This document shows positions 1 to 64,000 of a stretch of DNA of 64,000 nucleotides, in pieces. Within the stretch, counting starts at the first letter, position 1. Every line of letters begins with the position of its first letter. Location: the NCBI GenBank assembly GCA_015061815.1, contig SUVW01000009.1:1-64000 (forward strand). The letters run 5' to 3'. Both the position numbers and the translations under genes were made by a program. The notes beneath the pieces were generated by a model. That model saw nothing but the letters and a program-made list of their open reading frames with translations, was not told the DNA's origin and did no database searches. The DNA is from Lentisphaerota bacterium. GTDB taxonomy: Bacteria > Verrucomicrobiota > Lentisphaeria > Victivallales > Victivallaceae.

Positions 1-99
1 GACTGCTTTAGCAGTAGCCAGTGAACTTAATGCGAATGAAAATTTCATTCAGAGCCCGGATCGGGCTGCCAGCAAAAATGCCTTCTAGGCACAGTGCAT

Positions 100-123
100 A
101 CCACCAGCTCAGCTGGTGGTTTT
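100..123 (+). terminator. Perfect hairpin followed by T residues
   Basis: ACCACCAGCT and AGCTGGTGGT form a 10-bp perfect stem around a single base, followed by TTTT and GATT. It has the form of a short intrinsic terminator on the plus strand, but no upstream plus-strand gene is visible in the window. It could equally be a mobile-element end hairpin. Confidence 0.4.
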
Positions 124-190
124 GATTGCCTTTGAGCTTTTGGTAACAAAATGGGTAATCTTTACTCTTTAAGAAATAAACTCCCATAAA

Positions 191-220
191 CAGTACGCAA
201 ACAGTACGCAAACAGTACAT
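191..220. repeat. 11-bp tandem repeat, about 2.7 copies
   Basis: CAGTACGCAAA is present twice and is followed by CAGTACAT. The repeat directly precedes the phage-protein fragment. With fewer than three copies and no spacers it is not a CRISPR array; replication slippage is the simplest explanation. Confidence 0.8.
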
Positions 221-235
221 CTCTCGCGCGCGTGG

Positions 236-475
236 GTGGATGATTCCGATACCGTACATTTGATCGCGTCAAATGTGCGTCCGTCAGAAGTGGCAAGAAC
301 TTTGGGGCATGAAATCATCGGTCATAAGGGACTGCGTACTGTTTTCGGGGAAAACTTTGATGCTCTGCTGGATCAGGTTTACAAAGATCATTTTGAAGAA
401 GTTTCGCTTTTGGCGCAGCGGTATCACCGGGATACTGAAACACTTGAAAATCAAAGGTATCTCACCGAAGAGTTT
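236..475 (+). pseudogene. Fragment of a phage polyvalent protein (zincin-like LPD domain)
   Basis: About 80 residues read VDDSDTVHLIAS... then TLGHEIIGHKGLR, and then FDALLDQVYKDH. This resembles the zincin-like large polyvalent-protein-associated domains of prophage and conjugative-element multi-domain proteins, which have the form 'DTVHIVAD ... LLHEIVGHKGLR ... FDALLD'. The HExxGH motif is present. The frame opens at a GTG with no convincing Shine-Dalgarno site and is open upstream without a start. At about residue 80 it runs, after LTEEF, into sequence matching the reverse strand of alaS. It is therefore a remnant truncated at both ends; the full proteins usually exceed 1000 residues. The ORF-track end at 652 is artificial, because codons after 475 come from unrelated DNA. 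Family placement is from memory of the motif, without a search. Confidence 0.55.
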
Positions 476-523
476 CCGGCGGATCAGGCGGCGCAGTACA
501 TAGGGCTGATCCACGCGTCCGGG
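476..523. repeat. 48-bp exact copy of an internal alaS segment
   Basis: These 48 bases are identical to 38192-38239, inside alaS and in the same orientation relative to the window. The flanking bases differ on both sides (T versus C on the left, G versus A on the right). On the minus strand the copy encodes the conserved class II AlaRS stretch VDQPYVLRRLIRR. It begins exactly where the phage-like reading frame loses similarity to its family. It could be an integration or recombination scar, or a metagenome assembly join. Confidence 0.9.
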
Positions 524-591
524 GCCGGTCGATCACTGCTGCTGCTTATCACCAGCAATGGTATATTCTGTCAAATTTATTATAACGGTAT

Positions 592-1803
592 TTATGAAAA
601 CAACTTCATCAATGCTTCGGCAAAGAACGACAGACCATATTCCAGAGGATGATTTATCCCGTTGCTGAAAAGTGTTTCGTATGCAATCCCATGACGGTAC
701 AATCTCCCCCAGTAACAGGATGCATCGGCCAGAGGGATTTGATTTTTCCGGGCAAAATCCCGCAGGAATTTTACCAATGCGCGTGGATCATCGTCGCAGT
801 TCTTTGAATTTTGCAGATTCATCCATGCCGGGGTTGTATAATGGGGAGTCATAATGATCCATTCAGCTCCGATACGGTCAAATGCCGCTTTGATTTTCTG
901 ATAATTGGCCCGGAATTCTGCTTCCGGCAGACCGCAATCATTGACAAATTCAGAGATGATCAAATCCGGCTTGACAGCCAAGACTTTCTCTTCAAAATTA
1001 TGCTCCTCACCCAACGGTACAGAAAAATAGTTACTGGTGGTGCGCCCGCCCCACGCTTCGGTCAGCAGTTCTATTTTGGCTTGCGGATATATATTCTGCA
1101 GCCGTTGACGGAATTGTTCCTGCCACCGGCATTTTTCCGGCAGATAACTGCATTGAGTGACACTGTCGCCCCATGCCAGAATCCGGACCGGTTCTCCGGA
1201 ACGCAGCTTTTGCAGCGTGCGTTCCGGTTTGTTTTCAACGAGAAACAGATCATCCGGAAACACTCTTTCTGTTACTGGATAAAAACAGGAATCATCCAAC
1301 TTTGCCGGATCGCCGTGCCAGTAAATATTGGCCAGACGTTCAGCACTTTCAGGGATTGCCGGAATTTCCGGATGTGCCATACCCTCTTTTCCGGTTTTCA
1401 GTGAAATCGAGCCGTTTTTACGGATGAATAAAGTATCTATACGCGATGGATAATAGGAGTAGGAAACGGCGACCTGTTCTTCCGCAAGGATGTTTCCATC
1501 CGGCATTCGCCCGACCGTTCCCCACTCTTCATTGACCCGGAAATCCCGTTCCGGCATCATCCACCGGTCAAACATTTTCACCTTGACCGATCCGGGAACC
1601 AACGCTCCCGGGAAAGTACATTCGCACGCCTGCAATCTCAACAATCTGCATCCGCTTTTCCATCCGGCGGCTTTTTCATCATAAAGCGGCATAAATTCAT
1701 GGCGTTCACCGTGAACTTTGCGCACCGGCGGCGGGGTCAGAACGATGCTTTCATTGCCATAAGAGACGGTTTTACTTGTCAGGTCAAAATTTAACTTTTT
1801 CAT
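592..1803 (-). CDS. SGNH/GDSL-family hydrolase (putative carbohydrate esterase)
   Basis: The product has 403 residues from the chosen ATG. The second half is an SGNH hydrolase: block I is WGDSVTQ with the nucleophile Ser, block II lies around GGRTTSNYF, block III is EFVNDCG, and the final block NGINHP carries the catalytic His. The N-terminal ~180 residues look like a beta-sandwich accessory domain, as in acetyl-xylan or rhamnogalacturonan acetylesterase-like proteins. There is no obvious signal peptide. The start at 1803 was chosen because a homologous 32-residue remnant at 6161 starts at the equivalent residue; the ORF track opens 10 codons earlier at a TTG. It probably removes acetyl or similar ester groups from the glycan attacked by the neighbouring enzymes. 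The substrate is not determinable from sequence. Confidence 0.8.
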   Translation of the reverse strand: MKKLNFDLTSKTVSYGNESIVLTPPPVRKVHGERHEFMPLYDEKAAGWKSGCRLLRLQACECTFPGALVPGSVKVKMFDRWMMPERDFRVNEEWGTVGRMPDGNILAEEQVAVSYSYYPSRIDTLFIRKNGSISLKTGKEGMAHPEIPAIPESAERLANIYWHGDPAKLDDSCFYPVTERVFPDDLFLVENKPERTLQKLRSGEPVRILAWGDSVTQCSYLPEKCRWQEQFRQRLQNIYPQAKIELLTEAWGGRTTSNYFSVPLGEEHNFEEKVLAVKPDLIISEFVNDCGLPEAEFRANYQKIKAAFDRIGAEWIIMTPHYTTPAWMNLQNSKNCDDDPRALVKFLRDFARKNQIPLADASCYWGRLYRHGIAYETLFSNGINHPLEYGLSFFAEALMKLFS

Positions 1804-1975
1804 GTTTTTATACAAATTTCCACACTTTTTCAATCCGGCGGCAAAGAATCATGCCATCGGATTCTTTCAATTGGAGCCTCTTATAATATAATGTCGAAGC
1901 TGTCAATTTCAAGATGTAACCGGAAAAGTCCATTTCTCCGGGACCTCATGTCCATTTTTATTACAGTTGCTTATT

Positions 1976-4900
1976 TCAGTTCAGAATCCTCCAGGAACGG
2001 ATATTGCAATTTTTTCCGTCCACGCGGATCACGATCTGCCGCTTTCCGGTTACCTTTTTCATGGGAACTTTGTATGTTTTCCACTTGAGCCAGCCGCCGG
2101 TATCAGTGGTCACGGTTTCCGCCAGCACGGAATCCGGGCGGTTATCTCCGGTCACATCATAAAGTTTTACCTGACCACCGGCATTTTCTGCGGAAACCGC
2201 CAATTCTATTTCCAGATAACGGGGTGGTTTATTACCGAAATCCACTTCACCGTAACTGATTACGGCTCCCTTTGACGCCCGTATCCAGTTGGTACGGTAT
2301 TCAGGCAATCCGCGCGGATGAAATTCCATGGATGGATGATTTTCCTTGAAGGCAAAAAGCAGCCATGAAGAATCCTGCGGAGTTATCCATTTCCCGGATA
2401 AAGCGTTCAATTTCTTGAAAGTTTTGAATTGTGGAGCCTGCCACTGAATGCTCTCACCGGCATCCCGGAAAGAAGCGATACGATATGTCGTTTCAGCAAT
2501 AGCTTCTGCTTCTTTGCGGTCATAATCTTTGCCAAGTATCCAGACACAGCTGGCATAGGGTGCCAATGTGACGACCGGATTTTCATTATGCGCCAAATCC
2601 ACATAACGAACCGCTTTTTCTCCTTCGGCACAGATCGCCAGCTTTGTCATTCCCGGATAACGGGATGCCGGAGAGACTGTAAGCGTTTCATCTGTAGTAT
2701 TGGTAAAAAGCAGAAGATGTCTTCCGTCCCGCTGGCGTTTCCAGGCGGCACTTGCAATCTTGTCGGTGGTTTGGATCGCGTCGGAATTACCCCAGAGGCA
2801 TTTTAATTTCGGAACCGGCTTACTGAAAGATACCGGACGGAGCATATCCGCTTCATTGAAATATCCGAGCAGTGCTTTGCGCAGATGCATCAGTTTTTTG
2901 GCATAAAGCCGGCGCGGGTCACCGTGACGGATGTCAAAAATATGCATCCAGCCAAGCTGTTCACCGCAGGTGAATTGTTCGCCGAGTTTGGCAAAAGAAG
3001 CTTCATAAGATCCGCTTTTCCCACCGAAAGCATCAAACGCTCTGGCAGTAAACTGAACTCTTCCGCCGCTGTAAATTGATTGAAACAGCGGAATATGATT
3101 GGGGGCAGTGACACGCCATGTCATATAACCATCCAGCACATCACTGTATACTTCAGAAAGATCTTCTCCATCCAGGGCCAGATGCGGATACTTTACGCGC
3201 AGTTTTTTCAGCATAGTACGGTATCCGCGAACCCATGAAGTCGGATCTCCGGGGGCATGTCCGTGTTCACTGTTCCAGCAAATCCGGGGAGAAGAACAGG
3301 GCAGCTGATCCCAGTAAATTCCTTTGAATCCGTTTTTGGCAGAATAATCGGACATTTTAAGCAGCTGATCCTGCCAGAATTTTGAACCGGGACACATCAC
3401 GGCAAAAGGCTGTCCTTCCCCGTATTCTTCCTTATGGGGTTTTCCGTTGCGCAAACGGACACCATATTTTTTTACCGTTTCCGATTCTGAAAGGTTCGTT
3501 TTCTTTACTCTCTGAATATATCCCCAGAGGCGTGAATTAATATAAGGATGCAGATAAATACCGCGAGGGATCAAGTCTTTGACCGCTTTTACGGCATTAC
3601 CGGAAGGAACAATGACCATCCTTGCACAGTCTGATTTCTGACGATCCTCCCATCCGCAGAGCCAGATGGCATAAGGAAGTTCAAAATAGTCACGGAGATA
3701 GACAAAAGAATTATAATATTCCGGAGAGGCGCAGAGCCAGAATGTGTTATTGTGATACCAATCAGGAGTATCCTTGCGGGGAAGTTCATTCACACGCCAG
3801 GGAGCCTTGTCTTCCACGAATTTCTTATAGATTTGACCGGCTTCAAACCAGTCCCCATGATAGGTTTCCAGCACTGCCGGACCGGATGTCTTAAAACCAT
3901 TGCCGCCGCCGGGAACTGCAACAGGATTGAGCCATTTATATTCCAGCACCCCGTTTCTGCCGGTAATACTCAATGTCTTAACTGCACAATCAACTGCCTC
4001 AAATGCGGTATAAACGCCATTTGATTTCTGATCGAAATAACTGCAGAACTGCATTGTACAGTTAGCGGTGGGATAAAGTGCAGAACGCCCGTATCCGGCA
4101 GAGGGATCCGGCACAAGAATTCCGATGGTATGGGGGTATGCCAGCTGATCATTTCCGCCGGGAAGTTTACGGAGAAAGAATCGGGGAAAATCCACCTGAC
4201 AGAGAATATTGTTTTTGTTCAGATTTTTCACTTCCAAAGTCTGTTCCAGACGGCCGCCCTTGAAAGTAAAATCAGAGATACAGGAAAAATCACCGCTTTT
4301 TTCCCAGACGATCCGGAAAGAAACTCCATCCTTTTCTTCTTTGAATGGAGAGGTCACATAACTGATCCCTTTGTGCCAGTCATGATGCTGGACTCCATCG
4401 AAATTCAGTGTCCACCCCGTTGCCCTGCCGTCAAAAACATCCGCTCCGGTTGCCGGATTGTACAATCCGACCACAGGGGAATTGGTGCTGTTTCTGCCGG
4501 CAGCTGCCATCAGCATGGCTTTTGAACTGTAAGCGATCTGAAATTCCGGACACTTCCGGTTCCAGATTGCAGCAAGTTCTTTACCTTTTTTATCTGATGC
4601 GATGATAGCAGCGGTTTTCTGAATGACTTTCTGCATCCGTGTCTGATCATATCCGGTTTCAGCCGCCCGCTTCAAAGCATTGACGATCCATGCGGTTTCT
4701 TTATGCTTTGCGCTCTTTTGTGCGGCAGCCAGCTGTTTCGTCAATTCCGGAGCAAGTGCAAAAAATCCGGCAGGCAATTTGCTGACCCGGTCGGAAGCTT
4801 TGACCAAAGAGGCGATTTCACCGGCATTCAATGCCCGGGCAATAACCTTCACCGAAGCGACTGAACCATTCAAGGCGTAGTCATCCATTTTGCTGTTTCC

Positions 4901-6037
4901 GATAACAACCGGAGAAGCAGTATGAGTCGGCTTGACATAATAAAACATCTTTTGTCCGGAAAGTTCACCATTCAGATATACCGAGCAGAGATATCCGACA
5001 TTCCCCTGCGCGTGCTCATTTACATACTGAAAGACTGCGGCAAAATGGAAATATTCTCCCAGTTCCGGATATTCTCCTCCCCACATGGCGTTGTTCCAGA
5101 TCCCGCCATCGGTTGAAAAACTGAAATTGACACGATTGCCGGTTCTGCCGATAAACCATGAACCTTCCTTGCAGGCGATCAGCATGTTGTGATTTTTCTT
5201 GGTCGAATTGCGATCATAGTGATCCATACGGACCACGCCGGAAATGGTCAATCCTCTTTCGGTCACATTCAACTCTTCCGAACCGCGAAGCACTGCGGCG
5301 GACTTCATTCCGTCAAATGCCGCTGCCTTATCCCTGATCACTGCTCCATTCTGCAATTCGACCTTTTTAGCGACCTCTCCGGCGTTGCTGAAGTCCACAG
5401 AAATCTCATTTTGTATCCGGGAAAGAACCAGGCGGATCATGTATTCGCCCTTCAACCCGGATAAATATTTGCTTTCAAACTGAAAACTTTTTCCATTGTC
5501 GATACTGACTTTGCTGGAACCAGGTTCAGAAGAAGTATCAACTCCCACATAAACAAAGTCATCATTGGTTTTGGAATTTATTTTATGGATAGTTACTTCC
5601 AGCTTATCTGACTTCAGCCATTCTGCCGGGATGGCAATATCTGTCCATTTCCTGTCGCCGGGCAAACGGTAATCGGAAGTTTTCAGGATCATTTTATTTC
5701 CGTTCACAATGATTTTCAGCTGTTCGGTCAAACCGTTCTTCGGAATTTTCCGGACAGCTTCACTCTGATCGCCCACCTGCATATAGATCCGCAAAGCAGC
5801 CGCCCCGACCTGATCACGCCACTGCGCCGGCAGCTGCGTAAGGTCAAATGTTTTTTTAATCCGGGTATTGTCGCGAATCAAAGGCAGCATTTTCACTTTT
5901 TTATTTTTCGGAGCAGCGGCGTCATCGTTATAAAAGGTGATTGCATCTGCACCGTTTTTTTCTGTTTTCCATGCAGCAGAAACGCCCAGGAACATAAATC
6001 CTGCGATTCCGGCGGCAATCACTTTTTTCAAACTCAT
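1976..6037 (-). CDS. Giant secreted LamG + DUF6259-like putative glycosidase
   Basis: The product has 1353 residues. The start at 6037 gives a clean signal peptide (MSLKKVIAAGIAGFMFLGVSAAW) and an AGAGAGG-like Shine-Dalgarno site 6-7 nt upstream; the 36 extra N-terminal codons in the ORF track are not credible. Residues ~250-420 look like a LamG/concanavalin-like jelly roll. The ~550-750 region is a beta-rich supersandwich. Residues ~760-1090 form a TIM-barrel-like domain with WLCGWED, GIYWDQLP and LDGEDLSEVYSD motifs, matching the uncharacterised DUF6259 glycosidase-like proteins of PVC bacteria. The C-terminal ~150 residues resemble a carbohydrate-binding module. Acidic residues in YWDQ and DGED are plausible catalytic candidates. 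It is probably an exported polysaccharide hydrolase of unknown specificity. Confidence 0.7.
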   Translation of the reverse strand: MSLKKVIAAGIAGFMFLGVSAAWKTEKNGADAITFYNDDAAAPKNKKVKMLPLIRDNTRIKKTFDLTQLPAQWRDQVGAAALRIYMQVGDQSEAVRKIPKNGLTEQLKIIVNGNKMILKTSDYRLPGDRKWTDIAIPAEWLKSDKLEVTIHKINSKTNDDFVYVGVDTSSEPGSSKVSIDNGKSFQFESKYLSGLKGEYMIRLVLSRIQNEISVDFSNAGEVAKKVELQNGAVIRDKAAAFDGMKSAAVLRGSEELNVTERGLTISGVVRMDHYDRNSTKKNHNMLIACKEGSWFIGRTGNRVNFSFSTDGGIWNNAMWGGEYPELGEYFHFAAVFQYVNEHAQGNVGYLCSVYLNGELSGQKMFYYVKPTHTASPVVIGNSKMDDYALNGSVASVKVIARALNAGEIASLVKASDRVSKLPAGFFALAPELTKQLAAAQKSAKHKETAWIVNALKRAAETGYDQTRMQKVIQKTAAIIASDKKGKELAAIWNRKCPEFQIAYSSKAMLMAAAGRNSTNSPVVGLYNPATGADVFDGRATGWTLNFDGVQHHDWHKGISYVTSPFKEEKDGVSFRIVWEKSGDFSCISDFTFKGGRLEQTLEVKNLNKNNILCQVDFPRFFLRKLPGGNDQLAYPHTIGILVPDPSAGYGRSALYPTANCTMQFCSYFDQKSNGVYTAFEAVDCAVKTLSITGRNGVLEYKWLNPVAVPGGGNGFKTSGPAVLETYHGDWFEAGQIYKKFVEDKAPWRVNELPRKDTPDWYHNNTFWLCASPEYYNSFVYLRDYFELPYAIWLCGWEDRQKSDCARMVIVPSGNAVKAVKDLIPRGIYLHPYINSRLWGYIQRVKKTNLSESETVKKYGVRLRNGKPHKEEYGEGQPFAVMCPGSKFWQDQLLKMSDYSAKNGFKGIYWDQLPCSSPRICWNSEHGHAPGDPTSWVRGYRTMLKKLRVKYPHLALDGEDLSEVYSDVLDGYMTWRVTAPNHIPLFQSIYSGGRVQFTARAFDAFGGKSGSYEASFAKLGEQFTCGEQLGWMHIFDIRHGDPRRLYAKKLMHLRKALLGYFNEADMLRPVSFSKPVPKLKCLWGNSDAIQTTDKIASAAWKRQRDGRHLLLFTNTTDETLTVSPASRYPGMTKLAICAEGEKAVRYVDLAHNENPVVTLAPYASCVWILGKDYDRKEAEAIAETTYRIASFRDAGESIQWQAPQFKTFKKLNALSGKWITPQDSSWLLFAFKENHPSMEFHPRGLPEYRTNWIRASKGAVISYGEVDFGNKPPRYLEIELAVSAENAGGQVKLYDVTGDNRPDSVLAETVTTDTGGWLKWKTYKVPMKKVTGKRQIVIRVDGKNCNIRSWRILN

Positions 6038-6062
6038 AAAAAACCTCTCTGATTGTTTTGTT

Positions 6063-6161
6063 TCATTTTTTGTAAAATACAATCTGCGGCTGGGGCAGAA
6101 CGATGCTTTCATTGCCATAAATGATTTTGCGGGCCAAAATATCAAGTTTCAAATTTTTCAT
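6063..6161 (-). pseudogene. N-terminal remnant of a second SGNH hydrolase paralogue
   Basis: A 32-codon frame opens with MKNLKLDILARKIIYGNE and is clearly homologous to the first residues of the SGNH gene at 1803 (MKKLNFDLTSKTVSYGNE). The two copies share a 25-bp identical run. It has its own Shine-Dalgarno site (AGGAG, about 9 nt upstream) and stops after QIVFYKK. The rest of the gene is missing, and the large DUF6259-like gene follows 25 bp downstream. It reads as the surviving 5' end of a tandem duplicate whose body was deleted or replaced. Translation as a short peptide remains possible. Confidence 0.75.
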
Positions 6162-6237
6162 GAATGGTGTCTCCTGAAATTGCAAACGTTATACATTACA
6201 CTTGACCGGATGGTTTTGCAAGGTTTGGTTGAAAAAT

Positions 6238-8115
6238 TTATGCAAGAGAATCAAGCAGAACCGCTGCATATGAAGCAAAACCGTGACAACAACTGCCGTC
6301 ACCGGTGAATTTTTCCCATAAAGTTCCGGTTTTTTCGGCCATCGGGCGCAAAACTTCATCGATTTCTCCGGCCAACACCGCATGTTGCCCCGAATCCAGC
6401 AAGTAATTGAACCGCAAAAATTTGCCGATGAATAAGCCACAGGGGAATTCCTCGTGAGCTGTAATATTCATGGATAGTTTTTTACGCAGTGCTTCTCCGC
6501 CGAAAAGCCAGGCGAAATATTGAGCTGTTTCACTGGCAACCGGATGTGCCGGATTATCCGGCATTCTGCCGTCGGCAGTGATGCCGTTGGCGGTAATAAA
6601 GCGGATATGCTCAGCTTCATCACGCATTTCCGGAAGGCCATACCACTTATAAAGCCGCATAAGGCATTCGGAATAAAGCAGGTTTGTGGGATAGTGGATT
6701 CCGGAAATAAAGTCATTGGCAGTTGACCACTCCATCAGATTCCAGCCGGGGAGGTTTTCCAGCAGACCATCAGCGTTGGTATACTTCCGGAAAAATTCGT
6801 GCCATTTTAGAAATCTCTCTTTGAACTCATTGGCAAAGTCTCTTTTGCCGTTACGGATATACCGGTATTCATCCACCTGCAGAACGAACCACATCGCCCA
6901 CTGCGGGATAAATGCACCGGTTGTATCGGCCGGATAACACATCGGCAGCATTCCGGACGGCAGATTGGCAAATGATTCCGGGAGCAGGAAATTTTCCAGA
7001 AAGACCTCTTCAATATCCGTATTCCCGGTAAAAAGATACGCTGTCCGAGCTGTGAAAAAACTGTCACACAGCCACGCTGCCCGTTCCCGTCCCGGGCAAT
7101 CCATAAAGAGATCCAGCGTATTCTGCCTGAATGTTTCCACTGCTGCCCGGCCGACCGGAGAAGCGGCAACTGCCGGAGGTATGTGCAAATATTTTTCCGG
7201 GAACGCATATTCTCTGACCGTCAGCGGAGAAATTTGCGGTATCGGGCCGGAAATCACCCATAGCGCAACATAACGGCAGGTATACGGTTCAAAACTTTCA
7301 AAATCAAATTTTTCCCCTTTTTTCAATTTGATCCGGCAGAAAAAATTTCCCCACCACTGTCGGGAACCGGGAAAATTTTTTTCGTCCGGCAATTCATCGA
7401 ACCCCAAAAGCAGTTCGCATTCCCCGGAAGCATAAAAACTCTGCCGAAAAAAACCGGTAACGATTCTGCTGAAGTCGTAAAGGATGAAACCGTCTCCATC
7501 TTTACCGTTCCAGGAAAAAGCAGCAAGTTCTTCGGCCGGACGGGAAGAGTGTATTATCTGTTGCGGTGCGGTGAGTTCTTTGCGTAAAATGATTTTTGAC
7601 GGCAGGATCTTGTGCGGTTCCGGCAAAGGTGTACCCCGATTCAGAAATTCCGGCAAATCATTATCATCATGCAGCTGCCAGCGGCTTTGAAAAACCCGCG
7701 TCTGATCGTAAAATTCCATCAAATGCCGCTGATCGGTGAATTCTTCCACCGCAAAATCCCGGTGGTGTCCGGCATTTACGGTAAATCCATCTGTTTCAGT
7801 GATGACGTTGCCGTTTTCATCCTCAAGTTTGAAGTAAGCAAATCCTCTTTGTGATGGCAGATACAAACTGCGGCCGGCTTTGTCATAATACAGCACCTCA
7901 ATTTCCAGTAAATTGACCGGTTCACTCACGGCGAGTTTTATCCGGTCGCATCGGGCATAACCATGCGGAGCGCGCGCCGGTCCGCAGCATTGTAAAACGG
8001 AATTTACTTTCAGACGGTAGAGGGAAAAGACCGCTATATCCAGAAAATAATTCCCGGCAGGGAGCTGCCGGGTACAATTTATCAGCGAATTGCCGTCAAA
8101 AGAAATATATTTCAT
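6238..8115 (-). CDS. GH78-like alpha-L-rhamnosidase
   Basis: The product has 625 residues. The central domain is a six-hairpin (alpha/alpha)6 barrel with the GH78 signature MDCPGRERAAWLCDSFF and, near the C-terminus, GTLWEKFTGDGSCCHGF, matching the family's TLWE...HG block. The N-terminal ~300 residues are beta-sandwich accessory domains. It lacks a signal peptide, so it probably cleaves terminal alpha-L-rhamnose from imported oligosaccharides in the cytoplasm. The ATG overlaps the TGA of the upstream gene (ATGA), which implies translational coupling. At 625 residues it is shorter than many GH78 enzymes (often 700-1000), consistent with fewer accessory domains. Confidence 0.8.
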   Translation of the reverse strand: MKYISFDGNSLINCTRQLPAGNYFLDIAVFSLYRLKVNSVLQCCGPARAPHGYARCDRIKLAVSEPVNLLEIEVLYYDKAGRSLYLPSQRGFAYFKLEDENGNVITETDGFTVNAGHHRDFAVEEFTDQRHLMEFYDQTRVFQSRWQLHDDNDLPEFLNRGTPLPEPHKILPSKIILRKELTAPQQIIHSSRPAEELAAFSWNGKDGDGFILYDFSRIVTGFFRQSFYASGECELLLGFDELPDEKNFPGSRQWWGNFFCRIKLKKGEKFDFESFEPYTCRYVALWVISGPIPQISPLTVREYAFPEKYLHIPPAVAASPVGRAAVETFRQNTLDLFMDCPGRERAAWLCDSFFTARTAYLFTGNTDIEEVFLENFLLPESFANLPSGMLPMCYPADTTGAFIPQWAMWFVLQVDEYRYIRNGKRDFANEFKERFLKWHEFFRKYTNADGLLENLPGWNLMEWSTANDFISGIHYPTNLLYSECLMRLYKWYGLPEMRDEAEHIRFITANGITADGRMPDNPAHPVASETAQYFAWLFGGEALRKKLSMNITAHEEFPCGLFIGKFLRFNYLLDSGQHAVLAGEIDEVLRPMAEKTGTLWEKFTGDGSCCHGFASYAAVLLDSLA

Positions 8116-10067
8116 TTTTTATTTTCAGGCAATAAGACATCACAATTTACTGATTTACCGGTGAAACGGTATTGTCCTTTGCCGATTTTTACCGTATTAC
8201 CGTATTTGGAGGTGAACTCCTGATCGCTTTTTACCGTAATAACCGCGCTGGTATCTTCCGGTCCGGTGGAGACGATGACAATACAATCCCGGCCGTTGGC
8301 CCGGAAAGCTTTGACATCGACAAACGAACCGTTATTTTTTTCCTGTCTGACAGAAACATCCGGAGCTTTTTCCAGACTCATGATCCAGGGTTCCAGTTCT
8401 TTAAGCTGGGCGGCAACGTTTTTCAGATACGGGATCTGTTTTTTGGTGGTTTCATCATCTTTGTCGCAATCGTAGGAATAGAGCATGAAGTTTCTCACTC
8501 CGTGAACAACACCCTGCAGAGAACAGCAAAGCATTTGTCTTTCGGTAAGACAGGCTTTCCACGCCTGCGGAACCAGACAGAACGGGTGGAACGGCAGTTG
8601 GGTATTGTTAAAAATCAAACCTGCCCGGGAACTGCGGATCGCCGGAACATTGATTTCATTGATCGGATAAGGATCAAAGCCGAAAATATCACAGATCTGC
8701 CGCTGGTAGATGAATTCGTCCGGGACATAGCCTACGGCAAAAACCGGATGATTCGGGTCCAATTCAGCAATCTTTTCCCGGTATTTTTTCCGGTAGGCGA
8801 TATCCTGACGGGGAACTTCATCGGCGATATAATGCATGAGAAATGCCGGATGTTCGCGGACAAGTTCCACCTTTTTGCAGAATGCATCAAACGCACTGCG
8901 GACACCGTCAAATTCTCCGACATGTACATTCAGCAGCGGCATGATCAGTTTGACATTGTACTTCTGCAGCAGATCGAGAGAATCTTTCATCCTTTTGAAT
9001 GTATTGCGATTTGCTGCGATACGCGGCTGAACCGGACGGTAATTGGTGGTGAACGTATAGGGCATGACCGCATTGAAACCGAGATCGCGGATATCTTTGA
9101 TCACCTTTTCCGGAATATCCTTGGCGAAAACTCCCAGAATCATCATCGGTTTGCCATCGACGATACATCTGCCGTATTCGTCGAAGTAAGCAGTTCCGCG
9201 AACTTTTTTGGGAGTTGATTTATAGAAAGTGAATACATTTTCCGCGATAATGGTTTTGCGCTTCAGATTAAGTAATTTTACTTCGGCTTTTACTTTTCCG
9301 GGAGCAAATTTGCCGAAATTTCCGGAAAATATCCCATCTTTGGCAAAGAGCAGTTTTTTTACTCCGTTGGCATTGACATAGAGCGCCAGATCGTTCTTTT
9401 CTGCTGCTGTCTGTCCAACCGGGAGATAACCGATATTGATCGTACCGGCATCATTGAGCTGCAGATTGGGAATATTCACCGGATAAAAATCCGCACCGCA
9501 TTCCACGACCCGGGAAATCTTTATTTCATCCCAGTACATCTCCTTGAAGCGGTCCTTTTCATCCCGGTCAGAGATACACAGGCATACTTTGGTGACGGTC
9601 TTGGCATCCGGAGCTTTGAAGCGGATTTTGGTTTCATGCCAGGTGTTGTTTGCCGGGGTCTGTCCGCCCAACGGATAGTAAGAGCCGGAGAGCCATTTGC
9701 CTTTGGCGGAGAAAAACTCCACACACGCCGGAGTATTTGCATAATTTCCCCTGGTCCAGACCGACAATTCATAAAGAACTCCGGGGATGAGGTTCGGTAC
9801 TGTCCGGCTGGCGATGGTATACTCACGCTTGTTTTTAGAACTCCGGTACAAAGCGGTAGTCGAACTGCGCCCCTGCATCGGGATACGCTTGAATTGCGGG
9901 GGCGTGAACCACAGCTTCTGCGTTTGAGGATTTTCAAAATTTTCCCAGAAAACCGGCACCGACGAGGGCGGAACTTCCCGGCGGAAAGTTTTCAGATCCG
10001 GAACACTTTGAGCCGCCAGCAGCAATGGAAGTACCGCTGAAATAAACATGGATTGAGTGATTTTCAT
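8112..10067 (-). CDS. Secreted TIM-barrel putative glycoside hydrolase
   Basis: The product has 651 residues. A hydrophobic signal (MKITQSMFISAVLPLLLAAQ) follows a good Shine-Dalgarno site (GGAGCG). Residues ~30-190 resemble a carbohydrate-binding jelly roll. From about residue 293, after FDEYGRCIVDGKPMMILGVF, a (beta/alpha)8-like domain begins, with DIRDLGFNAVMPYTF and, near residue 411, YIADEVP. The last is where clan GH-A enzymes place an acidic catalytic residue. The family is not assignable by eye; it resembles the GH42- or GH5-like hypothetical proteins common in Lentisphaerota. It is co-transcribed with, and 4 nt overlapping, the GH78 gene. Confidence 0.6.
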   Translation of the reverse strand: MKITQSMFISAVLPLLLAAQSVPDLKTFRREVPPSSVPVFWENFENPQTQKLWFTPPQFKRIPMQGRSSTTALYRSSKNKREYTIASRTVPNLIPGVLYELSVWTRGNYANTPACVEFFSAKGKWLSGSYYPLGGQTPANNTWHETKIRFKAPDAKTVTKVCLCISDRDEKDRFKEMYWDEIKISRVVECGADFYPVNIPNLQLNDAGTINIGYLPVGQTAAEKNDLALYVNANGVKKLLFAKDGIFSGNFGKFAPGKVKAEVKLLNLKRKTIIAENVFTFYKSTPKKVRGTAYFDEYGRCIVDGKPMMILGVFAKDIPEKVIKDIRDLGFNAVMPYTFTTNYRPVQPRIAANRNTFKRMKDSLDLLQKYNVKLIMPLLNVHVGEFDGVRSAFDAFCKKVELVREHPAFLMHYIADEVPRQDIAYRKKYREKIAELDPNHPVFAVGYVPDEFIYQRQICDIFGFDPYPINEINVPAIRSSRAGLIFNNTQLPFHPFCLVPQAWKACLTERQMLCCSLQGVVHGVRNFMLYSYDCDKDDETTKKQIPYLKNVAAQLKELEPWIMSLEKAPDVSVRQEKNNGSFVDVKAFRANGRDCIVIVSTGPEDTSAVITVKSDQEFTSKYGNTVKIGKGQYRFTGKSVNCDVLLPENKK

Positions 10068-10084
10068 ATTTCGGCGCTCCTGTA

Positions 10085-10903
10085 TTAAAAATCCTCGATG
10101 ACTGATTTCCCACGAAAGAGGGCTTTGCTTACTCCACTTTGTTTCAGGCGGCCCTTGTCTGCAGTTTCCGCGTGACCGTCGGCGTAACTGACATTTACTG
10201 AACTGTCAGTATGTTCTGCGGAAAATGAACGGGTTCCGGTGCAACTGCCGAAAGAACAGTCTACATATACGGTACCGTACATTTTCCCGGAGGCAATATA
10301 TTTTGCCTCTCCGAAAATAATTAACGATGAGGGGTTTTTAACTTTTTTGTAACTCATCCACAGGCAAGTGCCGTTGTCAGATTGAGCCCGGGGAGCCCAA
10401 ATGATGCCCTGAGCATCCCAATCCATATCAGGATTGCTCCATCCCTGATAAAAAACCTGTCCATATTCAAGTCTGCCGAATGTTGCTGCGTATTTGGGAT
10501 AAGTCAACGGCGGATTACTCTGGATCAAGGTCAATTCCGGCTGATTTTGCAAGGTTTGGGTGAAAATATTCGGGCAGCAGAAATTTTCAAGACCGCTGGT
10601 ATATTTTAAGGCATATAATCCTTTCAGAGAGTTGAAACCGCTGATCGCAGTACCATTGATTTTGTATTCATTCTGATAGGAGTTTATTTCCCAATCATTG
10701 TAATCATCCGCATATTGCCGCAAGGTCATACCGTACTGTTTTTGATTGGATAAACATGAGGCACTTCTGCCGCGTTCACGGGCGGAGTTGAGGGCGGGAA
10801 GTAAAATTGCCGCGAGAATGGCAATGATCGCGATAACAACAAGAAGTTCAATAAGAGTAAAGCTGTTAAGCTTCCCGGACAGAGAGTATTTGTGTTTTTT
10901 CAT
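10085..10903 (-). CDS. Pseudopilin-like prepilin with H-x10-DG C-terminal motif
   Basis: The product has 272 residues. After a short basic leader ([14 protein letters not shown]) comes the type II prepilin signal [18 protein letters not shown], with the prepilin-peptidase site before the Phe and the conserved Glu at +5. It continues as [12 protein letters not shown], and the C-terminus has [15 protein letters not shown], a variant of the H-x9-DG motif of PVC DUF1559-type pseudopilins. It is probably exported, cleaved and assembled by a type II secretion/type IV pilus-like machine. No assembly genes lie in this window. Its place between CAZyme genes hints at a surface role in glycan handling. 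An AAGGA Shine-Dalgarno site precedes the ATG. Confidence 0.85.
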
Positions 10904-10993
10904 TTCTTTTCCTTTTTACTTTTTAGTTAGTGTTAGAGTTTTTCCAATCTCAAGACTTGAAAATATTTTCCCAATGCCTCCTTTCCTCCTTTA

Positions 10994-12016
10994 TTATAAT
11001 TTGAATTCTCTTTGATAGTGTATTTCATAACCGTTTTCAGTAAATTTTATCGGAAGCCAGAAGTAACGGCTGTCAATAAAATCCTGCGCATTCCACAAAT
11101 CAAACATCGCCACATAGGTATCTCCGGCCTTGAAAACAGCACTGCTTTGTCCGCCGAAAGTGATTTCAGCTCCGATTCCCCGGCAGGGATTGCCAAGTTC
11201 TGTATATTCGCCCATAATTGAATCTGCCACCGCTGATCTGGCGGCATTCGGAGCCCAGCTGGTGCAGCCGCTGGCCAGCAGATAATAGCGGCCGTTCCGG
11301 CGGAAAATAGCTTCTCCCTCATTCCAGCGGTGCGGCAGTACCCGGACATAACGTCCCGTCCAATAGAGATAATCATCGCTCAATTCGGCAATATGCAAAG
11401 TACTGTTCTGTTCCGAAGCGTAAATGTGGTATGCTTTGCCGTCATCATCCTTAAAGAGATTCATATCCCGTGCCATCTGGCCGGCTGAAAAATCCCGGAC
11501 ATACAGAGGCAGTTTTTTGACCGTATCATTTTCCGCATCATTGGTTTTTTGAGAAACCGGAAAGAGCAGATGTTCTTTGTCCGTTTCCGCAGCATTCAGC
11601 GGCCAAACCGCTGCATTGGGACGCTCGGCACTGATAAATTCAAAAGGACCTGCCGGAGTATCCGCTATCGCCAAACCGCGCTTGGCAATAGCATGAGCCA
11701 GATTGCTGGAGTGAAAATACATCACGAATTTACCGGTCTTTTCACAAAAAATCACTTTGGGCCTTTCAATGCGGCAGCCGGAATGGATCGGGTGGTTCGG
11801 AGTATCGTTTACCTTGAGAACGATCCCGCCGTCATTCCAATCCTGCAGATTTTCAGAATAGTACATGTGTACTCCCTGATAGGCAAGTTTTCCATCCACC
11901 CCGGGCCCCTTGTGTTCACCATACCAGTAGAAAACACCTTTGTGTTCCATAATGCCGCCGCCATGAGCGTTGATATGGCGGCCATTGTTATCCAGCCACA
12001 AATCCTTATTGATCAT
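10994..12016 (-). CDS. GH43-family glycosidase
   Basis: The product has 340 residues. It begins INKDLWLDNNGRHINAHGGG and continues with FYWYGEHKG, DWNDGGIVL and SGCRIERPKVIF, the five-bladed beta-propeller pattern of GH43 proteins related to galactan 1,3-beta-galactosidases and arabinofuranosidases. There is no signal peptide. The start at 12016 was chosen over the ORF-track 12025 because it overlaps the upstream stop as ATGA and leaves an AAAAGGA site at proper spacing. It likely acts on arabinose- or galactose-containing oligosaccharides in the cytoplasm. The subfamily cannot be set without a search. Confidence 0.8.
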   Translation of the reverse strand: MINKDLWLDNNGRHINAHGGGIMEHKGVFYWYGEHKGPGVDGKLAYQGVHMYYSENLQDWNDGGIVLKVNDTPNHPIHSGCRIERPKVIFCEKTGKFVMYFHSSNLAHAIAKRGLAIADTPAGPFEFISAERPNAAVWPLNAAETDKEHLLFPVSQKTNDAENDTVKKLPLYVRDFSAGQMARDMNLFKDDDGKAYHIYASEQNSTLHIAELSDDYLYWTGRYVRVLPHRWNEGEAIFRRNGRYYLLASGCTSWAPNAARSAVADSIMGEYTELGNPCRGIGAEITFGGQSSAVFKAGDTYVAMFDLWNAQDFIDSRYFWLPIKFTENGYEIHYQREFKL

Positions 12017-13248
12017 TTTGCACATGTCCTTTTGGCAATAAGCATTTTTTGTGCCGGTTCCAATTCAACCAGATATATGCCTCTGCGGTCTTCATGCAAA
12101 GCATCCACTGTACAATAACGGTTATCCCGGCTCCAGCGGGGATGCAGATCCACTCTGACATCCGCAGCCGGAGCATCTTTGGGCAGATTCATCATAAATC
12201 TGCCAAGTTCCACCGAATTGCCGTTTTCCGGGTCAATCAGCAGTAATCCCCGGCGGTTCAATTCATCCACCCCTAAACAGCTGTCCGCCAGCAGCCATTG
12301 ACCATCCGGAGAAAAAACCATGTGTGACGGATCCCGCCATGCCGGAGAAATTTCCCGGGCGGTAAACGGGCGGCGGCTTTCATCGAAAACCACCGCAGCA
12401 TTGCCCAGAGCTTCCCAGTCGGCATCGACCAGAATTTCCCGGGGAGTGCGCCCCCAGATCTGATGGGTCACACCGCGATTTCGCCAGTAAACATCCGGCA
12501 GGATGCATTCCGCATCGCCGCCGCCGATCGAGGAAGTATACATATATGTCCGCCATTGCGGATCAGTAACATTATCAATCGTGCGGAAAAGCCACAATAC
12601 CCGGGAACCGTCACAATTGAATATCGCATGATTCAACCAGATATGCCGTCCGTCAATGCCGTATGGTGACGGATGGACCGCCAGCATATCCTTATAAGAA
12701 ACTATCAATTCAGCTTTTCCGGTTTCCAGATCCATGATCCAGATACCATCGGCAGATAAATCTTCCGGATAACGGGATGGACTCAACGGGGCAAGAGCAT
12801 AACTGTAACCGCGCCGGGGAATCCGGCTGAAATTGAGCGAAACCGCTTTTCTGCCATCGGGAGTTATGGCGTAAATCGGACGGTCAAAAGTCCGGACAAT
12901 GCCTTTGCCGATTTCAAAAATCCGTGACACCATACCTTTTTCATCATCATAATCGTTGTAAATAAAACAATTTTCCATAAAAGGCAGAAATAGTGACATG
13001 CACCCCTGCTGATGACACCAAACCCGGGTCGTGACTAAAGCGGTATATTTGCCATCCGGAGTGACAAAACCGATTTCTGCCGGCTCATCAACTTGCGGCA
13101 GACGGTTGATATGAGGAACTTTCAAGGTCAAATGGCGGGAAATTGCATTATCCCATGGATTGCGGTCGTAGTAACCGAAAAAATAATCATAACCATCGTC
13201 CGGCGTAATCTTCCGCCAGTTGAATTTATCGCTGATAACCAGACTCAT
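12013..13248 (-). CDS. Beta-propeller protein, oligogalacturonate-lyase/WD40-like
   Basis: The product has 411 residues. It contains repeating propeller-blade motifs of the TolB/WD40-like type, such as GFVTPDGKYTAL, YAITPDGRKAVSL, MVFSPDGQWLLAD and LHPRWSRDNRYC. The pattern with THQIWG and VDLHPRWS resembles oligogalacturonate lyase (PL22) folds and related uncharacterised cytosolic propellers. Catalytic histidines cannot be assigned by eye, so lyase activity is only a possibility. It is the first gene of a two-gene unit with the GH43 enzyme. A strong AAGGAGAAAGG Shine-Dalgarno site precedes it, and a promoter reads from the divergent junction with the AraC gene. Confidence 0.6.
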   Translation of the reverse strand: MSLVISDKFNWRKITPDDGYDYFFGYYDRNPWDNAISRHLTLKVPHINRLPQVDEPAEIGFVTPDGKYTALVTTRVWCHQQGCMSLFLPFMENCFIYNDYDDEKGMVSRIFEIGKGIVRTFDRPIYAITPDGRKAVSLNFSRIPRRGYSYALAPLSPSRYPEDLSADGIWIMDLETGKAELIVSYKDMLAVHPSPYGIDGRHIWLNHAIFNCDGSRVLWLFRTIDNVTDPQWRTYMYTSSIGGGDAECILPDVYWRNRGVTHQIWGRTPREILVDADWEALGNAAVVFDESRRPFTAREISPAWRDPSHMVFSPDGQWLLADSCLGVDELNRRGLLLIDPENGNSVELGRFMMNLPKDAPAADVRVDLHPRWSRDNRYCTVDALHEDRRGIYLVELEPAQKMLIAKRTCAK

Positions 13249-13302
13249 TGCTTAAAACCTTTCTCCTTGAGGCAATTTTCCGTCCTATTACGTTGCGGTT
13301 CT

Positions 13303-13331
13303 AATATACAACCGGGGGGCTTTTTCCGCAA
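13303..13331 (-). promoter_or_regulatory. Promoter of the propeller/GH43 operon
   Basis: On the minus strand a TTGCGG -35 box is followed after 17 bp by TATATT. This leaves a ~50-nt leader before the start at 13248. The AraC gene is transcribed divergently from the other side, so a regulator-binding site between the two is likely. Confidence 0.6.
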
Positions 13332-13393
13332 TGTCCATAAAAAAGCATTGTTTGCACTTTTGTCGCATAGTGAAAAAAATATATAAATGCCGC

Positions 13394-13421
13394 TTGCAAA
13401 GTCGGTCGTTCAAACTATATT
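13394..13421 (+). promoter_or_regulatory. Promoter of the AraC-family gene at 13489
   Basis: TTGCAA, a 16-bp spacer and TATATT lie about 70 bp upstream of the start codon. The -10 matches that of the divergent promoter. Confidence 0.6.
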
Positions 13422-13488
13422 TAAATAATGCAAATGATGTAAATGATTGTGTCTTTGCATATTAAAACAATAAAACCGGAGAGATTTG

Positions 13489-14343
13489 ATGCTTATTACT
13501 GATGGAAAAAATATATTAAAAAGCGAATACCGTCATCCGGATATGCCCCGGATAAATGCCCCGTTGAATGTGCGTTCATGTGGCCACTATATTACTTATA
13601 AAGGATGGCATGAACCGCCGAAAACAACAAAATTCTTTGAGTTGTTCTGGGGCATTTCCGGTAAAGGTGAATTTGTTTTTCAAGAAAAAAAATTTATTCT
13701 GGATGCCGGAGATATTTTTTGTTACCGCGCCGGAGATCTTCATGATTTCACGGCATTTTCGGAAAAGTGGGAGTTCTGCTGGTTCACTGTTGATGGAGAA
13801 ACTTCTTTGCAAACGGTTGAAAACTTCGCCCTCATTCCGGAAATACGCCACTCCGGCCCATGTCCGGCGGATATATTCATGCAAATGCAAAAAAATCTGA
13901 TCACTCCGACGGTCAACTGCGCCTTCCGGGCAGGAAGCAATGCTTACGAAATAATATCTCTGGCGATGGCAGGCAATTACAGCAACAGCGGATTACTCAA
14001 TGACTTTCATCAACTGGCAGAAGAACTATCTTCATCTGGAGATATCAGTATCTGTAATATCGCCAAAGCGTTGAATATCCACCGTTCGACTCTTTCCCGG
14101 AAACTGCAGGAGGAGTTTCATCTTTCCCCCCGGGAATATCTGTTGTATCTGCGCTTGCGTAAAGCGTTGGGATTGATCATTTACAGCCGCAACTCATTCA
14201 AGAGCATCGCTTTTGAATGCGGTTTCTCTTCACAACATTATTTTTCCCGCTTTATCCGGGCCAAAACCGGACTGAACCCGACAGAAATCCGCCATCAGGC
14301 GGAAAACGGCGGCGTGGATCTCCGCAAACTGATGGCACAGTGA
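13489..14343 (+). CDS. AraC-family transcriptional regulator
   Basis: The product has 284 residues. Residues ~30-130 form a cupin-like sensor (FFELFWGISGKGEFVF, LDAGDIFCYRAGDLHDF). Residues ~185-280 hold the two helix-turn-helix motifs of AraC/XylS proteins: ISICNIAKALNIHRSTLSRK, then FKSIAFECGFSSQHYFSRFI and the family-typical TGLNPTEIRHQ. The ATG at 13489, preceded by GGAGAG, was preferred over the adjacent TTG. It is divergent from the propeller/GH43 operon and is the only plus-strand gene in the glycan region, so it probably activates the neighbouring minus-strand units in response to a sugar. Confidence 0.9.
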   Translation: MLITDGKNILKSEYRHPDMPRINAPLNVRSCGHYITYKGWHEPPKTTKFFELFWGISGKGEFVFQEKKFILDAGDIFCYRAGDLHDFTAFSEKWEFCWFTVDGETSLQTVENFALIPEIRHSGPCPADIFMQMQKNLITPTVNCAFRAGSNAYEIISLAMAGNYSNSGLLNDFHQLAEELSSSGDISICNIAKALNIHRSTLSRKLQEEFHLSPREYLLYLRLRKALGLIIYSRNSFKSIAFECGFSSQHYFSRFIRAKTGLNPTEIRHQAENGGVDLRKLMAQ

Positions 14344-14535
14344 AAGTAATTGCATTACGGAAAAATGCAGTGCGAAGTCGGTTCTGACCGCTTCCGGGTG
14401 GTTGACAAATCACAATGTCAGTGATATTTTCTTATGTTTCCGATGATCGTAATCAACGGTTCTTGAATGCAAGTTACACAAAATCCTGGACATTGTCCAC
14501 TTATTTTACTGCTCAAAAATAAAAAGGGATGCAAC

Positions 14536-15549
14536 TCACATTGTTTTAAGGTTTTTCTCCCCTTCTTCATCGGCAAATTTCTGCAACGCTAAAGCCACAG
14601 CAGAACACTTCAAAACCCATGCGGTATCCATATCCGGATCTTTTCCGGCAATATCCCGGAGAAAATAGTCAAGGTAATTTTCTCCAAGATATTTTTCTGC
14701 GGTTATACTACGTGCCTCTTTTTCTCCGTTAAACCAGCAATTTACCGATGGAGAAACCGCATTGAATTCGATCACTCCACCGGTTCCCCAAATGGTGAAA
14801 CGCCAATATTGCGGCATGTTAAAAGCAAAAGAATCCGGTTCTGCATACGAGACATCTCCAATCACTCCGCAACCGTTGCTCAACACCATCATACATTGTG
14901 CCGCATCATAAAAGCTTTCTGATTGAGATCCAAAGGCTCGCCAGGTACGGGCTGAACAGATCCTGTCAATGTCCATCCCGGTCAAATGCCGGATATAATC
15001 CACTGCATGAATGACAATATCATTCAGAGTTCCGCCGTGTTTTCCCGGTTCAAAATACCAGGAAGGGCGCGTTTGTAAATTCAACGGATGCTGTCCGTTG
15101 AATTGAATCTGCGTGATTTTACCAAGCTTGCCGGAATCAATAATTTTTTTAGCCTCAACAAAACTGTCGCTGGTACGCAGATCCAACATTACTCCGATAC
15201 AAAGCCTTTTGCCGACCGCAAGGCGTTTTATTTCATTCAATTCATCAGAAGATGTACACAGCGGCTTGTCACAAATCACATGTTTACCTGCCTGCAATGC
15301 TTTGATGACCACTGCTCCACGTTTACCATAATAATCTCCGACGGCAATAATATCACATGGACAATTACGCAGCATTTCATCGAATCGATTATAAGTCAAC
15401 GTGATATCCGGACGTTTGTACATCAAAGATTCTTCCGGCTTTTCTTCACACACCGCAACGATTTCCATATCGTTGCGGCCGGTTATTGAATCATACAGCG
15501 AAAATATGTGAGCATGCCGCAGACCGGCGAAAGCGACTTTCAGTTTCAT
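14536..15549 (-). CDS. Gfo/Idh/MocA-family oxidoreductase (second of pair)
   Basis: The product has 337 residues from MKLKVAFAGLRHAHIF, with GGAAGGA upstream; the 20 earlier codons in the ORF track read through the upstream gene. The N-terminus is a Rossmann fold (VAFAGLRHAHIF), and the DKPL motif of the family is present (GKHVICDKPLC). The central region has GGTLNDIVIHAVDYIRHLTG, the helix that carries the catalytic Lys/His-type residues in relatives. It starts 2 nt after the stop of the paralogous gene upstream. The likely role is NAD(P)-dependent oxidation or reduction of a sugar or cyclitol; the substrate is unknown. Confidence 0.85.
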   Translation of the reverse strand: MKLKVAFAGLRHAHIFSLYDSITGRNDMEIVAVCEEKPEESLMYKRPDITLTYNRFDEMLRNCPCDIIAVGDYYGKRGAVVIKALQAGKHVICDKPLCTSSDELNEIKRLAVGKRLCIGVMLDLRTSDSFVEAKKIIDSGKLGKITQIQFNGQHPLNLQTRPSWYFEPGKHGGTLNDIVIHAVDYIRHLTGMDIDRICSARTWRAFGSQSESFYDAAQCMMVLSNGCGVIGDVSYAEPDSFAFNMPQYWRFTIWGTGGVIEFNAVSPSVNCWFNGEKEARSITAEKYLGENYLDYFLRDIAGKDPDMDTAWVLKCSAVALALQKFADEEGEKNLKTM

Positions 15550-15551
15550 AA

Positions 15552-16664
15552 TCAAATTATTCCTTCCGGAACCTTTACTTTTACCGGCAGCGGATTCTGA
15601 CGGCGGCACTCACTTATAACTGCGATCTGCCGGCGGATTTGAGACAGTTTTACTGTCAATGGTGTTCCGGAGGTGATCGCATTGTAAATATCACTATAAT
15701 ATTTCACTCCCCAGTCATCCATATTTTCAACACCTTCTGCAGCCATCCATTTTTCTGAATAAAGCGGCAATTTTTCCATACAGAATATCGGCAGCCGGTT
15801 CTCATCTTCCAGAGTATCTATTTCCAACTTTCTGTCCACAACATCTCCCGGACGGTAATACTTCCATTCAACTGTCCCGGCACCGGCAATCAGAGAACCG
15901 AGAGAGCCGAATACCTGATACTGTGCGGACGGGAACAAAGACTGTTTGGCAACTTCCAGATCAAAAACCGGATGTCCGGCACCTTCCATGACAATTTTAA
16001 CAAAATTATCAGCATCACCATAATTATCTATACAACCGAGTTTGGCCCATATTCTGTCCGGATCGTGATCTCCGAAAATTTCCCACATATCCATCATCTG
16101 ATCTAACGGATGCGGAGCTGTATTCATAAGTTCACCGCCATTAAAATCCTGTATCGTCTGCCAATCCCAACGGCGGCCGAAGCCATTATATGCGATTTTT
16201 ATCATTGCGATTTCGCCCAGCATTCCGGAAAGAATAACATCATATATCTTGCGATATAACGGCCGGAAACGGGATTGTTGAAATACCGCAAAAAATTTTC
16301 CGGTACGTTCTTTTTCCTGTATCACCCGATCGAATTCCGACAGAGAATTGGTCAGAGGTTTTTCGCACACCACATCAAATCCGGCGTGCATTGCTTCAAT
16401 GCTTATATCAATGTGCTTGTGGCTGCGGCTGGCATTTATGATCAACTCTACATTTTTATCCTGAAGCAATTCCCGGTAATCGGCGTAAGTCCGGCATCCC
16501 GGAACAGCTCCCGGATTGGCAGCCTTTACCCGTTCCGGAATCGGATCAGCAACCGCGACGACCTCATAAAGTTCCTGCAGTTTGGGACAACATTCAAATA
16601 AATGGCGGTGAATATCCCGTCCACTGCGCCCCTGACCGATAATCCCGACTTTGATTTTTTTCAT
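15552..16664 (-). CDS. Gfo/Idh/MocA-family oxidoreductase (first of pair)
   Basis: The product has 370 residues. It begins with a glycine-rich nucleotide-binding loop (VGIIGQGRSGRDIHRH), has CEKPL for the conserved EKP motif, and FNGGELMNTAPHPLDQMM in the catalytic helix region. An AGAGGA Shine-Dalgarno site precedes the ATG. It forms a tandem pair with the next gene and lies 27 nt downstream of the symporter gene, so import and oxidation of one compound are probably linked. Keto-sugar formation, as in ThuB-type 3-dehydrogenases, is a reasonable hypothesis given ThuA in the same region. Confidence 0.87.
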   Translation of the reverse strand: MKKIKVGIIGQGRSGRDIHRHLFECCPKLQELYEVVAVADPIPERVKAANPGAVPGCRTYADYRELLQDKNVELIINASRSHKHIDISIEAMHAGFDVVCEKPLTNSLSEFDRVIQEKERTGKFFAVFQQSRFRPLYRKIYDVILSGMLGEIAMIKIAYNGFGRRWDWQTIQDFNGGELMNTAPHPLDQMMDMWEIFGDHDPDRIWAKLGCIDNYGDADNFVKIVMEGAGHPVFDLEVAKQSLFPSAQYQVFGSLGSLIAGAGTVEWKYYRPGDVVDRKLEIDTLEDENRLPIFCMEKLPLYSEKWMAAEGVENMDDWGVKYYSDIYNAITSGTPLTVKLSQIRRQIAVISECRRQNPLPVKVKVPEGII

Positions 16665-16691
16665 GATAAATTCCTCTTGTATGGTTTTTAA

Positions 16692-18995
16692 TTATTTTTC
16701 AGCAATTTGGTTTTCAAGTTTTTCAAATTTTTCTTTATCAGCCAGAGCGACTTCTCCATCGACCTGCCCGTTATCCAAATTATTGATCTTTTTAACTTTC
16801 AAATCTTTCAGCAATTGTACAAAGTCTTTAAAGCCGCCGATTCCAAACCAAACTGTTGTAATCAATGCAATTACACATGGTATGATCAGGGAACGGATAA
16901 AGAAGAATACTCCCCAATCGTTTTCGTCCCACTGGAAAAAGATGTTCCACACCAGAACCAGAATAAAACAGAATATGAACTCATAAACCAGCGCATATAT
17001 AACCATTGCCCAGGCAATAACTTTGTCGCCTCTGGTATATTCCGGAGTGATTCCAAGCAGTTTTGAAAGAATATTCTTAAACGTCCATTCCAATTTTTCC
17101 ACTTTTTTACCATCTTCACTGTAAATCCCGCGATGAAGCATCCGGTCAAGATTAAATGGTTTGCGTTGAGTCAAAACCGTGAACAAACAAAACATCACCA
17201 GGGTAAAGAACATGGTAATAATCCCCCATTCATAGCTGTTGACCGGGAATTTTACCGGATCCATCTCCCAAACTACGTATGGATTCAACGGTTTGGAAAC
17301 TTTATGCAAAAACGATGACACCGGCTCTACCATGCCATGCCTGTCAAGAAATGGATAAACTGAAGCGGCCCAATTGCGCTGCAGGAAAATACCGCCAAGC
17401 GAAAGCAGCATACCGGAAACCACCGAAGCAAATGCTCCGGAAGCATTACCGAAACGACTGTATAATCCGAAAAGCATTACCGGTGCGCAACCGCCAAGCC
17501 ACATCATGGTCATAATGGTAACAAACAGCTGAATGTAATCCAGCTGCGCCATAAAGAAGCTGCCGGTGAGGAAAAATACGCCAACTCCGATCGAAGTGAT
17601 CCGCAACATCCAAATGTGTTGTCCGGCAGTCGGTGTTTTTTTCCAAAAAGGAAGAATAACATCCTGGGTAAAAGTCAGAGATGCACTGAAAATCCTGGTG
17701 TCATCTGTTGAGATCATCGCCATAATCAACAGCAGACAGAATAATCCGGTCAATATCGGCGGCAGGATCACACGCATCCCGCAGGCAATCATCAACTGAT
17801 GGTAAAGAGTACGGAATTCCTGAAATTTGGCATTCCCCAGAGCTTCACCATTATATTCTTTCAATGCCTCATGGGCAGTATTCAAAAGAGGAGTATCCAA
17901 ATTGTTTTCTTGAGAAAGCGGCTGATCTTTGCCGATCACATGGTCATGCCGGGGCAATGCGGAAATCCGCTGTTTGAAATCATCCCGCTGCCCATCAGAA
18001 ATCAATTCTTCGGCGATATGATTGCTCAAATCATCCCGTATCTCTTTGCCGGTTGCCGCAAAATCAATGTGATTGCAAGAGACAATAATCGCTATCGCCA
18101 CCAACGTATAGAACAAACCATTCAAAGCTCCGCGCCAGGTACTTAAAATACCTGCCATTTTCTGTTCATGCGGAGTTCTGGCTGCAGTAGAATAACCGGC
18201 GCCGATCCAACTGGCCCGGTGTATCACACTGTTAACGACCACAAAAATCATCATGACGATATTAAAATCACGGAAGTTGGAAATATCAAAACTGTTAAGG
18301 AAACTTTCTCCGGGAACCCGGTCAGCCATTACCGGTATAATTTCATTGCTCCAACTGAAGTTGGTCAATATAAAAATCACAAAGACAATCATAAGCGGAA
18401 ACAGCAGCATCCCCTGAAATGCATCGGTGATCATCAAAGAAAGAGTACCTCCGCAGCAAATCAGAAAAACAGCCACTGTCAGACAAAGAACTATGATCAG
18501 GGTAAAAGTTGATATTTCCAGGCCTAATACAGAAAAACGGTGTGGCAGATCCAGAAAATAAATAAAAAATCTGGCAGCGATCGCCGGCATGATCATATTG
18601 GCCATCATCTCGGATATCGAACGCAAAAACGAAGCAAATATCCGGAACGGACGGTTGTAACGCATTTCCAGAAACTGGCCCAAACTCATCGCCCGGGTTT
18701 CGCGGAAACGGTATACACAAAATCCGTACAAACTGATAACAATCGTCAATGGCAGTGTCGCATAGTTCCAGAAAACCAAAGCAAAACCGGTTTTATAGTG
18801 TATTTCCACATAAGAGATGATCCCGATGATTGCCAATGCATTGGCGATCTCACTTGAGGTCAGCATATAACGGCCGGCAACCCTGCCGGCGGAAAGAAAA
18901 TCTGCCACACTGTTGACATATTTCCGCGACCATACACCCAGATAAAAAATAAAACATATTGGAATAATTACAATCAGCCAATCCACCACACTCAT
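16692..18995 (-). CDS. Sodium:solute symporter (SSS family)
   Basis: The product has 767 residues and many transmembrane helices. It begins VVDWLIVIIPICFIFYLGVW, then SVADFLSAGRVAGRYMLTSS, the SSS first-helix and FxxAGR block that participates in Na+/substrate binding. A polar insertion of ~90 residues lies near 307-393, and the C-terminal ~150 residues include extra helices and a charged tail, so the protein is longer than the common 500-600. It presumably brings a sugar or sugar derivative into the cytoplasm with Na+. It leads the unit symporter - oxidoreductase - oxidoreductase. Confidence 0.88.
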   Translation of the reverse strand: MSVVDWLIVIIPICFIFYLGVWSRKYVNSVADFLSAGRVAGRYMLTSSEIANALAIIGIISYVEIHYKTGFALVFWNYATLPLTIVISLYGFCVYRFRETRAMSLGQFLEMRYNRPFRIFASFLRSISEMMANMIMPAIAARFFIYFLDLPHRFSVLGLEISTFTLIIVLCLTVAVFLICCGGTLSLMITDAFQGMLLFPLMIVFVIFILTNFSWSNEIIPVMADRVPGESFLNSFDISNFRDFNIVMMIFVVVNSVIHRASWIGAGYSTAARTPHEQKMAGILSTWRGALNGLFYTLVAIAIIVSCNHIDFAATGKEIRDDLSNHIAEELISDGQRDDFKQRISALPRHDHVIGKDQPLSQENNLDTPLLNTAHEALKEYNGEALGNAKFQEFRTLYHQLMIACGMRVILPPILTGLFCLLLIMAMISTDDTRIFSASLTFTQDVILPFWKKTPTAGQHIWMLRITSIGVGVFFLTGSFFMAQLDYIQLFVTIMTMMWLGGCAPVMLFGLYSRFGNASGAFASVVSGMLLSLGGIFLQRNWAASVYPFLDRHGMVEPVSSFLHKVSKPLNPYVVWEMDPVKFPVNSYEWGIITMFFTLVMFCLFTVLTQRKPFNLDRMLHRGIYSEDGKKVEKLEWTFKNILSKLLGITPEYTRGDKVIAWAMVIYALVYEFIFCFILVLVWNIFFQWDENDWGVFFFIRSLIIPCVIALITTVWFGIGGFKDFVQLLKDLKVKKINNLDNGQVDGEVALADKEKFEKLENQIAEK

Positions 18996-19031
18996 TTGTC
19001 ACACCTGTATTTGTTTCATTTTCTCAAGTCG

Positions 19032-19880
19032 TTAATTATTAAACCCCAAATATCCTTTACGCAGCCAGTTGCATAATGCAGCGGCTGAAGAAAATCCCAA
19101 TTCCTCTGCAATCACTTTTTGCGGACAATCAAGACGCATCTCATCATAACGCCTCGAACGCAATACGTTGATATATTGTTTTACTGTCATTTTTATGTGT
19201 TTGCGAAAAAGCCTTTGAAAGTGCATCGAACTGAAACCACTCATTTGAGCAAGAAATCCTATATCACAATGTCTGCCGCAATTGGCATCAATATAGGTTC
19301 GCGCCTTCTCTATTGCCTGAATCTGCGGTGTCCAACCGTGTGTTCTCCGGAAGATCTGTTTCAAATCATGCAAAATTGATTCAAACACCAAATTCAAATG
19401 GTTATTGATGCAAAAGAGACCGATCGCCGGTTCAATATCTCCGGAAACCGTACTATCCCAATAATCATTTATCTGCTTGATCGCAGCAATATCTTTGAAT
19501 ATATAGTTGAAGTCAGTTATTTTTTCACCTTTAACATACTCATACCCGCCGCAACAGATGGATGACGGCCGGATCACCATATCCATTGAGTAGTGATCTG
19601 GCACACTTTCCGGTGCTCCACAGTCATGCAACTCACCGTAATTAATCAGAACCAGCGTATTGGGCAGCTGTATATAAACTTTCCCGTTCAAGCTGCGGAA
19701 TGCCTTGCCACTCAACAGCAAAGACACTTTCCGGCAATAAAAACGCTGACTGTGTTCATCACGCCAGATCCTTTCATTTTCCGGCAGAGATACTTCCGGC
19801 ATCTCGGGAGGCATTATAGAAGAAACTATTTTGCGGTTTCTGAAATCCGCCAACACCGATTTTTTTACATCATCCAACAT
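19032..19880 (-). CDS. AraC-family transcriptional regulator
   Basis: The product has 282 residues from MLDDVKKSVLADF, preceded by a near-perfect AGGAGGTGATT. The 30 codons before this in the ORF track are rejected. The C-terminal ~100 residues have the AraC pair of HTH motifs: DIGFLAQMSGFSSMHFQRLF, then a second, weaker helix around KVIAEELGFSSAAALCNWLR. The N-terminal region is a cupin-like sensor. The protein ends shortly after the second HTH. It sits between the isomerase and symporter genes, so it probably controls them. The second HTH diverges from the usual F-S-R-x-F-K pattern. Confidence 0.87.
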   Translation of the reverse strand: MLDDVKKSVLADFRNRKIVSSIMPPEMPEVSLPENERIWRDEHSQRFYCRKVSLLLSGKAFRSLNGKVYIQLPNTLVLINYGELHDCGAPESVPDHYSMDMVIRPSSICCGGYEYVKGEKITDFNYIFKDIAAIKQINDYWDSTVSGDIEPAIGLFCINNHLNLVFESILHDLKQIFRRTHGWTPQIQAIEKARTYIDANCGRHCDIGFLAQMSGFSSMHFQRLFRKHIKMTVKQYINVLRSRRYDEMRLDCPQKVIAEELGFSSAAALCNWLRKGYLGFNN

Positions 19881-20031
19881 AATCACCTCCTGTTTTCTGT
19901 AAAAAATATCACTCTCCCGAATCCGTTCCCGCCGGAGCGGGCATACTTCCGGGGCCGCAGCATAAAACAACTGCGAAAAACAGAAATATCCCGAGATATA
20001 CTTTTTGACATTTTATGCAATTGTATGCATT

Positions 20032-20835
20032 TCAACTTTCTGTCAGAAAACGGCGCATATTGACCATGCTGGCGGCGATTCCCTGTCTTGGAATACCGAT
20101 GCCGCACTCATATTCCAATGTCAGATAACCGCTGTACCCGGCATCTTTCAAAATCCGAAAACATTTTTTACAGTCGATGATTCCCTCGCCGACCGGCACA
20201 GAAACAAAACTGTTGTTGATCACGGCGAAGTCTTTAACATGAACCATACCGGTCACTCCGGCAACTGCTGACACTGCATGTTCAGGAAGTTCTCCGGCAT
20301 GATAAAGATAATTGCCGATGTCACAGTTTGCTTTAAGGAAAGGAGATGCGATCCGTTCGATATAAGATAATTGTTCCCGGGAATCTTTACACAGACAACC
20401 ATGATCTTCAATTGCCATTACCACTCCGCACTGTTCGGCGTGACCGATGCAAGCGGCAATCGCATCTGCAATACCATTGAAGTAATCTGCATACTTCAAG
20501 CCGATCCCTCCCGCAAAAATCCGCAGGCATCCACATCCGAAATATGCCGCCTCGTCCAAGGCGCGTTTTACCATATCGATTTCTTTATCGCTCCGGTTTT
20601 CCGCGACAGCATTTCCGAAGTTATTGCCGCATATATAATTCGGCAATTCAATGCCGCAATCTTCCGCAACTTTTCCAGCCTCTGCCATCTCTTTTTTCCG
20701 GTTATCCCCCCAGAAATACCCCAAATCAATGCCGTCAAACCCGATCCCGGCTGCGGCTTTTATCATATCCGGCACATATCTGTTATCATCGGACACTAAT
20801 GTATGAGCACCATAAACAGCGATCCCGATTTTCAT
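20032..20835 (-). CDS. Sugar phosphate isomerase/epimerase (xylose isomerase-like TIM barrel)
   Basis: The product has 267 residues. The pattern of strands fits the AP-endonuclease-2/xylose isomerase-like barrel: MKIGIAVYGAHT at the start, GFDGIDLGYFWGD, VMAIEDHGCLC with the conserved Glu metal ligand, KANCDIGNYLYHAG, MVHVKDF and GYLTLEYECGIG. An AGGGAGTGA Shine-Dalgarno site lies upstream. It probably interconverts or epimerises a keto- or cyclitol-type intermediate in the same pathway as the Gfo/Idh/MocA pair. The precise reaction is unknown. Confidence 0.85.
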   Translation of the reverse strand: MKIGIAVYGAHTLVSDDNRYVPDMIKAAAGIGFDGIDLGYFWGDNRKKEMAEAGKVAEDCGIELPNYICGNNFGNAVAENRSDKEIDMVKRALDEAAYFGCGCLRIFAGGIGLKYADYFNGIADAIAACIGHAEQCGVVMAIEDHGCLCKDSREQLSYIERIASPFLKANCDIGNYLYHAGELPEHAVSAVAGVTGMVHVKDFAVINNSFVSVPVGEGIIDCKKCFRILKDAGYSGYLTLEYECGIGIPRQGIAASMVNMRRFLTES

Positions 20836-20937
20836 AATTCACTCCCTGTAAAACACCAATTAACGCAATTTTTTATTTTTTCAAGCCCCGGTGCGGCACT
20901 TTTGTCAGGAACGCACCGGAACTGTCAAACACTGATA

Positions 20938-22656
20938 TTATTTGAATTCAAATACACCGGGCATGGCGAAACAGGCGAATTTTCCGTACGGGAAAATGCC
21001 ATCCATGCGCAACAGCATCTCTGTGGCACCTTCCGGAGCCTGAACAACGCATCTGCCTCTGGAAAACCCATTATCCGCTTTGTCATCATAAACAAAGTAG
21101 GTGTTTTCTTTAGCTGCAAAATCTTTACCGTTTTTGCGCCAGGTGATCAAAGCCTTGGGCCGGGCATTGGTCTTAACAAAAGATTCAACCAGATAATACT
21201 TGCCGCCGGTGACATCAGCTTTCACCACCAGATTGCAGCCGAATGTGCCGGAAACATAAACGCTGTTATGCCCATTCAACCGGTTTTTAGTATCGATTTT
21301 CCAATTACCGTTTTTATTACTGCAGGAAATATACCATCCGGACGGCAGTTTACTGTCATGGAAAAGAGTACCGGGATTGGCGATTTCACCGCCTTTGCCA
21401 TTGGCTGCAGCCTGTGAATTGGCGACCAGATTGACCAAATTACCGGCGGCTTTATTTTCCTGATACCACTTATTCATGGTTCCTTCCGGATCACGGATCA
21501 TGGAAATCGCCAGATAAGTTCCCGGAAGTTTCTGTTCCCAGGTCAACTGTTTCAACGGACGTTTCGGGTGATCCTTATGAATGACCAATCCCTGATAATC
21601 CCAATCGATCCAGCGGTAAAGTTCACCATACAGCCAGCAGTATTCATCGGTCAGAGCCATTGCCTGCGCAAAATTTTTACGGAGAAGTTCCAATTTATCT
21701 CCTTTGATACCGTCGAAATACCAAATCGCACCGGGCTCATTGGTGTACATATCCAGATAGAGTCCGAAACCGGCCTGTACCTGACGGCGATATTTCATCC
21801 GGTTGGCCGGATCGACTTTCAGCAAAGCGCGCTCTTTGATATCATAAGCACTCTTATAAAAATCCATATTACGGAAGTCGTGCCGATAAGCATTTTCAGT
21901 GGCATCGACCATTTTGCTCTGCGGCGGCAATTCATCCAGCATACCATCAAGGAACTTTATCCACAACTGTCCACCGGATTTAAGAATCTCTTCCCGGTCG
22001 CCTTCCATTTTCAGAAATGTATCACTCAAACTCCAGAGCCAGAAAGACATATAGACACAATCCGGGAATTCTTCCGCCATTGCCCGCATAACCTGACGTC
22101 CGCGTTTTCTGGCAATATCAGCGAGCTCTTCAAACGTTCCCTTATCCTTGCCGTCAAGATAGGCATACTGATAAGTTTTATGATAATCTTCAGTATCCAT
22201 CATGACACCTTTCGCACCGGAAAGCTTGGCGATCCGGGCAATCATCGCCATATTATGGGCAAATTTCTCCCAGGCAGCATCATCGCGCCAGTCGAGCCGT
22301 TTTTTGCGCGGAACCCAGAAACTGGCGATGAAGTTGTGTTTCAATTTGCCGCTGCAGATACGCTTGTAAGCGGGAATATCTTTGGCAAAATATTCCCATT
22401 TGTACGCCTCATCATTGACTGCATGCAGAACTGTACGCCAATTACCGTTGTCATCGGTAAAATAAGGGCATATAATGATCCCGTCCAACGGCAGAGTTTC
22501 AAGTTTATCGATGTTGTGAAGCAATCTGGATGCATCCATCCACATGATATCCCATGAGTGTCCGATGAACTTTTTTTTCGGTACGGTTTCACCGGCTCCG
22601 AGAGACAAAAATACCCCCACTGCCAGCAACCACGTCCATAGAGTTGCCTTTTTCAT
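20938..22656 (-). CDS. Secreted TIM-barrel-like protein of unknown function
   Basis: The product has 572 residues with a signal peptide (MKKATLWTWLLAVGVFLSLGAGE) and an AAGGA Shine-Dalgarno site. Residues ~30-400 alternate strands and helices in a barrel-like way (LPLDGIIICPYF, GAKGVMMDTEDYHK, YMSFWLWSLSD, AIWYFDGIKGD). DTED and Y-F-D-G are candidate acidic active-site positions. The last ~150 residues look like a beta-sandwich. I do not recognise a CAZy family. It resembles secreted hypothetical glycosidase-like proteins found beside pseudopilins in Lentisphaerota, and a pseudopilin gene lies 35 nt upstream here. Confidence 0.55.
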   Translation of the reverse strand: MKKATLWTWLLAVGVFLSLGAGETVPKKKFIGHSWDIMWMDASRLLHNIDKLETLPLDGIIICPYFTDDNGNWRTVLHAVNDEAYKWEYFAKDIPAYKRICSGKLKHNFIASFWVPRKKRLDWRDDAAWEKFAHNMAMIARIAKLSGAKGVMMDTEDYHKTYQYAYLDGKDKGTFEELADIARKRGRQVMRAMAEEFPDCVYMSFWLWSLSDTFLKMEGDREEILKSGGQLWIKFLDGMLDELPPQSKMVDATENAYRHDFRNMDFYKSAYDIKERALLKVDPANRMKYRRQVQAGFGLYLDMYTNEPGAIWYFDGIKGDKLELLRKNFAQAMALTDEYCWLYGELYRWIDWDYQGLVIHKDHPKRPLKQLTWEQKLPGTYLAISMIRDPEGTMNKWYQENKAAGNLVNLVANSQAAANGKGGEIANPGTLFHDSKLPSGWYISCSNKNGNWKIDTKNRLNGHNSVYVSGTFGCNLVVKADVTGGKYYLVESFVKTNARPKALITWRKNGKDFAAKENTYFVYDDKADNGFSRGRCVVQAPEGATEMLLRMDGIFPYGKFACFAMPGVFEFK

Positions 22657-22691
22657 TTTATTTCCTTTTTGATTTTTCAGAATGTTATACT

Positions 22692-23438
22692 TCAGATACT
22701 GTCTGAACGTTTCAGTTTCAATTGTTCATCTTCCGGATCTTTCTGGGATGCCACATGCCCATCAAGGAAAAGATTGTTGCACATCTGATTGTGACGGCGA
22801 ACGTAGTATTTCGGGGAATTGGTTGTTTCACTTTTTTTAATTATTGAAGCATTTACACCAAACACATTTTCGGCAACATTACCATCAAATACATTTATTA
22901 CTCCGCTCGGATTATCACACTCACTTACTTTATGCGGATGATCTGTTGTACTACTCCAATTAAATGTCCCGGTTACTGCATAATTCATCGTATACGAACT
23001 GTATATGGCAGTTTTATATGGTGTCGACAATGAACCGCGATCGGTGCTGAATGCCGAATAATTGGCAGGAAAAACGGCACTGGGACAAATGCCTGTTTCA
23101 TAAGAACCGCCATAGGGAAATATCGATTCTACAAACACATAGTTTTTGCCGCTGGCAACTTTGTTGAATACCAGAACATTATAGTCGTTATTGTTATCTG
23201 AATACTGAGCGATCCCCATGCCCATCTGCTTCAAGTTATTGATACAACTGGCAGCACGGCCGCGTTCACGGGCAGAATTCAGTGCAGGCAGCAGAATTGC
23301 CGCCAATATCGCAATAATAGCGATGACGACAAGCAGTTCGATCAAGGTGAAGCTTGACAGCTTCACCCGGATGCATCCGGGCAGTACACGGCAGAATTGA
23401 CAATCGTTTCCAGATTTTTTCAGATCAATGTTTTTCAT
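22692..23438 (-). CDS. Pseudopilin-like prepilin with H-x9-DG motif
   Basis: The product has 248 residues. Its class III-type signal is preceded by an unusually long ~30-residue N-terminal leader ([21 protein letters not shown]...) and reads [20 protein letters not shown], then [16 protein letters not shown]. The C-terminus has [15 protein letters not shown], a perfect H-x9-DG motif. An inner start is not excluded, but an AAGGTG Shine-Dalgarno site supports the annotated ATG. It is a paralogue of the 10085-10903 product, with near-identical prepilin cores and divergent C-terminal domains. It likely forms one unit with the following secreted barrel protein. Confidence 0.85.
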
Positions 23439-23569
23439 AAATTCACCTTCTTTTGTTTGTTGTAAAACTATTGCTCACCAACGCAGATGATTTCAAATAT
23501 TCCGGAGAATCTTGAAACCACTTCCCTCTGTAAAAAAATAAGTTATTCCTCCTTTCTGATTTTTGATCT

Positions 23570-25888
23570 TTATTTGAATATTTGAACCTTTGCACCCCAT
23601 GCCAGAGGATATTGAAAATAGTGATATCCTTTGGCGACTTTCATCATTAAATTATTATACCCTCTTTTCACTGATACGGGAAACCATAACGGGGCAAAAA
23701 ATTCCGCATCAAACGGATAAGGTATAGTGCCGATTTCCCGGCCGTTGAGAAAAATTTCTGCATCGGTTGAAGCCCCGACCGTCAATACAGCCTGCGCATC
23801 TGCCGGAGAAATGAACCGGAAAAGAACCCACGCACACGACTCTTTCTCCAAATCTGCAGCATCACCGAAATAACGCAGCAGATCGCAATATCCGCTTTCT
23901 CCCAACTGTATTTCAGTCGCGTCTTTCTTGAATGCTTCAATTTCCGGCAATTTATCTTCACCCGATGCCGGACGCGCCAACACCTGATAAACCGGCAGCA
24001 TTTCCCGCATTTTGGCATCCGGGAACGCCGTCACCCGCAATTCCGTACAACCGTACGGGATCAATTTCAACATCCGGTCTTTCCCCAAACGTTGAGAAAA
24101 CAGCGGGATATCCGGCGTAAAACGGTTATTAATCAAGGTATCATGTCCGGAAGACAGAAATCCGGGTACCTGCAATGATACCGGAGGATTCTTCCAGGGA
24201 TCGGGAGAGATTTTTTTTCGGGTGAATCCGGCTGAAGCTTCCGGCAGAACCGCATAATTCCACTTTGATGCCGGCACTTTATTGTACGCGGCAAAACGGC
24301 CGTCACCTTCCCGGCTGACCTGCTCTTTCACGGCAAGAGTATACACCAACGGCCCACGTTCAAAATAACTCCACTGCCTCTCTCCGCAATGCTCTATTTC
24401 CGCATGCAGTATCAGTGTAACCGCATCACCGTCTTTTATATCATCCAAACGGCAGAAGCCTTTATTGCACTCCGGCATAACGATTTTTTTACCGTTTTTG
24501 TATAATACCGCATTTCTGCTCCATCCCGGCACCCGGAATACAAATGGTATGCCCCCGCCGGAAACGGTGAATTTGAATTCAATATTCTCTTCAAACGGAT
24601 AATTACTCTGCATGCTTACGGTATAAGCGGTACTGCCGTACTTCCCGGTCAATGTACCGGCACCATACAATACGGCCGCCGGGATTCCGTCATCCACCAA
24701 CATAAACATCGACAATGCATAATTAGGCATTGCCCGGTGAATATTTCCCGGACAACACTGGGCAGCATGATTCGGCCGATATTGACGAAAACTTGCTGAT
24801 CCGCGATAGAAATAGTTGTGATTGCTCCACGATGCAGCCACCGTTTGATTTGGTCCGGAAAAATACTGCAGTCCGGAAAAATCTTTGGTCACTGCCCCCG
24901 GCAGAGCATTCCAGATGATCTTTTCTATCCGGTCGGCGTAACTGCCGTCTCCGGTTGCCTGCAGATAACGGATCAATGAGAGCGTAAAATCTGTCAACAG
25001 ACAACTCTCATACCCCTGCATCGGATCACGCCCGGAAAGATATTCATTGGAACTGGGCAAACCGGTGATCTGTTCGTGCAGTTCCAAAACTTTTCTTAAT
25101 CCGGCTTCAGCTCCATCCAGATATTTTTTATCTCCTGATGCTCCATACAGCATCACCGGCAAACGGCACTCTTCGCTGAATGTTACTCCATGAATAGAGT
25201 AAGTATCACCGGAAGTATACTTGCTCCAATTCAAAGTGCTTTCGGCCGCCAGACCGGTTTCGCGTTCCAGAGAATCATGCGCCTGATAAACCCGCAACGC
25301 TTTGTCGATCAATCCGGTATTGCCGTAACGGTCTGCCACAGTCAGCAGAGATTCCAGATTGACAATGTGCCGTGCTCCTTTGATAAGCTGTTCGTCAGGT
25401 AAAACTTCGTAATGACGGAGAATTGCCTCGTCAACCATTTTGTTTCCACTTACCTGTCCATAGCAATCCAACGCCCGCATGATCACCGCCAGCGGCCATT
25501 GCGGATCGATTTCACCATAGCATCTCCCCATCACCCCATCTTCACCGGCATGTTCCAACAGATAACGGAAATTTTTCTCTGCGATGCGGTAAAGTTTACG
25601 GTCATTGAGCAAAAATGCAAGTTTGAAAATCCCGTCAAGCAGATAAGCACTCTGTTCATAAGGCCACCATGCAGCCTGCCCCGGAGTAGCAGCACTGGCA
25701 TCACCGTAAATAATCGCTGCCGCATAAATCATCCCCACTCCACCATCCCACATCGGAGTATTGAACGGGTACCCCTGGGAGGTAAAATTGCCGGACAATC
25801 CACGCTGCTGACGCTTCAGGAAGTCCAGTACCCATCCGCCGGGAGAGATCGCCAACGGAGAAACAGATTTGAACTTAAAGTATTTCAT
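23570..25888 (-). CDS. GH127-family beta-L-arabinofuranosidase-like protein
   Basis: The product has 772 residues. The (alpha/alpha)6 domain shows GH127 (formerly DUF1680) hallmarks: FNTPMWDGGVGM near the start, GYESCLLTDFTLSL near residue 295, and QCCPGNIHRAMPNY near residue 378. In characterised GH127 enzymes the last block supplies the zinc-site and nucleophile cysteines. The C-terminus is two beta-domains ending in a sugar-binding-like module. There is no signal peptide, so it probably releases L-arabinose from imported oligosaccharides. It overlaps the upstream GH36 gene by 14 nt. Confidence 0.83.
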   Translation of the reverse strand: MKYFKFKSVSPLAISPGGWVLDFLKRQQRGLSGNFTSQGYPFNTPMWDGGVGMIYAAAIIYGDASAATPGQAAWWPYEQSAYLLDGIFKLAFLLNDRKLYRIAEKNFRYLLEHAGEDGVMGRCYGEIDPQWPLAVIMRALDCYGQVSGNKMVDEAILRHYEVLPDEQLIKGARHIVNLESLLTVADRYGNTGLIDKALRVYQAHDSLERETGLAAESTLNWSKYTSGDTYSIHGVTFSEECRLPVMLYGASGDKKYLDGAEAGLRKVLELHEQITGLPSSNEYLSGRDPMQGYESCLLTDFTLSLIRYLQATGDGSYADRIEKIIWNALPGAVTKDFSGLQYFSGPNQTVAASWSNHNYFYRGSASFRQYRPNHAAQCCPGNIHRAMPNYALSMFMLVDDGIPAAVLYGAGTLTGKYGSTAYTVSMQSNYPFEENIEFKFTVSGGGIPFVFRVPGWSRNAVLYKNGKKIVMPECNKGFCRLDDIKDGDAVTLILHAEIEHCGERQWSYFERGPLVYTLAVKEQVSREGDGRFAAYNKVPASKWNYAVLPEASAGFTRKKISPDPWKNPPVSLQVPGFLSSGHDTLINNRFTPDIPLFSQRLGKDRMLKLIPYGCTELRVTAFPDAKMREMLPVYQVLARPASGEDKLPEIEAFKKDATEIQLGESGYCDLLRYFGDAADLEKESCAWVLFRFISPADAQAVLTVGASTDAEIFLNGREIGTIPYPFDAEFFAPLWFPVSVKRGYNNLMMKVAKGYHYFQYPLAWGAKVQIFK

Positions 25889-27827
25889 CTTTTTTATCCA
25901 CCTTTATTTCCCATATTGCAAAACTGCCCGGTTCTGATAAAATCACCCGGCCATCCGGGTGCAATTCCGAAGTAGATGAACTGTATATCAGACGGGAATC
26001 ATAATGATGAGGAAAAATATTTGCTTCCCCATCGGCTTTCAACGTCCGGTATGCAAAACAGATCCTGCCGTTGCCGATAAAACCGGTTATCCCACAACCG
26101 GGAACCGCACCGACCGGAACTATATCACCGCCAGATATCAACCGTTGACATTCACGGTAAATCTTCATCATTTCCCGACAATCATGCCGAATTTTTGTGC
26201 TTTGTTTTGATGGTTGAAACCATAACAGAGGCAAAGCCGGCATTGCTGCCGCCAGCCAGAATTTAAAGTCATACCGGTCCGGACGCGGCGGACGGCCATT
26301 CTGTCCGAAAAAATCTTCTATTATATCCTGCGGTGAAGGAACTTCTATCTGAATATTACCGGCCGGAATATACTTGGACAACTGCCACAAATTTTTCAAT
26401 GTCGCTTCCGGATCATACGGGACATCCACCCACGTCTGATTGACATAACGGTTTTCCAGAAAAACCGGACCGAATTCGCCGAATTCACACACGCCGCCCC
26501 GCAAACCGTTAGTCACATCCAAATTCACGGTTATCCCGGAGCTTTTCAATGACTCAAGCAACTTACGGAAGTTGTCATGCGCCCGGCAGCTATCCAGAAC
26601 AACTCCATCGAGTTTAAAAATGTTTATCCCGTACCTTTTCTGCCAATTCAGCAATACCGTCAATGATTCATCATCAAATTCCCGGTTGCATCCGGGTGCG
26701 AACCACAGTGACAACTTTATACCATTTTTTTGTGCATGCCAGACCACTTTATCCGGCCCTTCAGGGAATCGGTCAGAAGCGAACTGCCAGTATTCCGGAG
26801 TTATATAACGGTTTAAGGCAGACAGATCCCCCAGATTTCCCCCCGATTGAAAGCCGTCATCTATTTGATAAATATCTGCCCTGCATTCAGCTGCGGCCGA
26901 TATTTCGCGCAGTAAAAATTCTTCATTGACCAAAGTATTGAAATTTCCACCGCCCCAGGGATTCACCGTTACTTTTCCGGCAGAATTGTTTTGTCCGTAT
27001 CCCCTGCGTTGCAGATACTTCCGGCACGCTTCCCCGCAGTCACGACCGATCAAAAGAGTGTGGCGGCAACTTTTCATCCTCTGCCCGGGAATAATATCAA
27101 ATGCGGTGAATCCACTGCCGCAGCTCGAAATGACATTTTCAGTGACCAGAAAATCGGCTTCAAAAATTTCCATCCGTTCTTCTGATGGCGGAGCTTCCTG
27201 CAGCCAGATCACCTGACCGCCGGTAAAAATATTGCCGCAATACAAACCATCAGAACGGTCGCAATTTTCAACAAGCAGATCATTATGGTAATCCGTACGC
27301 ATCCGGAACTCCAGCGACTTACACGGCTTGCTCTCCGGCAAGGTCAATGTATCCATTATACTGCAACAGGAAAAATCCCGTATCTTATTGAATTTCTCAT
27401 AATGACGGCATCCCCGGTAAACCAGAGGAGTCACCCCGCTGATCAATTCGATTTCTATTCCGATCGCAGGAATGGTATCATACAGAATATAACGGTAAAG
27501 AATTTCAATCCGGCGGAATTTCTCGAAACAGATCATTTCCAGATAAACCGCATCCCGGTCACTCTCCGGCATTTCTTTTATACAGCATGAAATGATCTCC
27601 GGCTGCATCCCCGGCTTGGTAAATTCGGCAAATGGATACAACCCGGCGATCCGCACATCCGGCTGCTGATTGGCAACAGCAAGAACATCATCCCCGGATT
27701 TCACCCGCAATGTCCGGGGATAACCGGCCGAAAAATCAATATCCCTCGACAACCCGGAACTTTTCAGAATCAGCGTTCTGTTCTGAAAACAAATTTCACG
27801 GCTTCCCGACCGCCAATTGATATTCAT
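25875..27827 (-). CDS. GH36-like alpha-galactosidase
   Basis: The product has about 650 residues. The barrel contains DIYQIDDGFQ, IKLSLWFAPGCN, then INIFKLDGVVLD with the nucleophile-position Asp in F-K-x-D, and VNLDVTNGLRGG resembling the acid/base block D...GGR of GH36/GH27 melibiases. The N-terminal ~270 residues are a beta-supersandwich. Starts at 27827 (GTGGA upstream) and 27851 (immediately after the ThuA stop) are both possible; the ORF-track start at 27935 lies inside thuA. It is probably cytoplasmic. Divergence from classical GH36 leaves another alpha-glycoside specificity open. Confidence 0.75.
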   Translation of the reverse strand: MNINWRSGSREICFQNRTLILKSSGLSRDIDFSAGYPRTLRVKSGDDVLAVANQQPDVRIAGLYPFAEFTKPGMQPEIISCCIKEMPESDRDAVYLEMICFEKFRRIEILYRYILYDTIPAIGIEIELISGVTPLVYRGCRHYEKFNKIRDFSCCSIMDTLTLPESKPCKSLEFRMRTDYHNDLLVENCDRSDGLYCGNIFTGGQVIWLQEAPPSEERMEIFEADFLVTENVISSCGSGFTAFDIIPGQRMKSCRHTLLIGRDCGEACRKYLQRRGYGQNNSAGKVTVNPWGGGNFNTLVNEEFLLREISAAAECRADIYQIDDGFQSGGNLGDLSALNRYITPEYWQFASDRFPEGPDKVVWHAQKNGIKLSLWFAPGCNREFDDESLTVLLNWQKRYGINIFKLDGVVLDSCRAHDNFRKLLESLKSSGITVNLDVTNGLRGGVCEFGEFGPVFLENRYVNQTWVDVPYDPEATLKNLWQLSKYIPAGNIQIEVPSPQDIIEDFFGQNGRPPRPDRYDFKFWLAAAMPALPLLWFQPSKQSTKIRHDCREMMKIYRECQRLISGGDIVPVGAVPGCGITGFIGNGRICFAYRTLKADGEANIFPHHYDSRLIYSSSTSELHPDGRVILSEPGSFAIWEIKVDKKDEIL

Positions 27828-27852
27828 TGATTTTTCCACTTTTTTATTCATC

Positions 27853-28569
27853 TTACTGTACTTTTTCTTCCGGTTCAGCCCATTTTCTGCACTCGATGGG
27901 GAAATATTCAGCCGGAGCCGCCCAACGAACCGCATTGGAGATCACCTTCAAAACATTGCGGTCATAGTAAGTAGGAAAAGTTTCATGTCCGGGAGCGAAG
28001 TAAAACACCTTTCCTGCTCCACGTTGGAATGTCACACCGGAACGGAACACATCCCCTCCGGCGAACCAGGACATGAATACGATTTTACCATCATCCGGGA
28101 TACCAAACGGTTCCCCGTACATCTCCTCATGTTCCAAAGTAAATGTTTCCGGAACTCCCTTGACAATCGGATGCGACGGATCGACCGTCCACAATCGCTC
28201 TTTTTCTCCGATCTGCCGCCAGCGTAAAGTACAGCTGGTTCCCATAACCGCCTGAAAAATTTTGGACATGTGACCGGAATGCAGTACAATCAATCCCATA
28301 CCGGCCAAAACCCGATCCCGGATTTTGGCGGCCAGTGAATCTGCCACTTCCCGGTGAGCCAAATGAGCCCACCAGATCAGGACGTCGGTATTATTCAGGA
28401 TTTCATCTGACAATCCCTGTTCCGGATCATCCAATGTTGCGAACCGGATATCAATCCCTTCGCAGTCGATACCGTCTGCGATTGCCCGGTGGATTCCCTC
28501 CGGATAGAGGGATTTCACCGGTTCTCTCAATTCATGCCGGAATTCGTTCCAGATACAGAGCCGGATCAT
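27853..28569 (-). CDS. ThuA-like protein (class I glutamine amidotransferase-like fold)
   Basis: The product has 238 residues. It matches ThuA-type trehalose-utilisation proteins: IRLCIWNEFRHE, the LIWWAHLAH block after a DVL strand, GMGLIVLHSGHMSK, TFTLEHEEMYGEPF and GKVFYFAPGHETFPTYY. The family has a flavodoxin/amidotransferase-like fold, is linked genetically to ThuB dehydrogenases, and is thought to act on 3-keto-disaccharides. Its ATG overlaps the stop of the aminotransferase gene upstream (ATGA). With the Gfo/Idh/MocA pair and the isomerase it supports a keto-sugar route in this region. Confidence 0.88.
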   Translation of the reverse strand: MIRLCIWNEFRHELREPVKSLYPEGIHRAIADGIDCEGIDIRFATLDDPEQGLSDEILNNTDVLIWWAHLAHREVADSLAAKIRDRVLAGMGLIVLHSGHMSKIFQAVMGTSCTLRWRQIGEKERLWTVDPSHPIVKGVPETFTLEHEEMYGEPFGIPDDGKIVFMSWFAGGDVFRSGVTFQRGAGKVFYFAPGHETFPTYYDRNVLKVISNAVRWAAPAEYFPIECRKWAEPEEKVQ

Positions 28570-29765
28570 AATTCACCTTTATTCTCATAAACTTTGGTCA
28601 GAGCTTTACCGAAAATTTCCGCCATTTCCGGACAATCCATACTCTGATGCGGAATACTGAAAGCCTGTTTTCCGATAAAATCAGCCACCGGACAGCCGGA
28701 ATTGCGGTAACGACTGGTATTGAAAAGCATGTGTTTATATACCGGGCCGTAATTTTTATTGGAAATAGCCATACCTTCAGCCTGCAGAGCCGAACCAATA
28801 GTAACATTGTCCGCGCCCCAAACTTCCGGTTCAAAAATCAATTCCAGTGAATAATACCCCTGGCAAGTGGCCTTTTTGCCGGGAGCCTGAATCGAAAATC
28901 CAGGCAATCCGGCAGTAGCCCGGCGGAGATTGTCAGCAAAACGATTATAGCGTTCAAGACGTTCCGGCAATTTTTTGAGCTGACAGGAAAGGATCGCGGC
29001 GCAAAATGCCAAACTGCGGTAGTTGTGACAAACCATTTCTGCCGGTGGAGGAGATGAAGCACCGCCTTGAGAATCCATCCGTGAATAACCGATATGCTTG
29101 GCCCGGTAAATAAGATCAGCCAGTTTTTCATCATTGGTCAAACAAATACCACCCTCGCCGGAAGAGAGGGTTTTGCTCTGTTGAAAACTGAAACTGCCGA
29201 CATCGCCCCAACTGCCGACCCCGCGTCCATTCCATTTGCCCCCCTGCATGTGAGCGCAATCTTCGATAACAGCGATTCCATGTTTACGGGCAATGGCAAT
29301 GATTTCATCCAAATTGGCCATACTGCCGTAAAGATGGACCGGTATCACAGCTTTGGTTTTCGAAGTAATGGCTTTTTCAAAAGCTTCCGGGGAAAGGCAG
29401 CAGGTATCTTTCTCAATATCAGCAAAAACCGGGGTTCCGCCGACATATACTACCGACATTGCTGTTGCCAGCCAAGTCAATCCGGGAACAATAACCTCAT
29501 CCCCCGGCCGGATACCCAACGCCGTCAAGGCACACTCTAAAGTGACAGTGCCGTTAGCCATGAATATACCATACTTCGCACCGTGATATTCTGCAAATTC
29601 TTTTTCAAACTTCTGTTCAGTGGCACTGTTGAATGACCACTGTCCGGAAAGATAAAGTTCTTTCAGTTGTTCCGCACACTCTTCATCGACCGGTGGCCAT
29701 ACCGCACGTTTGTATTCAGCCAGAGTGATGACAGGTTTTCCCCCTTTTACAGCGAGCATTGACAT
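28566..29765 (-). CDS. DegT/DnrJ/EryC1/StrS-family PLP aminotransferase
   Basis: The product has 399 residues from MSMLAVKGGKPVI, with AAGGAAC upstream; the 33 earlier codons in the ORF track are not supported. It has the sugar-aminotransferase pattern: MANGTVTLECAL, DEVIVPGLTWLATA, VIPVHLYGS, VIEDCAHMQGG and FSFQQSKTLSSGEGG, with the PLP-binding lysine in QSK. Overall it resembles AHBA synthase/aminocyclitol aminotransferases. It is the first gene of the unit aminotransferase - ThuA - GH36 - GH127. The likely role is conversion of a keto-sugar or keto-cyclitol to an amino derivative, or the reverse during catabolism. Confidence 0.87.
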   Translation of the reverse strand: MSMLAVKGGKPVITLAEYKRAVWPPVDEECAEQLKELYLSGQWSFNSATEQKFEKEFAEYHGAKYGIFMANGTVTLECALTALGIRPGDEVIVPGLTWLATAMSVVYVGGTPVFADIEKDTCCLSPEAFEKAITSKTKAVIPVHLYGSMANLDEIIAIARKHGIAVIEDCAHMQGGKWNGRGVGSWGDVGSFSFQQSKTLSSGEGGICLTNDEKLADLIYRAKHIGYSRMDSQGGASSPPPAEMVCHNYRSLAFCAAILSCQLKKLPERLERYNRFADNLRRATAGLPGFSIQAPGKKATCQGYYSLELIFEPEVWGADNVTIGSALQAEGMAISNKNYGPVYKHMLFNTSRYRNSGCPVADFIGKQAFSIPHQSMDCPEMAEIFGKALTKVYENKGEL

Positions 29766-29825
29766 GATAAGTTCCTTTTTTTTGATTTGTTTTTCAAGAC
29801 CATGCATGGTTCGTCTGATGGGATT

Positions 29826-29854
29826 AATGTAGTATTCAAGGAGAGAAAAATCAA
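29826..29854 (-). promoter_or_regulatory. Candidate promoter of the aminotransferase-ThuA-GH36-GH127 unit
   Basis: On the minus strand TTGATT is followed after 17 bp by TACATT, placing a start ~55 nt upstream of the ATG at 29765. The -10 is weaker than at other promoters in the window. Confidence 0.45.
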
Positions 29855-29865
29855 ACACCGTCACT

Positions 29866-30312
29866 TAATCAAAAACAACATTCTGTTTATCAAAAACGAT
29901 ATCGCAAAAAAAGAATTATCTTGGGTTATAAAATAATATAATATTGGTTATTATTATGAATTTGCGTAAAAAAAAAGATCGCCCGGATGAGTTACGCCAA
30001 GCATTAAAAATTCATCGAACGTTTCAAAAATCTTCACTATTTATGTAAAAAATGCAATAAAAGATGAACTGTATTTTTATAAACCCGATAAAAATAATGT
30101 TTCCAAAAAACACCAGCATTTATGAAAATGGGAAATTGGGAAATGGGGAAATGGTAGAAAATGAAAAAAATGGTAACATTCCACATATCTCAATGATATG
30201 CAATTTGTTATGCACAAATCATTCTCCTTTTGAATTTTTGCTTGCCAAATCGGATTGCGGATGATATATCACTTGCGGTGTTGAAGCTTTAATATCTTAA
30301 TAATATCGCGCC
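29866..30312. other. AT-rich stretch without a supported gene
   Basis: Long A and T runs dominate. A 30-codon frame at 29956-30048 (MNLRKKKDRPDELRQALKIH) lacks a Shine-Dalgarno site; it could be the broken start of a DNA-binding or phage protein, but this is not demonstrable. The 66-aa ORF at 30064-30264 spans GGGAAATGG-type low-complexity sequence and has no recognisable domain. Confidence 0.5.
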
Positions 30313-30540
30313 GGTCGCGGCAAGGTTCGGGTAAGTGGCAAAACGCAGCGAAAAAGCCCTTGTGAAGCCCTTTTGTAAAAAAAACTTCACAGAATTTTTG
30401 GCGAGAGTTGAAAAAATTGTCAGCGTTTTTTTATCTTCCCACGCCATTCTGAAGCGCATTTTGAGGTTGAAACTTCAGAATTTCGTTGTGAAATGAAATT
30501 CTGAAAATCCCTTCACTTTGGTTCAGGAAAACTCAGAATG
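30313..30540 (+). repeat. Dispersed ~228-bp repeat, copy 1
   Basis: This segment matches 35469-35696 in the same orientation, with scattered substitutions and a few 1-3 nt indels. Long shared runs include CTTGTGAAGCCCTTTTGT, AACTTCACAGAATTTTTG and CATTCTGAAGCGCATTTTGA. It contains internal inverted repeats (GTGAAG/CTTCAC; ATTCTGAAG/CTTCAGAAT). No intact reading frame crosses it. Candidates are a decayed non-autonomous element or a structured RNA element. Confidence 0.85.
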
Positions 30541-30950
30541 TACAGCAACGCCAAAAGAAAATTGACGAAAACGGCAAAAATCTTTCATTTGCCGCTTGCA
30601 ATTTTATTTATGGAAATTTCATTTCTTGGCGGCTTGATGCACGGATATCGCAGAAGCTGTAAAGCCGCGTAAATTTTAAACACATAATTTTCCGCAACGC
30701 AGCAGATAAAAGACTGCTGTGACGGTTCTTTCTGCTTAAATTCAAAAGAAAATCATCCAAACTCACCTTTTTGCCTTGCATTGCGGAGTTTTTGAAAAAT
30801 AAATCAGAGTTACTTGTATTTTCTTCTATGATGAAGTATATTATTGAAAGAGTTTACGGTCGGTGCCATTTTGCGGAGAAATGATTTTTTGCACCCTCCT
30901 AGGAAATTTCAAAAATTCACAAAGAGGATCGTTCAGCGAAGAAAAACTTT
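30541..30950. other. Non-coding stretch between repeat and operon
   Basis: No reading frame with a start, Shine-Dalgarno site and recognisable sequence is seen on either strand. Translation in several frames gives short peptides broken by stops, as in decayed coding DNA. The stretch ends at the promoter of the CsgG-like operon. Confidence 0.5.
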
Positions 30951-30952
30951 TC

Positions 30953-30980
30953 TTTGAATATGAAATTTTTGTGTTATATT
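30953..30980 (+). promoter_or_regulatory. Promoter of the CsgG-like/TPR operon
   Basis: TTTGAA, 16 bp, then TATATT, about 44 nt upstream of the ATG at 31024. The -10 is the same hexamer used by many other units in this window. Confidence 0.55.
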
Positions 30981-31023
30981 ATTGACCGCAGAAAGATAGA
31001 AATGATTGCTGTGGAGCAATGAG

Positions 31024-33477
31024 ATGAAAAAAATATTTCTTTGTATCATTATTTTAAGTATGGCTTGTGCTGATTTATTCAGCGCAGAAAATAATGTAGG
31101 TGACGGTGAAATTCCGGTTATTACCATTGAACCGATGCTCGACCGTATTGGTTGGTATATGTCACATAAAGCATACACATTTCAGACCCGTCTTTCAGCG
31201 GAGTTGTTTACCCGCTGGAAATGTCATATTTCAGCCCGCAACATCGGATTGCTACTCCATCAGGAGCGTTCATTGTCATCGCTTGAAAAACAGCTCGCTG
31301 CCATGCCGTCTCCGCAATGGATTGTCGGTGGTTCTTATCAAAAAGGGCGCAGGATGAATGGGAAATGGAGTGAAACAGATATTGAACTTTTGCTGATAAA
31401 TGCTGCTAATGGAGCTTTGCAGCGTGAAGTTTTCCGTGAAAAAGCAGGACATTACAAAGAGGCAAGATTTATTTCGGATCATATTGCCAAAAAATTGAAA
31501 CTTTCTCCCCGCAAAGTTGTCACTTCCGCAAGTGTTAACAGAAAAAATGAAACATGGGCGATTCTGCCGTTTTTTGATATAATGACAATCAAAGATTATA
31601 ATAAATCCAAAAAGTTTTCGGGAACCGATTATTTTGTCTATCAAATTCAGCAGAGCGGAAAATTGAAAAACATTGTTTCCCGGGAAAATATAGATAAAAT
31701 TTTTGCTGAACATAAGTTGCAGAGTCTCAATAATATAGATGCCGGAAGTGCCGCCGGAATCGGCAGATTACTTTCCGCTGACCGGATCATTTACGGAATG
31801 GTCACTAATGGCGAGGAAAAAGGAATCCGCAGGCTGGATATCCTGGCTGTTGATTGCAATTCCGGTGTGGTGGTCAACGCTTTTACCGGCACATTTACAA
31901 ATGAAACACAGGAATCTGAACTTGCCAAAGCCGCTGTAACTATTTTGAACGTTCCCGATTTATTGCCGCCGACCGGCGGTGGGAAATTCAACGCTGAGGC
32001 AATTGATATTGAATCAAAGCGGCTGCTTGATGTTATCCGCAAATCCCGTTTTCAGTATCGAAGTACTTCCGTTTTAAGCGGACAGATCCTTTCGCTTGCA
32101 GAAAGCTATTTTTTGCTCAATTCCAAAGACCACTTCCGTTGTCTGGTTCTTGCTCATGAACTGGTGTGGAATCTTTATTTCCGGTATTGTCCGGAGCATT
32201 GGTATCATATCTACTCCGATAAATCCAAGCCAAACCGTTCGGATCTGACCACTACAGAAGAACAAAGTAAAATGGCAGCCAACTTCCTGTTGCCGATACT
32301 TGACAGGTTGCGCTATCGTTCGATTGCAGAATATAATGATTCTATCGGACGGTTGAAGTTCCGATTGTTGGTAAATGCCGGCAGGTGTGATGAAGCCGAA
32401 GCTATCTGGCGCAATCGGACAGACGGTGGTTTGGATATAACCGATTATGATATGGGAATGTTGGAAATGCGGCGTAAAAATTTCCGCAAAGGCGGCGATT
32501 ATTTCCTTAAATCCCAGCGTCCCGGACATGCGTTGTACGCATATTATTTGAGCGGAGACCACAAACTCGCGTATAAAACCGGAGTGGAAGCAAAGCCGCT
32601 ATTTACCCCTCGTTACAGCGAAGAATTTCTGATTTGGATCGAATTGGTTGAAAAATACGGTACACCTGGCGATGCTTTAAAGTGGCTTGAGGCTTTTGAA
32701 GAGTACGGCAAAAAAGAATCCACATACTACAAAAATTGTTTCTTTAATATCGGACTGAACAAAATTGCCGCAGAAAAAATCAAGCAACTGCGTGCCAGCA
32801 GTAACCAGATTAAATTTTATCCTGCCAAAGAGCTGTTTGCCCAATGGACAAAATATCCAGTCTATTTTCAGGGATTGGGAAATATGCCGCCCAAAGAAGT
32901 TGAGTCTGCAGCCGCAATGCTTGAAAAAGAACTCGGTCTGACAGTAAAAATCCTGCCGGTGCGTCCTTTGCCGGTCAAGGGAGCGTATGATGCCGGACAC
33001 CATGCATTTGCTGCCGGTAAATTGGAATTGGCGGTGCGTTACGCATACGGAGACGCGTTTCCGACCGATGGTATGTTATTTTATATTCTGCTGTCAGATG
33101 CAATAAATGATGATGGTATAAATGTGCTTTTTAACAATTTGCCGGATTTCGGTATAGCCTCTTTTTCAAGAATGCCGATTGCTGCAACGACGGTTGATTC
33201 AGTTAAACTGATTGCAGTTTCGACGACCCGCCAGATTTTGAACAACACTATGCGTGAAAATAAGTATTGCAACAATTATCCCTGTATGATGGCGGCGATT
33301 TCAAGTTTCAGCCGGTGTAACGAATTGGATTTCAAAATCTGTTCCGAATGTATGCCAGTTATTAAGAAGGGCAATATCCGGCGGGCGTTGCGCCGTATGG
33401 CAAACCGGAATGTTGAAAGACATTGTTCACAAGCAGAAATTAAAAAATTTGAAGAATATAAAAAGGAGTGGAAATGA
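31024..33477 (+). CDS. CsgG-like / helical-repeat / degenerate archaemetzincin fusion protein
   Basis: The product has 817 residues from MKKIFLCIIILSMACADLFSAE, a signal peptide, with GGAG 8 nt upstream; the ORF-track TTG start is rejected. Residues ~25-155 and ~176-310 are two CsgG-like domains; the second reads IVSRENIDKIFAEHKLQ, then IGRLLSADRIIYGMV. Residues ~330-600 are helical, TPR-like. Residues ~605-790 match archaemetzincins: GNMPPKEVESAAAMLEKELG, LPVKGAYDAGHHAFAAGKL, and a C-x4-C-x-M-x16-C-x2-C zinc-knuckle (C749, C754, M756, C773, C776) close to the family's C-x4-C-x-M-x17-C-x2-C. The HExxHxxGxxH zinc site is absent: ILNNTMRENKY stands in its place. The third domain is therefore probably a non-catalytic binding module in an exported protein. 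It overlaps the next gene by 4 nt. Confidence 0.7.
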   Translation: MKKIFLCIIILSMACADLFSAENNVGDGEIPVITIEPMLDRIGWYMSHKAYTFQTRLSAELFTRWKCHISARNIGLLLHQERSLSSLEKQLAAMPSPQWIVGGSYQKGRRMNGKWSETDIELLLINAANGALQREVFREKAGHYKEARFISDHIAKKLKLSPRKVVTSASVNRKNETWAILPFFDIMTIKDYNKSKKFSGTDYFVYQIQQSGKLKNIVSRENIDKIFAEHKLQSLNNIDAGSAAGIGRLLSADRIIYGMVTNGEEKGIRRLDILAVDCNSGVVVNAFTGTFTNETQESELAKAAVTILNVPDLLPPTGGGKFNAEAIDIESKRLLDVIRKSRFQYRSTSVLSGQILSLAESYFLLNSKDHFRCLVLAHELVWNLYFRYCPEHWYHIYSDKSKPNRSDLTTTEEQSKMAANFLLPILDRLRYRSIAEYNDSIGRLKFRLLVNAGRCDEAEAIWRNRTDGGLDITDYDMGMLEMRRKNFRKGGDYFLKSQRPGHALYAYYLSGDHKLAYKTGVEAKPLFTPRYSEEFLIWIELVEKYGTPGDALKWLEAFEEYGKKESTYYKNCFFNIGLNKIAAEKIKQLRASSNQIKFYPAKELFAQWTKYPVYFQGLGNMPPKEVESAAAMLEKELGLTVKILPVRPLPVKGAYDAGHHAFAAGKLELAVRYAYGDAFPTDGMLFYILLSDAINDDGINVLFNNLPDFGIASFSRMPIAATTVDSVKLIAVSTTRQILNNTMRENKYCNNYPCMMAAISSFSRCNELDFKICSECMPVIKKGNIRRALRRMANRNVERHCSQAEIKKFEEYKKEWK

Positions 33478-34370
33478 AAAAAATTCTGATTGCAGTTTTT
33501 TTGAGTTTAAGCGTTTTTTCTCTCATGGGAAATACCTATGAAAAGCAGATGCAGCAGGCTGAACAACTTTTCAAGTCAAAGAAATTCAAAGATGCCGCTG
33601 TCGCTTTTGATGATGCTTCTCTGGAAACCGAAGATGCTCAAAAACGTATCAATGCAAGATTCCGCAGTTGGGAGTGTTTGCAAGAGCTACGAAGCCGTGA
33701 TGCTGTTTCTACCGCAGAATCTCTGCTTTATGATGAACCGGAGTTGAGTTTCGAGCGCAAAATCAAACTCATGTCATATATCGCCCGGCATGGCAAAAAA
33801 GAAAACCGTGAAAAAGTTTTGAGTTTCGGACTCAATTTGAAAGGTCTCTCTGAAAGAGAGCGTAGTCAGATTCTGCTTGTAGCCTTGAAAACTCAGGGTA
33901 CCTGGCAGAGCGAAGCCTACGTCAAAGAAATCCTTGCCATGAAAGATCCTGATCCGGCAGCGAAGGCAAATGCACTCGGAGATTTGGCAAATGTTTATCT
34001 GTGGAGTAAACGCGATCCTGTCAATGCGCTGAAATATGTCAATGAAGCACTGGCAATAAAAGAACTTCAGGGACAGGAACGGCAATTTTATCTGCTGGTT
34101 CAGGCTCGTTCATATATCGGAGTCAAGCGTTTTGACATGGCAGAGAGAAGCTATCGTGCCGCTATAAAGATCGGTAAACAGCACAATTTTCAGGAAGCGG
34201 CATACAATGAACTTATCCGGGTTTATGTTATGACCAAACAGGGAATGAAAATTGAGCCGCTTGTAAAGCAGGCAATAACTGATAAACGGTTGGTAAAACG
34301 TCAACGGCAGGTTTTTTCCAATCTGCTGGCTCAAATTGAAAAAGCAAAACAACAACAAAACGGGAGATAA
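33474..34370 (+). CDS. Secreted TPR-like repeat protein
   Basis: The product has 298 residues. The ATG overlaps the previous stop (ATGA) and has a strong AAGGAG site. A signal peptide (MKKILIAVFLSLSVFSLMGN) is followed by helical repeats of the TPR type: YEKQMQQAEQLFKSKKFKDA, LGDLANVYLWSKRDPVNALK, YLLVQARSYIGVKRFDMAER and YNELIRVYVMTKQGM. The mature protein is probably periplasmic or outer-membrane associated and acts as a scaffold for the two CsgG-like partners. No catalytic motif is seen. The gene lies between the two CsgG-like genes and 3 nt from the next. Confidence 0.75.
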   Translation: MKKILIAVFLSLSVFSLMGNTYEKQMQQAEQLFKSKKFKDAAVAFDDASLETEDAQKRINARFRSWECLQELRSRDAVSTAESLLYDEPELSFERKIKLMSYIARHGKKENREKVLSFGLNLKGLSERERSQILLVALKTQGTWQSEAYVKEILAMKDPDPAAKANALGDLANVYLWSKRDPVNALKYVNEALAIKELQGQERQFYLLVQARSYIGVKRFDMAERSYRAAIKIGKQHNFQEAAYNELIRVYVMTKQGMKIEPLVKQAITDKRLVKRQRQVFSNLLAQIEKAKQQQNGR

Positions 34371-34373
34371 AAA

Positions 34374-35336
34374 ATGTTACGTTCCAAAAAAATCTTTTCA
34401 GTGATGGCAGTTTTTCTTATTTCTTCAATTGCGCTTGCTGATTCAGTGATAATTTTCAATCCGATGTTGATTGACGGCAAAGGAGTTGATGCCGGACTGT
34501 TCAATGATATTGTTTCAGCAGAGCTGTCTTGCTCTGAGCAGATAAAATTGGTCGATCGTGAACAGCTTGATAAATTGCTTCGTGAAAGAGCTCTCAAACC
34601 TAACGGAATGCTCAATGCTGATGATGTCAGTAATATAGGTTCTCTGCTCGGTGCGGACAGTTTTGTTTCGGGTTCGGTTCGGGAAAAAGGTGATAAGCTT
34701 ATGATTTTTGTGAAAACCATCTCCGTTAAAACCGGTGTGGTTAAAATGAAATATATTAATGTTGCCAATAATCTTGAAAGTGCAGCCGAAAAGACTGCCC
34801 AAACTGCGATTGATTTGATCAAAAGTCAGAAAGCTGCAGTAAATTCCGTATCAACGAAAATAGAAATTCTTGTACCGGAAAAAAAGAGACCGGTTGTAGC
34901 AATATTTATTCCGGAAATTCATATTGCAAGTCAGCGTTTGATTGATCCGGCAGCAGAAAATGAATTGACCAAATTTTTCCTGACACAGAAGTTTCCGGTG
35001 AAACAGCTTGCGCCTTTAGCTGTCGGACAGAATGGTTTACTTGATAATCTGATTGGAAATCGTACAAAATTGGTGGAAGCGGCGGAGAAAGTCGGAGCTG
35101 CTTATCTTATTTTCGGCGAAGCCATTTCTGAATCTTCAGATACCTTTGGCAATTATCGTACTTCCAGAGCTCGTGTTGAACTTAAAATAATATCTACAGC
35201 AAATAATAACATAGTTTGGGCAGACAGTGCGTATGCTGGTGCCGCAGATACAGCAGAAATCATTTCCGGCAAAAAGGCGATACAGAAAGCTGCAGTAAAA
35301 CTTGCACTCAAAGCCGCAGATGTTTTGTTGAAGTAA
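34374..35336 (+). CDS. Double CsgG-like secreted protein
   Basis: The product has 320 residues with a signal peptide (IFSVMAVFLISSIALA). Residues ~25-150 form a CsgG-like domain: IKLVDREQLDKLLRERALK, NIGSLLGADSFVSGSVREKG, then VKTISVKTGVVKM. Residues ~170-318 repeat the same logic more loosely (RPVVAIFIPEIHIASQRLID, EKVGAAYLIFGEAISES, RVELKIISTANNNIVW). CsgG itself forms the curli secretion pore; the wider family includes periplasmic or outer-membrane proteins of unknown role. No lipobox cysteine is visible. GGGAG precedes the ATG, and a terminator follows 80 nt downstream, closing the three-gene operon. Confidence 0.75.
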   Translation: MLRSKKIFSVMAVFLISSIALADSVIIFNPMLIDGKGVDAGLFNDIVSAELSCSEQIKLVDREQLDKLLRERALKPNGMLNADDVSNIGSLLGADSFVSGSVREKGDKLMIFVKTISVKTGVVKMKYINVANNLESAAEKTAQTAIDLIKSQKAAVNSVSTKIEILVPEKKRPVVAIFIPEIHIASQRLIDPAAENELTKFFLTQKFPVKQLAPLAVGQNGLLDNLIGNRTKLVEAAEKVGAAYLIFGEAISESSDTFGNYRTSRARVELKIISTANNNIVWADSAYAGAADTAEIISGKKAIQKAAVKLALKAADVLLK

Positions 35337-35415
35337 GGATGGTACCGGCGTTTCAACATATAAGTAAAACACACATAAAGGTTTCCCGGAACGATGATAG
35401 CGGGAAATAGCTTCG

Positions 35416-35444
35416 GCGGCAGGAGAAATCTTGCCGCTTTTTTT
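35416..35444 (+). terminator. Intrinsic terminator of the CsgG-like operon
   Basis: GCGGCA pairs with TGCCGC around an ~10-nt loop, followed directly by seven T residues. Confidence 0.8.
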
Positions 35445-35468
35445 GCGTTTACACTCGGCGTGTTGCGA

Positions 35469-35696
35469 CGGTTGCGGTAAAGGTCGGGTAAGTGGCAAAA
35501 AGCAGCACAAAAGCCCTTGTGAAGCCCTTTTGTGAAAAAAACTTCACAGAATTTTTGTCAGACTTGAAAAATTTGCCAGCGTTTTTTTATCTTTCCCCGC
35601 CATTCTGAAGCGCATTTTGAGCTTAAAACTTTAGAATCTTGCTGTGAAATAAATTTCTGAAAATCGCTTCACTTTTGTTCTCAAACATTCAGAATG
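35469..35696 (+). repeat. Dispersed ~228-bp repeat, copy 2
   Basis: Direct-orientation match to 30313-30540. Here the distal half is framed by a 9-bp inverted repeat, CATTCTGAA (35601-35609) and TTCAGAATG (35688-35696). The copy overlaps the last codons and stop of the membrane-protein gene that converges on it from the right. The two copies bracket the three-gene CsgG-like operon. Confidence 0.85.
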
Positions 35697-36309
35697 GCTG
35701 ATTTTTGTTTTGATTATTTTCTGTTTCAGGTGGTTCAGCGGTTCGTGTATACTGCGGGAAAAACAAAATACGGATTGTCATAATCGCGGTCAACAGCAAT
35801 AATGGCAATAAAACAATGCTTCCCAGAATGATTACAAGATTATCAGAGCTATCATATTTGATGGTTGAAAGCAAGTAAGTATTCAATGCTGCATATATGG
35901 AAAAAGTCCCCCAAGGGATTACTGTTTTCATTAGTTTTTTCATTCGGCAACAAAAAGCAGTTGTGGTTAAAACAAGAATGGGACTGAAATATAAAAATTC
36001 TAGTTGCAGAAATAACAATTTCATTCCTTCCATACCGCTTATATGGTTGATTTTGTCAGCAGCAACTACCAAACCGAAAGTAATAATGCCTGCAAACAAA
36101 GTAAAAAGTATTATGCGCAGATAATCCCATTTGTTTCCGTAAAATGCTGGATAAAAAAAAGGAGAAGCTAATACCAGATAACCAATATAGCATATAACGA
36201 AAAAAACTTCTATGTTGTGTGAAAATTTGGGGCGAAATGCAACAAAACCGGAAACGATGATTCCAAGCACTGCAAAAACATATTTTAATATTTTGTGATT
36301 GACAGACAT
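35689..36309 (-). CDS. Polytopic membrane protein of unknown function
   Basis: The product has 206 residues with about six hydrophobic segments, e.g. YVFAVLGIIVSGFVAF, IILFTLFAGIITFGLVVA and NLVIILGSIVLLPLLLLTAI. It has a short polar C-terminal tail rich in Asn, Gln and Pro. A GGGGAAG Shine-Dalgarno site supports the start. No family is recognised. The stop codon lies inside repeat copy 2, so the natural C-terminus may have been altered by that element. It is transcribed towards the CsgG-like operon. Confidence 0.6.
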   Translation of the reverse strand: MSVNHKILKYVFAVLGIIVSGFVAFRPKFSHNIEVFFVICYIGYLVLASPFFYPAFYGNKWDYLRIILFTLFAGIITFGLVVAADKINHISGMEGMKLLFLQLEFLYFSPILVLTTTAFCCRMKKLMKTVIPWGTFSIYAALNTYLLSTIKYDSSDNLVIILGSIVLLPLLLLTAIMTIRILFFPQYTRTAEPPETENNQNKNQPF

Positions 36310-36369
36310 CGTCTTCCCCTAATTACACATAGACTTTCTAATAATATATCACTGCAAAAATAAAAATCA

Positions 36370-36646
36370 AGGCGGCTTGCCGCCGTGTGAGCGAAGCGCA
36401 GTAAAAAGAAACACATCCACCCGCCGACAGGCGGCAACTTCACGGGCAGCGAAGCTGACCTCTTCACAAGCGACCAAAGGGAGCGACTTCATCCACCGTC
36501 GCTGAAGCTATGGCGGGACAAGCAAGTAAGTCTTCTCCGGGGTTTGGTGAAGATGTGAAGAAAAGGCTGCGCCTTTTGAGTGAAGTTGTGCTTCGCACAG
36601 TGAAGAGAAGACTTACGTCTTCGTTCGCCATTTTTTTGCAAAAAAA
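36370..36646. other. Hairpin-dense non-coding stretch downstream of tRNA-Ser
   Basis: No gene is supported. The stretch is a string of inverted repeats: GGCGGC/GCCGCC (36371-36384), CCGCC/GGCGG (36421-36434) and AGCGAC/GTCGCT (36482-36503). A 12-bp perfect pair GTAAGTCTTCTC/GAGAAGACTTAC (36526-36537 and 36605-36616) encloses AAAAGGC/GCCTTTT (36561-36577) and TGTGC/GCACA. The ORFs drawn across it are artefacts of this sequence and of the antisense tRNA. Confidence 0.7.
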
Positions 36647-36652
36647 ATGGCG
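36626..36652 (-). terminator. Large hairpin at the 3' end of tRNA-Ser
   Basis: CGCCATTTTTTT and AAAAAAAATGGCG form a nearly perfect stem around GC. On the minus strand one arm starts within the encoded CCA end of the tRNA. It can act as a terminator or a processing signal, although the T-rich tract is inside the stem rather than after it. Confidence 0.5.
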
Positions 36653-36737
36653 GAGAGAGAGGGATTCGAACCCTCGGTGAGGTTGCCCCCACAGCGATTT
36701 TCGAGACCGCCGCCTTAGACCACTCAGCCATCTCTCC
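36648..36737 (-). tRNA. tRNA-Ser (anticodon CGA)
   Basis: Read on the minus strand, GGAGAGA pairs with TCTCTCC in the acceptor stem. The anticodon stem is GCGGT/ATCGC around loop CTCGAAA, giving anticodon CGA (reads UCG). The long variable arm GTGGGGGCAACCTCAC and GGTTCGAATCC T-arm are typical of class II serine tRNAs. CCA is encoded. The 90-nt length matches the bacterial tRNA-Ser(CGA). Confidence 0.96.
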
Positions 36738-36753
36738 GGTATGTGTGTTATAT

Positions 36754-36782
36754 AATATAGCACCTGATTGTCGATTTGACAA
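36754..36782 (-). promoter_or_regulatory. Promoter of tRNA-Ser
   Basis: On the minus strand TTGTCA, 17 bp, then TATATT, about 17 nt upstream of the mature tRNA 5' end. Confidence 0.7.
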
Positions 36783-36799
36783 CTTTTTTATAGAAGAAT

Positions 36800-37297
36800 T
36801 TATTCGTCTTTCTTTTTCAGACGTTCTACATCCTGTTCGGCAAATTCAATGACCTGCTTGAATTTTTCTGCATTGGAGCTGTCTGCACCAACCAATGCTT
36901 TGTGAGCTTCTGCAACAGTTTTTGCAGTGGTCAGCATGCTTTTGTCTCCGGATGTTTTCAGAGCTGTACCTCCCAGAACAGAACTTTTTTCTGCAGCAAA
37001 TTTGAAAAGTTTTGCCACTCCAAGATCGCGCAGCAATTTTATCAGAATTTCATTGGCACCAATCAACATTACCTGTTTGCCGTTTTTACGCATTTTCAGA
37101 GCCAGCATCGTCAGCACTCCCATGAAGGTGCTGTCCATCGCTTCACAATTTTCCAAATCGATCTGCAGCCACGAGTTCTCATTCAATTTCCCGGAAATTT
37201 CCCGCAACGGAACCGCATAATCAAAATTCGCCCGCCCGGTCACCGTTACAGAAAAACCGCCATCCAGAGCTGTTATTTGCAAATCATCACTTTTCAT
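36800..37297 (-). CDS. STAS-domain protein (anti-anti-sigma-like)
   Basis: The product has 165 residues. Residues ~1-105 form a STAS domain with LQIDLENCEAMDSTFMGVLTML, where the Ser of MDST corresponds to the site phosphorylated by switch kinases in SpoIIAA-like proteins. The following ~60 residues are a helical, charged tail (AEAHKALVGADSSNAEKFKQ ... EQDVERLKKKDE) not present in minimal STAS proteins. A GGAGGG Shine-Dalgarno site lies upstream. It probably works in a partner-switching or envelope-signalling pathway, but no kinase or phosphatase gene is nearby. Confidence 0.82.
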   Translation of the reverse strand: MKSDDLQITALDGGFSVTVTGRANFDYAVPLREISGKLNENSWLQIDLENCEAMDSTFMGVLTMLALKMRKNGKQVMLIGANEILIKLLRDLGVAKLFKFAAEKSSVLGGTALKTSGDKSMLTTAKTVAEAHKALVGADSSNAEKFKQVIEFAEQDVERLKKKDE

Positions 37298-37327
37298 GGT
37301 ATTATTATGCCCTCCGTTATTTTATCG

Positions 37328-39115
37328 TTATTTTGCGGCATTCCCGATAACAGCTTTTATCCGGCGTACTCCGCGACTGGAACTTTCCTCTTTAAGGATT
37401 TTAAATGCCTGCAAATCTCCGGTATTTTCCGCGTGAGGTCCGCCGCAAATTTCCTTGCTGACATCGCCCATTGTGTAAACTTTCACAACTTCGCCGTATT
37501 TGTTACCGAAAAGTCCCATCGCACCGGCGGCCCGGGCATCATCGACACTCATTTCTTCGCAGACAACCGGCAGTTTGCGGTTGATCGCATCGTTGACCAG
37601 AGCCTGAACTTCCTGCAGCTGTTCCGGAGAAACTTTGTCCGGATGCGAGAAGTCGAAGCGGAGCCGTTCGGCGGTAATATTTGAACCGCGCTGCTCTACG
37701 TGGGTGCCGAGGACTTTTCTCAACGCCGCATGCAGCAGGTGGGTTGCGGTATGAAGCTTGGCTGTTTCTTCGGAATGATCGGCCAATCCGCCTTTGAATT
37801 TCTGTTCCGCGCCGGCCCGGGAAAGTTCCTGATGTTTGGCATACGCGGCATTGAAGCCATCCACATCAACCTCAAATCCCTGTTCTTTGGCCATTTCCAC
37901 AGTCAATTCAAGGGGGAAGCCGTAGGTTTCATAGAGATTGAAAGCATTTTTGCCGCTGATAACTTTTTTGGTTATATGCGGCGGTACCCGGTCGATCAAT
38001 TTCTGAAACTCTTTGGTTCCGTGTTCCAATGCGGCGGCAAATTGTTTTTCTTCGCGCTCAAGTTCACCTTTGATCATATCGGCATTCGCAGATAATTCCG
38101 GATAAAATTCTCCGAATTGGGCAATGACTTTATCGGCGATTCTGGATGCAAATTCGGTGACGATACCGATTTTCCGTCCTTCACGGATCGCCCGGCGGAT
38201 CAGGCGGCGCAGTACATAGGGCTGATCCACGCGTCCGGGAGTAATGCCGTCACCGATAATAAATGTCGCTGCCCGCAAGTGGTCAACGATGATCCGTTCG
38301 CTGGATGTGCGCTGTGCGGCCGGAATTCCCGGAACATTGCGGATGGCATCCAATTCGGCAAAAAGTGAAGCAAAAACCTCGGTTTCGTAACAACTTGGCT
38401 TGCCTTGCAGCACGGCAGTGATCCGTTCCAGTCCCATTCCGGTATCGACATTGCGTTGGGCCAGAGGTTCAAATTTTCCTTCAGCGTTTTTATTGTACTG
38501 CATAAAAACGTCGTTCCAGATCTCGACCCAGAGTTTGTTTTCCGGATCAAAAACTGCAGGAGCCGGAGCAGGGCCGGTCCAGTAGAACATTTCTGTATCC
38601 GGGCCGCAGGGACCGGTAGTGCCGGCCGGACCCCACCAGTTATCCTTTTTGCCGAGCTTGGCAATGCGCTCTGCCGGAATTCCCAGGTTGTGCCAGATGT
38701 TCCATGCTTCCTCATCAAAAGGACAATCTTCGTCACCGGCAAAAACTGTTACCGCCAGTTGTTCAACCGGGATACCCAGTTCTTTGGTCAGAAATGTGAA
38801 ACTGAAATTGATCGCATCCTCTTTGAAGTAATCGCCAAGTGACCAGTTGCCCAGCATTTCAAAAAAGGTCAGATGCACTGCATCACCCACTTCGTCGATA
38901 TCTCCGGTGCGGATGCACTTCTGGCAGTCGGTCAATCTTCTGCCGGAGGGATGTTTTGCTCCCTGCAGATATGGTACCAGCGGATGCATTCCGGCGGTGG
39001 TAAACAAACAGGTCGGATCATTATCGGGAATAAGGGAAGCACTCTTAATCTCGGCATGACCGTTGGCTTTGAAAAACTCAATGTACTTTCTTCTCAATTC
39101 ATTTGCTGTCATCAT
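37328..39115 (-). CDS. alaS: Alanine--tRNA ligase, short form
   Basis: The product has 595 residues; bacterial AlaRS is usually ~870-880. The class II catalytic core is complete: FFKANGHAEIKSASLIP, FTTAGMHPLVPYLQG, HLTFFEMLGNWSLGDYFKE, NVDTGMGLERITAVLQG and GRVDQPYVLRRLIRRA. The editing domain follows with zinc-binding HTATHLLHAAL (HxxxH) and CGGPHAENTG (CxxxH). The protein ends right after RRIKAVIGNAAK, so the C-terminal DHHA1/C-Ala region is missing. In standard AlaRS that region helps dimerisation and tRNA elbow contact. The stop is clean, with no continuing frame. It contains the 48-bp segment copied at 476-523. Confidence 0.93.
   Translation of the reverse strand: MMTANELRRKYIEFFKANGHAEIKSASLIPDNDPTCLFTTAGMHPLVPYLQGAKHPSGRRLTDCQKCIRTGDIDEVGDAVHLTFFEMLGNWSLGDYFKEDAINFSFTFLTKELGIPVEQLAVTVFAGDEDCPFDEEAWNIWHNLGIPAERIAKLGKKDNWWGPAGTTGPCGPDTEMFYWTGPAPAPAVFDPENKLWVEIWNDVFMQYNKNAEGKFEPLAQRNVDTGMGLERITAVLQGKPSCYETEVFASLFAELDAIRNVPGIPAAQRTSSERIIVDHLRAATFIIGDGITPGRVDQPYVLRRLIRRAIREGRKIGIVTEFASRIADKVIAQFGEFYPELSANADMIKGELEREEKQFAAALEHGTKEFQKLIDRVPPHITKKVISGKNAFNLYETYGFPLELTVEMAKEQGFEVDVDGFNAAYAKHQELSRAGAEQKFKGGLADHSEETAKLHTATHLLHAALRKVLGTHVEQRGSNITAERLRFDFSHPDKVSPEQLQEVQALVNDAINRKLPVVCEEMSVDDARAAGAMGLFGNKYGEVVKVYTMGDVSKEICGGPHAENTGDLQAFKILKEESSSRGVRRIKAVIGNAAK
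38192..38239. repeat. 48-bp segment duplicated at 476-523
   Basis: This is the internal alaS copy of the exact 48-bp repeat, covering codons ~293-308 of AlaRS. It lies within intact coding sequence, so it is likely the original. Confidence 0.9.
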
Positions 39116-39192
39116 AATAATTTTCTCTCCAGAAGCTTGTCCGGAACGGCGACAATGATCCGTTTTTCCGGCACGGTTTTATTCATCTTTAT

Positions 39193-39221
39193 AAAATAAC
39201 GCCACAATCATCTTTTTTCAA
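39193..39221 (-). promoter_or_regulatory. Promoter of alaS
   Basis: On the minus strand TTGAAA, 17 bp, then TATTTT, about 80 nt upstream of the start codon. Confidence 0.6.
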
Positions 39222-39236
39222 GCAGAAAAGAGATGG

Positions 39237-39917
39237 TTATTTGCGGTTTTCCTTGCGATACATCCAGGGCTGCTGCGGTGAATGTTCCTGCCACAACCCG
39301 ATTCTGCTGCTGCGGGCCGTTTTTTCAGCTTTCTCCAAATCATATTCATGTTCGGCATAATCCGGATAGTACCAGGCATTTCCGGTGGAAACCATGTTCA
39401 AATTGATGTATTCGCCATCGCAATATACTTTTGCTACGCATCTGCCGTAACGGTCAACCGAAATTACTTCGGCCCGGATTTTGCGGCCTACTACTTTTTT
39501 CCGCAATGCATCCCGGGATTTTGTCCCGTAAGTTTGATCTGCTTCCGGAGCATCGATGCCGAAAAAACGGATTTTGAATTTTTTTTCCTGCTGCTGCTGT
39601 ATCGCCAGCATGGTCAATGTGTCACCATCGTATGCCTCAAGCGCGACACCTTCCAGAATTTCCCGGGGGAGGGCCTGACCTTCCGGAGTTCCGCTGCCGG
39701 GCAGCAGACGTATTACAAAAGATGGCAGCAGATGTTTATACCGCAGCAACGTGAAACCGGTATTGCCGAGGCGGTCGAGGTTGAAAAGGACTCCTCCGGC
39801 AGCAACCAGTATGACCGTCAGAAAGGTGTTGCGGAATAATTTGCCCCAAATCCGTTTGGCGGTGCCGGAAGCAGCTTCTTTGAGTTGGCCGGAAGGCGAT
39901 TTCTTTTTGATTGCCAT
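39237..39917 (-). CDS. Membrane-anchored staphylococcal-nuclease-like (SNase) protein
   Basis: The product has 226 residues from MAIKKKSPSGQLKEA, with AGAGGA upstream; the longer ORF-track start is not needed. A single transmembrane segment (FLTVILVAAGGVLFNL) near residues 30-45 is followed by an SNase domain from ~residue 88. IRFFGIDAPEADQTYG carries the equivalents of the catalytic Arg and Glu, and DRYGRCVAKVY the second Arg. It ends in WMYRKENRK, as SNase-like proteins often do. It probably degrades nucleic acids outside the cytoplasmic membrane. Confidence 0.87.
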   Translation of the reverse strand: MAIKKKSPSGQLKEAASGTAKRIWGKLFRNTFLTVILVAAGGVLFNLDRLGNTGFTLLRYKHLLPSFVIRLLPGSGTPEGQALPREILEGVALEAYDGDTLTMLAIQQQQEKKFKIRFFGIDAPEADQTYGTKSRDALRKKVVGRKIRAEVISVDRYGRCVAKVYCDGEYINLNMVSTGNAWYYPDYAEHEYDLEKAEKTARSSRIGLWQEHSPQQPWMYRKENRK

Positions 39918-40010
39918 ATAAAATTTTCCTCTCTTGTAAAAAATAAATTGACTTCCGGAAAATATAACCGCAAAACTGCAAAAAAACAAGCGGCCGGACA
40001 TTTATACTGC

Positions 40011-40038
40011 TTGATTTTTTTTTACAGTGAATTATAAT
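40011..40038 (+). promoter_or_regulatory. Promoter of the small lipoprotein/rubrerythrin unit
   Basis: TTGATT, 16 bp, then TATAAT. A GC-rich hairpin (40056-40074, CCGCCGGA/TCCGGCGG) lies in the leader just upstream of the Shine-Dalgarno site and could modulate translation or stability. Confidence 0.6.
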
Positions 40039-40094
40039 TGATTGACAGAGGAGACCCGCCGGATGGTCCGGCGGAAAAAAAGAGGAGAAAGAAA

Positions 40095-40409
40095 ATGAAA
40101 AAAAGTCTTCTGGTCTGGGGAGCGTTGATCGTTGTCGCGCTCTGTTTCGTCGGTTGCTGTTACTACACAACCAATCATTGTTCGCCGTGTGACAAGCATT
40201 GTCATCACAAGCCGGGGTGCAAGGCCGGTAACTGTTTGAACAACAATGCCGCCAATCAGGATGGAACAGTGGAAACTGTTACTGTCGAAGCTGTGGAACT
40301 GGTTCCCATCGGCAATGATGCTCCGGCAGCGAAAAAAACTGATGGAAACAGCGGAAATGCGGCTAAAGACGGTGCTGTTAAGCAACCGGCTGCTTCCGGT
40401 AATATGTGA
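40095..40409 (+). CDS. Small Cys/His-rich putative lipoprotein
   Basis: The product has 104 residues from MKKSLLVWGALIVVALCFVGC; the start is fixed by GAGGAG 9 nt upstream. The hydrophobic stretch ends in FVGCC, a near-lipobox, so lipid attachment is plausible. Next comes a dense metal-ligand segment, NHCSPCDKHCHHKPGCKAGNC, and then a low-complexity Ala/Thr/Asn-rich tail. The family is unknown. The spacing of Cys and His suggests metal or redox chemistry at the envelope. It lies 32 nt upstream of rubrerythrin and shares its promoter, consistent with a role in iron or oxidative-stress handling. Confidence 0.7.
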   Translation: MKKSLLVWGALIVVALCFVGCCYYTTNHCSPCDKHCHHKPGCKAGNCLNNNAANQDGTVETVTVEAVELVPIGNDAPAAKKTDGNSGNAAKDGAVKQPAASGNM

Positions 40410-40441
40410 ATCGGCAACATTTGTCATGCGATTGAGGAAAA

Positions 40442-41023
40442 ATGATGGAAAATTCCATTCACAACACCAGAACCGAGCAGAATCTGCTTAAAGCATTCGC
40501 CGGTGAATCCCAGGCGCGCAATCGCTACACCTACTTCGCAACACAGGCAAAGAAGGAAAACCTGATGCAGATAGCGGCGATATTTGAGGAAACTGCCGGG
40601 CAGGAAAAGGAACATGCTGAACGCTTCTTCAGATTTCTGGAGGGCGGTATGGTCAGCATCACCGCTGAATATCCGGCAGGGGAGATCATTGATACTGCGC
40701 ATAATCTGGCGGCAGCTGCCGCCGGAGAGTATGACGAGTGGCATGATCTTTATCCGGAGTTCGCCGAAATCGCCAGAGAGGAAGGATTCGCTAAAATCGG
40801 AGCTGTTTTTGACTTCGTATGTGTCGCGGAAAAGCAGCATGAAAAACGTTTTCGCGATCTTTTATGGAACATCGAAAATGATCTGGTTTTCAAACGTCCT
40901 GCTCCGGTGGTATGGCGGTGTTTGAATTGCGGATATCTCCATTCCGGGACTAAAGCTCCGGAGAGGTGTCCATCCTGTGACCATGTGCGCGGATATTTTG
41001 AGATCCTCGCAGAGAACTGGTGA
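40442..41023 (+). CDS. rbr: Rubrerythrin
   Basis: The product has 193 residues. The N-terminal ferritin-like four-helix domain has the di-iron ligands in FAGESQARNRY, ETAGQEKEHAERF and VAEKQHEKRF. The C-terminal rubredoxin-like domain has CLNCGYLHSG...CPSCDH, i.e. two CxxC pairs for an Fe(SCys)4 site. The domain order is the classical one. It reduces hydrogen peroxide in anaerobes, so its presence suggests an anaerobic host. It starts at one of two adjacent ATGs after GAGG and is followed by a strong terminator. Confidence 0.95.
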   Translation: MMENSIHNTRTEQNLLKAFAGESQARNRYTYFATQAKKENLMQIAAIFEETAGQEKEHAERFFRFLEGGMVSITAEYPAGEIIDTAHNLAAAAAGEYDEWHDLYPEFAEIAREEGFAKIGAVFDFVCVAEKQHEKRFRDLLWNIENDLVFKRPAPVVWRCLNCGYLHSGTKAPERCPSCDHVRGYFEILAENW

Positions 41024-41040
41024 AATTCGCCTTTGGGAGG

Positions 41041-41078
41041 CTGTCGTACTGTCAATCCGGCAGTACGGCAGTTTTTTT
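41041..41078 (+). terminator. Intrinsic terminator after rubrerythrin
   Basis: CTGTCGTACTG pairs with CAGTACGGCAG (one G-T pair) around a 9-nt loop, followed by seven T residues. Confidence 0.9.
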
Positions 41079-41111
41079 GTTTGCCGGAGAGAATATTTTT
41101 TGAAATACGGT

Positions 41112-41140
41112 TTGTAAAAACTGCTTCACAGAGGTATATT
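41112..41140 (+). promoter_or_regulatory. Promoter of proA
   Basis: TTGTAA, 17 bp, then TATATT, about 40 nt upstream of the start codon at 41181. Confidence 0.65.
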
Positions 41141-41180
41141 AACGCTGGTATTATTGTATTGTCAGAAAGGTGGATATATT

Positions 41181-42443
41181 ATGACTTCTGTGGAAATGAA
41201 TTTGATTCTTGAAGAAATCGGGAAAAAGGCCCGCCGGGCATCGGCATCACTGGCAGTTTTACCGCCGGAGGCCAAGCAGCTTTGTCTGGAGAGTATGGCC
41301 GATGCTCTTGAAAACAGAAAAGCTGAAATAATGCGGGCCAACAGTGTTGATATTATCAATGCCGGAAATAATGGCATGGATGAAGCAAAAATCGACCGGT
41401 TGAAACTGGATGAAGTCCGGATAAAGGCTATGGCTGACGGCTTGCGGCAGGTGGCCGCGCAGCATGATCCGGTCGGCCGGATTATTTCGGAAAATATCCG
41501 TCCCAACGGTTTGAAAATCACTAAAATAGCGGTTCCTTTCGGAGTGGTCGGAATTATTTATGAAGCCCGTCCCAATGTTACTGCCGATGCTGCCGGGATT
41601 TGTATAAAGGCCGGTAATGCGGTGATTTTGCGCGGCGGCAAAGAAGCTTTTGAATCCAATTCTGTTATCGCGGCCATTCTCAATGAAAGTGCAGGGGCAT
41701 CCGGCTTGCCGGATGGGGTGGTGCAGTTGATCCCCTGGACCGACCGGGAAGCGGTAAAATTGATGCTCAAAATGGATAAATATATCGATCTGGTGATCCC
41801 GCGCGGCGGAGAAAGCCTGATCCGTACCGTTGTGGCTGAAGCGACGATGCCGGTGCTGAAACATTACAAAGGAGTGTGTCATCTTTTTGTCGATTCATCC
41901 TGTGATGTAAAAAAAGCTCTGGATATCATTGTCAATGCAAAATGTTCCCGTCCGGCGGTTTGCAATGCTCTGGAAACATTGCTGATCGACCGGAGTATCG
42001 CACCGGAATTTGTTCCTCTGCTGGCAGAAAAACTTTCGGCACGCAAGGTGGAACTGCGCGGTGATGATGAGTTCTGCGCTCTGGTGCCGCAGGCAAAAAA
42101 AGCGACAGAAGATGACTACTATGCAGAGTATCTCTCTTTGATCCTGGCGGTGAAAACCGTAGGAGCTGTTGAGGAAGCTGTGGAACATATCAATACTTAC
42201 GGTTCACGGCACAGTGACGGAATTTTGAGTTTGATCCCGGAAGATATTGAATATTTTACCCGTAATGTCGATTCGTCGACAGTTTATGTCAACGCTTCCA
42301 CCAGATTCACTGACGGCGGAGAATTCGGCATGGGGGCGGAAATCGGGATAAGCACCGATAAGTTACACGCCAGAGGGCCGATGGGAACAGATGAGCTGAC
42401 GACATATAAATACATTGTACTTGGCGATGGACAGATAAGATAA
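41181..42443 (+). CDS. proA: Glutamate-5-semialdehyde dehydrogenase (gamma-glutamyl phosphate reductase)
   Basis: The product has 420 residues, the usual ProA length, from MTSVEMNLILEEIGKKAR with an AAAGGTGG site; the nine extra ORF-track codons are not supported. Family motifs include IAVPFGVVGIIYEARPNVT, GNAVILRGGKEA, DLVIPRGGESLI and KHYKGVCHLFVD, which holds the catalytic Cys, and DGGEFGMGAEIGIS near the end. It catalyses the NADPH-dependent second step of proline synthesis from glutamate. proB is not adjacent. It is a single-gene unit with its own promoter. Confidence 0.97.
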   Translation: MTSVEMNLILEEIGKKARRASASLAVLPPEAKQLCLESMADALENRKAEIMRANSVDIINAGNNGMDEAKIDRLKLDEVRIKAMADGLRQVAAQHDPVGRIISENIRPNGLKITKIAVPFGVVGIIYEARPNVTADAAGICIKAGNAVILRGGKEAFESNSVIAAILNESAGASGLPDGVVQLIPWTDREAVKLMLKMDKYIDLVIPRGGESLIRTVVAEATMPVLKHYKGVCHLFVDSSCDVKKALDIIVNAKCSRPAVCNALETLLIDRSIAPEFVPLLAEKLSARKVELRGDDEFCALVPQAKKATEDDYYAEYLSLILAVKTVGAVEEAVEHINTYGSRHSDGILSLIPEDIEYFTRNVDSSTVYVNASTRFTDGGEFGMGAEIGISTDKLHARGPMGTDELTTYKYIVLGDGQIR

Positions 42444-42467
42444 TTCGGGTTTTTTGAATAAAACAGC

Positions 42468-42496
42468 TTGAATTTAGGGCGGAAAAGTGTTATATT
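42468..42496 (+). promoter_or_regulatory. Promoter of the V-ATPase I/K unit
   Basis: TTGAAT, 17 bp, then TATATT, about 37 nt upstream of the ATG at 42534. Confidence 0.7.
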
Positions 42497-42533
42497 CTGT
42501 TCGAAACATCTGATATTTATGGAGTGATGACCG

Positions 42534-44339
42534 ATGATCGTGCCAATGAAAAAAGTGACGCTTATAGCGTTGCACAGTGATTTGGAAAAGACGCTTGATT
42601 CCTTGCGTAAACTTGGAGTTATGCAAGTGGAATTGGCGGATTCTTTTTCCGCTGATTCGGCACAGACCGGGGAGAAGCTCCAACAACTTAACCGGATTTT
42701 ATTTTCCCTTGAACAGCTGGCGGCCGACAACGGTTTGCCGGAGGCCCGGAAACTTCCGGCCGCAGAAGCTCCGGACGTGGTGGAAAAGTTTACCGGATTG
42801 CAGGAAAAAGAGAATGCGCTTGTCTCTTATATGATTGAGTTGCGGCGGAAAATCGAGACGTTGGCTGTATGGGGCGATTTTGACCGGGAGCTGCTGGATG
42901 ACTTGCGGGATAAGGGAGTTGATATCCGACTTTGTATCGGCAGCAGCCAGGAGTATGCCAAAGCTGTTCAGAGCAGCAGCATCCGGTGCCGGGAAATATC
43001 ACGTGCCAAGGGTAAGGTGGCGTTTGTTATTATTTTACAGAATGAAAGTGATGCAGCTGATTTCCCGGTTGTGCATCTGGATGAAAAAGATGATCCGCGC
43101 AAATTGAAAAAGGCTTTGAAAGAAGCTGAAAAAGAGTATGCCGTAATTCAGCATGAGATGTTGATTTTGTCCGGTAGACGCCGGGCTGTTCAGGCGGCGG
43201 CAGAAGAAGTTGCCGGAGTTTTGGAGTTCAGCCGGGTGCGGGATTCGATCGCGGAGCATGGTATGATCGTCGCGTTATGCGGATTTGTTCCCGCACCGGA
43301 GATGGATAACCTTTCTTCGGCGGCGGAAAAGAACGGCTGGGGGGTGCTGATAACTGATCCGGCAGAGGATGATGAGGTGCCGGTGCTGTTGAAAGAGAAT
43401 AAGTTTACCCGGATCATCAAACCGTTATTCGATTTTCTCGGTATTGTTCCCGGTTATCGTGAAATCGATATTTCCGGTGCTGTGCTGATATTTTTTACAA
43501 TATTTTATGCTATTATTATTGGCGATGCCGGTTATGGAATAATTTTCGGTCTGGTGTCGTTGTTCGGCTTAAAAGCTGCGAAAAAATCTCCGAAGTTATT
43601 GCCGCCAATGCGGTTGTTGCTGATATTAAGTATTGCTGCCACTATTTGGGGTGCTTTGTGCGGCAGCTGGTTCGGGTTGTCTGAAATTCCCGGGACTGGG
43701 ATAAAAATTCCGGCGTTGGAGTGTTTCCGTGACTTTTCTGCCAGCAGTGCAAAACAGGCGAATATTCAGTTTTTCTGTTTTATTCTGGCGGTATTGCAGT
43801 TGTCTACCGGGCGTATATGGCGGGTGATCAACGAGCGCAACTGGCGGGCTGCCGGACAGCATTTGGGCTGGATGATGATCATCTGGGGAAATTTTTTCCT
43901 GACAATAAGATTGATCGTCTACCCCGGAGATTTTCCGGTTTACATGTATTATTTGTATGCCGCCGGTCTCTTGCTGGTGATGTCTTGCGGAGTCAATTGG
44001 AAACAGGCTTCGGATGTTTTTCAGTTCCCCTTTGATATAATCGGCAGTTTTACTGATGTTTTGAGTTATATCCGGTTGTTCGCAGTTGGTTTGGCAGGTG
44101 CGTGTATTGCCGGGAGCTTCAATGGTATGGCCTTTGATCTGGTGAAAGTATCGGCGTGGCTGCTGCCGGCAGGAATCGCGGTGGCGTTGATCGGTCATGC
44201 GCTGAATATAGTTCTGGCACTGTTGAGTGTGTTGGTGCATGCAGTGCGTTTGAATACATTGGAATTTTCCAATCATACAGGGTTATCCTGGAGTGGACAA
44301 AACTTTAAACCGTTCAAATCTAATAAACAAGAGGAGTGA
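42534..44339 (+). CDS. ntpI: V-type ATP synthase subunit I
   Basis: The product has 601 residues. It begins MIVPMKKVTLIALHSDLEKT, the standard start of subunit I. The N-terminal ~300 residues are a cytoplasmic coiled-coil/alpha-beta arm. The C-terminal half has about seven transmembrane helices, with FFTIFYAIIIGDAGYGIIFG, IWGALCGSWFGLSE, and near the end DVLSYIRLFAVGLAGACIAG, which contains the conserved Arg needed for ion translocation. The last motif is VLVHAVRLNTLEFSNHTGLSW. It pairs with the rotor subunit K immediately downstream. Confidence 0.95.
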   Translation: MIVPMKKVTLIALHSDLEKTLDSLRKLGVMQVELADSFSADSAQTGEKLQQLNRILFSLEQLAADNGLPEARKLPAAEAPDVVEKFTGLQEKENALVSYMIELRRKIETLAVWGDFDRELLDDLRDKGVDIRLCIGSSQEYAKAVQSSSIRCREISRAKGKVAFVIILQNESDAADFPVVHLDEKDDPRKLKKALKEAEKEYAVIQHEMLILSGRRRAVQAAAEEVAGVLEFSRVRDSIAEHGMIVALCGFVPAPEMDNLSSAAEKNGWGVLITDPAEDDEVPVLLKENKFTRIIKPLFDFLGIVPGYREIDISGAVLIFFTIFYAIIIGDAGYGIIFGLVSLFGLKAAKKSPKLLPPMRLLLILSIAATIWGALCGSWFGLSEIPGTGIKIPALECFRDFSASSAKQANIQFFCFILAVLQLSTGRIWRVINERNWRAAGQHLGWMMIIWGNFFLTIRLIVYPGDFPVYMYYLYAAGLLLVMSCGVNWKQASDVFQFPFDIIGSFTDVLSYIRLFAVGLAGACIAGSFNGMAFDLVKVSAWLLPAGIAVALIGHALNIVLALLSVLVHAVRLNTLEFSNHTGLSWSGQNFKPFKSNKQEE

Positions 44340-44343
44340 AATC

Positions 44344-44799
44344 ATGGAAATGAGTTCAATGCAGGCTTTGGCCATCGGTGTGGGGTATGTGGCGGTCGGA
44401 TTGGCTGCTGTCGGTTCAGCTGTCGGAGCCGGAACTGCCGGTGCCGCAGCTATCGGAGCCTGGAAAAAGTGTTATCAGCAGGGAAAGGCGGCACCGTTTC
44501 TTCTGATTGCAATGGTTGGTGCGCCGCTTTCCCAGACGATTTATGCCATGTTGATGATGGTATTGTCCAAACAGGCGATCGTGGAAAAGCCGGAATTTGC
44601 ACTGGCGTATGTTTGTATGGGATTGCTTGGCGGTATTGCCCAGATGGCATCGGCTATTTTTCAGGGGAGATGCGGAGCGAACGGCTGTATTTCTTTTGCA
44701 GAAACCGGAAAAGGTTTTGCCAACTATCTGATCGTGTTGGGTGTGGTTGAAACCTGTGCGATTTTTGCGTTGGTTTTCTCCTTTATGGCCATGCCCTGA
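44344..44799 (+). CDS. ntpK: V-type ATP synthase subunit K (rotor ring)
   Basis: The product has 151 residues with four transmembrane helices (two hairpins), the double-length c-subunit typical of V-type enzymes. The start at 44344 follows AAGAGGAGTG; the ORF-track start lies inside ntpI. Helix 2 has GAPLSQTIYAMLM, helix 3 ASAIFQGRCG, and helix 4 VLGVVETCAIFALV with the essential Glu. The S-Q, Q and E positions correspond to Na+ ligands T64/Q65, Q110 and E139 of Enterococcus hirae NtpK. Na+ coupling is therefore plausible, which would fit the Na+ symporter in this window. Four nucleotides separate it from ntpI. Confidence 0.94.
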   Translation: MEMSSMQALAIGVGYVAVGLAAVGSAVGAGTAGAAAIGAWKKCYQQGKAAPFLLIAMVGAPLSQTIYAMLMMVLSKQAIVEKPEFALAYVCMGLLGGIAQMASAIFQGRCGANGCISFAETGKGFANYLIVLGVVETCAIFALVFSFMAMP

Positions 44800-44820
44800 T
44801 CTTCGCCGGAAGCAAATCCA

Positions 44821-44848
44821 ATCGCCGGGAATCATGATTCCCGGCGAT
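44821..44848. terminator. 28-bp perfect palindrome after the V-ATPase genes
   Basis: ATCGCCGGGAATCA pairs with TGATTCCCGGCGAT without mismatch. Only a short T run follows on the plus strand, so it may be a terminator or an mRNA-stabilising hairpin. Confidence 0.7.
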
Positions 44849-44899
44849 TTCAGTTTGAAGAGATGAATTCAAAATTCCGCAAAAGTTTTTGATCTTGCA

Positions 44900-44929
44900 T
44901 TGACATATTATCGGCCGCTTCGATATTTT
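44900..44929 (+). promoter_or_regulatory. Promoter of lplA, placing the start codon at the 5' end
   Basis: A consensus TTGACA is followed by 18 bp and TATTTT (or 17 bp and ATATTT). The expected transcription start falls at about 44936-44938, on the ATG itself. No Shine-Dalgarno site is present, so the mRNA is probably leaderless. Confidence 0.6.
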
Positions 44930-44937
44930 TCTTGAAT

Positions 44938-45924
44938 ATGAGAAAGTTACTGATAAACAATTCTACTGATCCTGCTTTTAATCTCGCATTGGAAGAGCTG
45001 TTGGCAACAGATTTCCGGGAACCGGCAGTCATGCTCTGGCGCAATGCTCCGTCGGTGATCGTCGGCCGCAATCAGAATACAAACGCAGAAGTGAATGACG
45101 CAGAGGTGCGTAAACGCCGGATCATGGTGGTAAGACGGATGACCGGCGGCGGTGCTGTTTATCATGATTTGGGAAATATAAACTATACGATCACGGCGGC
45201 GGACCGGCTGTTTGCCCCGGAAGCGTTTGCAAATCATGCCCGGATAATAACAGATGTTTTGCATCAACTCGGGGTGGATGCAGAATTTCATGGGCGAAAT
45301 GACATCCTTGTTGATGGGCGCAAAGTATCCGGAAGTGCGAAAACGGTTTTTTCCGACCGGACTCTTTTTCACGGGACATTGCTTTTTGATACAGATTTAA
45401 CGGTTTTAGCGCAGGTATTGACTCCGGATGAGGAAAAAATAAAGGCCAAAGGCATCCGTTCTGTCCGGTCCCGGGTGGCCAATTTGCAAGAGTTTCTGCC
45501 GCAATTTGACCGGGAGAGTTTTTTTCAGGAATTGAGCTGCCGGTTGCTGGATTTACTGGGCGAAAAAGAGGTTACGCCACTTCCGGAAAAGTTGTTGGAA
45601 AAAGCTGATGAACTGGCCGGAAAAAAATACCGCACCTGGGAGTGGAATTTCGGTTCGGTGACTGATTACAGTTATTGCCGGAAAAAGTATTTTGCCGGTG
45701 GATGCGTGGAAGTCAAATTCAATATTCGCGGCAACCGGATAGCGGATATGGCTTTCAGTGGAGATTTTTTCGGAGCATCTCCGGTGGAGGAATTGGCGGC
45801 AAAATTAAACGGCGCGCTCCCCGGATTCGATGATATTTCCGGGAGGCTCGCCGCTATTGACACTGCTGAATTTATCAGCGGAGTAAGTAAAGATGAATTG
45901 CTTACTCTTTTCGCTTTGGTTTGA
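44938..45924 (+). CDS. lplA: Lipoate--protein ligase A
   Basis: The product has 328 residues. The N-terminal catalytic domain has SVIVGRNQNTNAEV, VRRMTGGGAVYHDLGNINYT and GRNDILVDGRKVSGSAKT, with the lysine that binds lipoyl-AMP. The C-terminal ~85 residues match the bacterial LplA accessory domain (YRTWEWNFGSVTDYSY ... GGCVEVKFNIRGNRIADMAF). It attaches scavenged lipoate to E2 or H proteins in two steps. The ATG at 44938 is preferred to the TTG two codons upstream because the promoter leaves almost no leader. Confidence 0.94.
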   Translation: MRKLLINNSTDPAFNLALEELLATDFREPAVMLWRNAPSVIVGRNQNTNAEVNDAEVRKRRIMVVRRMTGGGAVYHDLGNINYTITAADRLFAPEAFANHARIITDVLHQLGVDAEFHGRNDILVDGRKVSGSAKTVFSDRTLFHGTLLFDTDLTVLAQVLTPDEEKIKAKGIRSVRSRVANLQEFLPQFDRESFFQELSCRLLDLLGEKEVTPLPEKLLEKADELAGKKYRTWEWNFGSVTDYSYCRKKYFAGGCVEVKFNIRGNRIADMAFSGDFFGASPVEELAAKLNGALPGFDDISGRLAAIDTAEFISGVSKDELLTLFALV

Positions 45925-46026
45925 TCCTTTTTTGTAAAATCCATTTATCAATCACGCACATTTTGTCCACCCGGCTTGTTGCGGCATTGCACAGCGAAGA
46001 CGGGCGGAATTTGTGTGAAATTGAAG

Positions 46027-46039
46027 CAGTGATTCACTG
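46027..46039 (+). terminator. Weak hairpin between lplA and the convergent CBM9-like gene
   Basis: CAGTGA and TCACTG form a short stem followed by TTGTTTATTTG. It may serve as a terminator between the converging genes, but the stem is short. Confidence 0.3.
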
Positions 46040-46043
46040 TTGT

Positions 46044-46694
46044 TTATTTGATTATCAATTCGGCAAAATAATCCGGATCGGCCGTATTGCCGACAGCCTG
46101 CGGATAGGAACTGGTTTCGCGCTGGGCGTGTTTCCGAGAATAATTGTGCCGTACGATCATGATAGTCCACTTTTCATCTTTGTCAAATTTGAAGCCTTTG
46201 GCCCGGAAAATCGACAGCGGAATGGATACGTCTGCGCGCCAGATACCATCTTTGATGCTGTTTTTTACCGTGTATTCGGGAAATTTGGAACCGACTTCCG
46301 GATAGAACATCGCACCGGGACCGAGATGGAAAAAGCAGCTTTTCAAATTTTTGGGGGAGAAAATAAATTCCCAGAGATAGGTCTCTTTTTGGGATTTGAT
46401 AAAGATCTGTACGGCATCTCCGAAGCGGTGCAGCGAGGATTGATCGCTGACTGCTTCACTGATGATGTCGCCATCGGTCATGGTCAGACAGAGATGCAGA
46501 TTGTCTTTATCAACAGTGGCTTTCACGCTGGATTGTTCCGAAGGTTTGCGATTGAAGTGTTCGGGCTTGCCGGCAGTGATCCGGAACTCACCGGCTTGGC
46601 CTCCGGCTTCCAGGGTGTGACGGATCAGACGGTTATCGGCGGCAAAAACAGCAGTGCCGGCGAGCAGGATGGTTAAGACAGTACTTTTTTTCAT
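46044..46694 (-). CDS. Secreted CBM9/DOMON-like sugar-binding protein
   Basis: The product has 216 residues with a signal peptide (MKKSTVLTILLAGTAVFAA). The mature part reads as one beta-sandwich of the CBM9/DOMON type: FNRKPSEQSSVKATVDKDNLHL, FGDAVQIFIKSQKETYLWEF, WRADVSIPLSIFRAKGFKF and WTIMIVRHNYSRKHAQRETS. The order matches the protein encoded upstream, so they are tandem paralogues. An AAGGAG Shine-Dalgarno site precedes the ATG. It probably binds carbohydrate or a redox cofactor outside the cytoplasm; no catalytic residues are visible. Confidence 0.65.
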   Translation of the reverse strand: MKKSTVLTILLAGTAVFAADNRLIRHTLEAGGQAGEFRITAGKPEHFNRKPSEQSSVKATVDKDNLHLCLTMTDGDIISEAVSDQSSLHRFGDAVQIFIKSQKETYLWEFIFSPKNLKSCFFHLGPGAMFYPEVGSKFPEYTVKNSIKDGIWRADVSIPLSIFRAKGFKFDKDEKWTIMIVRHNYSRKHAQRETSSYPQAVGNTADPDYFAELIIK

Positions 46695-46796
46695 TTTAAA
46701 ACTCCTTATTTATTGGTTGAGACAACTCTGAAAATTTTGAGAGAATCAGTGTCACGGTAATTTATTTTTTTAAATTTTTTAATGATTTATGCCGCA

Positions 46797-47564
46797 TTAT
46801 TTTACAAATTTGATCTTTGCGAAGTATTCCAGAGAGTGATAACCGCCGAAAATCTGCGGAAAACTGGAAAGTTCATATTTTTTCAAATACCGGCTGTAGT
46901 TGTAGCGCGAAGAGAATACTCTCCACTCTTCACCAGGAGAAAATGGCACTGTTCCGCAGGGATGTCCCTCTTTGATCGGATGATTCAATTCCGCTATCGG
47001 GATCGCCACCAGTACCACATAAGAGTGATCTTTGTCACTGGAATCATTGAGCGTGCCGTTGATTTTTGAATTGACCTTTATTCCCACTTCATCGTGTTTG
47101 AAGCCGGAGGGCAAACCGAGGGTGGAACGTGAACCGTAATGGAATCTGGTATTGAGTTTATTGGCTGTCCCGTAAATTTCCCAGTAATAGTTGCTTTTTT
47201 CCGGTTTGATGAATACTTCCAGCACATCTCCGCTGTTGTAGAAGTGACCGCCGTTGGAAGTGGCATTGACTACGATATCCGAATCAACAAAATCTGCCCG
47301 GACATAGAAATAGTTATCATCATAAAGATATTGTACACTGCCGCTTTCAACCGGTTTCCGGTTTATAGCGGTCAAAGGACCGATCATCTGCAGAAACTGA
47401 TGGGAAGGAACACTTTTCCATGCCGGATGGTCGATGCCGTTTTCGATCGTCATTCCGGAAACTTTCCTGACCTCCACTTCCGGATAAAATGTTGCCGGCG
47501 GTGTGGTGGCAAATGCGGCCATACTGCACCAGACGGCAGCCAGTAAAAGTATTTGTTTTTTCAT
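46797..47564 (-). CDS. Secreted CBM9/DOMON-like sugar-binding protein, paralogue
   Basis: The product has 255 residues with a signal peptide (MKKQILLLAAVWCSMAAFA). A single CBM9-like fold is seen: DHPAWKSVPSHQFLQM, SVQYLYDDNYFYVRADFVDSD, SGDVLEVFIKPEKSNYYWEI, VVLVAIPIAELNHP and WRVFSSRYNYSRYLKKYELS. The ending SSFPQ...Y..AKI.K repeats that of the downstream paralogue. It starts 2 nt after the upstream lipoprotein stop, so the three genes form one unit. Confidence 0.68.
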   Translation of the reverse strand: MKKQILLLAAVWCSMAAFATTPPATFYPEVEVRKVSGMTIENGIDHPAWKSVPSHQFLQMIGPLTAINRKPVESGSVQYLYDDNYFYVRADFVDSDIVVNATSNGGHFYNSGDVLEVFIKPEKSNYYWEIYGTANKLNTRFHYGSRSTLGLPSGFKHDEVGIKVNSKINGTLNDSSDKDHSYVVLVAIPIAELNHPIKEGHPCGTVPFSPGEEWRVFSSRYNYSRYLKKYELSSFPQIFGGYHSLEYFAKIKFVK

Positions 47565-47566
47565 AA

Positions 47567-48130
47567 TTATCTCTCTTTCTTCGGTTTTTTTGAAACTACT
47601 TGAATGCTGATGACTTCACTTTCCAGCGGAAGTGATTTCAGATTGGTTTTTGCTTTGATGAAAAAACGGCGGGCCATCCCCGGGGAAACCTGAAGTTTTT
47701 CGATAAAAGGCAACTCTTTGGATACCATTGCCCGATTTCCCGGCAACAGTGTCATCGGGTAGTGCATTACCGGTTTTTTCAGATCAAAAGACAATTCGAT
47801 CCAGTTATCCGGATCAGGTTCTTTCATGCCGGTCAACCAGGGCTGCACCATAATGATCAGGTTATCTGATTCATTACTGTACCATTCGGCAATGGTCACT
47901 GCTTTTTGTCCATTGTTGGCAACGGACAAAGTCACAGCTGTTTTTTCTCCGGCAGTGAAAGTCGTTTTTCCGGGCATGAGCAATGCCATGCCCCGGGTGG
48001 ATACCGGCGGATAATTGATTTGTCCATCGGGTACACCGATAGCTGATTTCATTTCCGGCATCCGGGGAGTTGCACAACCGGCTATTCCGGAGAGTGCCAG
48101 CAGTGTCAACCACCTTATTGCTTTATTCAT
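47567..48130 (-). CDS. Putative lipoprotein
   Basis: The product has 187 residues from MNKAIRWLTLLALSGIAGC; the lipobox is IAGC, giving a mature N-terminal CATPRMPEM. The start at 48130 leaves AAGGGA at sensible spacing, unlike the ORF-track start three codons earlier. The mature part is beta-rich (GKTTFTAGEKTAVTLSVANN, WIELSFDLKKPV, PGMARRFFIKAKTN) and resembles an immunoglobulin-like domain of unknown function. It lies between dnaG and the CBM9-like genes and probably belongs to the same envelope complex as the latter. Confidence 0.75.
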   Translation of the reverse strand: MNKAIRWLTLLALSGIAGCATPRMPEMKSAIGVPDGQINYPPVSTRGMALLMPGKTTFTAGEKTAVTLSVANNGQKAVTIAEWYSNESDNLIIMVQPWLTGMKEPDPDNWIELSFDLKKPVMHYPMTLLPGNRAMVSKELPFIEKLQVSPGMARRFFIKAKTNLKSLPLESEVISIQVVSKKPKKER

Positions 48131-48146
48131 TTCATACATTCCCTTT

Positions 48147-49964
48147 CTACTGTTGATTGTTTGAATTTTGCAAATCCATAAGGATCTTCATTTTTTCATC
48201 TTCACTGGCGGCATTGCGCAATCTTTCGAGCAGATCGTTCTCATTTTGCTTGCGCTGATATTTTGATAACTCATTTACGGCATCCTGCATTGCCCTCTGG
48301 CGGTGACTGTCCGCGAAGGATACCGGAGCGAACAGCACTTTGCTCACTTCCGGCGATGGGTGTTCGATCAAAAAGTTTTTCAAATCATCGGCCAGAGAAT
48401 CGCTTTCGCCGTTCAAGGCGGCATTGATCGCCATATTCAATGCCGCTGCCAGCGGATTGCTGCTGATACGTTGAAGCATTTCCGGCGGGATCAACTCTGC
48501 CATTGCCTTGCCGTAAGAGCTGTCGGTCAGAGTTAATGACAGCAGTGTGGTCAGGGCAGCGTTTTCTGCCGAAGAATTTTTCGGGGATCGGACAGCTGCC
48601 GTCACCGGCGCACCTTTTCCGGAACTGCTTGCGTACTGATTACCCGTTTTTAAACTGCCGGATAACTCGGCAAGCATGGAATTTTCGCTGATATCCAATA
48701 TCTTTGCCGCATTTTTAACATAAACTTCCAATTCCACCTGATTATTGACAAGTTTTAAAAAAGATGCGGTAAATGCAGCTGCCTGACTGCGCCCGACCGG
48801 AGAAGCCATATCGAATTTTTCCGGCAGAGTTTCAGCGAGGATATCCAACCAGTCGACCGTGCTGTCCAGAGCTGCTTTGATTGCCGGGGAACCGCCCTGG
48901 GAAAACAATTCATCCGGATCTTTGCCGCCGGGGATTTGAAGTATTTTCAGTTCCACCGACAGCGGCAGCAGAATTTCGGCCGCCCGCAGAACCGCCTTTT
49001 TCCCGGCGTTGTCAGCATCGAATGCCAGAATTATCCGATTGGTGTAGCGACGGATGATTTTGGCCTGATCAGCGGTAAATGCTGTTCCCAACGGTGCGAT
49101 CGCACAATCAAATCCGGCCCGGTGAAAGGCTATTGCATCCAATTGGCCTTCGCATAAAACCGCTTGTTTATATTTCCCGATACCCTGCCGGGCCTGGGGC
49201 AGGGCATAAAGCAAATGTCCTTTGTGGAACACCGGAGTTTCCGGAGTGTTGACATATTTTCTGCCGTCGACCGGTTTTGCTTCCAGAGTTCTGGCACTGA
49301 AGCCGACCGGTTTACCCTGTTCATTTTCGATGGTGAATGCCAGACGGCCTTTGAATTGATCATATACCCGGTTGGTATCTTCTTTCCGGCGCAGAATACC
49401 TGCTGTAACCATATCCGCTTCGGAAAATCCGAGGGATTTTCCGTAATCCCGGCAAGCTGTCCAGCTGTCCGGAACAGCTCCGATACGGAATTTTTCTGCA
49501 ATATCCCCGGGGATATTGCGTCCGGCCAGATAGAGAGCTGCCGGAGAACGTGGATTATCTTTCAGATAGCGGCAGAAAAATTTACTGAATTCAGCATTGA
49601 TGGCAAACATTCTGTCCCGTTCACTGCGTTTTGCCGGATTTTCGTATTCTCCCCGGTTTTTTTCCGGAATCATAACACCGCATCTGGATGCAAGTATCTG
49701 GGCGGCATTGACAAAATCCAGATTCTCTTTGTCCATGAAAAAGCGGAACACATCTCCACCTTTGCCGCAGCCGAAACAATGAAATGTCTGCCGGGCAGAA
49801 TCCACATGAAATGAGGGGGTCTTTTCCTGATGAAAAGGGCAAAGACCTTTGAAACTGCTGGAACCGGAACGTTTTAACTGCACTCCGCAACTGCTGATGA
49901 TATCGGTGATATCACAGCGGCTGCGGATTTCTTCAATAACGTCTTTATTCAGATCCAAACTCAT
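48147..49964 (-). CDS. dnaG: DNA primase
   Basis: The product has 605 residues. The N-terminal zinc-binding CHC2 domain is CPFHQEKTPSFHV...HCFGCGKGGD. The catalytic TOPRIM core has AVLCEGQLDAIAFHRAGF, then RIILAFDADNAGKKA with the acidic metal ligands. The C-terminal ~150 residues form a helicase-interacting region, ending in a charged helix. It synthesises primers for lagging-strand replication. Its ATG overlaps the upstream TPR-protein stop by 4 nt and has no good Shine-Dalgarno site of its own, so its translation is probably coupled to that gene. rpoD, a common dnaG neighbour, is not adjacent. Confidence 0.96.
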   Translation of the reverse strand: MSLDLNKDVIEEIRSRCDITDIISSCGVQLKRSGSSSFKGLCPFHQEKTPSFHVDSARQTFHCFGCGKGGDVFRFFMDKENLDFVNAAQILASRCGVMIPEKNRGEYENPAKRSERDRMFAINAEFSKFFCRYLKDNPRSPAALYLAGRNIPGDIAEKFRIGAVPDSWTACRDYGKSLGFSEADMVTAGILRRKEDTNRVYDQFKGRLAFTIENEQGKPVGFSARTLEAKPVDGRKYVNTPETPVFHKGHLLYALPQARQGIGKYKQAVLCEGQLDAIAFHRAGFDCAIAPLGTAFTADQAKIIRRYTNRIILAFDADNAGKKAVLRAAEILLPLSVELKILQIPGGKDPDELFSQGGSPAIKAALDSTVDWLDILAETLPEKFDMASPVGRSQAAAFTASFLKLVNNQVELEVYVKNAAKILDISENSMLAELSGSLKTGNQYASSSGKGAPVTAAVRSPKNSSAENAALTTLLSLTLTDSSYGKAMAELIPPEMLQRISSNPLAAALNMAINAALNGESDSLADDLKNFLIEHPSPEVSKVLFAPVSFADSHRQRAMQDAVNELSKYQRKQNENDLLERLRNAASEDEKMKILMDLQNSNNQQ

Positions 49965-50725
49965 CTGACAGCCAATTTTTGAATCCTGATTTTTGCTTCC
50001 TGAAGCAATTCCGGGGCAGGGGAGGCGGTTCTCTGATAGATCGAAACAAATATCATATAAAGATTTCTGGCTTTGATCCGGTATTCTCTTCCCTGCCGGT
50101 CAATGAAACGGGCCGCATTGAGGATCAGAAGCGGATTATCCCGGCTTGATTTTGCCGCTTCAAACATATAGTTCACAGCTTCGGATATTTTTCCGTTATT
50201 TCCCAGAAAAAGAGCTTTCAGGTAACCGATACGGGCAAAAGATTCCCGGTCACTTTGTTTCATAAGCATATCAATATACTTCCCGGTATTCGGTTCATTG
50301 CGTGTTACGCCCAGATTGCACAGAAGGATTAAAGTGTTGCGATCATCCGGCTTCAATTCCAGTGCGTGTTCCAGAATGGTGAATGCTTCTGCTGACCGTT
50401 GAGCATCTTGTGAATAAAGCCGGCCGAGAGTGTACAAAACCGTGAAGTTTTCCGGATCGGCTTTGGCGCATTGGGTAGCCAGATCGATCGCTTTGAACAT
50501 ATCTCCTGATTTCTCATAAGCCAAAGCCTGAAGCAGCAGCGGCGCAGAAGTTTTCGGATAGTCAACGGCCAAATCACTCGCGCTTTTTTGGACACTCTCC
50601 CACTCACCCTGACGCGCCTGTTTAACGGCCTGATTAAGTTTTTTATCTGCCGAATCCCGGTCACTGCAGCTGCATAACAGCAGCATGGCAGTCATCGCCG
50701 CAGATGATAAAGCAAAGAATTTCAT
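49961..50725 (-). CDS. TPR-repeat lipoprotein
   Basis: The product has 254 residues with lipobox LLCSC near residue 19 (MKFFALSSAAMTAMLLLCSC). Helical repeats follow: LLLQALAYEKSGDMFKAIDL, TVLYTLGRLYSQDAQRSAEA and LEHALELKPDDRNTLILLCN, typical of TPRs. GGGGAAC precedes the ATG. It probably acts as an outer- or inner-membrane scaffold. It starts 17 nt after znuB and overlaps dnaG, so zinc import, this lipoprotein and primase may share a transcript. Confidence 0.78.
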   Translation of the reverse strand: MKFFALSSAAMTAMLLLCSCSDRDSADKKLNQAVKQARQGEWESVQKSASDLAVDYPKTSAPLLLQALAYEKSGDMFKAIDLATQCAKADPENFTVLYTLGRLYSQDAQRSAEAFTILEHALELKPDDRNTLILLCNLGVTRNEPNTGKYIDMLMKQSDRESFARIGYLKALFLGNNGKISEAVNYMFEAAKSSRDNPLLILNAARFIDRQGREYRIKARNLYMIFVSIYQRTASPAPELLQEAKIRIQKLAVR

Positions 50726-50741
50726 TTGTGTTCCCCGTAAA

Positions 50742-51584
50742 TTATTTTGAATGATATTTTTTCCAGATCATGCTTGAAATATAAACTATACCGGCCAATA
50801 CGACAACCGTCGGACCGGATGGCAGAGCCATTATGCTGCTCAGCAACAGGCCGCAGAATATGAATAATGCATTGAAAAGTGCCGCCAGAAACATGGTCGA
50901 GCGAAGATGGGAAGTATAACATCCGGCCGCTGCCGCCGGTAATGTCAGCAGGGCAATCACCAGCATTATGCCGACCAGATTTATCAGAAGCACAATGGTT
51001 AAAGCTGTGAGGATCAGTAAACCGATATACATCAGAGTAACTTTTATCCCCCGGAGCCGGGCAAAGGTGTCATCGAAACTCATGGCCAGCAATGCCGGGA
51101 AAAATATTACCGTCGGGATCAGGATCACCGCATCCAGTATCAGTGTCATTATCAAATCATGTTCAGTAAGCAGCAGAATACTTCCGAAAAGGTATCCCTG
51201 CCAATCCACATATCCCGGGGTGCGGTCAAGGAAAAGCAGACCGATAGACATTCCAACTGCCCAGACTGCGCCGATCACGGTATCTTCCCTTTCTCTGGCG
51301 AAAATGCTTACCAGTCCGACCGCAACTGCTGCCCCGACTGCTCCGATAACAGCTCCCAGGGTGGGGGTGAACCACTCCAGCATACATACCCGCTGCAAAA
51401 ACAGTGCCAGCCCGAAGCCGCCGAGCGCGGCATGAGTACTTGCTCCGGCAAGTGATGATATGCGCCGGGTGACCACCATTGTCCCGATAACGCCCAGGGC
51501 CGGAGAAACACATATCCCGACAAGAATGGCAAAACGGAGAAATCCCCACTCCGGAGAAAAGATAATACTGTGGATATCAATCAT
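50742..51584 (-). CDS. znuB: Zinc/manganese ABC transporter permease
   Basis: The product has 280 residues from MIDIHSIIFSPEWGFLRFAI, with AAGGAG 10 nt upstream; the extra 15 codons in the ORF track overlap the ATPase gene. About eight transmembrane helices are present, with family motifs VVTRRISSLAGASTHAALGG in the coupling region and VGIMLVIALLTLPAAAAGC near the end. It forms the membrane channel for a divalent metal. The genetic order ZnuA-ZnuC-ZnuB is seen, with 8 nt overlap to the ATPase. Confidence 0.9.
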   Translation of the reverse strand: MIDIHSIIFSPEWGFLRFAILVGICVSPALGVIGTMVVTRRISSLAGASTHAALGGFGLALFLQRVCMLEWFTPTLGAVIGAVGAAVAVGLVSIFAREREDTVIGAVWAVGMSIGLLFLDRTPGYVDWQGYLFGSILLLTEHDLIMTLILDAVILIPTVIFFPALLAMSFDDTFARLRGIKVTLMYIGLLILTALTIVLLINLVGIMLVIALLTLPAAAAGCYTSHLRSTMFLAALFNALFIFCGLLLSSIMALPSGPTVVVLAGIVYISSMIWKKYHSK

Positions 51585-52344
51585 GGCACGGTGACTCCTT
51601 TTCGCAATGGCAGAAACAGGCGTGATCATGCTTTATCATATTGACATGGTGATGGTATACTGCATCGGCTGTTTCTGCCGTGAAATCAGTTGCACAATGA
51701 AGATTCACCGAACGGTTGACACAAATGACCAGATCAGTTTCGCGGTTGACAAATCCCAGATCGTGGGAAACGGTAATGACGGTCATCTGCCGGCGCAGCT
51801 GTTCCAGAGTCGAATAGAATTGTTCTTCAGCCCCCGGGTCAATATTTGCCGTCGGTTCATCCAGCAGCAATAATTCCGGTTGTCCAGCCAGAGCCCGGGC
51901 GATCAGTACCCGCTGCCGCTGTCCGCCGGATAATCCGGCAAATGATCTCTGGGCCAGATCGGCGATGCCGAGAATATCCAGGGCTTCCATTGCCACTGCC
52001 CGGTCTGCTTTGCGGTAGCAGAAAAGAGTTCGCGGCTTGATTCTGCCCATCAGAGTTACTTCCATCACGCTGGCCGGAAAAGAGGCATCCAGTTGATGAT
52101 ATTGCGGCATATAGCCGATCTTGGCTCTGGCATTGACCGGGGAGGTGTTGAAAATGGAGATGCTTCCTGAATCCGGCTGCAGTAAGCCAAGCAGCAGCTT
52201 CAATAATGTACTTTTACCGCCGCCATTGGGGCCGACGATACATCCGGATTGTCCGGCATTGATGCAGAATGAAACGTCTTCCAGAACCGGAATACCGGGG
52301 GAATAAGCAAACGAAAGATCTTTTACTTCGATTATCGGCGGCAT
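51577..52344 (-). CDS. znuC: Zinc/manganese ABC transporter ATPase with His/Cys-rich tail
   Basis: The product has 255 residues. Walker A is GPNGGGKST, the signature LSGGQRQRVLIARAL, Walker B LLLLDEPTANID, with a switch His in VSHD. After the usual end, a tail of about 30 residues is rich in metal ligands: YHHHVNMIKHDHACFCHCEK, then SPCHD. Such a tail could sense or buffer the transported metal on the cytoplasmic side; this is inference. Its start lies 6 nt downstream of the binding-protein gene. Confidence 0.9.
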   Translation of the reverse strand: MPPIIEVKDLSFAYSPGIPVLEDVSFCINAGQSGCIVGPNGGGKSTLLKLLLGLLQPDSGSISIFNTSPVNARAKIGYMPQYHQLDASFPASVMEVTLMGRIKPRTLFCYRKADRAVAMEALDILGIADLAQRSFAGLSGGQRQRVLIARALAGQPELLLLDEPTANIDPGAEEQFYSTLEQLRRQMTVITVSHDLGFVNRETDLVICVNRSVNLHCATDFTAETADAVYHHHVNMIKHDHACFCHCEKESPCHD

Positions 52345-52350
52345 GACAAA

Positions 52351-53241
52351 TTATTCTTTCTTTGATGTGAAACCGTCATATATGGCATCGGCAGTTTTCC
52401 GGAGATTGCCGGGGAGGTCTTTGGCCAGCGGATCAAGAGACGCGACCCGGCCGTTGATCTGTCTTGCCAGAGCTTCCGCGCTGCGCGGATTGAATTGTTC
52501 CTGTACAAAAACAGTGGAAACTCCGGCAAGTTTTGCCTCACGGATTATAGCTGCCAGTTGGGCTGGAGAAGCCTCTCTCCCATTGAGTTCGATAGCGCGC
52601 TGTTTGAGTTTGTAAGCATGGGCGAAGTAACCGAATGCCGGGTGATAAACGAAAAAAGTCTGTCCGGCAAAGGGGGAAAGTTTTTGAGAAATATCCCGGT
52701 TAAGGAGAATCATTTTTTCCTTGAAAAGGTCAAAATTTTTCTGATAGTATTCTTTACCTTCCGGATCGTGTTCAGTCAAATCTTTTTTGATATTACCGGC
52801 GATAATGATCGCATTTTCCGGAGATAGCCAGACATGGGGATCATGATCATCATGGGTGCATCCATCGTGATGCCGGTGGTCATGATCGCCGCCGTCGTGA
52901 AAGGCGATCCGGTTTATGTCACGGGAAACATCGCAGACAGCAGCTCTGTTTTTGAGAAATCCGGCGATTTTATTTTCAAAAGGCATTCCGGTCGTGAAGA
53001 AGATCGCTGCGCCGGAAGTTTCTCTGATCGTGTCATTGCGCGGAGTAAAATCATGCGGTGTCCGTCCCTGGGGCAGCACACAAATCGTATTGACACGGTC
53101 GCCGCCTATGAATTCCACAATCCCGGAAACCGGAGGAATGCCGCAGGCGACTTTCAATCTGTTATCACTTTTCTGTTTGCTGCATCCTGCTGCAAATGCA
53201 AGCATGACAAGTGCTGTAACCGAAAATATCAGATGTTTCAT
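52351..53241 (-). CDS. znuA: Zinc-binding ABC transporter substrate-binding lipoprotein
   Basis: The product has 296 residues from MKHLIFSVTALVMLAFAAGC, with a lipobox AAGC and GGAG 7 nt upstream. It is a cluster A-I metal-binding protein. Conserved ligand regions are LPQGRTPHDFTP, DPHVWLSPENA, VYHPAFGYFAHAY and the late VFVQEQFNPRSAEALA block. Between the first two lies a His/Asp-rich loop (HDGGDHDHRHHDGCTHDDHD), typical of zinc-specific ZnuA proteins. It delivers zinc to the ZnuB/ZnuC pair. Confidence 0.93.
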   Translation of the reverse strand: MKHLIFSVTALVMLAFAAGCSKQKSDNRLKVACGIPPVSGIVEFIGGDRVNTICVLPQGRTPHDFTPRNDTIRETSGAAIFFTTGMPFENKIAGFLKNRAAVCDVSRDINRIAFHDGGDHDHRHHDGCTHDDHDPHVWLSPENAIIIAGNIKKDLTEHDPEGKEYYQKNFDLFKEKMILLNRDISQKLSPFAGQTFFVYHPAFGYFAHAYKLKQRAIELNGREASPAQLAAIIREAKLAGVSTVFVQEQFNPRSAEALARQINGRVASLDPLAKDLPGNLRKTADAIYDGFTSKKE

Positions 53242-53284
53242 GACTTTCTCCAAAATTACAAAAATGCATTACTGATGTATAATA

Positions 53285-53313
53285 AATATAACACAATATT
53301 CACCTCAAGTCAA
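53285..53313 (-). promoter_or_regulatory. Promoter of the znuACB operon
   Basis: On the minus strand TTGACT, 17 bp, then TATATT, ~45 nt upstream of the start. No clear Zur-type palindrome could be defined around it by eye. Confidence 0.7.
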
Positions 53314-53416
53314 GAGCCTTTATTGTGATATCTGCCGGCAAATGTTAAAATTGCATCCGGAGAGTGTGGGAAAGTGGAATTTTGGCTAAAAATACAGTTC
53401 TTTAATTATTGCAGAC

Positions 53417-53445
53417 TTGAAAAAAAAGTAATGACGGTGTATAGT
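53417..53445 (+). promoter_or_regulatory. Promoter of the SDR/hisF/ftsQ-like unit
   Basis: TTGAAA, 17 bp, then TATAGT. It leaves an ~115-nt leader before the ATG at 53568. Confidence 0.6.
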
Positions 53446-53567
53446 TAGCAAGTTGCAGGTATTGCATGTGGGGAAGATGCCGGGATGATAACAATAACAA
53501 GCGGTGGATTTTTGTGGCCCGGCAATGAGTTCTGAATTGAATGTCACCGCGAAACAGGTGTTTTGTA

Positions 53568-54731
53568 ATGAATAAAGTTTTGGTTACAGGTATTACAGGA
53601 TTGGTTGGAAGTGCATTTGTGACAGCGTTGTTGCGCGAGCGTCAGGATCATGATATCGTCTGTCTGGTGCGCAGCGGCGGCGGAAAAAGTGCTGCAGAAA
53701 GAGTTGATTCCATTATCCGGGATGAGTGCAGTTTCAACGGATATCCGGAAGCGGCGGATGCTGTTCTGAAAAAGATCACTGTTGTTGAAGGCGACGTGAC
53801 AACGATCGTTCCTGAAGAGTTGGCCAAAGATGAAAAACTTGCCGGAGTCAATATCATTTTTCACTGCGCGGCAGATGTCAATCTGGGCAAAGATCCCACC
53901 GGCAAGGTTTTCCGGATCAATTACGGCGGCACCCAGAATATGATTGCTCTGGCCAAGTTGTTGAACGTTAAAGAATTCCATTATGTTGGCACCTGCTATA
54001 TCGCCGGTAAACTCTGCGGCACTGCCTACGAGGACAACCCGGTGGATAACGGTTTCAACAATCCTTACGAGGAGAGCAAATTCAAAGCAGAGCAGCTGGT
54101 TCGTGAAAGCGGGATCCCGTTTTCCGTCTACCGTCCGGCGATCATCACCGGCCGCCGTTCTGACGGACGCATTCGCAAGCCGCTGGCATTCTACCGGATA
54201 CTGGAGTTTCTCGGCAAAGTGAAAAGCCACCGCTGTTCCAAAATGGGCATCTCTCCGGAAAATTGGGTGAATATGGAGATCAACTTCGCCACCAATCCGT
54301 CCGAACATGTCTATTTTGTTCCGATCGACTATGTGCAGGAGGCGATCACTGCGCTTTTCCAGAAGCCGGTTACCAATACAGCTTATCATATTTCCGGTGA
54401 CAGTCCGGTGTCAGTGCGTCAGATCGAAGATACCATTTGCAAGGTTCTCCGTCTGGATGGGGTTACCGTCGGCAGTAAAAGCGATGGTAAAAGCGAGGGT
54501 GAATCTCTGATGAGCCGTTTTGTCGGAGATCTTTTCCCATACTTCAGCAGTGATATCGTTTTCGATCAGAGCAATGTCCGCAAAGTTCTGGGCGACAGTG
54601 TGCTGGATTGGGAATTCGGCGAACGCGGACTGGAAGTTATGATCAAGTCTTTTTATGAAGATTATTTTCCGAATGTTGAGTGGCTGCAGAAGGTTGTTTC
54701 AGAAGAACCTGACCGCATGCCAATACGTTAA
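53568..54731 (+). CDS. SDR-family NAD(P)-dependent reductase, thioester-reductase-like
   Basis: The product has 387 residues from MNKVLVTGITGLVGSAFVTA, the glycine-rich dinucleotide-binding loop. Extended-SDR features include NIIFHCAADVNLGKDPTG, the active-site YEESKFKAEQL (Y-x3-K) and FSVYRPAIITGRRSDG. Overall it resembles NAD_binding_4 proteins (fatty-acyl/thioester reductases and related epimerases) rather than classical sugar epimerases. A C-terminal ~100-residue substrate domain follows. A weak CAGGTG site lies upstream. The substrate is unknown; it precedes hisF by 20 nt. Confidence 0.82.
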   Translation: MNKVLVTGITGLVGSAFVTALLRERQDHDIVCLVRSGGGKSAAERVDSIIRDECSFNGYPEAADAVLKKITVVEGDVTTIVPEELAKDEKLAGVNIIFHCAADVNLGKDPTGKVFRINYGGTQNMIALAKLLNVKEFHYVGTCYIAGKLCGTAYEDNPVDNGFNNPYEESKFKAEQLVRESGIPFSVYRPAIITGRRSDGRIRKPLAFYRILEFLGKVKSHRCSKMGISPENWVNMEINFATNPSEHVYFVPIDYVQEAITALFQKPVTNTAYHISGDSPVSVRQIEDTICKVLRLDGVTVGSKSDGKSEGESLMSRFVGDLFPYFSSDIVFDQSNVRKVLGDSVLDWEFGERGLEVMIKSFYEDYFPNVEWLQKVVSEEPDRMPIR

Positions 54732-54751
54732 AGCAATTATAGAGGCGAAAA

Positions 54752-55513
54752 ATGGGAAAACTGATTTCGGTGATGCCATGTCTGGATATGCAGAATGGCA
54801 GGGTTGTAAAAGGTGTACACTTTGTGGATATTGCGGATGCCGGTGATCCGGTGGAGTGCGCAAAAGCCTACTGTGCCGCCGGTGCGGATGAATTGGCACT
54901 GTTGGATATTACCGCAACGGTCGAGAATCGTGATACACTTACCGAAGTCGTGAAAAAAGTAGCCGATGTCTGCACGGTGCCGTTTACTGTCGGCGGCGGT
55001 ATCCGGGATGTGGAATCGGCGCGAGCGGTATTGGCTGCCGGAGCAGATCGTATTTCGACCAGCAGTGCGGCATTCCGCCGTCCCGAGTTGATTCGGGAAT
55101 TGATCGCCGAATTCGGTGTCGATGCAGTTACTGTGGCGATCGACGTGGATGTGAATCCGGCAATGCCTTCAGGGTATGAAGTGTACATTGACGGCGGCCG
55201 TACTGCGACCGGCGCGGATGCTGTGGACTTTGCCAAACAGGCAGATGACTATGGTGTGCAGGTTATTCTGCCGACCAGTAAAGCCGGTGACGGGGCGAAG
55301 ACCGGTTATGAATTATCGGTGATCCGGGCGATGGCGCAGAGCTGTTCGGCCAAGATCGTTGCTTCCGGTGGAGCCGGTAAAATGGAACACTTTATTGAGG
55401 CGGCAAACGCCGGAGCTGAAGTTTTGCTGGCGGCTTCGGTGTTCCACTTCCACCTGATAGACATTCCGGAACTGAAAGCGGAATTGAAGCGCAATGGCTT
55501 TGAAGTCAGATAA
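54752..55513 (+). CDS. hisF: Imidazole glycerol phosphate synthase cyclase subunit
   Basis: The product has 253 residues, the usual HisF length. The barrel has MPCLDMQNGRVVKGVHF with catalytic Asp in CLD, LALLDITATVENRD, FTVGGGIRDVESAR, DRISTSSAAFRRPEL, VAIDVDV with the second catalytic Asp, and IVASGGAGKMEHF. It makes the imidazole ring of histidine with ammonia from HisH. hisH and other his genes are not adjacent. ADIGCGG-type phosphate loops are conserved in outline, and GAGGCG precedes the ATG. Confidence 0.95.
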   Translation: MGKLISVMPCLDMQNGRVVKGVHFVDIADAGDPVECAKAYCAAGADELALLDITATVENRDTLTEVVKKVADVCTVPFTVGGGIRDVESARAVLAAGADRISTSSAAFRRPELIRELIAEFGVDAVTVAIDVDVNPAMPSGYEVYIDGGRTATGADAVDFAKQADDYGVQVILPTSKAGDGAKTGYELSVIRAMAQSCSAKIVASGGAGKMEHFIEAANAGAEVLLAASVFHFHLIDIPELKAELKRNGFEVR

Positions 55514-55592
55514 TAATTGCAATATATTATCCGGTGGCGTTTCGGCAATTTGACGGAGCGTCACTTTTTTGATTTTGTGGAGAGTATACCTG

Positions 55593-56387
55593 ATGGCGGT
55601 AAAAAAAACAACTGCAAAGAATAGTGATGCCGGAGAGGCAGTCGGCGGACGTGTTATCTTCCGCCGGTTGTTGTTCGGTATATCGATTTTCAGTTGTATT
55701 GCGCTGTTGGGAGCGGGGGTTTGGCTGATTTGCCGGTTGCCGGATGTGCTGATGTACCAAAATCAGCGGTTTGAATTCAAACATCCGGTGATTCAAAGTG
55801 CCGGGTATTGGGGACGTCCGGGTAAGCAGCAGGAGTTGTTGGATCGTATCGGATTGAATGGGAAGATCAATATTTTCGGAATAGATGTGGGTGATGTCCG
55901 GAAAAAAGTGTTGAATATCGACAATATCCGGGATGCCGAAGTGCAGATCGTTTTGCCTGATACGTTGATTTTCCGTTTGGAAGAACGAATCCCGCTTGCT
56001 TATGTGGGCGGGGATATGGTTATTGACGAAGATGGAGAACGTTTCGGGCGTACTGAATCAGTCGCTCTGGACCGTGAACTGCCTTTTATCGTCGGTTATA
56101 GGGAAGACCGGTCGGATAAGATTTCAGAGGCGTTGAAATTGATAGTTACGGCCAACCGGAATTGTCAGGCATTGAAAATTAAAAAAATATTAGTTTCAAA
56201 TTACGATTATCTGGATGTTTTTCTGGTCTATCGTGGTCGGGATTTGCGGGTGAAGTTTCCCTTGAATAAGGATTATGCTGATCTTTTCAACAAATTACAA
56301 AGCGCAGTTTTACACTCTTATTTGAATAGAGAAAATCCATCCGGCTTTGATTTGCGCTACCGGGATTATGCGATTCCGGAATATTGA
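55593..56387 (+). CDS. FtsQ/DivIB-like cell-division protein
   Basis: The product has 264 residues from MAVKKTTAKNSD, with GGAGAG upstream. A single N-terminal transmembrane helix (FGISIFSCIALLGAGVWLIC) is followed by a POTRA-like domain: NIFGIDVGDVRKKVLNIDNI, then RDAEVQIVLPDTLIFRLEER and VIDEDGERF, the standard FtsQ pattern (P-x-x-L-x-I-x-x-x-E-R...P.A). It is probably part of the divisome in the periplasm. No mur or ftsA/ftsZ gene is adjacent, which is unusual for FtsQ. Name withheld because only the fold pattern supports it. Confidence 0.7.
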   Translation: MAVKKTTAKNSDAGEAVGGRVIFRRLLFGISIFSCIALLGAGVWLICRLPDVLMYQNQRFEFKHPVIQSAGYWGRPGKQQELLDRIGLNGKINIFGIDVGDVRKKVLNIDNIRDAEVQIVLPDTLIFRLEERIPLAYVGGDMVIDEDGERFGRTESVALDRELPFIVGYREDRSDKISEALKLIVTANRNCQALKIKKILVSNYDYLDVFLVYRGRDLRVKFPLNKDYADLFNKLQSAVLHSYLNRENPSGFDLRYRDYAIPEY

Positions 56388-56432
56388 TCCGGTAATTAAT
56401 TTGTTTTTTTGTGCAGATGTTGCCGTTTTAGT

Positions 56433-56461
56433 TTGCAAAAAGTTAGGAGTGCATGTATATT
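56433..56461 (+). promoter_or_regulatory. Promoter of the MarR/efflux operon
   Basis: TTGCAA, 17 bp, then TATATT, about 47 nt before the MarR start. MarR regulators usually bind their own promoter, but no clear palindrome was defined. Confidence 0.65.
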
Positions 56462-56507
56462 AAGAAAGCGATATTGATTGTGTGTGATGTATGAACAGGA
56501 GGCATAG

Positions 56508-56996
56508 ATGAAAGACGGTAAAGCGCGTTGGAAGAGTATTTGCCGCGATCTTTGTGCTTTGACTGACGAATTACGTGATCAGTGGTTGATACAGCAAACC
56601 GGAGAAGAACGGGATTTTTTTGCCGGGATAACTGCCGGTCAACGGCGGATGTTGCGTATAGTATGGCGTTTGACCCGGAATGAACCTGAAGGTATTATGC
56701 TGCGGGTGTTGGCCGCCAGGCTTGGTTTATCCAGCAGCGCAGTTTCGGTAATGGTTGACAGTTTGGTGCGCCGGGGAATATTGGAACGTATTCCGGTGGC
56801 GGCAGACCGGCGTAAAGTTTTGATCCGCCTGGGAGAAAAGGGAGAACTTGAATTTTACAGCAGTGAAACATTTTTCGGAGAAGTCAGCGAATGTTTTTTC
56901 AGCGGATGTCCGGAGGAAAAAGTTGTCTGTCTTGAAGGTATGTTGAAAGATTTTAATAAATATTTAGCCAATATAAATCAGGAGAAAAAAAAGTGA
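56508..56996 (+). CDS. MarR-family transcriptional regulator
   Basis: The product has 162 residues. The winged helix-turn-helix lies at ~55-125: GIMLRVLAARLGLSSSAVSV, then MVDSLVRRGILERIPVAADR and the wing residues RKVLIRLGEKG, as in MarR proteins (D-x-R-D-R-R-type wing). An AGGAGG site precedes the ATG. It is the first gene of an operon with a periplasmic adaptor and RND pump, and its stop overlaps the next GTG start. It probably represses the efflux genes until an inducer binds. Confidence 0.88.
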   Translation: MKDGKARWKSICRDLCALTDELRDQWLIQQTGEERDFFAGITAGQRRMLRIVWRLTRNEPEGIMLRVLAARLGLSSSAVSVMVDSLVRRGILERIPVAADRRKVLIRLGEKGELEFYSSETFFGEVSECFFSGCPEEKVVCLEGMLKDFNKYLANINQEKKK

Positions 56997-58099
56997 AAAA
57001 TTATTGGTCAAAATTATTGTTGTGCGGTGTTTTGACTGCCGCATCCGGAGTTTTTGCAGCACCGGCAGGGCGCCCGGCGGAAACTGTGAAGGCTGGACTG
57101 GTCAAAAGTGTGCCCCGGGAACTTTCCCGCAAGTACATCGGCAAAATCACCGCAGTTGATGATGTTTCGCTGATTGCGCGGGTCTCCGGAGTCATTGAAA
57201 AACAGAAATTCGACAGCGGTGATATAGTGAAGAAAGGTCAGGAACTTTTTGTCCTGGAAGATACAACCTATCTGGCTGCAAGAAATGCCGCCCGGGCCAA
57301 GCTTGCACAATGCAAGGCTGAATATGATTATGCCAAGCGCAATCTCGCCCGGCAGCAGGCACTCTGGAACAAAAAAGCCACTTCCGAAAGTACGTATGAT
57401 GAAGCAGTCCGGCAGGAAGCGGTGAGCAAAGCCGCAGTCGATGCTGCTGAAGCAGCTCTGCTGGATGCGGAAAACAATCTTTCTTATACCAGAATCATCT
57501 CCCCGTTGAATGGCAAAGCCGGCAAATCCGCATTGTCCGAAGGGAACTATGTCACTCCCGGAACCGGAGAGCTGATCAATATTGTCGCTCTGGATAAGAT
57601 GTACGTGAACGTCTGGATCAGTATGAATGATTATCTGACGATTTTTGACGGTTCGTATGAAACACTGAAAAAGGAAGGAAATGTCAGGGTATTTCTGGCT
57701 GACGGCAGAGAATTTACCGGAAAATCTTCGATCGTATTTATTGACAACCGGGTTGATAAAGATACAGATACCATCCGTATCCGTCTGCTGGTTGAAAATG
57801 ACGGTATGCATTTGCTGCCGGATGGTTTGGTGACGGTGCGGCTTTCCCGCCGGGATGGCAGCAAGTGTGCGGTGCCGGTGTCGGCGGTGATGAATAACGG
57901 GCAGATCAGTTTTGTTTACGTGCTGGATAAAGAAAATAAGGCTGCGATACGTCCGGTGAAGCTCGGTGAAGTTCAAGGTAATGAGCAGATTATTCTTAAA
58001 GGGGTGCAGCCGGGGGAAACCATCGTTTTTGACGGAACTCACAAAGTTTTCCCGGGCAGCACGGTCAATCCGGTAATTGCGGCAGTGGAGAAAAAGTAA
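56993..58099 (+). CDS. RND efflux periplasmic adaptor (membrane fusion protein)
   Basis: The product has 368 residues, starting at GTG, overlapping the previous TGA as GTGA, with AGGAG 8 nt upstream. A signal peptide (LLLCGVLTAASGVFA) is followed by the adaptor domains: the barrel-sandwich KYIGKITAVDDVSLIARVSG and VKKGQELFVLED, a helical hairpin (RAKLAQCKAEYDYAKRNLAR ... DAAEAALLDAENNLSYTRII), SPLNGKAGKSALSEGNYV, and a beta-barrel plus membrane-proximal domain ending PGETIVFDGTHKV. It links the pump to an outer-membrane channel. No lipobox is seen. Confidence 0.93.
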   Translation: MKNYWSKLLLCGVLTAASGVFAAPAGRPAETVKAGLVKSVPRELSRKYIGKITAVDDVSLIARVSGVIEKQKFDSGDIVKKGQELFVLEDTTYLAARNAARAKLAQCKAEYDYAKRNLARQQALWNKKATSESTYDEAVRQEAVSKAAVDAAEAALLDAENNLSYTRIISPLNGKAGKSALSEGNYVTPGTGELINIVALDKMYVNVWISMNDYLTIFDGSYETLKKEGNVRVFLADGREFTGKSSIVFIDNRVDKDTDTIRIRLLVENDGMHLLPDGLVTVRLSRRDGSKCAVPVSAVMNNGQISFVYVLDKENKAAIRPVKLGEVQGNEQIILKGVQPGETIVFDGTHKVFPGSTVNPVIAAVEKK

Positions 58100-58100
58100 A

Positions 58101-61100
58101 ATGTTTTCGCAAATTTTTATTGAGCGTCCGAAACTGGCGATGGTAATTTCCATCGTTACTGTTATCGCCGGTTTGCTCTGTTTGTTTCAGGCGCCGATCG
58201 CAGAATATCCGGAAATCGCGCCGCCGACGATCATGGTCATGGCCAATTATACCGGTGCCAGCAGTCAGGAACTTGCCGATACTGTGGCGACTGTGATCGA
58301 AGAACAGTGCAATGGTTTGGAAGATTTGCTGTACTTCAACAGCAGCTGCAGTAATACCGGTATGTATCTTCTGGAAATTACTTTTGAATCCGGTTCCGAT
58401 ACCGACATAAATCTGGTGAATGTACAGAATGCGGTAAAACGTGCCGAACCGCTGCTGCCGGAAATTGTCAAACGCAACGGCGTGCGTCAATTCAAACGCA
58501 GCGGTGATATTCTTGCTCTGTACAACTTTACTACAGACGGCAGTGAGATGACGTTGACGGAATTGTCAAACTTTATCCGTACCAACGTGCGCGATCCTCT
58601 TTCACGGGTTCCGGGGGTCAGTGAAGTTTCCATCATGGGAGAACGCAATTATTCCATGCGTTTGTGGTTGGATACTGCCAAAATGGCCAATCTGGGGATT
58701 GCGACATCAGATGTGTCGGCGGCGGTTCAGGCCCAGAACGTGCAGGCTGCGGCCGGTTCCATCGGTTCTGAAGGCAGCAGTGATTTTATCCAAATGAAAC
58801 TTTCCACCCTCGGCCGTCTGCATACGACAGAACAGTTTGAGAATATCGTGGTCCGTTCCAAAGCCAATGGTGAACAGGTCAAAATCAAGGATATCGCCCG
58901 TGTGGAACTCGGTGCGGAGAGTTATTCCAACGGCAGCCGTTTCAACGGTGTCGATGCCATCTCTCTGCTGATTTACCGTAACAGCGATGCCAACGCGTTG
59001 GAAGTTGTGAAAAAAACCAACGCACTTTTGGAAGAGTTGAAAGCTTCGCAGTTCCCCAAAGGTGTTGACTATCATATCGGTTATGATCCGACTGAATATA
59101 TCCGGATCACAATGGCAGAGATTTTTGAAACTCTGATTTTGACGTTGATTCTGGTGGTGGCCATAACCTATTTGTTCCTGCAGGATTGGCGGGCCACACT
59201 GGTGCCGGCGATTACGATCCCGGTCAGTTTGATCGGAACATTTATTTTCCTTATACCGCTTGGTTTTTCCATCAACTTGCTGACGATGTTCGGTTTGATT
59301 CTGGTCATCGGTTCATTGGTTGATGATGCTATCGTGGTGACGGAAAACTGTATGCGCATCATCGAAGAGGAGGGGTTGTCTCCGAAAGAAGCTGCCAGAA
59401 AGAGTATGAAGCAGATCACCGGAGCGGTTATTGCCACGACTTTGGTTATTGTAGCGATTTATGTGCCGGTCGGTTTTTACGGCGGCATGGTCGGAACAAT
59501 ATATCTGCAATTCTCGGTCACGATGTGTATTTCGCTGTGTTTGTCAACGGTCAATGCGTTGACTTTGAGTCCGGCATTGTGTTCATTGCTTCTGCGCAAG
59601 CCAAAAGTCAACAAGGTGTTCTGGGCGTTCAATAAATTTCTTTCCGGCTCCTGCAACGGTTATATGAGAATATCCCGTTTTATGGTGCGGTATACGATTA
59701 TTGCTATCGTGATTTTTGCCGGTGTGCTGTATATGAATTATCATTATCTCAAGACCATTCCGGCATCATTTATTCCCGGTGAAGATAAAGGTGCCGTAAT
59801 GGGTATGGTTGAGTTGCGCCCCGGTGCCACACTGGCTGAAACCAATGCCGTACTCAAGCAGGTTGAGGAAAAGGTAAAAGATATTCCCGGCATTGAAAAC
59901 AGCATCAGTATCTACGGATACAGTTTCACCAGTGGTGCCGGAGAAAACGCCGGAACCTTTATCATAACGCTGGATGATTGGGAAAAACGCCAGACTCCGG
60001 ATACAGACATCAACGTTATCCAGAGCAAATTGCAGCAGATTTCCGCAACGATCCCGGAAGCACGGATCAACTTTTTCCAACCGCCGGCGATCATGGGATT
60101 GGGAGTTACCGGCGGCGTGACATTCATGCTGCAGGCTAATGCCGGACAATCGCCGCAGGAGTTGTATATGGCGATGAATAAGATGCTGATGCGGTTGAAT
60201 TCTCTGCCGGATGTGCTGATGGCGTTTGGTAACTTTGAAACCGGTACTCCGGAGTTGTTTTTGGATATCGACCGGGAAAAAGCCGAAGCTCTCGGTGTGC
60301 CGGTCAACCGGATATTCTCTGTTCTCGCCGGCAATGTGGCTTCAGATTATATCAATGACTTCAACTTGTATGGTTACTCATTCAAAGTAAAAATGCAGTC
60401 AGAAGATAATGAAAGGGCAAACGCCAATGAGTTGCTGCAGTTGATGGTGCAGAGCAACCGGGGAGCGATGGTTCCTTTGAGTTCATTTGCCTCGCTGCGC
60501 CGCACATCCGGTTCACGTACCTTGACCCGTTTCAACCAGCTGCTTTCGGCTAAAATAACGGTGCAGGCCAAGCCGGGGATCAGCAGTCAGACTGTGATGA
60601 AAGAGATTGAAAAGATCATGAAAGAGGAGTTCCCGCGCGGTTATCAGATAAGCTGGACGGATATGAGTTATCAGGAGCGCGGCAACGAAGGACGTATCGT
60701 TCAATTGCTGATTCTGGCGTTGATATTCGGTTATCTTTTCCTTGTCGGTCAGTATGAAAGCTGGACGATCCCGATTTCAGTGGTGTTGAGTTTCTTCTTT
60801 GCCATGCTCGGCGGCTTCTGGGGTATGAAATACAGCGGTCTTGACTTCAGTATCTATGCCCAGTTGGGAATCGTTATGTTGATCGGTCTGGCTTGCAAGA
60901 ACGCGATTTTGATGGTGGAATTTTCCAAACAGGAGCGCGAATCCGGTAAATCTGTTGAAGAGGCTGCGCAAAATGGTTTCAGCTTCCGTTACCGGGCGGT
61001 GTTGATGACGGCATGGTCGTTTGTTATCGGTGTATTCCCTATGGTGATCGCGACCGGTGCCGGAGCCGGCAGCCGCCGGGCCATCGGTATTACCACATTC

Positions 61101-61223
61101 TACGGAATGCTTTTGTCGACGATTATCGGAATTGTTTTTATCCCGGCGTTATATGCATTTTTCCAACGGGCGCGTGAAAGGGTTTATGCCTGGATGGATC
61201 GCAATAAAAAGGATGAAAAATAG
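58101..61223 (+). CDS. RND multidrug efflux permease (HAE1/AcrB-like)
   Basis: The product has 1040 residues from MFSQIFIERPKLAMVISIVT; the eight extra ORF-track codons lie in the adaptor gene. Twelve transmembrane helices in the AcrB layout are implied. Proton-relay residues are visible in GSLVDDAIVVTENCMR (two Asp in TM4) and GLACKNAILMVEFSKQ (Lys in TM10). The pore-domain pattern AEYPEIAPPTIMVMANYTGAS at the start and IPGEDKGAVMGMVELRPGAT midway are standard. It exports hydrophobic compounds or drugs using the proton gradient. No TolC homologue is in the window. Confidence 0.96.
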   Translation: MFSQIFIERPKLAMVISIVTVIAGLLCLFQAPIAEYPEIAPPTIMVMANYTGASSQELADTVATVIEEQCNGLEDLLYFNSSCSNTGMYLLEITFESGSDTDINLVNVQNAVKRAEPLLPEIVKRNGVRQFKRSGDILALYNFTTDGSEMTLTELSNFIRTNVRDPLSRVPGVSEVSIMGERNYSMRLWLDTAKMANLGIATSDVSAAVQAQNVQAAAGSIGSEGSSDFIQMKLSTLGRLHTTEQFENIVVRSKANGEQVKIKDIARVELGAESYSNGSRFNGVDAISLLIYRNSDANALEVVKKTNALLEELKASQFPKGVDYHIGYDPTEYIRITMAEIFETLILTLILVVAITYLFLQDWRATLVPAITIPVSLIGTFIFLIPLGFSINLLTMFGLILVIGSLVDDAIVVTENCMRIIEEEGLSPKEAARKSMKQITGAVIATTLVIVAIYVPVGFYGGMVGTIYLQFSVTMCISLCLSTVNALTLSPALCSLLLRKPKVNKVFWAFNKFLSGSCNGYMRISRFMVRYTIIAIVIFAGVLYMNYHYLKTIPASFIPGEDKGAVMGMVELRPGATLAETNAVLKQVEEKVKDIPGIENSISIYGYSFTSGAGENAGTFIITLDDWEKRQTPDTDINVIQSKLQQISATIPEARINFFQPPAIMGLGVTGGVTFMLQANAGQSPQELYMAMNKMLMRLNSLPDVLMAFGNFETGTPELFLDIDREKAEALGVPVNRIFSVLAGNVASDYINDFNLYGYSFKVKMQSEDNERANANELLQLMVQSNRGAMVPLSSFASLRRTSGSRTLTRFNQLLSAKITVQAKPGISSQTVMKEIEKIMKEEFPRGYQISWTDMSYQERGNEGRIVQLLILALIFGYLFLVGQYESWTIPISVVLSFFFAMLGGFWGMKYSGLDFSIYAQLGIVMLIGLACKNAILMVEFSKQERESGKSVEEAAQNGFSFRYRAVLMTAWSFVIGVFPMVIATGAGAGSRRAIGITTFYGMLLSTIIGIVFIPALYAFFQRARERVYAWMDRNKKDEK

Positions 61224-61904
61224 TTGTTTTTCAAAGGAAAAATCATTCGTACTTTGTTCCTGCTGCCGGTACTGGGCGGAATGATCATTTCCGCCCGGGC
61301 GGATGATGAATTATCAAAATTACGCTCTGCCAATCGGGAGTTGCGGGATAAGTTGATCAAAGCGGAAAAAGAGTTGGCCGACTATCGGTTGTGGCTGGCC
61401 AACGTTGCATTTGATCATGACCGGATGCAGCACTCTGACCGGGAGAAGCGGCAGCTGATCCTGTTGGAAGAACTCTCCCGCAGGAGCAATGAATTGTCCA
61501 TGTCCGCTCTGGCTGTCGGGGATGAATGCCGCCGGTTGCTGTCGGAATTGCCTGTCGGTCCGGTTCGCAAGGCGCAGGTGGAGCTGCGTTTGGAAGAGTT
61601 GGAAACGCGGGCCGGAGAACTTGCCGGATTGACGATCCCCGGTAATTCTGAAATAAGCAGTTGCCGGGTGTTGGCTGTTGATCCGGAACTGCAGGTGGCG
61701 GTCATCTCTGCCGGAAGCAGCAAGGGGGTCTTCCCGGGGATGGTGTTTCATGTCAAATCCAAGCCGCAGCTCAAATTGAAAATCATTGGAACCAGACCGG
61801 AAGGAGCTGCCGGAGAAATTATTTCCGGCAAGGCGGGAGATTTTGTTCCCGGAATGGAGTTGTCAGCTTTACATCAGGTCAGAGAGCCGGTCGGAAGCCG
61901 TTGA
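61224..61904 (+). CDS. Secreted coiled-coil protein of the efflux operon
   Basis: The product has 226 residues. The frame opens at a TTG directly after the pump stop, with AAGGAT 10 nt upstream; no ATG precedes the signal peptide (IIRTLFLLPVLGGMIISARA), so a non-ATG start is needed. Residues ~27-60 and ~85-130 are heptad-rich coiled coil (LSKLRSANRELRDKLIKAEK, VELRLEELETRAGELAGL). The C-terminal ~80 residues form a beta-rich domain (CRVLAVDPELQVAVISAGSS, GVFPGMVFHVKS) resembling the PEGA/LysM-less domains seen after coiled coils in MreC-like proteins. Its function is unknown; the position suggests an envelope role linked to the pump. Confidence 0.7.
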   Translation: MFFKGKIIRTLFLLPVLGGMIISARADDELSKLRSANRELRDKLIKAEKELADYRLWLANVAFDHDRMQHSDREKRQLILLEELSRRSNELSMSALAVGDECRRLLSELPVGPVRKAQVELRLEELETRAGELAGLTIPGNSEISSCRVLAVDPELQVAVISAGSSKGVFPGMVFHVKSKPQLKLKIIGTRPEGAAGEIISGKAGDFVPGMELSALHQVREPVGSR

Positions 61905-61917
61905 AAATTTGTGGATA

Positions 61918-62376
61918 TCACCGATTTTCGTCAAGCAGCTTGAATATTATTCCGGCAGAAAATCCCCTGCCGGCCATAAAACGGAAAAGTTTCTCTCTTT
62001 TTTTTCCGGGGTCAGTTTCTTTGGTCAGAGTCCGTAATTTCCCTTCCATAGCCCGGCGGGCAGCCTCAACTTCTGCTTCGGGATCTTCAGCCAGGAATTC
62101 TCCGATACGTTCTTTGTCCAATCCCCGGCGTATGAGTTTCTGTTTTATCATTCGGGCTCCGAGATTACGCTGGCGCAAGGATGTCACGCAGTCTGCGGCA
62201 AGCTGTTCATCATCCAGATAATGCCGTCTGGCGCATTCGGCAACGGCGGCATCGCATTCATGGTCGGGAAAACCGGCCCGACGCAATTTCGCCCACAGCT
62301 CTTGTTCGCTTAACGGTCTGATCGCGAGCAGCTTCATCGCCTTGGTCATGGCCGATGGAGGAGTGGTTGGAGCCAT
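61918..62376 (-). CDS. recX: RecX-family regulatory protein
   Basis: The product has 152 residues. Three-helix RecX repeats are visible: MKLLAIRPLSEQELWAKLRR, then RRHYLDDEQLAADCVTSLRQ with the conserved Y-L-D-D, and NLGARMIKQKLIRRGLDKER. The C-terminus repeats the pattern (EGKLRTL...KLFRFMAGRGFSAGIIFKLL). GGAGCTG precedes the ATG. RecX inhibits or modulates RecA filaments. recA is not adjacent. It follows the phosphoglycerate mutase gene by 4 nt and converges on the efflux operon. Confidence 0.88.
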   Translation of the reverse strand: MAPTTPPSAMTKAMKLLAIRPLSEQELWAKLRRAGFPDHECDAAVAECARRHYLDDEQLAADCVTSLRQRNLGARMIKQKLIRRGLDKERIGEFLAEDPEAEVEAARRAMEGKLRTLTKETDPGKKREKLFRFMAGRGFSAGIIFKLLDENR

Positions 62377-62380
62377 ACGT

Positions 62381-63601
62381 TCACAGCTCCAGTATTTTGC
62401 GGATCAATTCTTCTTTTTTCAGATTTCCCAATGCTCCGGAAGGTGCAAGGGTTTCGCTGAAACATGTGATCGGATCCGGCTGTTTGATTACCGGTCCGCA
62501 TATTGCCAGGGGCACCGGAGTGGTGGTGTGTTTGCGGAGTTTTATGGGTACCGGATGATCCGGGAGAACCGCAAAGTTGTATGGACTATCCCGAAGAGCC
62601 GCAAGGATCGGAGAAACGATTTTAGCATCAAATTCCTCGATCGCCTGCAACTTTAATTTCAAATCTCCGAGATGAGAACACTCATCTATCGCTTCAAGGT
62701 GGACATAGACCAAATCGTGTTCCTCGATCGCCTTCAATGCCGCCTGAACTTTTCCGGAATAATTGGTATCCAGAAATCCGGTTGCCCCCGGGACATCGAT
62801 CACGCTCATCCCGGTGCATTTCCCCAAGCCTTTTATTACATCGACTGCGCTTATTACCGCTCCCGAGCGTCCGGCATAGCGTTCACTGAAAAGCTGCATG
62901 CGCGGGCGGTATCCCGGACTCCAGGGCCAAATCCAGTTGGCAGGCGCAGTACGACCGGCATTAAGCGGATGGGCTGCAAGAAATTTTGCTGCTTTTTCGG
63001 AGAGTTGTTCCAGAAATTCGACAGTATGTGCCGCTTCCGGAGAATCATCCAGAGCTTTGAGCCGCAATTGGTCCACCGGGATATCCTGCGATGAATCCGG
63101 TTTTTGATAATCTATCCGGTCACAGAATTCTTTTCCATGTAAGACCAGCAGATTCCGATAACTTACTCCATGATGAAATGTGACTTTTTCTGAATCAAAT
63201 TCAGCTTTTAATGCCGCCATCAATATTGCCGAATCTGCATCATCCAAATGTCCGGCTGAATAATCGCGTAAAATCCCATCATCAGAAACGTAGACCAGAT
63301 TGCATCTCCATGCCACGTCATCATCCGCCAATTGAATATTCTGACTGGCAGCTTCGATCGGTCCGCGACCGGGATAATTGAGTTCCGGTTGAAATCCGAG
63401 TACAGACATATTTGCCACATCGGAACTGGTGGGCAGAGCCGGCGGCAAAGTGAGAAATGTCCCGCTTGCTCCTCTGGCGGCAATGGAATCCATCGCCGGG
63501 GTGCAGGCATATTCCAGTGGGGTTTTGCCGCCTAATTCCGGCAGCGGATCATCTGCCATACCATCCGGCAGAAAAACGATAGCTTTGCGAAACTCTTTCA
63601 T
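62381..63601 (-). CDS. apgM: 2,3-bisphosphoglycerate-independent phosphoglycerate mutase, archaeal type
   Basis: The product has 406 residues. The alkaline-phosphatase-like fold is shown by AIVFLPDGMADDPLPELGGK (metal-binding Asp), PALPTSSDVANMSVLGF with the phospho-Ser, PIEAASQNIQLADDDVAWRC, SAVDVIKGLGKCTGMSVIDV, YVHLEAIDECSHLGDLKLK and PDHPVPIKLRKHTTTPVPLA. It interconverts 3- and 2-phosphoglycerate in glycolysis without a cofactor. ApgM-type enzymes also occur in several PVC and anaerobic bacteria. The ATG overlaps the upstream DUF167 gene by 4 nt. Confidence 0.93.
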   Translation of the reverse strand: MKEFRKAIVFLPDGMADDPLPELGGKTPLEYACTPAMDSIAARGASGTFLTLPPALPTSSDVANMSVLGFQPELNYPGRGPIEAASQNIQLADDDVAWRCNLVYVSDDGILRDYSAGHLDDADSAILMAALKAEFDSEKVTFHHGVSYRNLLVLHGKEFCDRIDYQKPDSSQDIPVDQLRLKALDDSPEAAHTVEFLEQLSEKAAKFLAAHPLNAGRTAPANWIWPWSPGYRPRMQLFSERYAGRSGAVISAVDVIKGLGKCTGMSVIDVPGATGFLDTNYSGKVQAALKAIEEHDLVYVHLEAIDECSHLGDLKLKLQAIEEFDAKIVSPILAALRDSPYNFAVLPDHPVPIKLRKHTTTPVPLAICGPVIKQPDPITCFSETLAPSGALGNLKKEELIRKILEL

Positions 63602-63915
63602 GATTCTACTTTTAATATTGAAATTATCTGTTCAGGAGTCATTCCTGATATTTTAACAACTTTATCCCGGCTGCATTCGCCGCTTTTCAATTCCACCATA
63701 TTCCGGCGGATTTTCAGAGTGTCTGCCAGAAATTTTATCAAAGCTGTATTTGCTTTGCCGTCAACCGGCGGTGCTTGAAGTTCGATTTTCAGAGCATCAC
63801 CCAATATCCCGCTGATACTGCTGCGTCTGGCTCCCGGATGGACCCGGAGTTTGAGCAGACAATTGCTTTGATTGTCCATCCGGAGCAGATTTTCAGGAAT
63901 CAGCATGGTTTTCAT
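63598..63915 (-). CDS. DUF167 (YggU) family protein
   Basis: The product has about 105 residues. Family motifs are LKLRVHPGARRSSISGI, LKIELQAPPVDGKANTALIK and FLADTLKI, with a final alpha-helix. The start is uncertain: ATGs at 63915 (MKTMLIPEN) and 63906 (MLIPEN) are both possible, and neither has a strong Shine-Dalgarno site. The start overlaps the 3' end of an upstream gene in another frame. The function of the family is unknown; in many bacteria it lies near division genes such as ylmG and divIVA. Confidence 0.87.
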   Translation of the reverse strand: MKTMLIPENLLRMDNQSNCLLKLRVHPGARRSSISGILGDALKIELQAPPVDGKANTALIKFLADTLKIRRNMVELKSGECSRDKVVKISGMTPEQIISILKVES

Positions 63916-64000
63916 CCCGGTCATCAACGCCGGTCAACGGTTGTTCCACTTGCGGTTCTGCGGGGGCGATTTCATCAGCTGAATTTGTGACAGCCGGAGA
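63893..64000 (-). CDS. C-terminal end of an upstream gene, acidic tail (partial)
   Basis: A minus-strand frame entering from the window edge reads SPAVTNSADEIAPAEPQVEQ and ends DRDENHADS before a TGA that overlaps the DUF167 start region. The Ala/Glu/Pro-rich acidic tail resembles C-terminal tails of DivIVA-like or other low-complexity proteins, but no domain is visible. That it is coding is inferred from the open frame and overlap. Confidence 0.45.
   Translation of the reverse strand, partial: SPAVTNSADEIAPAEPQVEQPLTGVDDRDENHADS

Follow-up and report, generated by a model that had tools for sequence, protein, structure and literature searches.

An accessory three-gene operon of gut Lentisphaeria encoding LpoB/CsgG-type domains and a pseudo-archaemetzincin domain

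A gut Lentisphaeria bacterium carries a three-gene operon that, to judge from comparison of related genomes, is real, evolutionarily maintained and exchanged between genera. Its first gene joins LpoB/CsgG-type domains to a protease domain whose catalytic motif is gone, the second encodes a TPR-like protein and the third a double LpoB/CsgG-type protein. The reading that we favour, with a probability of about 40%, is that of an accessory, horizontally exchanged periplasmic scaffold in which the dead protease domain would bind a ligand. Positions are those of the window, the whole 64,000-nucleotide stretch of contig SUVW01000009.1 (assembly GCA_015061815.1) that was analysed.

Operon layout and expression signals

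The features of the operon are listed below.

30954..30982, + strand: promoter-like site 5' of gene 1, 9/12 consensus matches, weak
31024..33477, + strand: gene 1, 817 aa, signal-peptide-like start; two LpoB/CsgG-type domains, a helical middle and a pseudo-archaemetzincin domain
31105..31518, + strand: gene 1 domain 1, aa 28-165, probable LpoB/CsgG-type domain (hhalign)
31543..31983, + strand: gene 1 domain 2, aa 174-320, LpoB/CsgG-type domain (Pfam CsgG and hhalign)
31996..32835, + strand: gene 1 helical middle, aa 325-604, helices predicted at low confidence, TPR matches in relatives
32836..33372, + strand: gene 1 pseudo-archaemetzincin domain, aa 605-783; HExxHxxGxxH lost, C749-x4-C754-x-M756 and C773-x2-C776 kept
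33474..34370, + strand: gene 2, 298 aa, signal-peptide-like start, TPR-like; orthologues in five genomes
34374..35336, + strand: gene 3, 320 aa, signal-peptide-like start; double LpoB/CsgG-type protein without a lipobox
34437..34838, + strand: gene 3 N-domain, aa 22-155 (Pfam LpoB 7.6e-10, CsgG 9.3e-7)
34887..35333, + strand: gene 3 C-domain, aa 172-320, probably a repeat of the N-domain fold (hhalign)
35415..35448, + strand: strong intrinsic terminator-like hairpin, 10-bp stem and T-run

A preliminary description of this DNA had proposed three overlapping or tightly spaced genes for exported proteins, served by one promoter and ending at a strong terminator, and this layout holds. Genes 1 and 2 overlap in an ATGA, three bases separate genes 2 and 3, a Shine-Dalgarno-like sequence precedes each gene, and the N-termini of all three products are signal-peptide-like by inspection. 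The promoter-like site is a weak one, in a region where such matches are in modest excess (19 against 12.2 +/- 3.7 in shuffles), and the hairpin with its T-run follows gene 3. Inspection found no proper lipobox in the products of genes 1-3, and likewise none in the relatives of genes 1 and 3. The TPR assignment of gene 2 is borne out by a Pfam TPR match that lies under the cut-off.

LpoB/CsgG-type domains in genes 1 and 3

Each of genes 1 and 3 had been described as carrying two CsgG-like domains; in each, one such domain is clear and a second is probable, and the CsgG label itself fares less well, as LpoB outscores CsgG in gene 3. Both Pfam matches of the gene 3 N-domain exceed the cut-off, and in a full-length alignment of gene 3 relatives (n=21) this domain matches CsgG in 21/21 and LpoB in 20/21. 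The C-domain matches the N-domain only weakly by hhalign (probability 52.6, score 30.6; shuffled maximum 16.7), and the order of strands and helices is alike in the two halves of a low-confidence model (pLDDT 51), so that gene 3 is best read as one clear and one probable LpoB/CsgG-type domain. In gene 1, domain 2 is clearly homologous to the gene 3 N-domain (hhalign probability 98.5, score 90.7; shuffled maximum 22.7) and has a Pfam CsgG match slightly under the cut-off (E 7e-4), and domain 1 is probably homologous to the same N-domain (probability 76.9, score 36.1; shuffled maximum 15.9).

The Pfam CsgG search that had been put forward as a check thus succeeded above the cut-off for gene 3 and fell just below it for gene 1, and in both cases only about residues 40-100 of the 210-residue CsgG profile are aligned. 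With the NCBIfam LpoB model gene 3 scores 1.1e-7 and 32 bits, short of the equivalog cut-off of 110.55. Structure prediction, also put forward as a check, gave a gene 3 model that supports the LpoB/CsgG fold class, whilst gene 1, predicted from four sequences, reached a pLDDT of 35. Foldseek with the gene 3 model places PelC, LpoB and TolB at the top, followed by CsgG, GNA1162 and FlgT; its output does not indicate which half was matched, and these hits support the fold class with nearest members that are not specifically CsgG. PDB searches returned nothing significant with a 21-row gene 3 profile (CsgG at E about 1) and no match with a 6-row full-length gene 1 profile, nor did single-sequence phmmer give one.

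The domains are about 135-150 aa long, near the size of LpoB, and their length together with the strands predicted in the low-confidence model would leave little space for amphipathic pore hairpins. Overall the domains of genes 1 and 3 resemble LpoB, PelC and TolB-N at least as much as CsgG. PelC (Pel polysaccharide export) and TolB-N rank among the highest structural matches of the low-confidence gene 3 model, but gene 3 is a tandem pair with no TolB propeller, and no Pel genes were noted alongside.

A conserved pseudo-protease domain

The degenerate archaemetzincin domain proposed for gene 1 was recovered by profile methods, which were needed because Pfam M54 scans of single sequences matched neither gene 1 nor any of the 13 domain relatives. 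Aligned by hhalign with M54 sequences of the same phylum, the 13 domain relatives gave a probability of 98.6 and a score of 114.6 (117.9 after one off-family row was dropped), against maxima of 24.3 for 60 column-shuffles and 24.2 for the rest of gene 1, and 17.9 for the reversed alignment. Searched against the PDB, the 13-sequence domain profile matched the archaemetzincins 4axq (4e-11), 3zvs (7e-11), 2x7m (4e-5) and 3lmc (0.02), with no other match at E < 1. By these comparisons the C-terminal domain of gene 1 is homologous to archaemetzincins (Peptidase_M54, PF07998) over its whole length.

The domain differs from archaemetzincins in having none of the His and Glu residues of HExxHxxGxxH: the catalytic motif is missing in 13/13 relatives, and the window's gene 1 protein has no His from residue 731 to 749. 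The structural zinc site is kept, its four cysteines being invariant in 13/13 sequences, and the archaemetzincin Cys4 signature, C-x4-C-x-M-x17-C-x2-C (PMC3427221), is found in the window protein as C749, C754, M756, C773 and C776 with a spacer of 16 residues. In known archaemetzincins the cysteines of this site are required for stability, and CarG of Myxococcus xanthus, an inactive archaemetzincin-type protein that forms part of a regulator, also needs its cysteines (PMC3427221). The gene 1 domain resembles CarG in being, by its motif, catalytically inactive, and differs from both CarG and the archaemetzincins in its fusion to an export-signal protein with LpoB/CsgG-type domains. Pairwise dN/dS of the domain between operons of different species (against L013/L014) is 0.08-0.09, and the dead domain is therefore maintained; judged by motif loss and substitution rate, the C-terminus of gene 1 is a conserved pseudo-protease.

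Distribution and selection

A neighbourhood survey, which had been suggested as a further check, found the order gene 1, gene 2, gene 3 conserved in five genomes, all belonging to a single family (the window's genome, G005, G033, G068 and G056). A sixth genome, G067, has a gene 1 relative beside which genes 2 and 3 were not recognised, and the operon is absent from most genomes of the window's genus. The closest relatives are Lentisphaeria metagenome bins, one of them from roe-deer colon. Where dS could be estimated, pairwise dN/dS of the operon genes against L013/L014 was 0.07-0.13, which indicates that purifying selection acts on all three.

In a profile search across the phylum full-length matches were confined to the order, in other families of which distant full-length gene 1 relatives occur and pairs of genes 1 and 3 recur. 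A gene 3 relative lies directly upstream of a gene 1 relative in G082, G083 and G087, and one other gene separates the two in G088. G087 has three gene 1 relatives in tandem behind its gene 3 relative, and these tandem genes adjoin a divergent alpha-2-macroglobulin gene. In some of the distant gene 1 relatives a CBM9 or PA14 module is attached at one terminus or the other (L085:5640-15874, L088:2842-6714); such modules, of which there are none in the five three-gene operons, are the sole pointer to a class of ligand and may be taken as a hint. No conserved gene for a secreted substrate was found beside the operon.

A related operon lies 40 kb away on the same contig, outside the window (G000 contig C4 74082-81195, L018:82-7195, minus strand). 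Its seven genes encode an ECF sigma factor, a putative membrane anti-sigma protein, a 238-aa protein, a double LpoB/CsgG-type protein and three large proteins with signal-like starts, and sets like it recur across the family.

Horizontal transfer and the tRNA-Ser neighbourhood

Further features around the operon are the following.

30308..30540, + strand: left direct repeat, 233 bp, 87% identity with the right copy
35465..35697, + strand: right direct repeat, 233 bp, bracketing the operon together with the left copy
36648..36737, - strand: tRNA-Ser(CGA), with the operon on its 3' side

The operons of the window and of G005, a genome of another genus, are 97.7% identical at the nucleotide level across 4.7 kb (window 30879-35598), with identity ending at both sides, whereas the AlaRS of the two is 77% identical; between G056 and the window AlaRS is 90% identical and gene 1 only 49%. 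Misbinning was considered as a source of the 98% match and rejected: the flank of the G005 contig is collinear with G006, of the same genus as G005 (83% over 5.7 kb), which argues for transfer rather than misbinning. Judged by these identities, the operon has been transferred horizontally between genera.

A tRNA-Ser lies near the operon in three of the five genomes. G005 resembles the window in that operon and right repeat both lie 3' of a tRNA-Ser. G056 shows the reverse arrangement, with a tRNA-Ser(GGA) upstream of gene 1, and the tRNA-Ser(CGA) that this genome retains at the syntenic alaS position has no operon. The examined flanks of the G033 and G068 operons hold no tRNA, and the contigs of G006, G033 and G004 stop within about 110-500 bp of the tRNA-Ser 3' side. 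Full or partial copies of the 233-bp repeat (in the window and at loci L128 and L129) lie 3' of all three tRNA-Ser genes found in the window's genome (on C4, C13 and C25), and a further partial copy is on C3. On C25 repeat copies also separate other cargo genes, one of which resembles a BRO-type protein. Between the right repeat and the tRNA-Ser of the window lies a gene for a 206-aa membrane protein without a Pfam match (35689-36309).

Of the usual marks of a genomic island, tRNA adjacency and foreign origin are seen, but integrase and att duplication are not: no integrase was recognised on inspection of the ORFs beside the operon, and the tRNA 3' end is present in the window as a single copy, no duplicate having been found. 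Beside two of the operons, L131:22-369 and L014:8183-9250 look on inspection like an IS66 TnpB and an IS110-type transposase.

Possible functions

The view that this is not a curli locus stands, CsgE and CsgF being absent from the whole draft genome (94% complete). The literature search returned nothing combining CsgG with an archaemetzincin, a weak absence given poor coverage of subscription journals, and among reports on CsgG with Lentisphaerae, Planctomycetes or ECF sigma factors it returned no account of such a system, again a weak absence. The three-gene set thus appears to match no described system, as had been supposed. TPR and LpoB-like domains, being common, do not by themselves define a function.

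One alternative is that gene 3 acts in the manner of LpoB (PF13036), the activator of PBP1b, on a penicillin-binding protein, with genes 1 and 2 co-regulating a peptidoglycan synthase. LpoB is the best Pfam match of gene 3, a weak NCBIfam LpoB match agrees with it, and LpoB is among the top folds of the low-confidence model; yet the score is far under the equivalog cut-off, LpoB is a lipoprotein whereas gene 3 has two tandem domains and no lipobox, and the neighbours differ, with no PBP gene adjoining the operon. As the operon is missing from most genomes of the genus it is not a core cell-wall factor, and we regard an LpoB-like role as rather unlikely. The multi-CsgG assembly of the preliminary description leads to another alternative, in which the products of genes 1 and 3 would form the ring of an outer-membrane pore of the CsgG/MafA kind that secretes some substrate. 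The profile match to the periplasmic core of CsgG (PF03783), the curli secretion channel, and the fold similarity to CsgG and PelC are in keeping with this, as by analogy is MafA, for which a resemblance to CsgG has been proposed and which genomic islands encode for the secretion of a competition toxin (PMC7738311), a setting parallel to the mobile one here. Genes 1 and 3 nevertheless have no lipobox and their domains would offer little space for two pore hairpins, so that a CsgG-like channel is not supported; with PelC, LpoB and TolB ahead of CsgG, no CsgE or CsgF in the genome and no conserved substrate gene alongside, we consider such a pore improbable.

The ECF-sigma-linked operon on the same contig suggests a further role, as an envelope sensor or surface-signalling module, since it pairs an ECF sigma factor and a putative anti-sigma protein with a double LpoB/CsgG-type protein and sets like it are found elsewhere in the family. 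Against this, neither the window nor the four syntenic relatives have a sigma or anti-sigma gene next to the three-gene operon, and we think a sensor of this kind unlikely. The patchy distribution, transfer between genera, repeats and tRNA-Ser neighbourhood would also suit island cargo directed against phage or competitors. PADLOC, however, matched only a generic TPR model on the operon, all three proteins have signal-peptide-like starts, and no relatives were found in phage, plasmid or viral-contig collections, which leaves a defence role very improbable.

We return to the periplasmic scaffold, for which we infer localisation, assembly and ligand of the three-protein set from sequence. Known members of the LpoB/PelC/CsgG-type fold bind envelope machines or form rings. 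The products of genes 1 and 3, which are linked by synteny, may assemble through their domains of this type, with gene 2 and the helical middle of gene 1 acting as spacers or clamps. The pseudo-archaemetzincin domain, held by its Cys4 zinc site, would be a ligand-binding module and not an enzyme; the preliminary description had put forward a peptide as what it may bind. Most likely the assembly would dock on a glycan, either of the envelope or extracellular, or on the machinery that produces this glycan, a proposal made because of the CBM9 and PA14 modules of distant gene 1 relatives. A more specific version, which we hold to be doubtful, is a mobile periplasmic machine in which the tandem LpoB/CsgG-type domains of two proteins form a ring or scaffold presenting a sensor domain, pseudo-archaemetzincin here and glycan-binding in relatives, the whole having spread as a repeat-flanked cassette at tRNA-Ser without its own integrase.

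If the scaffold reading is true, a dead metzincin would have been recruited as a binding module within an envelope assembly, and the LpoB/PelC/CsgG fold would have a lineage-specific role besides secretion and peptidoglycan control. It would also point to tRNA-Ser-associated gene exchange in gut Lentisphaeria.

Follow-up and report, generated by a model that had tools for sequence, protein, structure and literature searches.

A gene of a Lentisphaerota bacterium raises the question of what a peptidase fold is for once its entire active site is gone and its cysteine knuckle is kept. The gene lies at 31024-33477 on the plus strand of a 64,000-nt stretch (contig SUVW01000009.1, positions 1 to 64,000), here called the window. 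An earlier reading of the window, made from its letters and translations (the sequence-only reading), had proposed that the C-terminal part of the product is an archaemetzincin domain that retains a zinc knuckle but no catalytic ligand. All features of the gene and its operon described below are on the plus strand.

From an ATG start, the open reading frame encodes 817 aa, and an alternative TTG start is possible six codons upstream. The frame and its homologues indicate a signal peptide, two CsgG/TolB-N-type domains, a TPR-like solenoid and a pseudo-archaemetzincin. The signal peptide, MKKIFLCIIILSMACADLFSA, is predicted by eye at 31024-31086, and some homologues also have hydrophobic N-termini. 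In the full-length AlphaFold model (pLDDT 81.2, pTM 0.82), two alpha/beta domains are followed by a helical solenoid, the M54-like domain and C-terminal helices. The first alpha/beta domain (aa 32-158; 31117-31497) is predicted by the model and Foldseek to have a TolB-N/LpoB/PelC-like fold, and the second (aa 177-309; 31552-31950) appears CsgG-like from the model, Foldseek and a weak Pfam CsgG match. The solenoid (aa 324-564; 31993-32715) is alpha-helical and TPR-like by model secondary structure and Foldseek. The pseudo-archaemetzincin (M54-fold) domain, delimited with profiles, AlphaFold and Foldseek, covers aa 597-781 (32812-33366), with GNMPPKEV beginning at residue 619.

Foldseek matches of the full-length model include AfAmzA, TolB, LpoB, PelC, GNA1162 and APC/C subunits (TPR-type solenoids), listed for the model as a whole rather than for the first or the second alpha/beta domain. 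The CsgG-like domains proposed in the sequence-only reading therefore hold in terms of fold, with matches to TolB-N, LpoB and PelC, whereas in Pfam the CsgG match at aa 200-262 stays below the gathering score (19.4 bits against a cut-off of 20.8). The window protein shares the CsgG/LpoB/TolB-N/PelC/GNA1162 fold in its N-terminal domains, but differs from other proteins of this fold in carrying the domain twice and joining it to a solenoid and a pseudo-protease. Beta-barrel-forming hairpins are also not evident in the model: its secondary structure, from which this is read, has no long extra hairpins of the kind that form the pore of the CsgG channel. Our literature searches returned no account of a fold shared by CsgG, LpoB, TolB and PelC. 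Several of the matched proteins are periplasmic or belong to the outer membrane. From the signal peptide seen by eye and the company of these domains, the 817-aa protein is probably periplasmic or surface-located.

Is the C-terminal domain really an archaemetzincin? Searched on its own, the window protein has no M54 match in Pfam at E ≤ 1, no NCBIfam match and no credible match in the PDB, so homologues were collected for a family profile. The resulting profile, A2, is an alignment of 13 homologous domains. Against the PDB at E ≤ 1, A2 matches four sequences, every one an archaemetzincin: Archaeoglobus fulgidus AmzA at 4.8e-10 and 8e-10 (4axq/3zvs), the Methanopyrus kandleri protein at 2.8e-4 (2x7m) and the Methanocorpusculum protein at 0.51 (3lmc). 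When the 13-domain profile is aligned by hhalign with 11 HExxH-bearing M54 proteins of the same phylum, E is 4.7e-17. With the active-site and cysteine part removed, E is still 1.5e-14, compared with 0.22-0.68 in five column-shuffled controls. When 198 genomes from the class were scanned in six frames with A2, a single protein outside the family came up at 1e-7, an M54 protein bearing HETGHILGLKHC.

Structure prediction agrees. The domain model built with the 13 sequences (pLDDT 87.9, pTM 0.86) has archaemetzincins as its top five PDB matches in Foldseek (3zvs with two chains, 4axq, 2x7m and 3lmc; 5.7e-9 to 2.6e-7), with TM scores (target) of 0.69-0.78 to these five chains from three species; the next match has an E of 0.047. 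Profile similarity, predicted fold and four cysteines together place the domain in the M54 fold family, and its homology to archaemetzincins is settled as far as computation goes. Of the two tests that the sequence-only reading had named for its proposal, profile similarity to M54 is present and the modelled fold is that of an archaemetzincin, so that the proposal is largely supported. Pfam M54 at E ≤ 1 recognizes no individual member of the fused family, meaning that diverged M54 members escape it.

The domain shares with archaemetzincins (AfAmzA 3zvs/4axq, MkAmzA 2x7m, Methanocorpusculum 3lmc) the whole-domain fold, the order of elements and the Cys4 module. Unlike them, it lacks HExxHxxGxxH, the motif of active archaemetzincins, and is part of a multidomain, probably secreted protein. 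The place of the lost motif, located by alignment and model, is aa 738-748 (ILNNTMRENKY; 33235-33267). Counted back from C749, the motif positions are occupied by I738, L739, T742, E745 and Y748, exactly as had been read from the sequence, and HExxH is absent from the 45 residues preceding the first cysteine in 13 of the 13 domains. What seems to remain of the active-site helix (domain residues 131-147 in the domain model) ends at the position of the motif's H4.

The Cys4 knuckle, in contrast to the catalytic motif, is kept. It reads C749-x4-C754-x-M756-x16-C773-x2-C776 (33268-33351), and its four cysteines are invariant among the 13 aligned homologues (13/13). When the protein was shuffled 20000 times, a CX4CX17-20CX2C pattern arose in 4 of the shuffled sequences. 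The spacing had been given correctly but described as nearly equal to the family form; because x16 is the spacing of 11/11 aligned HExxH-bearing M54 proteins of the phylum, the module equals the local family form. Among distant members of the fused family, the C2-C3 spacing varies. The methionine of C-x-M, corresponding to the Met-turn Met, is present in the window as proposed, but it occurs in only 4 of the 13 domains, with F, N, V, I, S or L in the others. Of this motif, only the cysteines are conserved in the fused family, which differs in this respect as well from archaemetzincins.

The domain evolves under constraint. Its dN/dS is 0.083 against the homologue in G033 and 0.069 against that in G068, the latter with dS near saturation, similar to the remainder of the protein. 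Purifying selection at about 0.08 indicates that the domain is not part of a decaying gene. On the strength of alignment and model, the domain is a maintained non-peptidase version of the M54 fold.

The fused protein was found in 6 of the 78 genomes of the host's family, the source included, where the others are 98, 84, 73, 49 and 33% identical to it, and in 10 of the 137 genomes of the order, in three families, with two or three copies in some genomes. At one locus (L039 1074-11316, MHBI01000071.1), three tandem paralogous CsgG/pseudo-M54 proteins of 1045, 1281 and 1088 aa are encoded in stop-to-stop frames, some with additional N- or C-terminal domains.

Other M54 proteins of the phylum were collected with Pfam M54. 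Among 289 genomes there were 25 matches, which by eye comprised 15 with HExxH, 9 without and one unrelated. A match of 22 bits (G067:C3), in a genome that also carries a homologue of the fused protein, was rejected as a catalytic-type M54, being an unrelated repeat-rich protein with HEAGH. This large protein (G067:C3:122454-122648, L059), in which the sequence reads HEAGHLLGESH, is probably a different secreted metallopeptidase, and its M54 match is weak. The HExxH-bearing proteins (e.g. L020, L021, L070) are the nearest catalytic-type relatives in the tree below and share the x16 spacing; they differ from the fused family in keeping HExxHxx(G)xxH, in being about 300 aa long, many with signal-peptide-like N-termini, and in having no CsgG-like domains noted by eye. 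The nine without HExxH (L023, L024, L027-L033) have lost the motif like the fused family, but Pfam M54 finds them directly and no CsgG-like domains are seen in them. Most of the nine keep the knuckle cysteines, which are absent in L030 and partly missing in L027 and L032. Several of the nine have TPR-like or signal-peptide-like parts, so the statement that archaemetzincins are normally small single-domain proteins is only partly true, TPR-fused relatives without HExxH existing in the same phylum.

In a tree of 36 domains, which is unrooted and uncertain in its deep branches, the fused family is a single group (95/90) adjoining the main HExxH-bearing group. The nine other HExxH-less proteins are separate from it and form two groups, with support of 99/96 and 100/99, suggesting that the active site was lost probably at least twice in the phylum.

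The fusion gene is the first of a three-gene operon. Its stop overlaps the start of a gene for a TPR protein of 298 aa (33474-34370; ATGA at 33474), which is followed by a gene for a CsgG/LpoB-family protein of 320 aa (34374-35336), assigned by domain searches and marked as a partner by co-occurrence. Close orthologues of this third gene (E < 1e-47; the next-best match is at 3e-16) are found in 9 of the 137 genomes of the order, and all nine are among the ten with the fusion protein (hypergeometric P of 2.8e-13, ignoring genome relatedness). The order is fusion-TPR-CsgG in the family of the window's host. Members of the remaining two families have the CsgG-like gene directly ahead of the fusion gene or a short way upstream of it. 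That the genes have stayed close while their order changed points to a shared function. Not every homologue lies in such an operon: the 20 kb around the one in G067 contained nothing similar to the TPR gene or the CsgG/LpoB gene.

What could a domain without its cutting centre do here? A precedent is CarG of Myxococcus xanthus, an archaemetzincin homologue with HQxxH that is devoid of protease activity and works by binding a protein partner, CarD (PMC8156234). CarG shares the C-x4-C-x-M-x16-C-x2-C spacing, and the G of the motif is replaced by E in CarG as in the window domain. The likeness ends at the ligands: CarG proper (HQxxHxxExxHC) retains the zinc-binding histidines and coordinates two zincs, whereas the window domain has no histidine ligands. 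CarG is, moreover, a separate transcription regulator, while the window protein is a predicted envelope fusion protein. Cys-to-Ser variants of CarG fail to complement, and apo-CarG is unstable (PMC3427221). By this precedent, the knuckle of the window domain is most simply structural and the remainder would serve as a binding surface. HExxH-less M54 domains also occur elsewhere in the phylum, and CarG is a known non-protease; new here is the fusion architecture, of which we found no description in the literature searched. A 2024 review of pseudo-metallopeptidases (PMC11266112) mentions none of archaemetzincin, M54 and AMZ.

With the cutting centre lost and the knuckle kept, the domain most likely binds an envelope partner rather than cutting proteins. 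We consider it reasonably likely that the M54 fold without active site is a non-catalytic binding or scaffold module of an accessory envelope complex. A remodelled cleft or surface would recognize a protein or peptide partner, the Cys4 knuckle would stabilize the fold, and the fusion protein would join the TPR and CsgG/LpoB-like proteins of its operon in forming the complex. We infer the complex from the operon structure, the co-occurrence and the family precedent, and likewise secretion and the binding role. Selection on the fold and the knuckle, and not on the active site, suggests a non-catalytic use of the scaffold itself, which the defined operon offers a place to test.

The cysteines could instead have a role of their own, sensing redox state or metal and reporting envelope stress via the TPR and CsgG-like domains. 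No other group of invariant positions in the protein stands out as clearly, and redox regulation by the Cys4 of archaemetzincins has been put forward as a speculation (PMC3427221). We regard a sensor as unlikely, however, given that the HExxH-bearing relatives have this knuckle too and that the knuckle of CarG, by the variants and the apo-protein described above, looks structural. The chemical state of the cysteines bears on the structural role as well. Other metzincins have two disulfides at the Cys4 positions (PMC3427221), and by analogy the cysteines might form disulfides in an oxidizing compartment. In the source genome (94% complete) neither DsbA nor VKOR was found, which fits a zinc knuckle.

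That other residues in the old cleft bind metal or catalyse a different reaction is less probable still. Positions other than the cysteines are conserved, Y614, P650 and P680 being invariant, and the strong purifying selection noted above would suit such chemistry, but the 13-member alignment contains no invariant His, Asp or Glu. Between the old active-site helix and the first cysteine, the loop differs from member to member in both length and sequence, and the family does not preserve the Met-turn Met.

A chance or convergent resemblance, with a Cys4 domain unrelated to M54, would explain why Pfam M54 recognizes no single family member; it is barely credible and was rejected, because homology survives removal of the active-site and cysteine part (1.5e-14 against 0.2-0.7 in shuffles), the PDB profile matches and top fold matches are solely archaemetzincins, and the reverse scan recovers an HExxH-bearing M54. 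That the gene is the decaying remnant of a once secreted protease, for which the missing catalytic residues and the patchy presence (10/137 order genomes) might speak, was rejected as next to impossible on the domain dN/dS of 0.07-0.08, with intact reading frames, conservation in three families and a loss common to the whole monophyletic fused family.

The non-catalytic module and its operon also appear to be mobile. A genome from a different genus contains a 97.7% identical copy (L035 1151-5869) of a 4720-bp block of the window (30879-35598), set in different flanks. In repeat comparisons, the operon is flanked by two directly oriented copies of a dispersed 233-bp repeat that are 87% identical to each other (left, 30308-30540; right, 35465-35696), and the shared block ends at 35598 inside the right copy. 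The source genome has three more copies elsewhere, complete or partial, and a short fragment (contigs C13, C25). Simple contamination of the assembled genome was rejected as the origin of the copy encoding the 98% identical protein: its contig flank best matches its own genus (82-85%, G004/G006), making transfer of the operon likelier than contamination. Recent horizontal transfer between genera is thus likely. In a wider proposal, to which we give slightly less than an even chance, the archaemetzincin fold would have been made into a non-catalytic secreted module repeatedly in the phylum, and the fused family would lie at the heart of a horizontally moving, so far undescribed pseudo-protease/TPR/CsgG-LpoB envelope complex. 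Incidentally, at 37328-39115 on the minus strand, the window contains an alanyl-tRNA synthetase reading frame (595 aa) that seems to lack the C-terminal part normally found in this enzyme.
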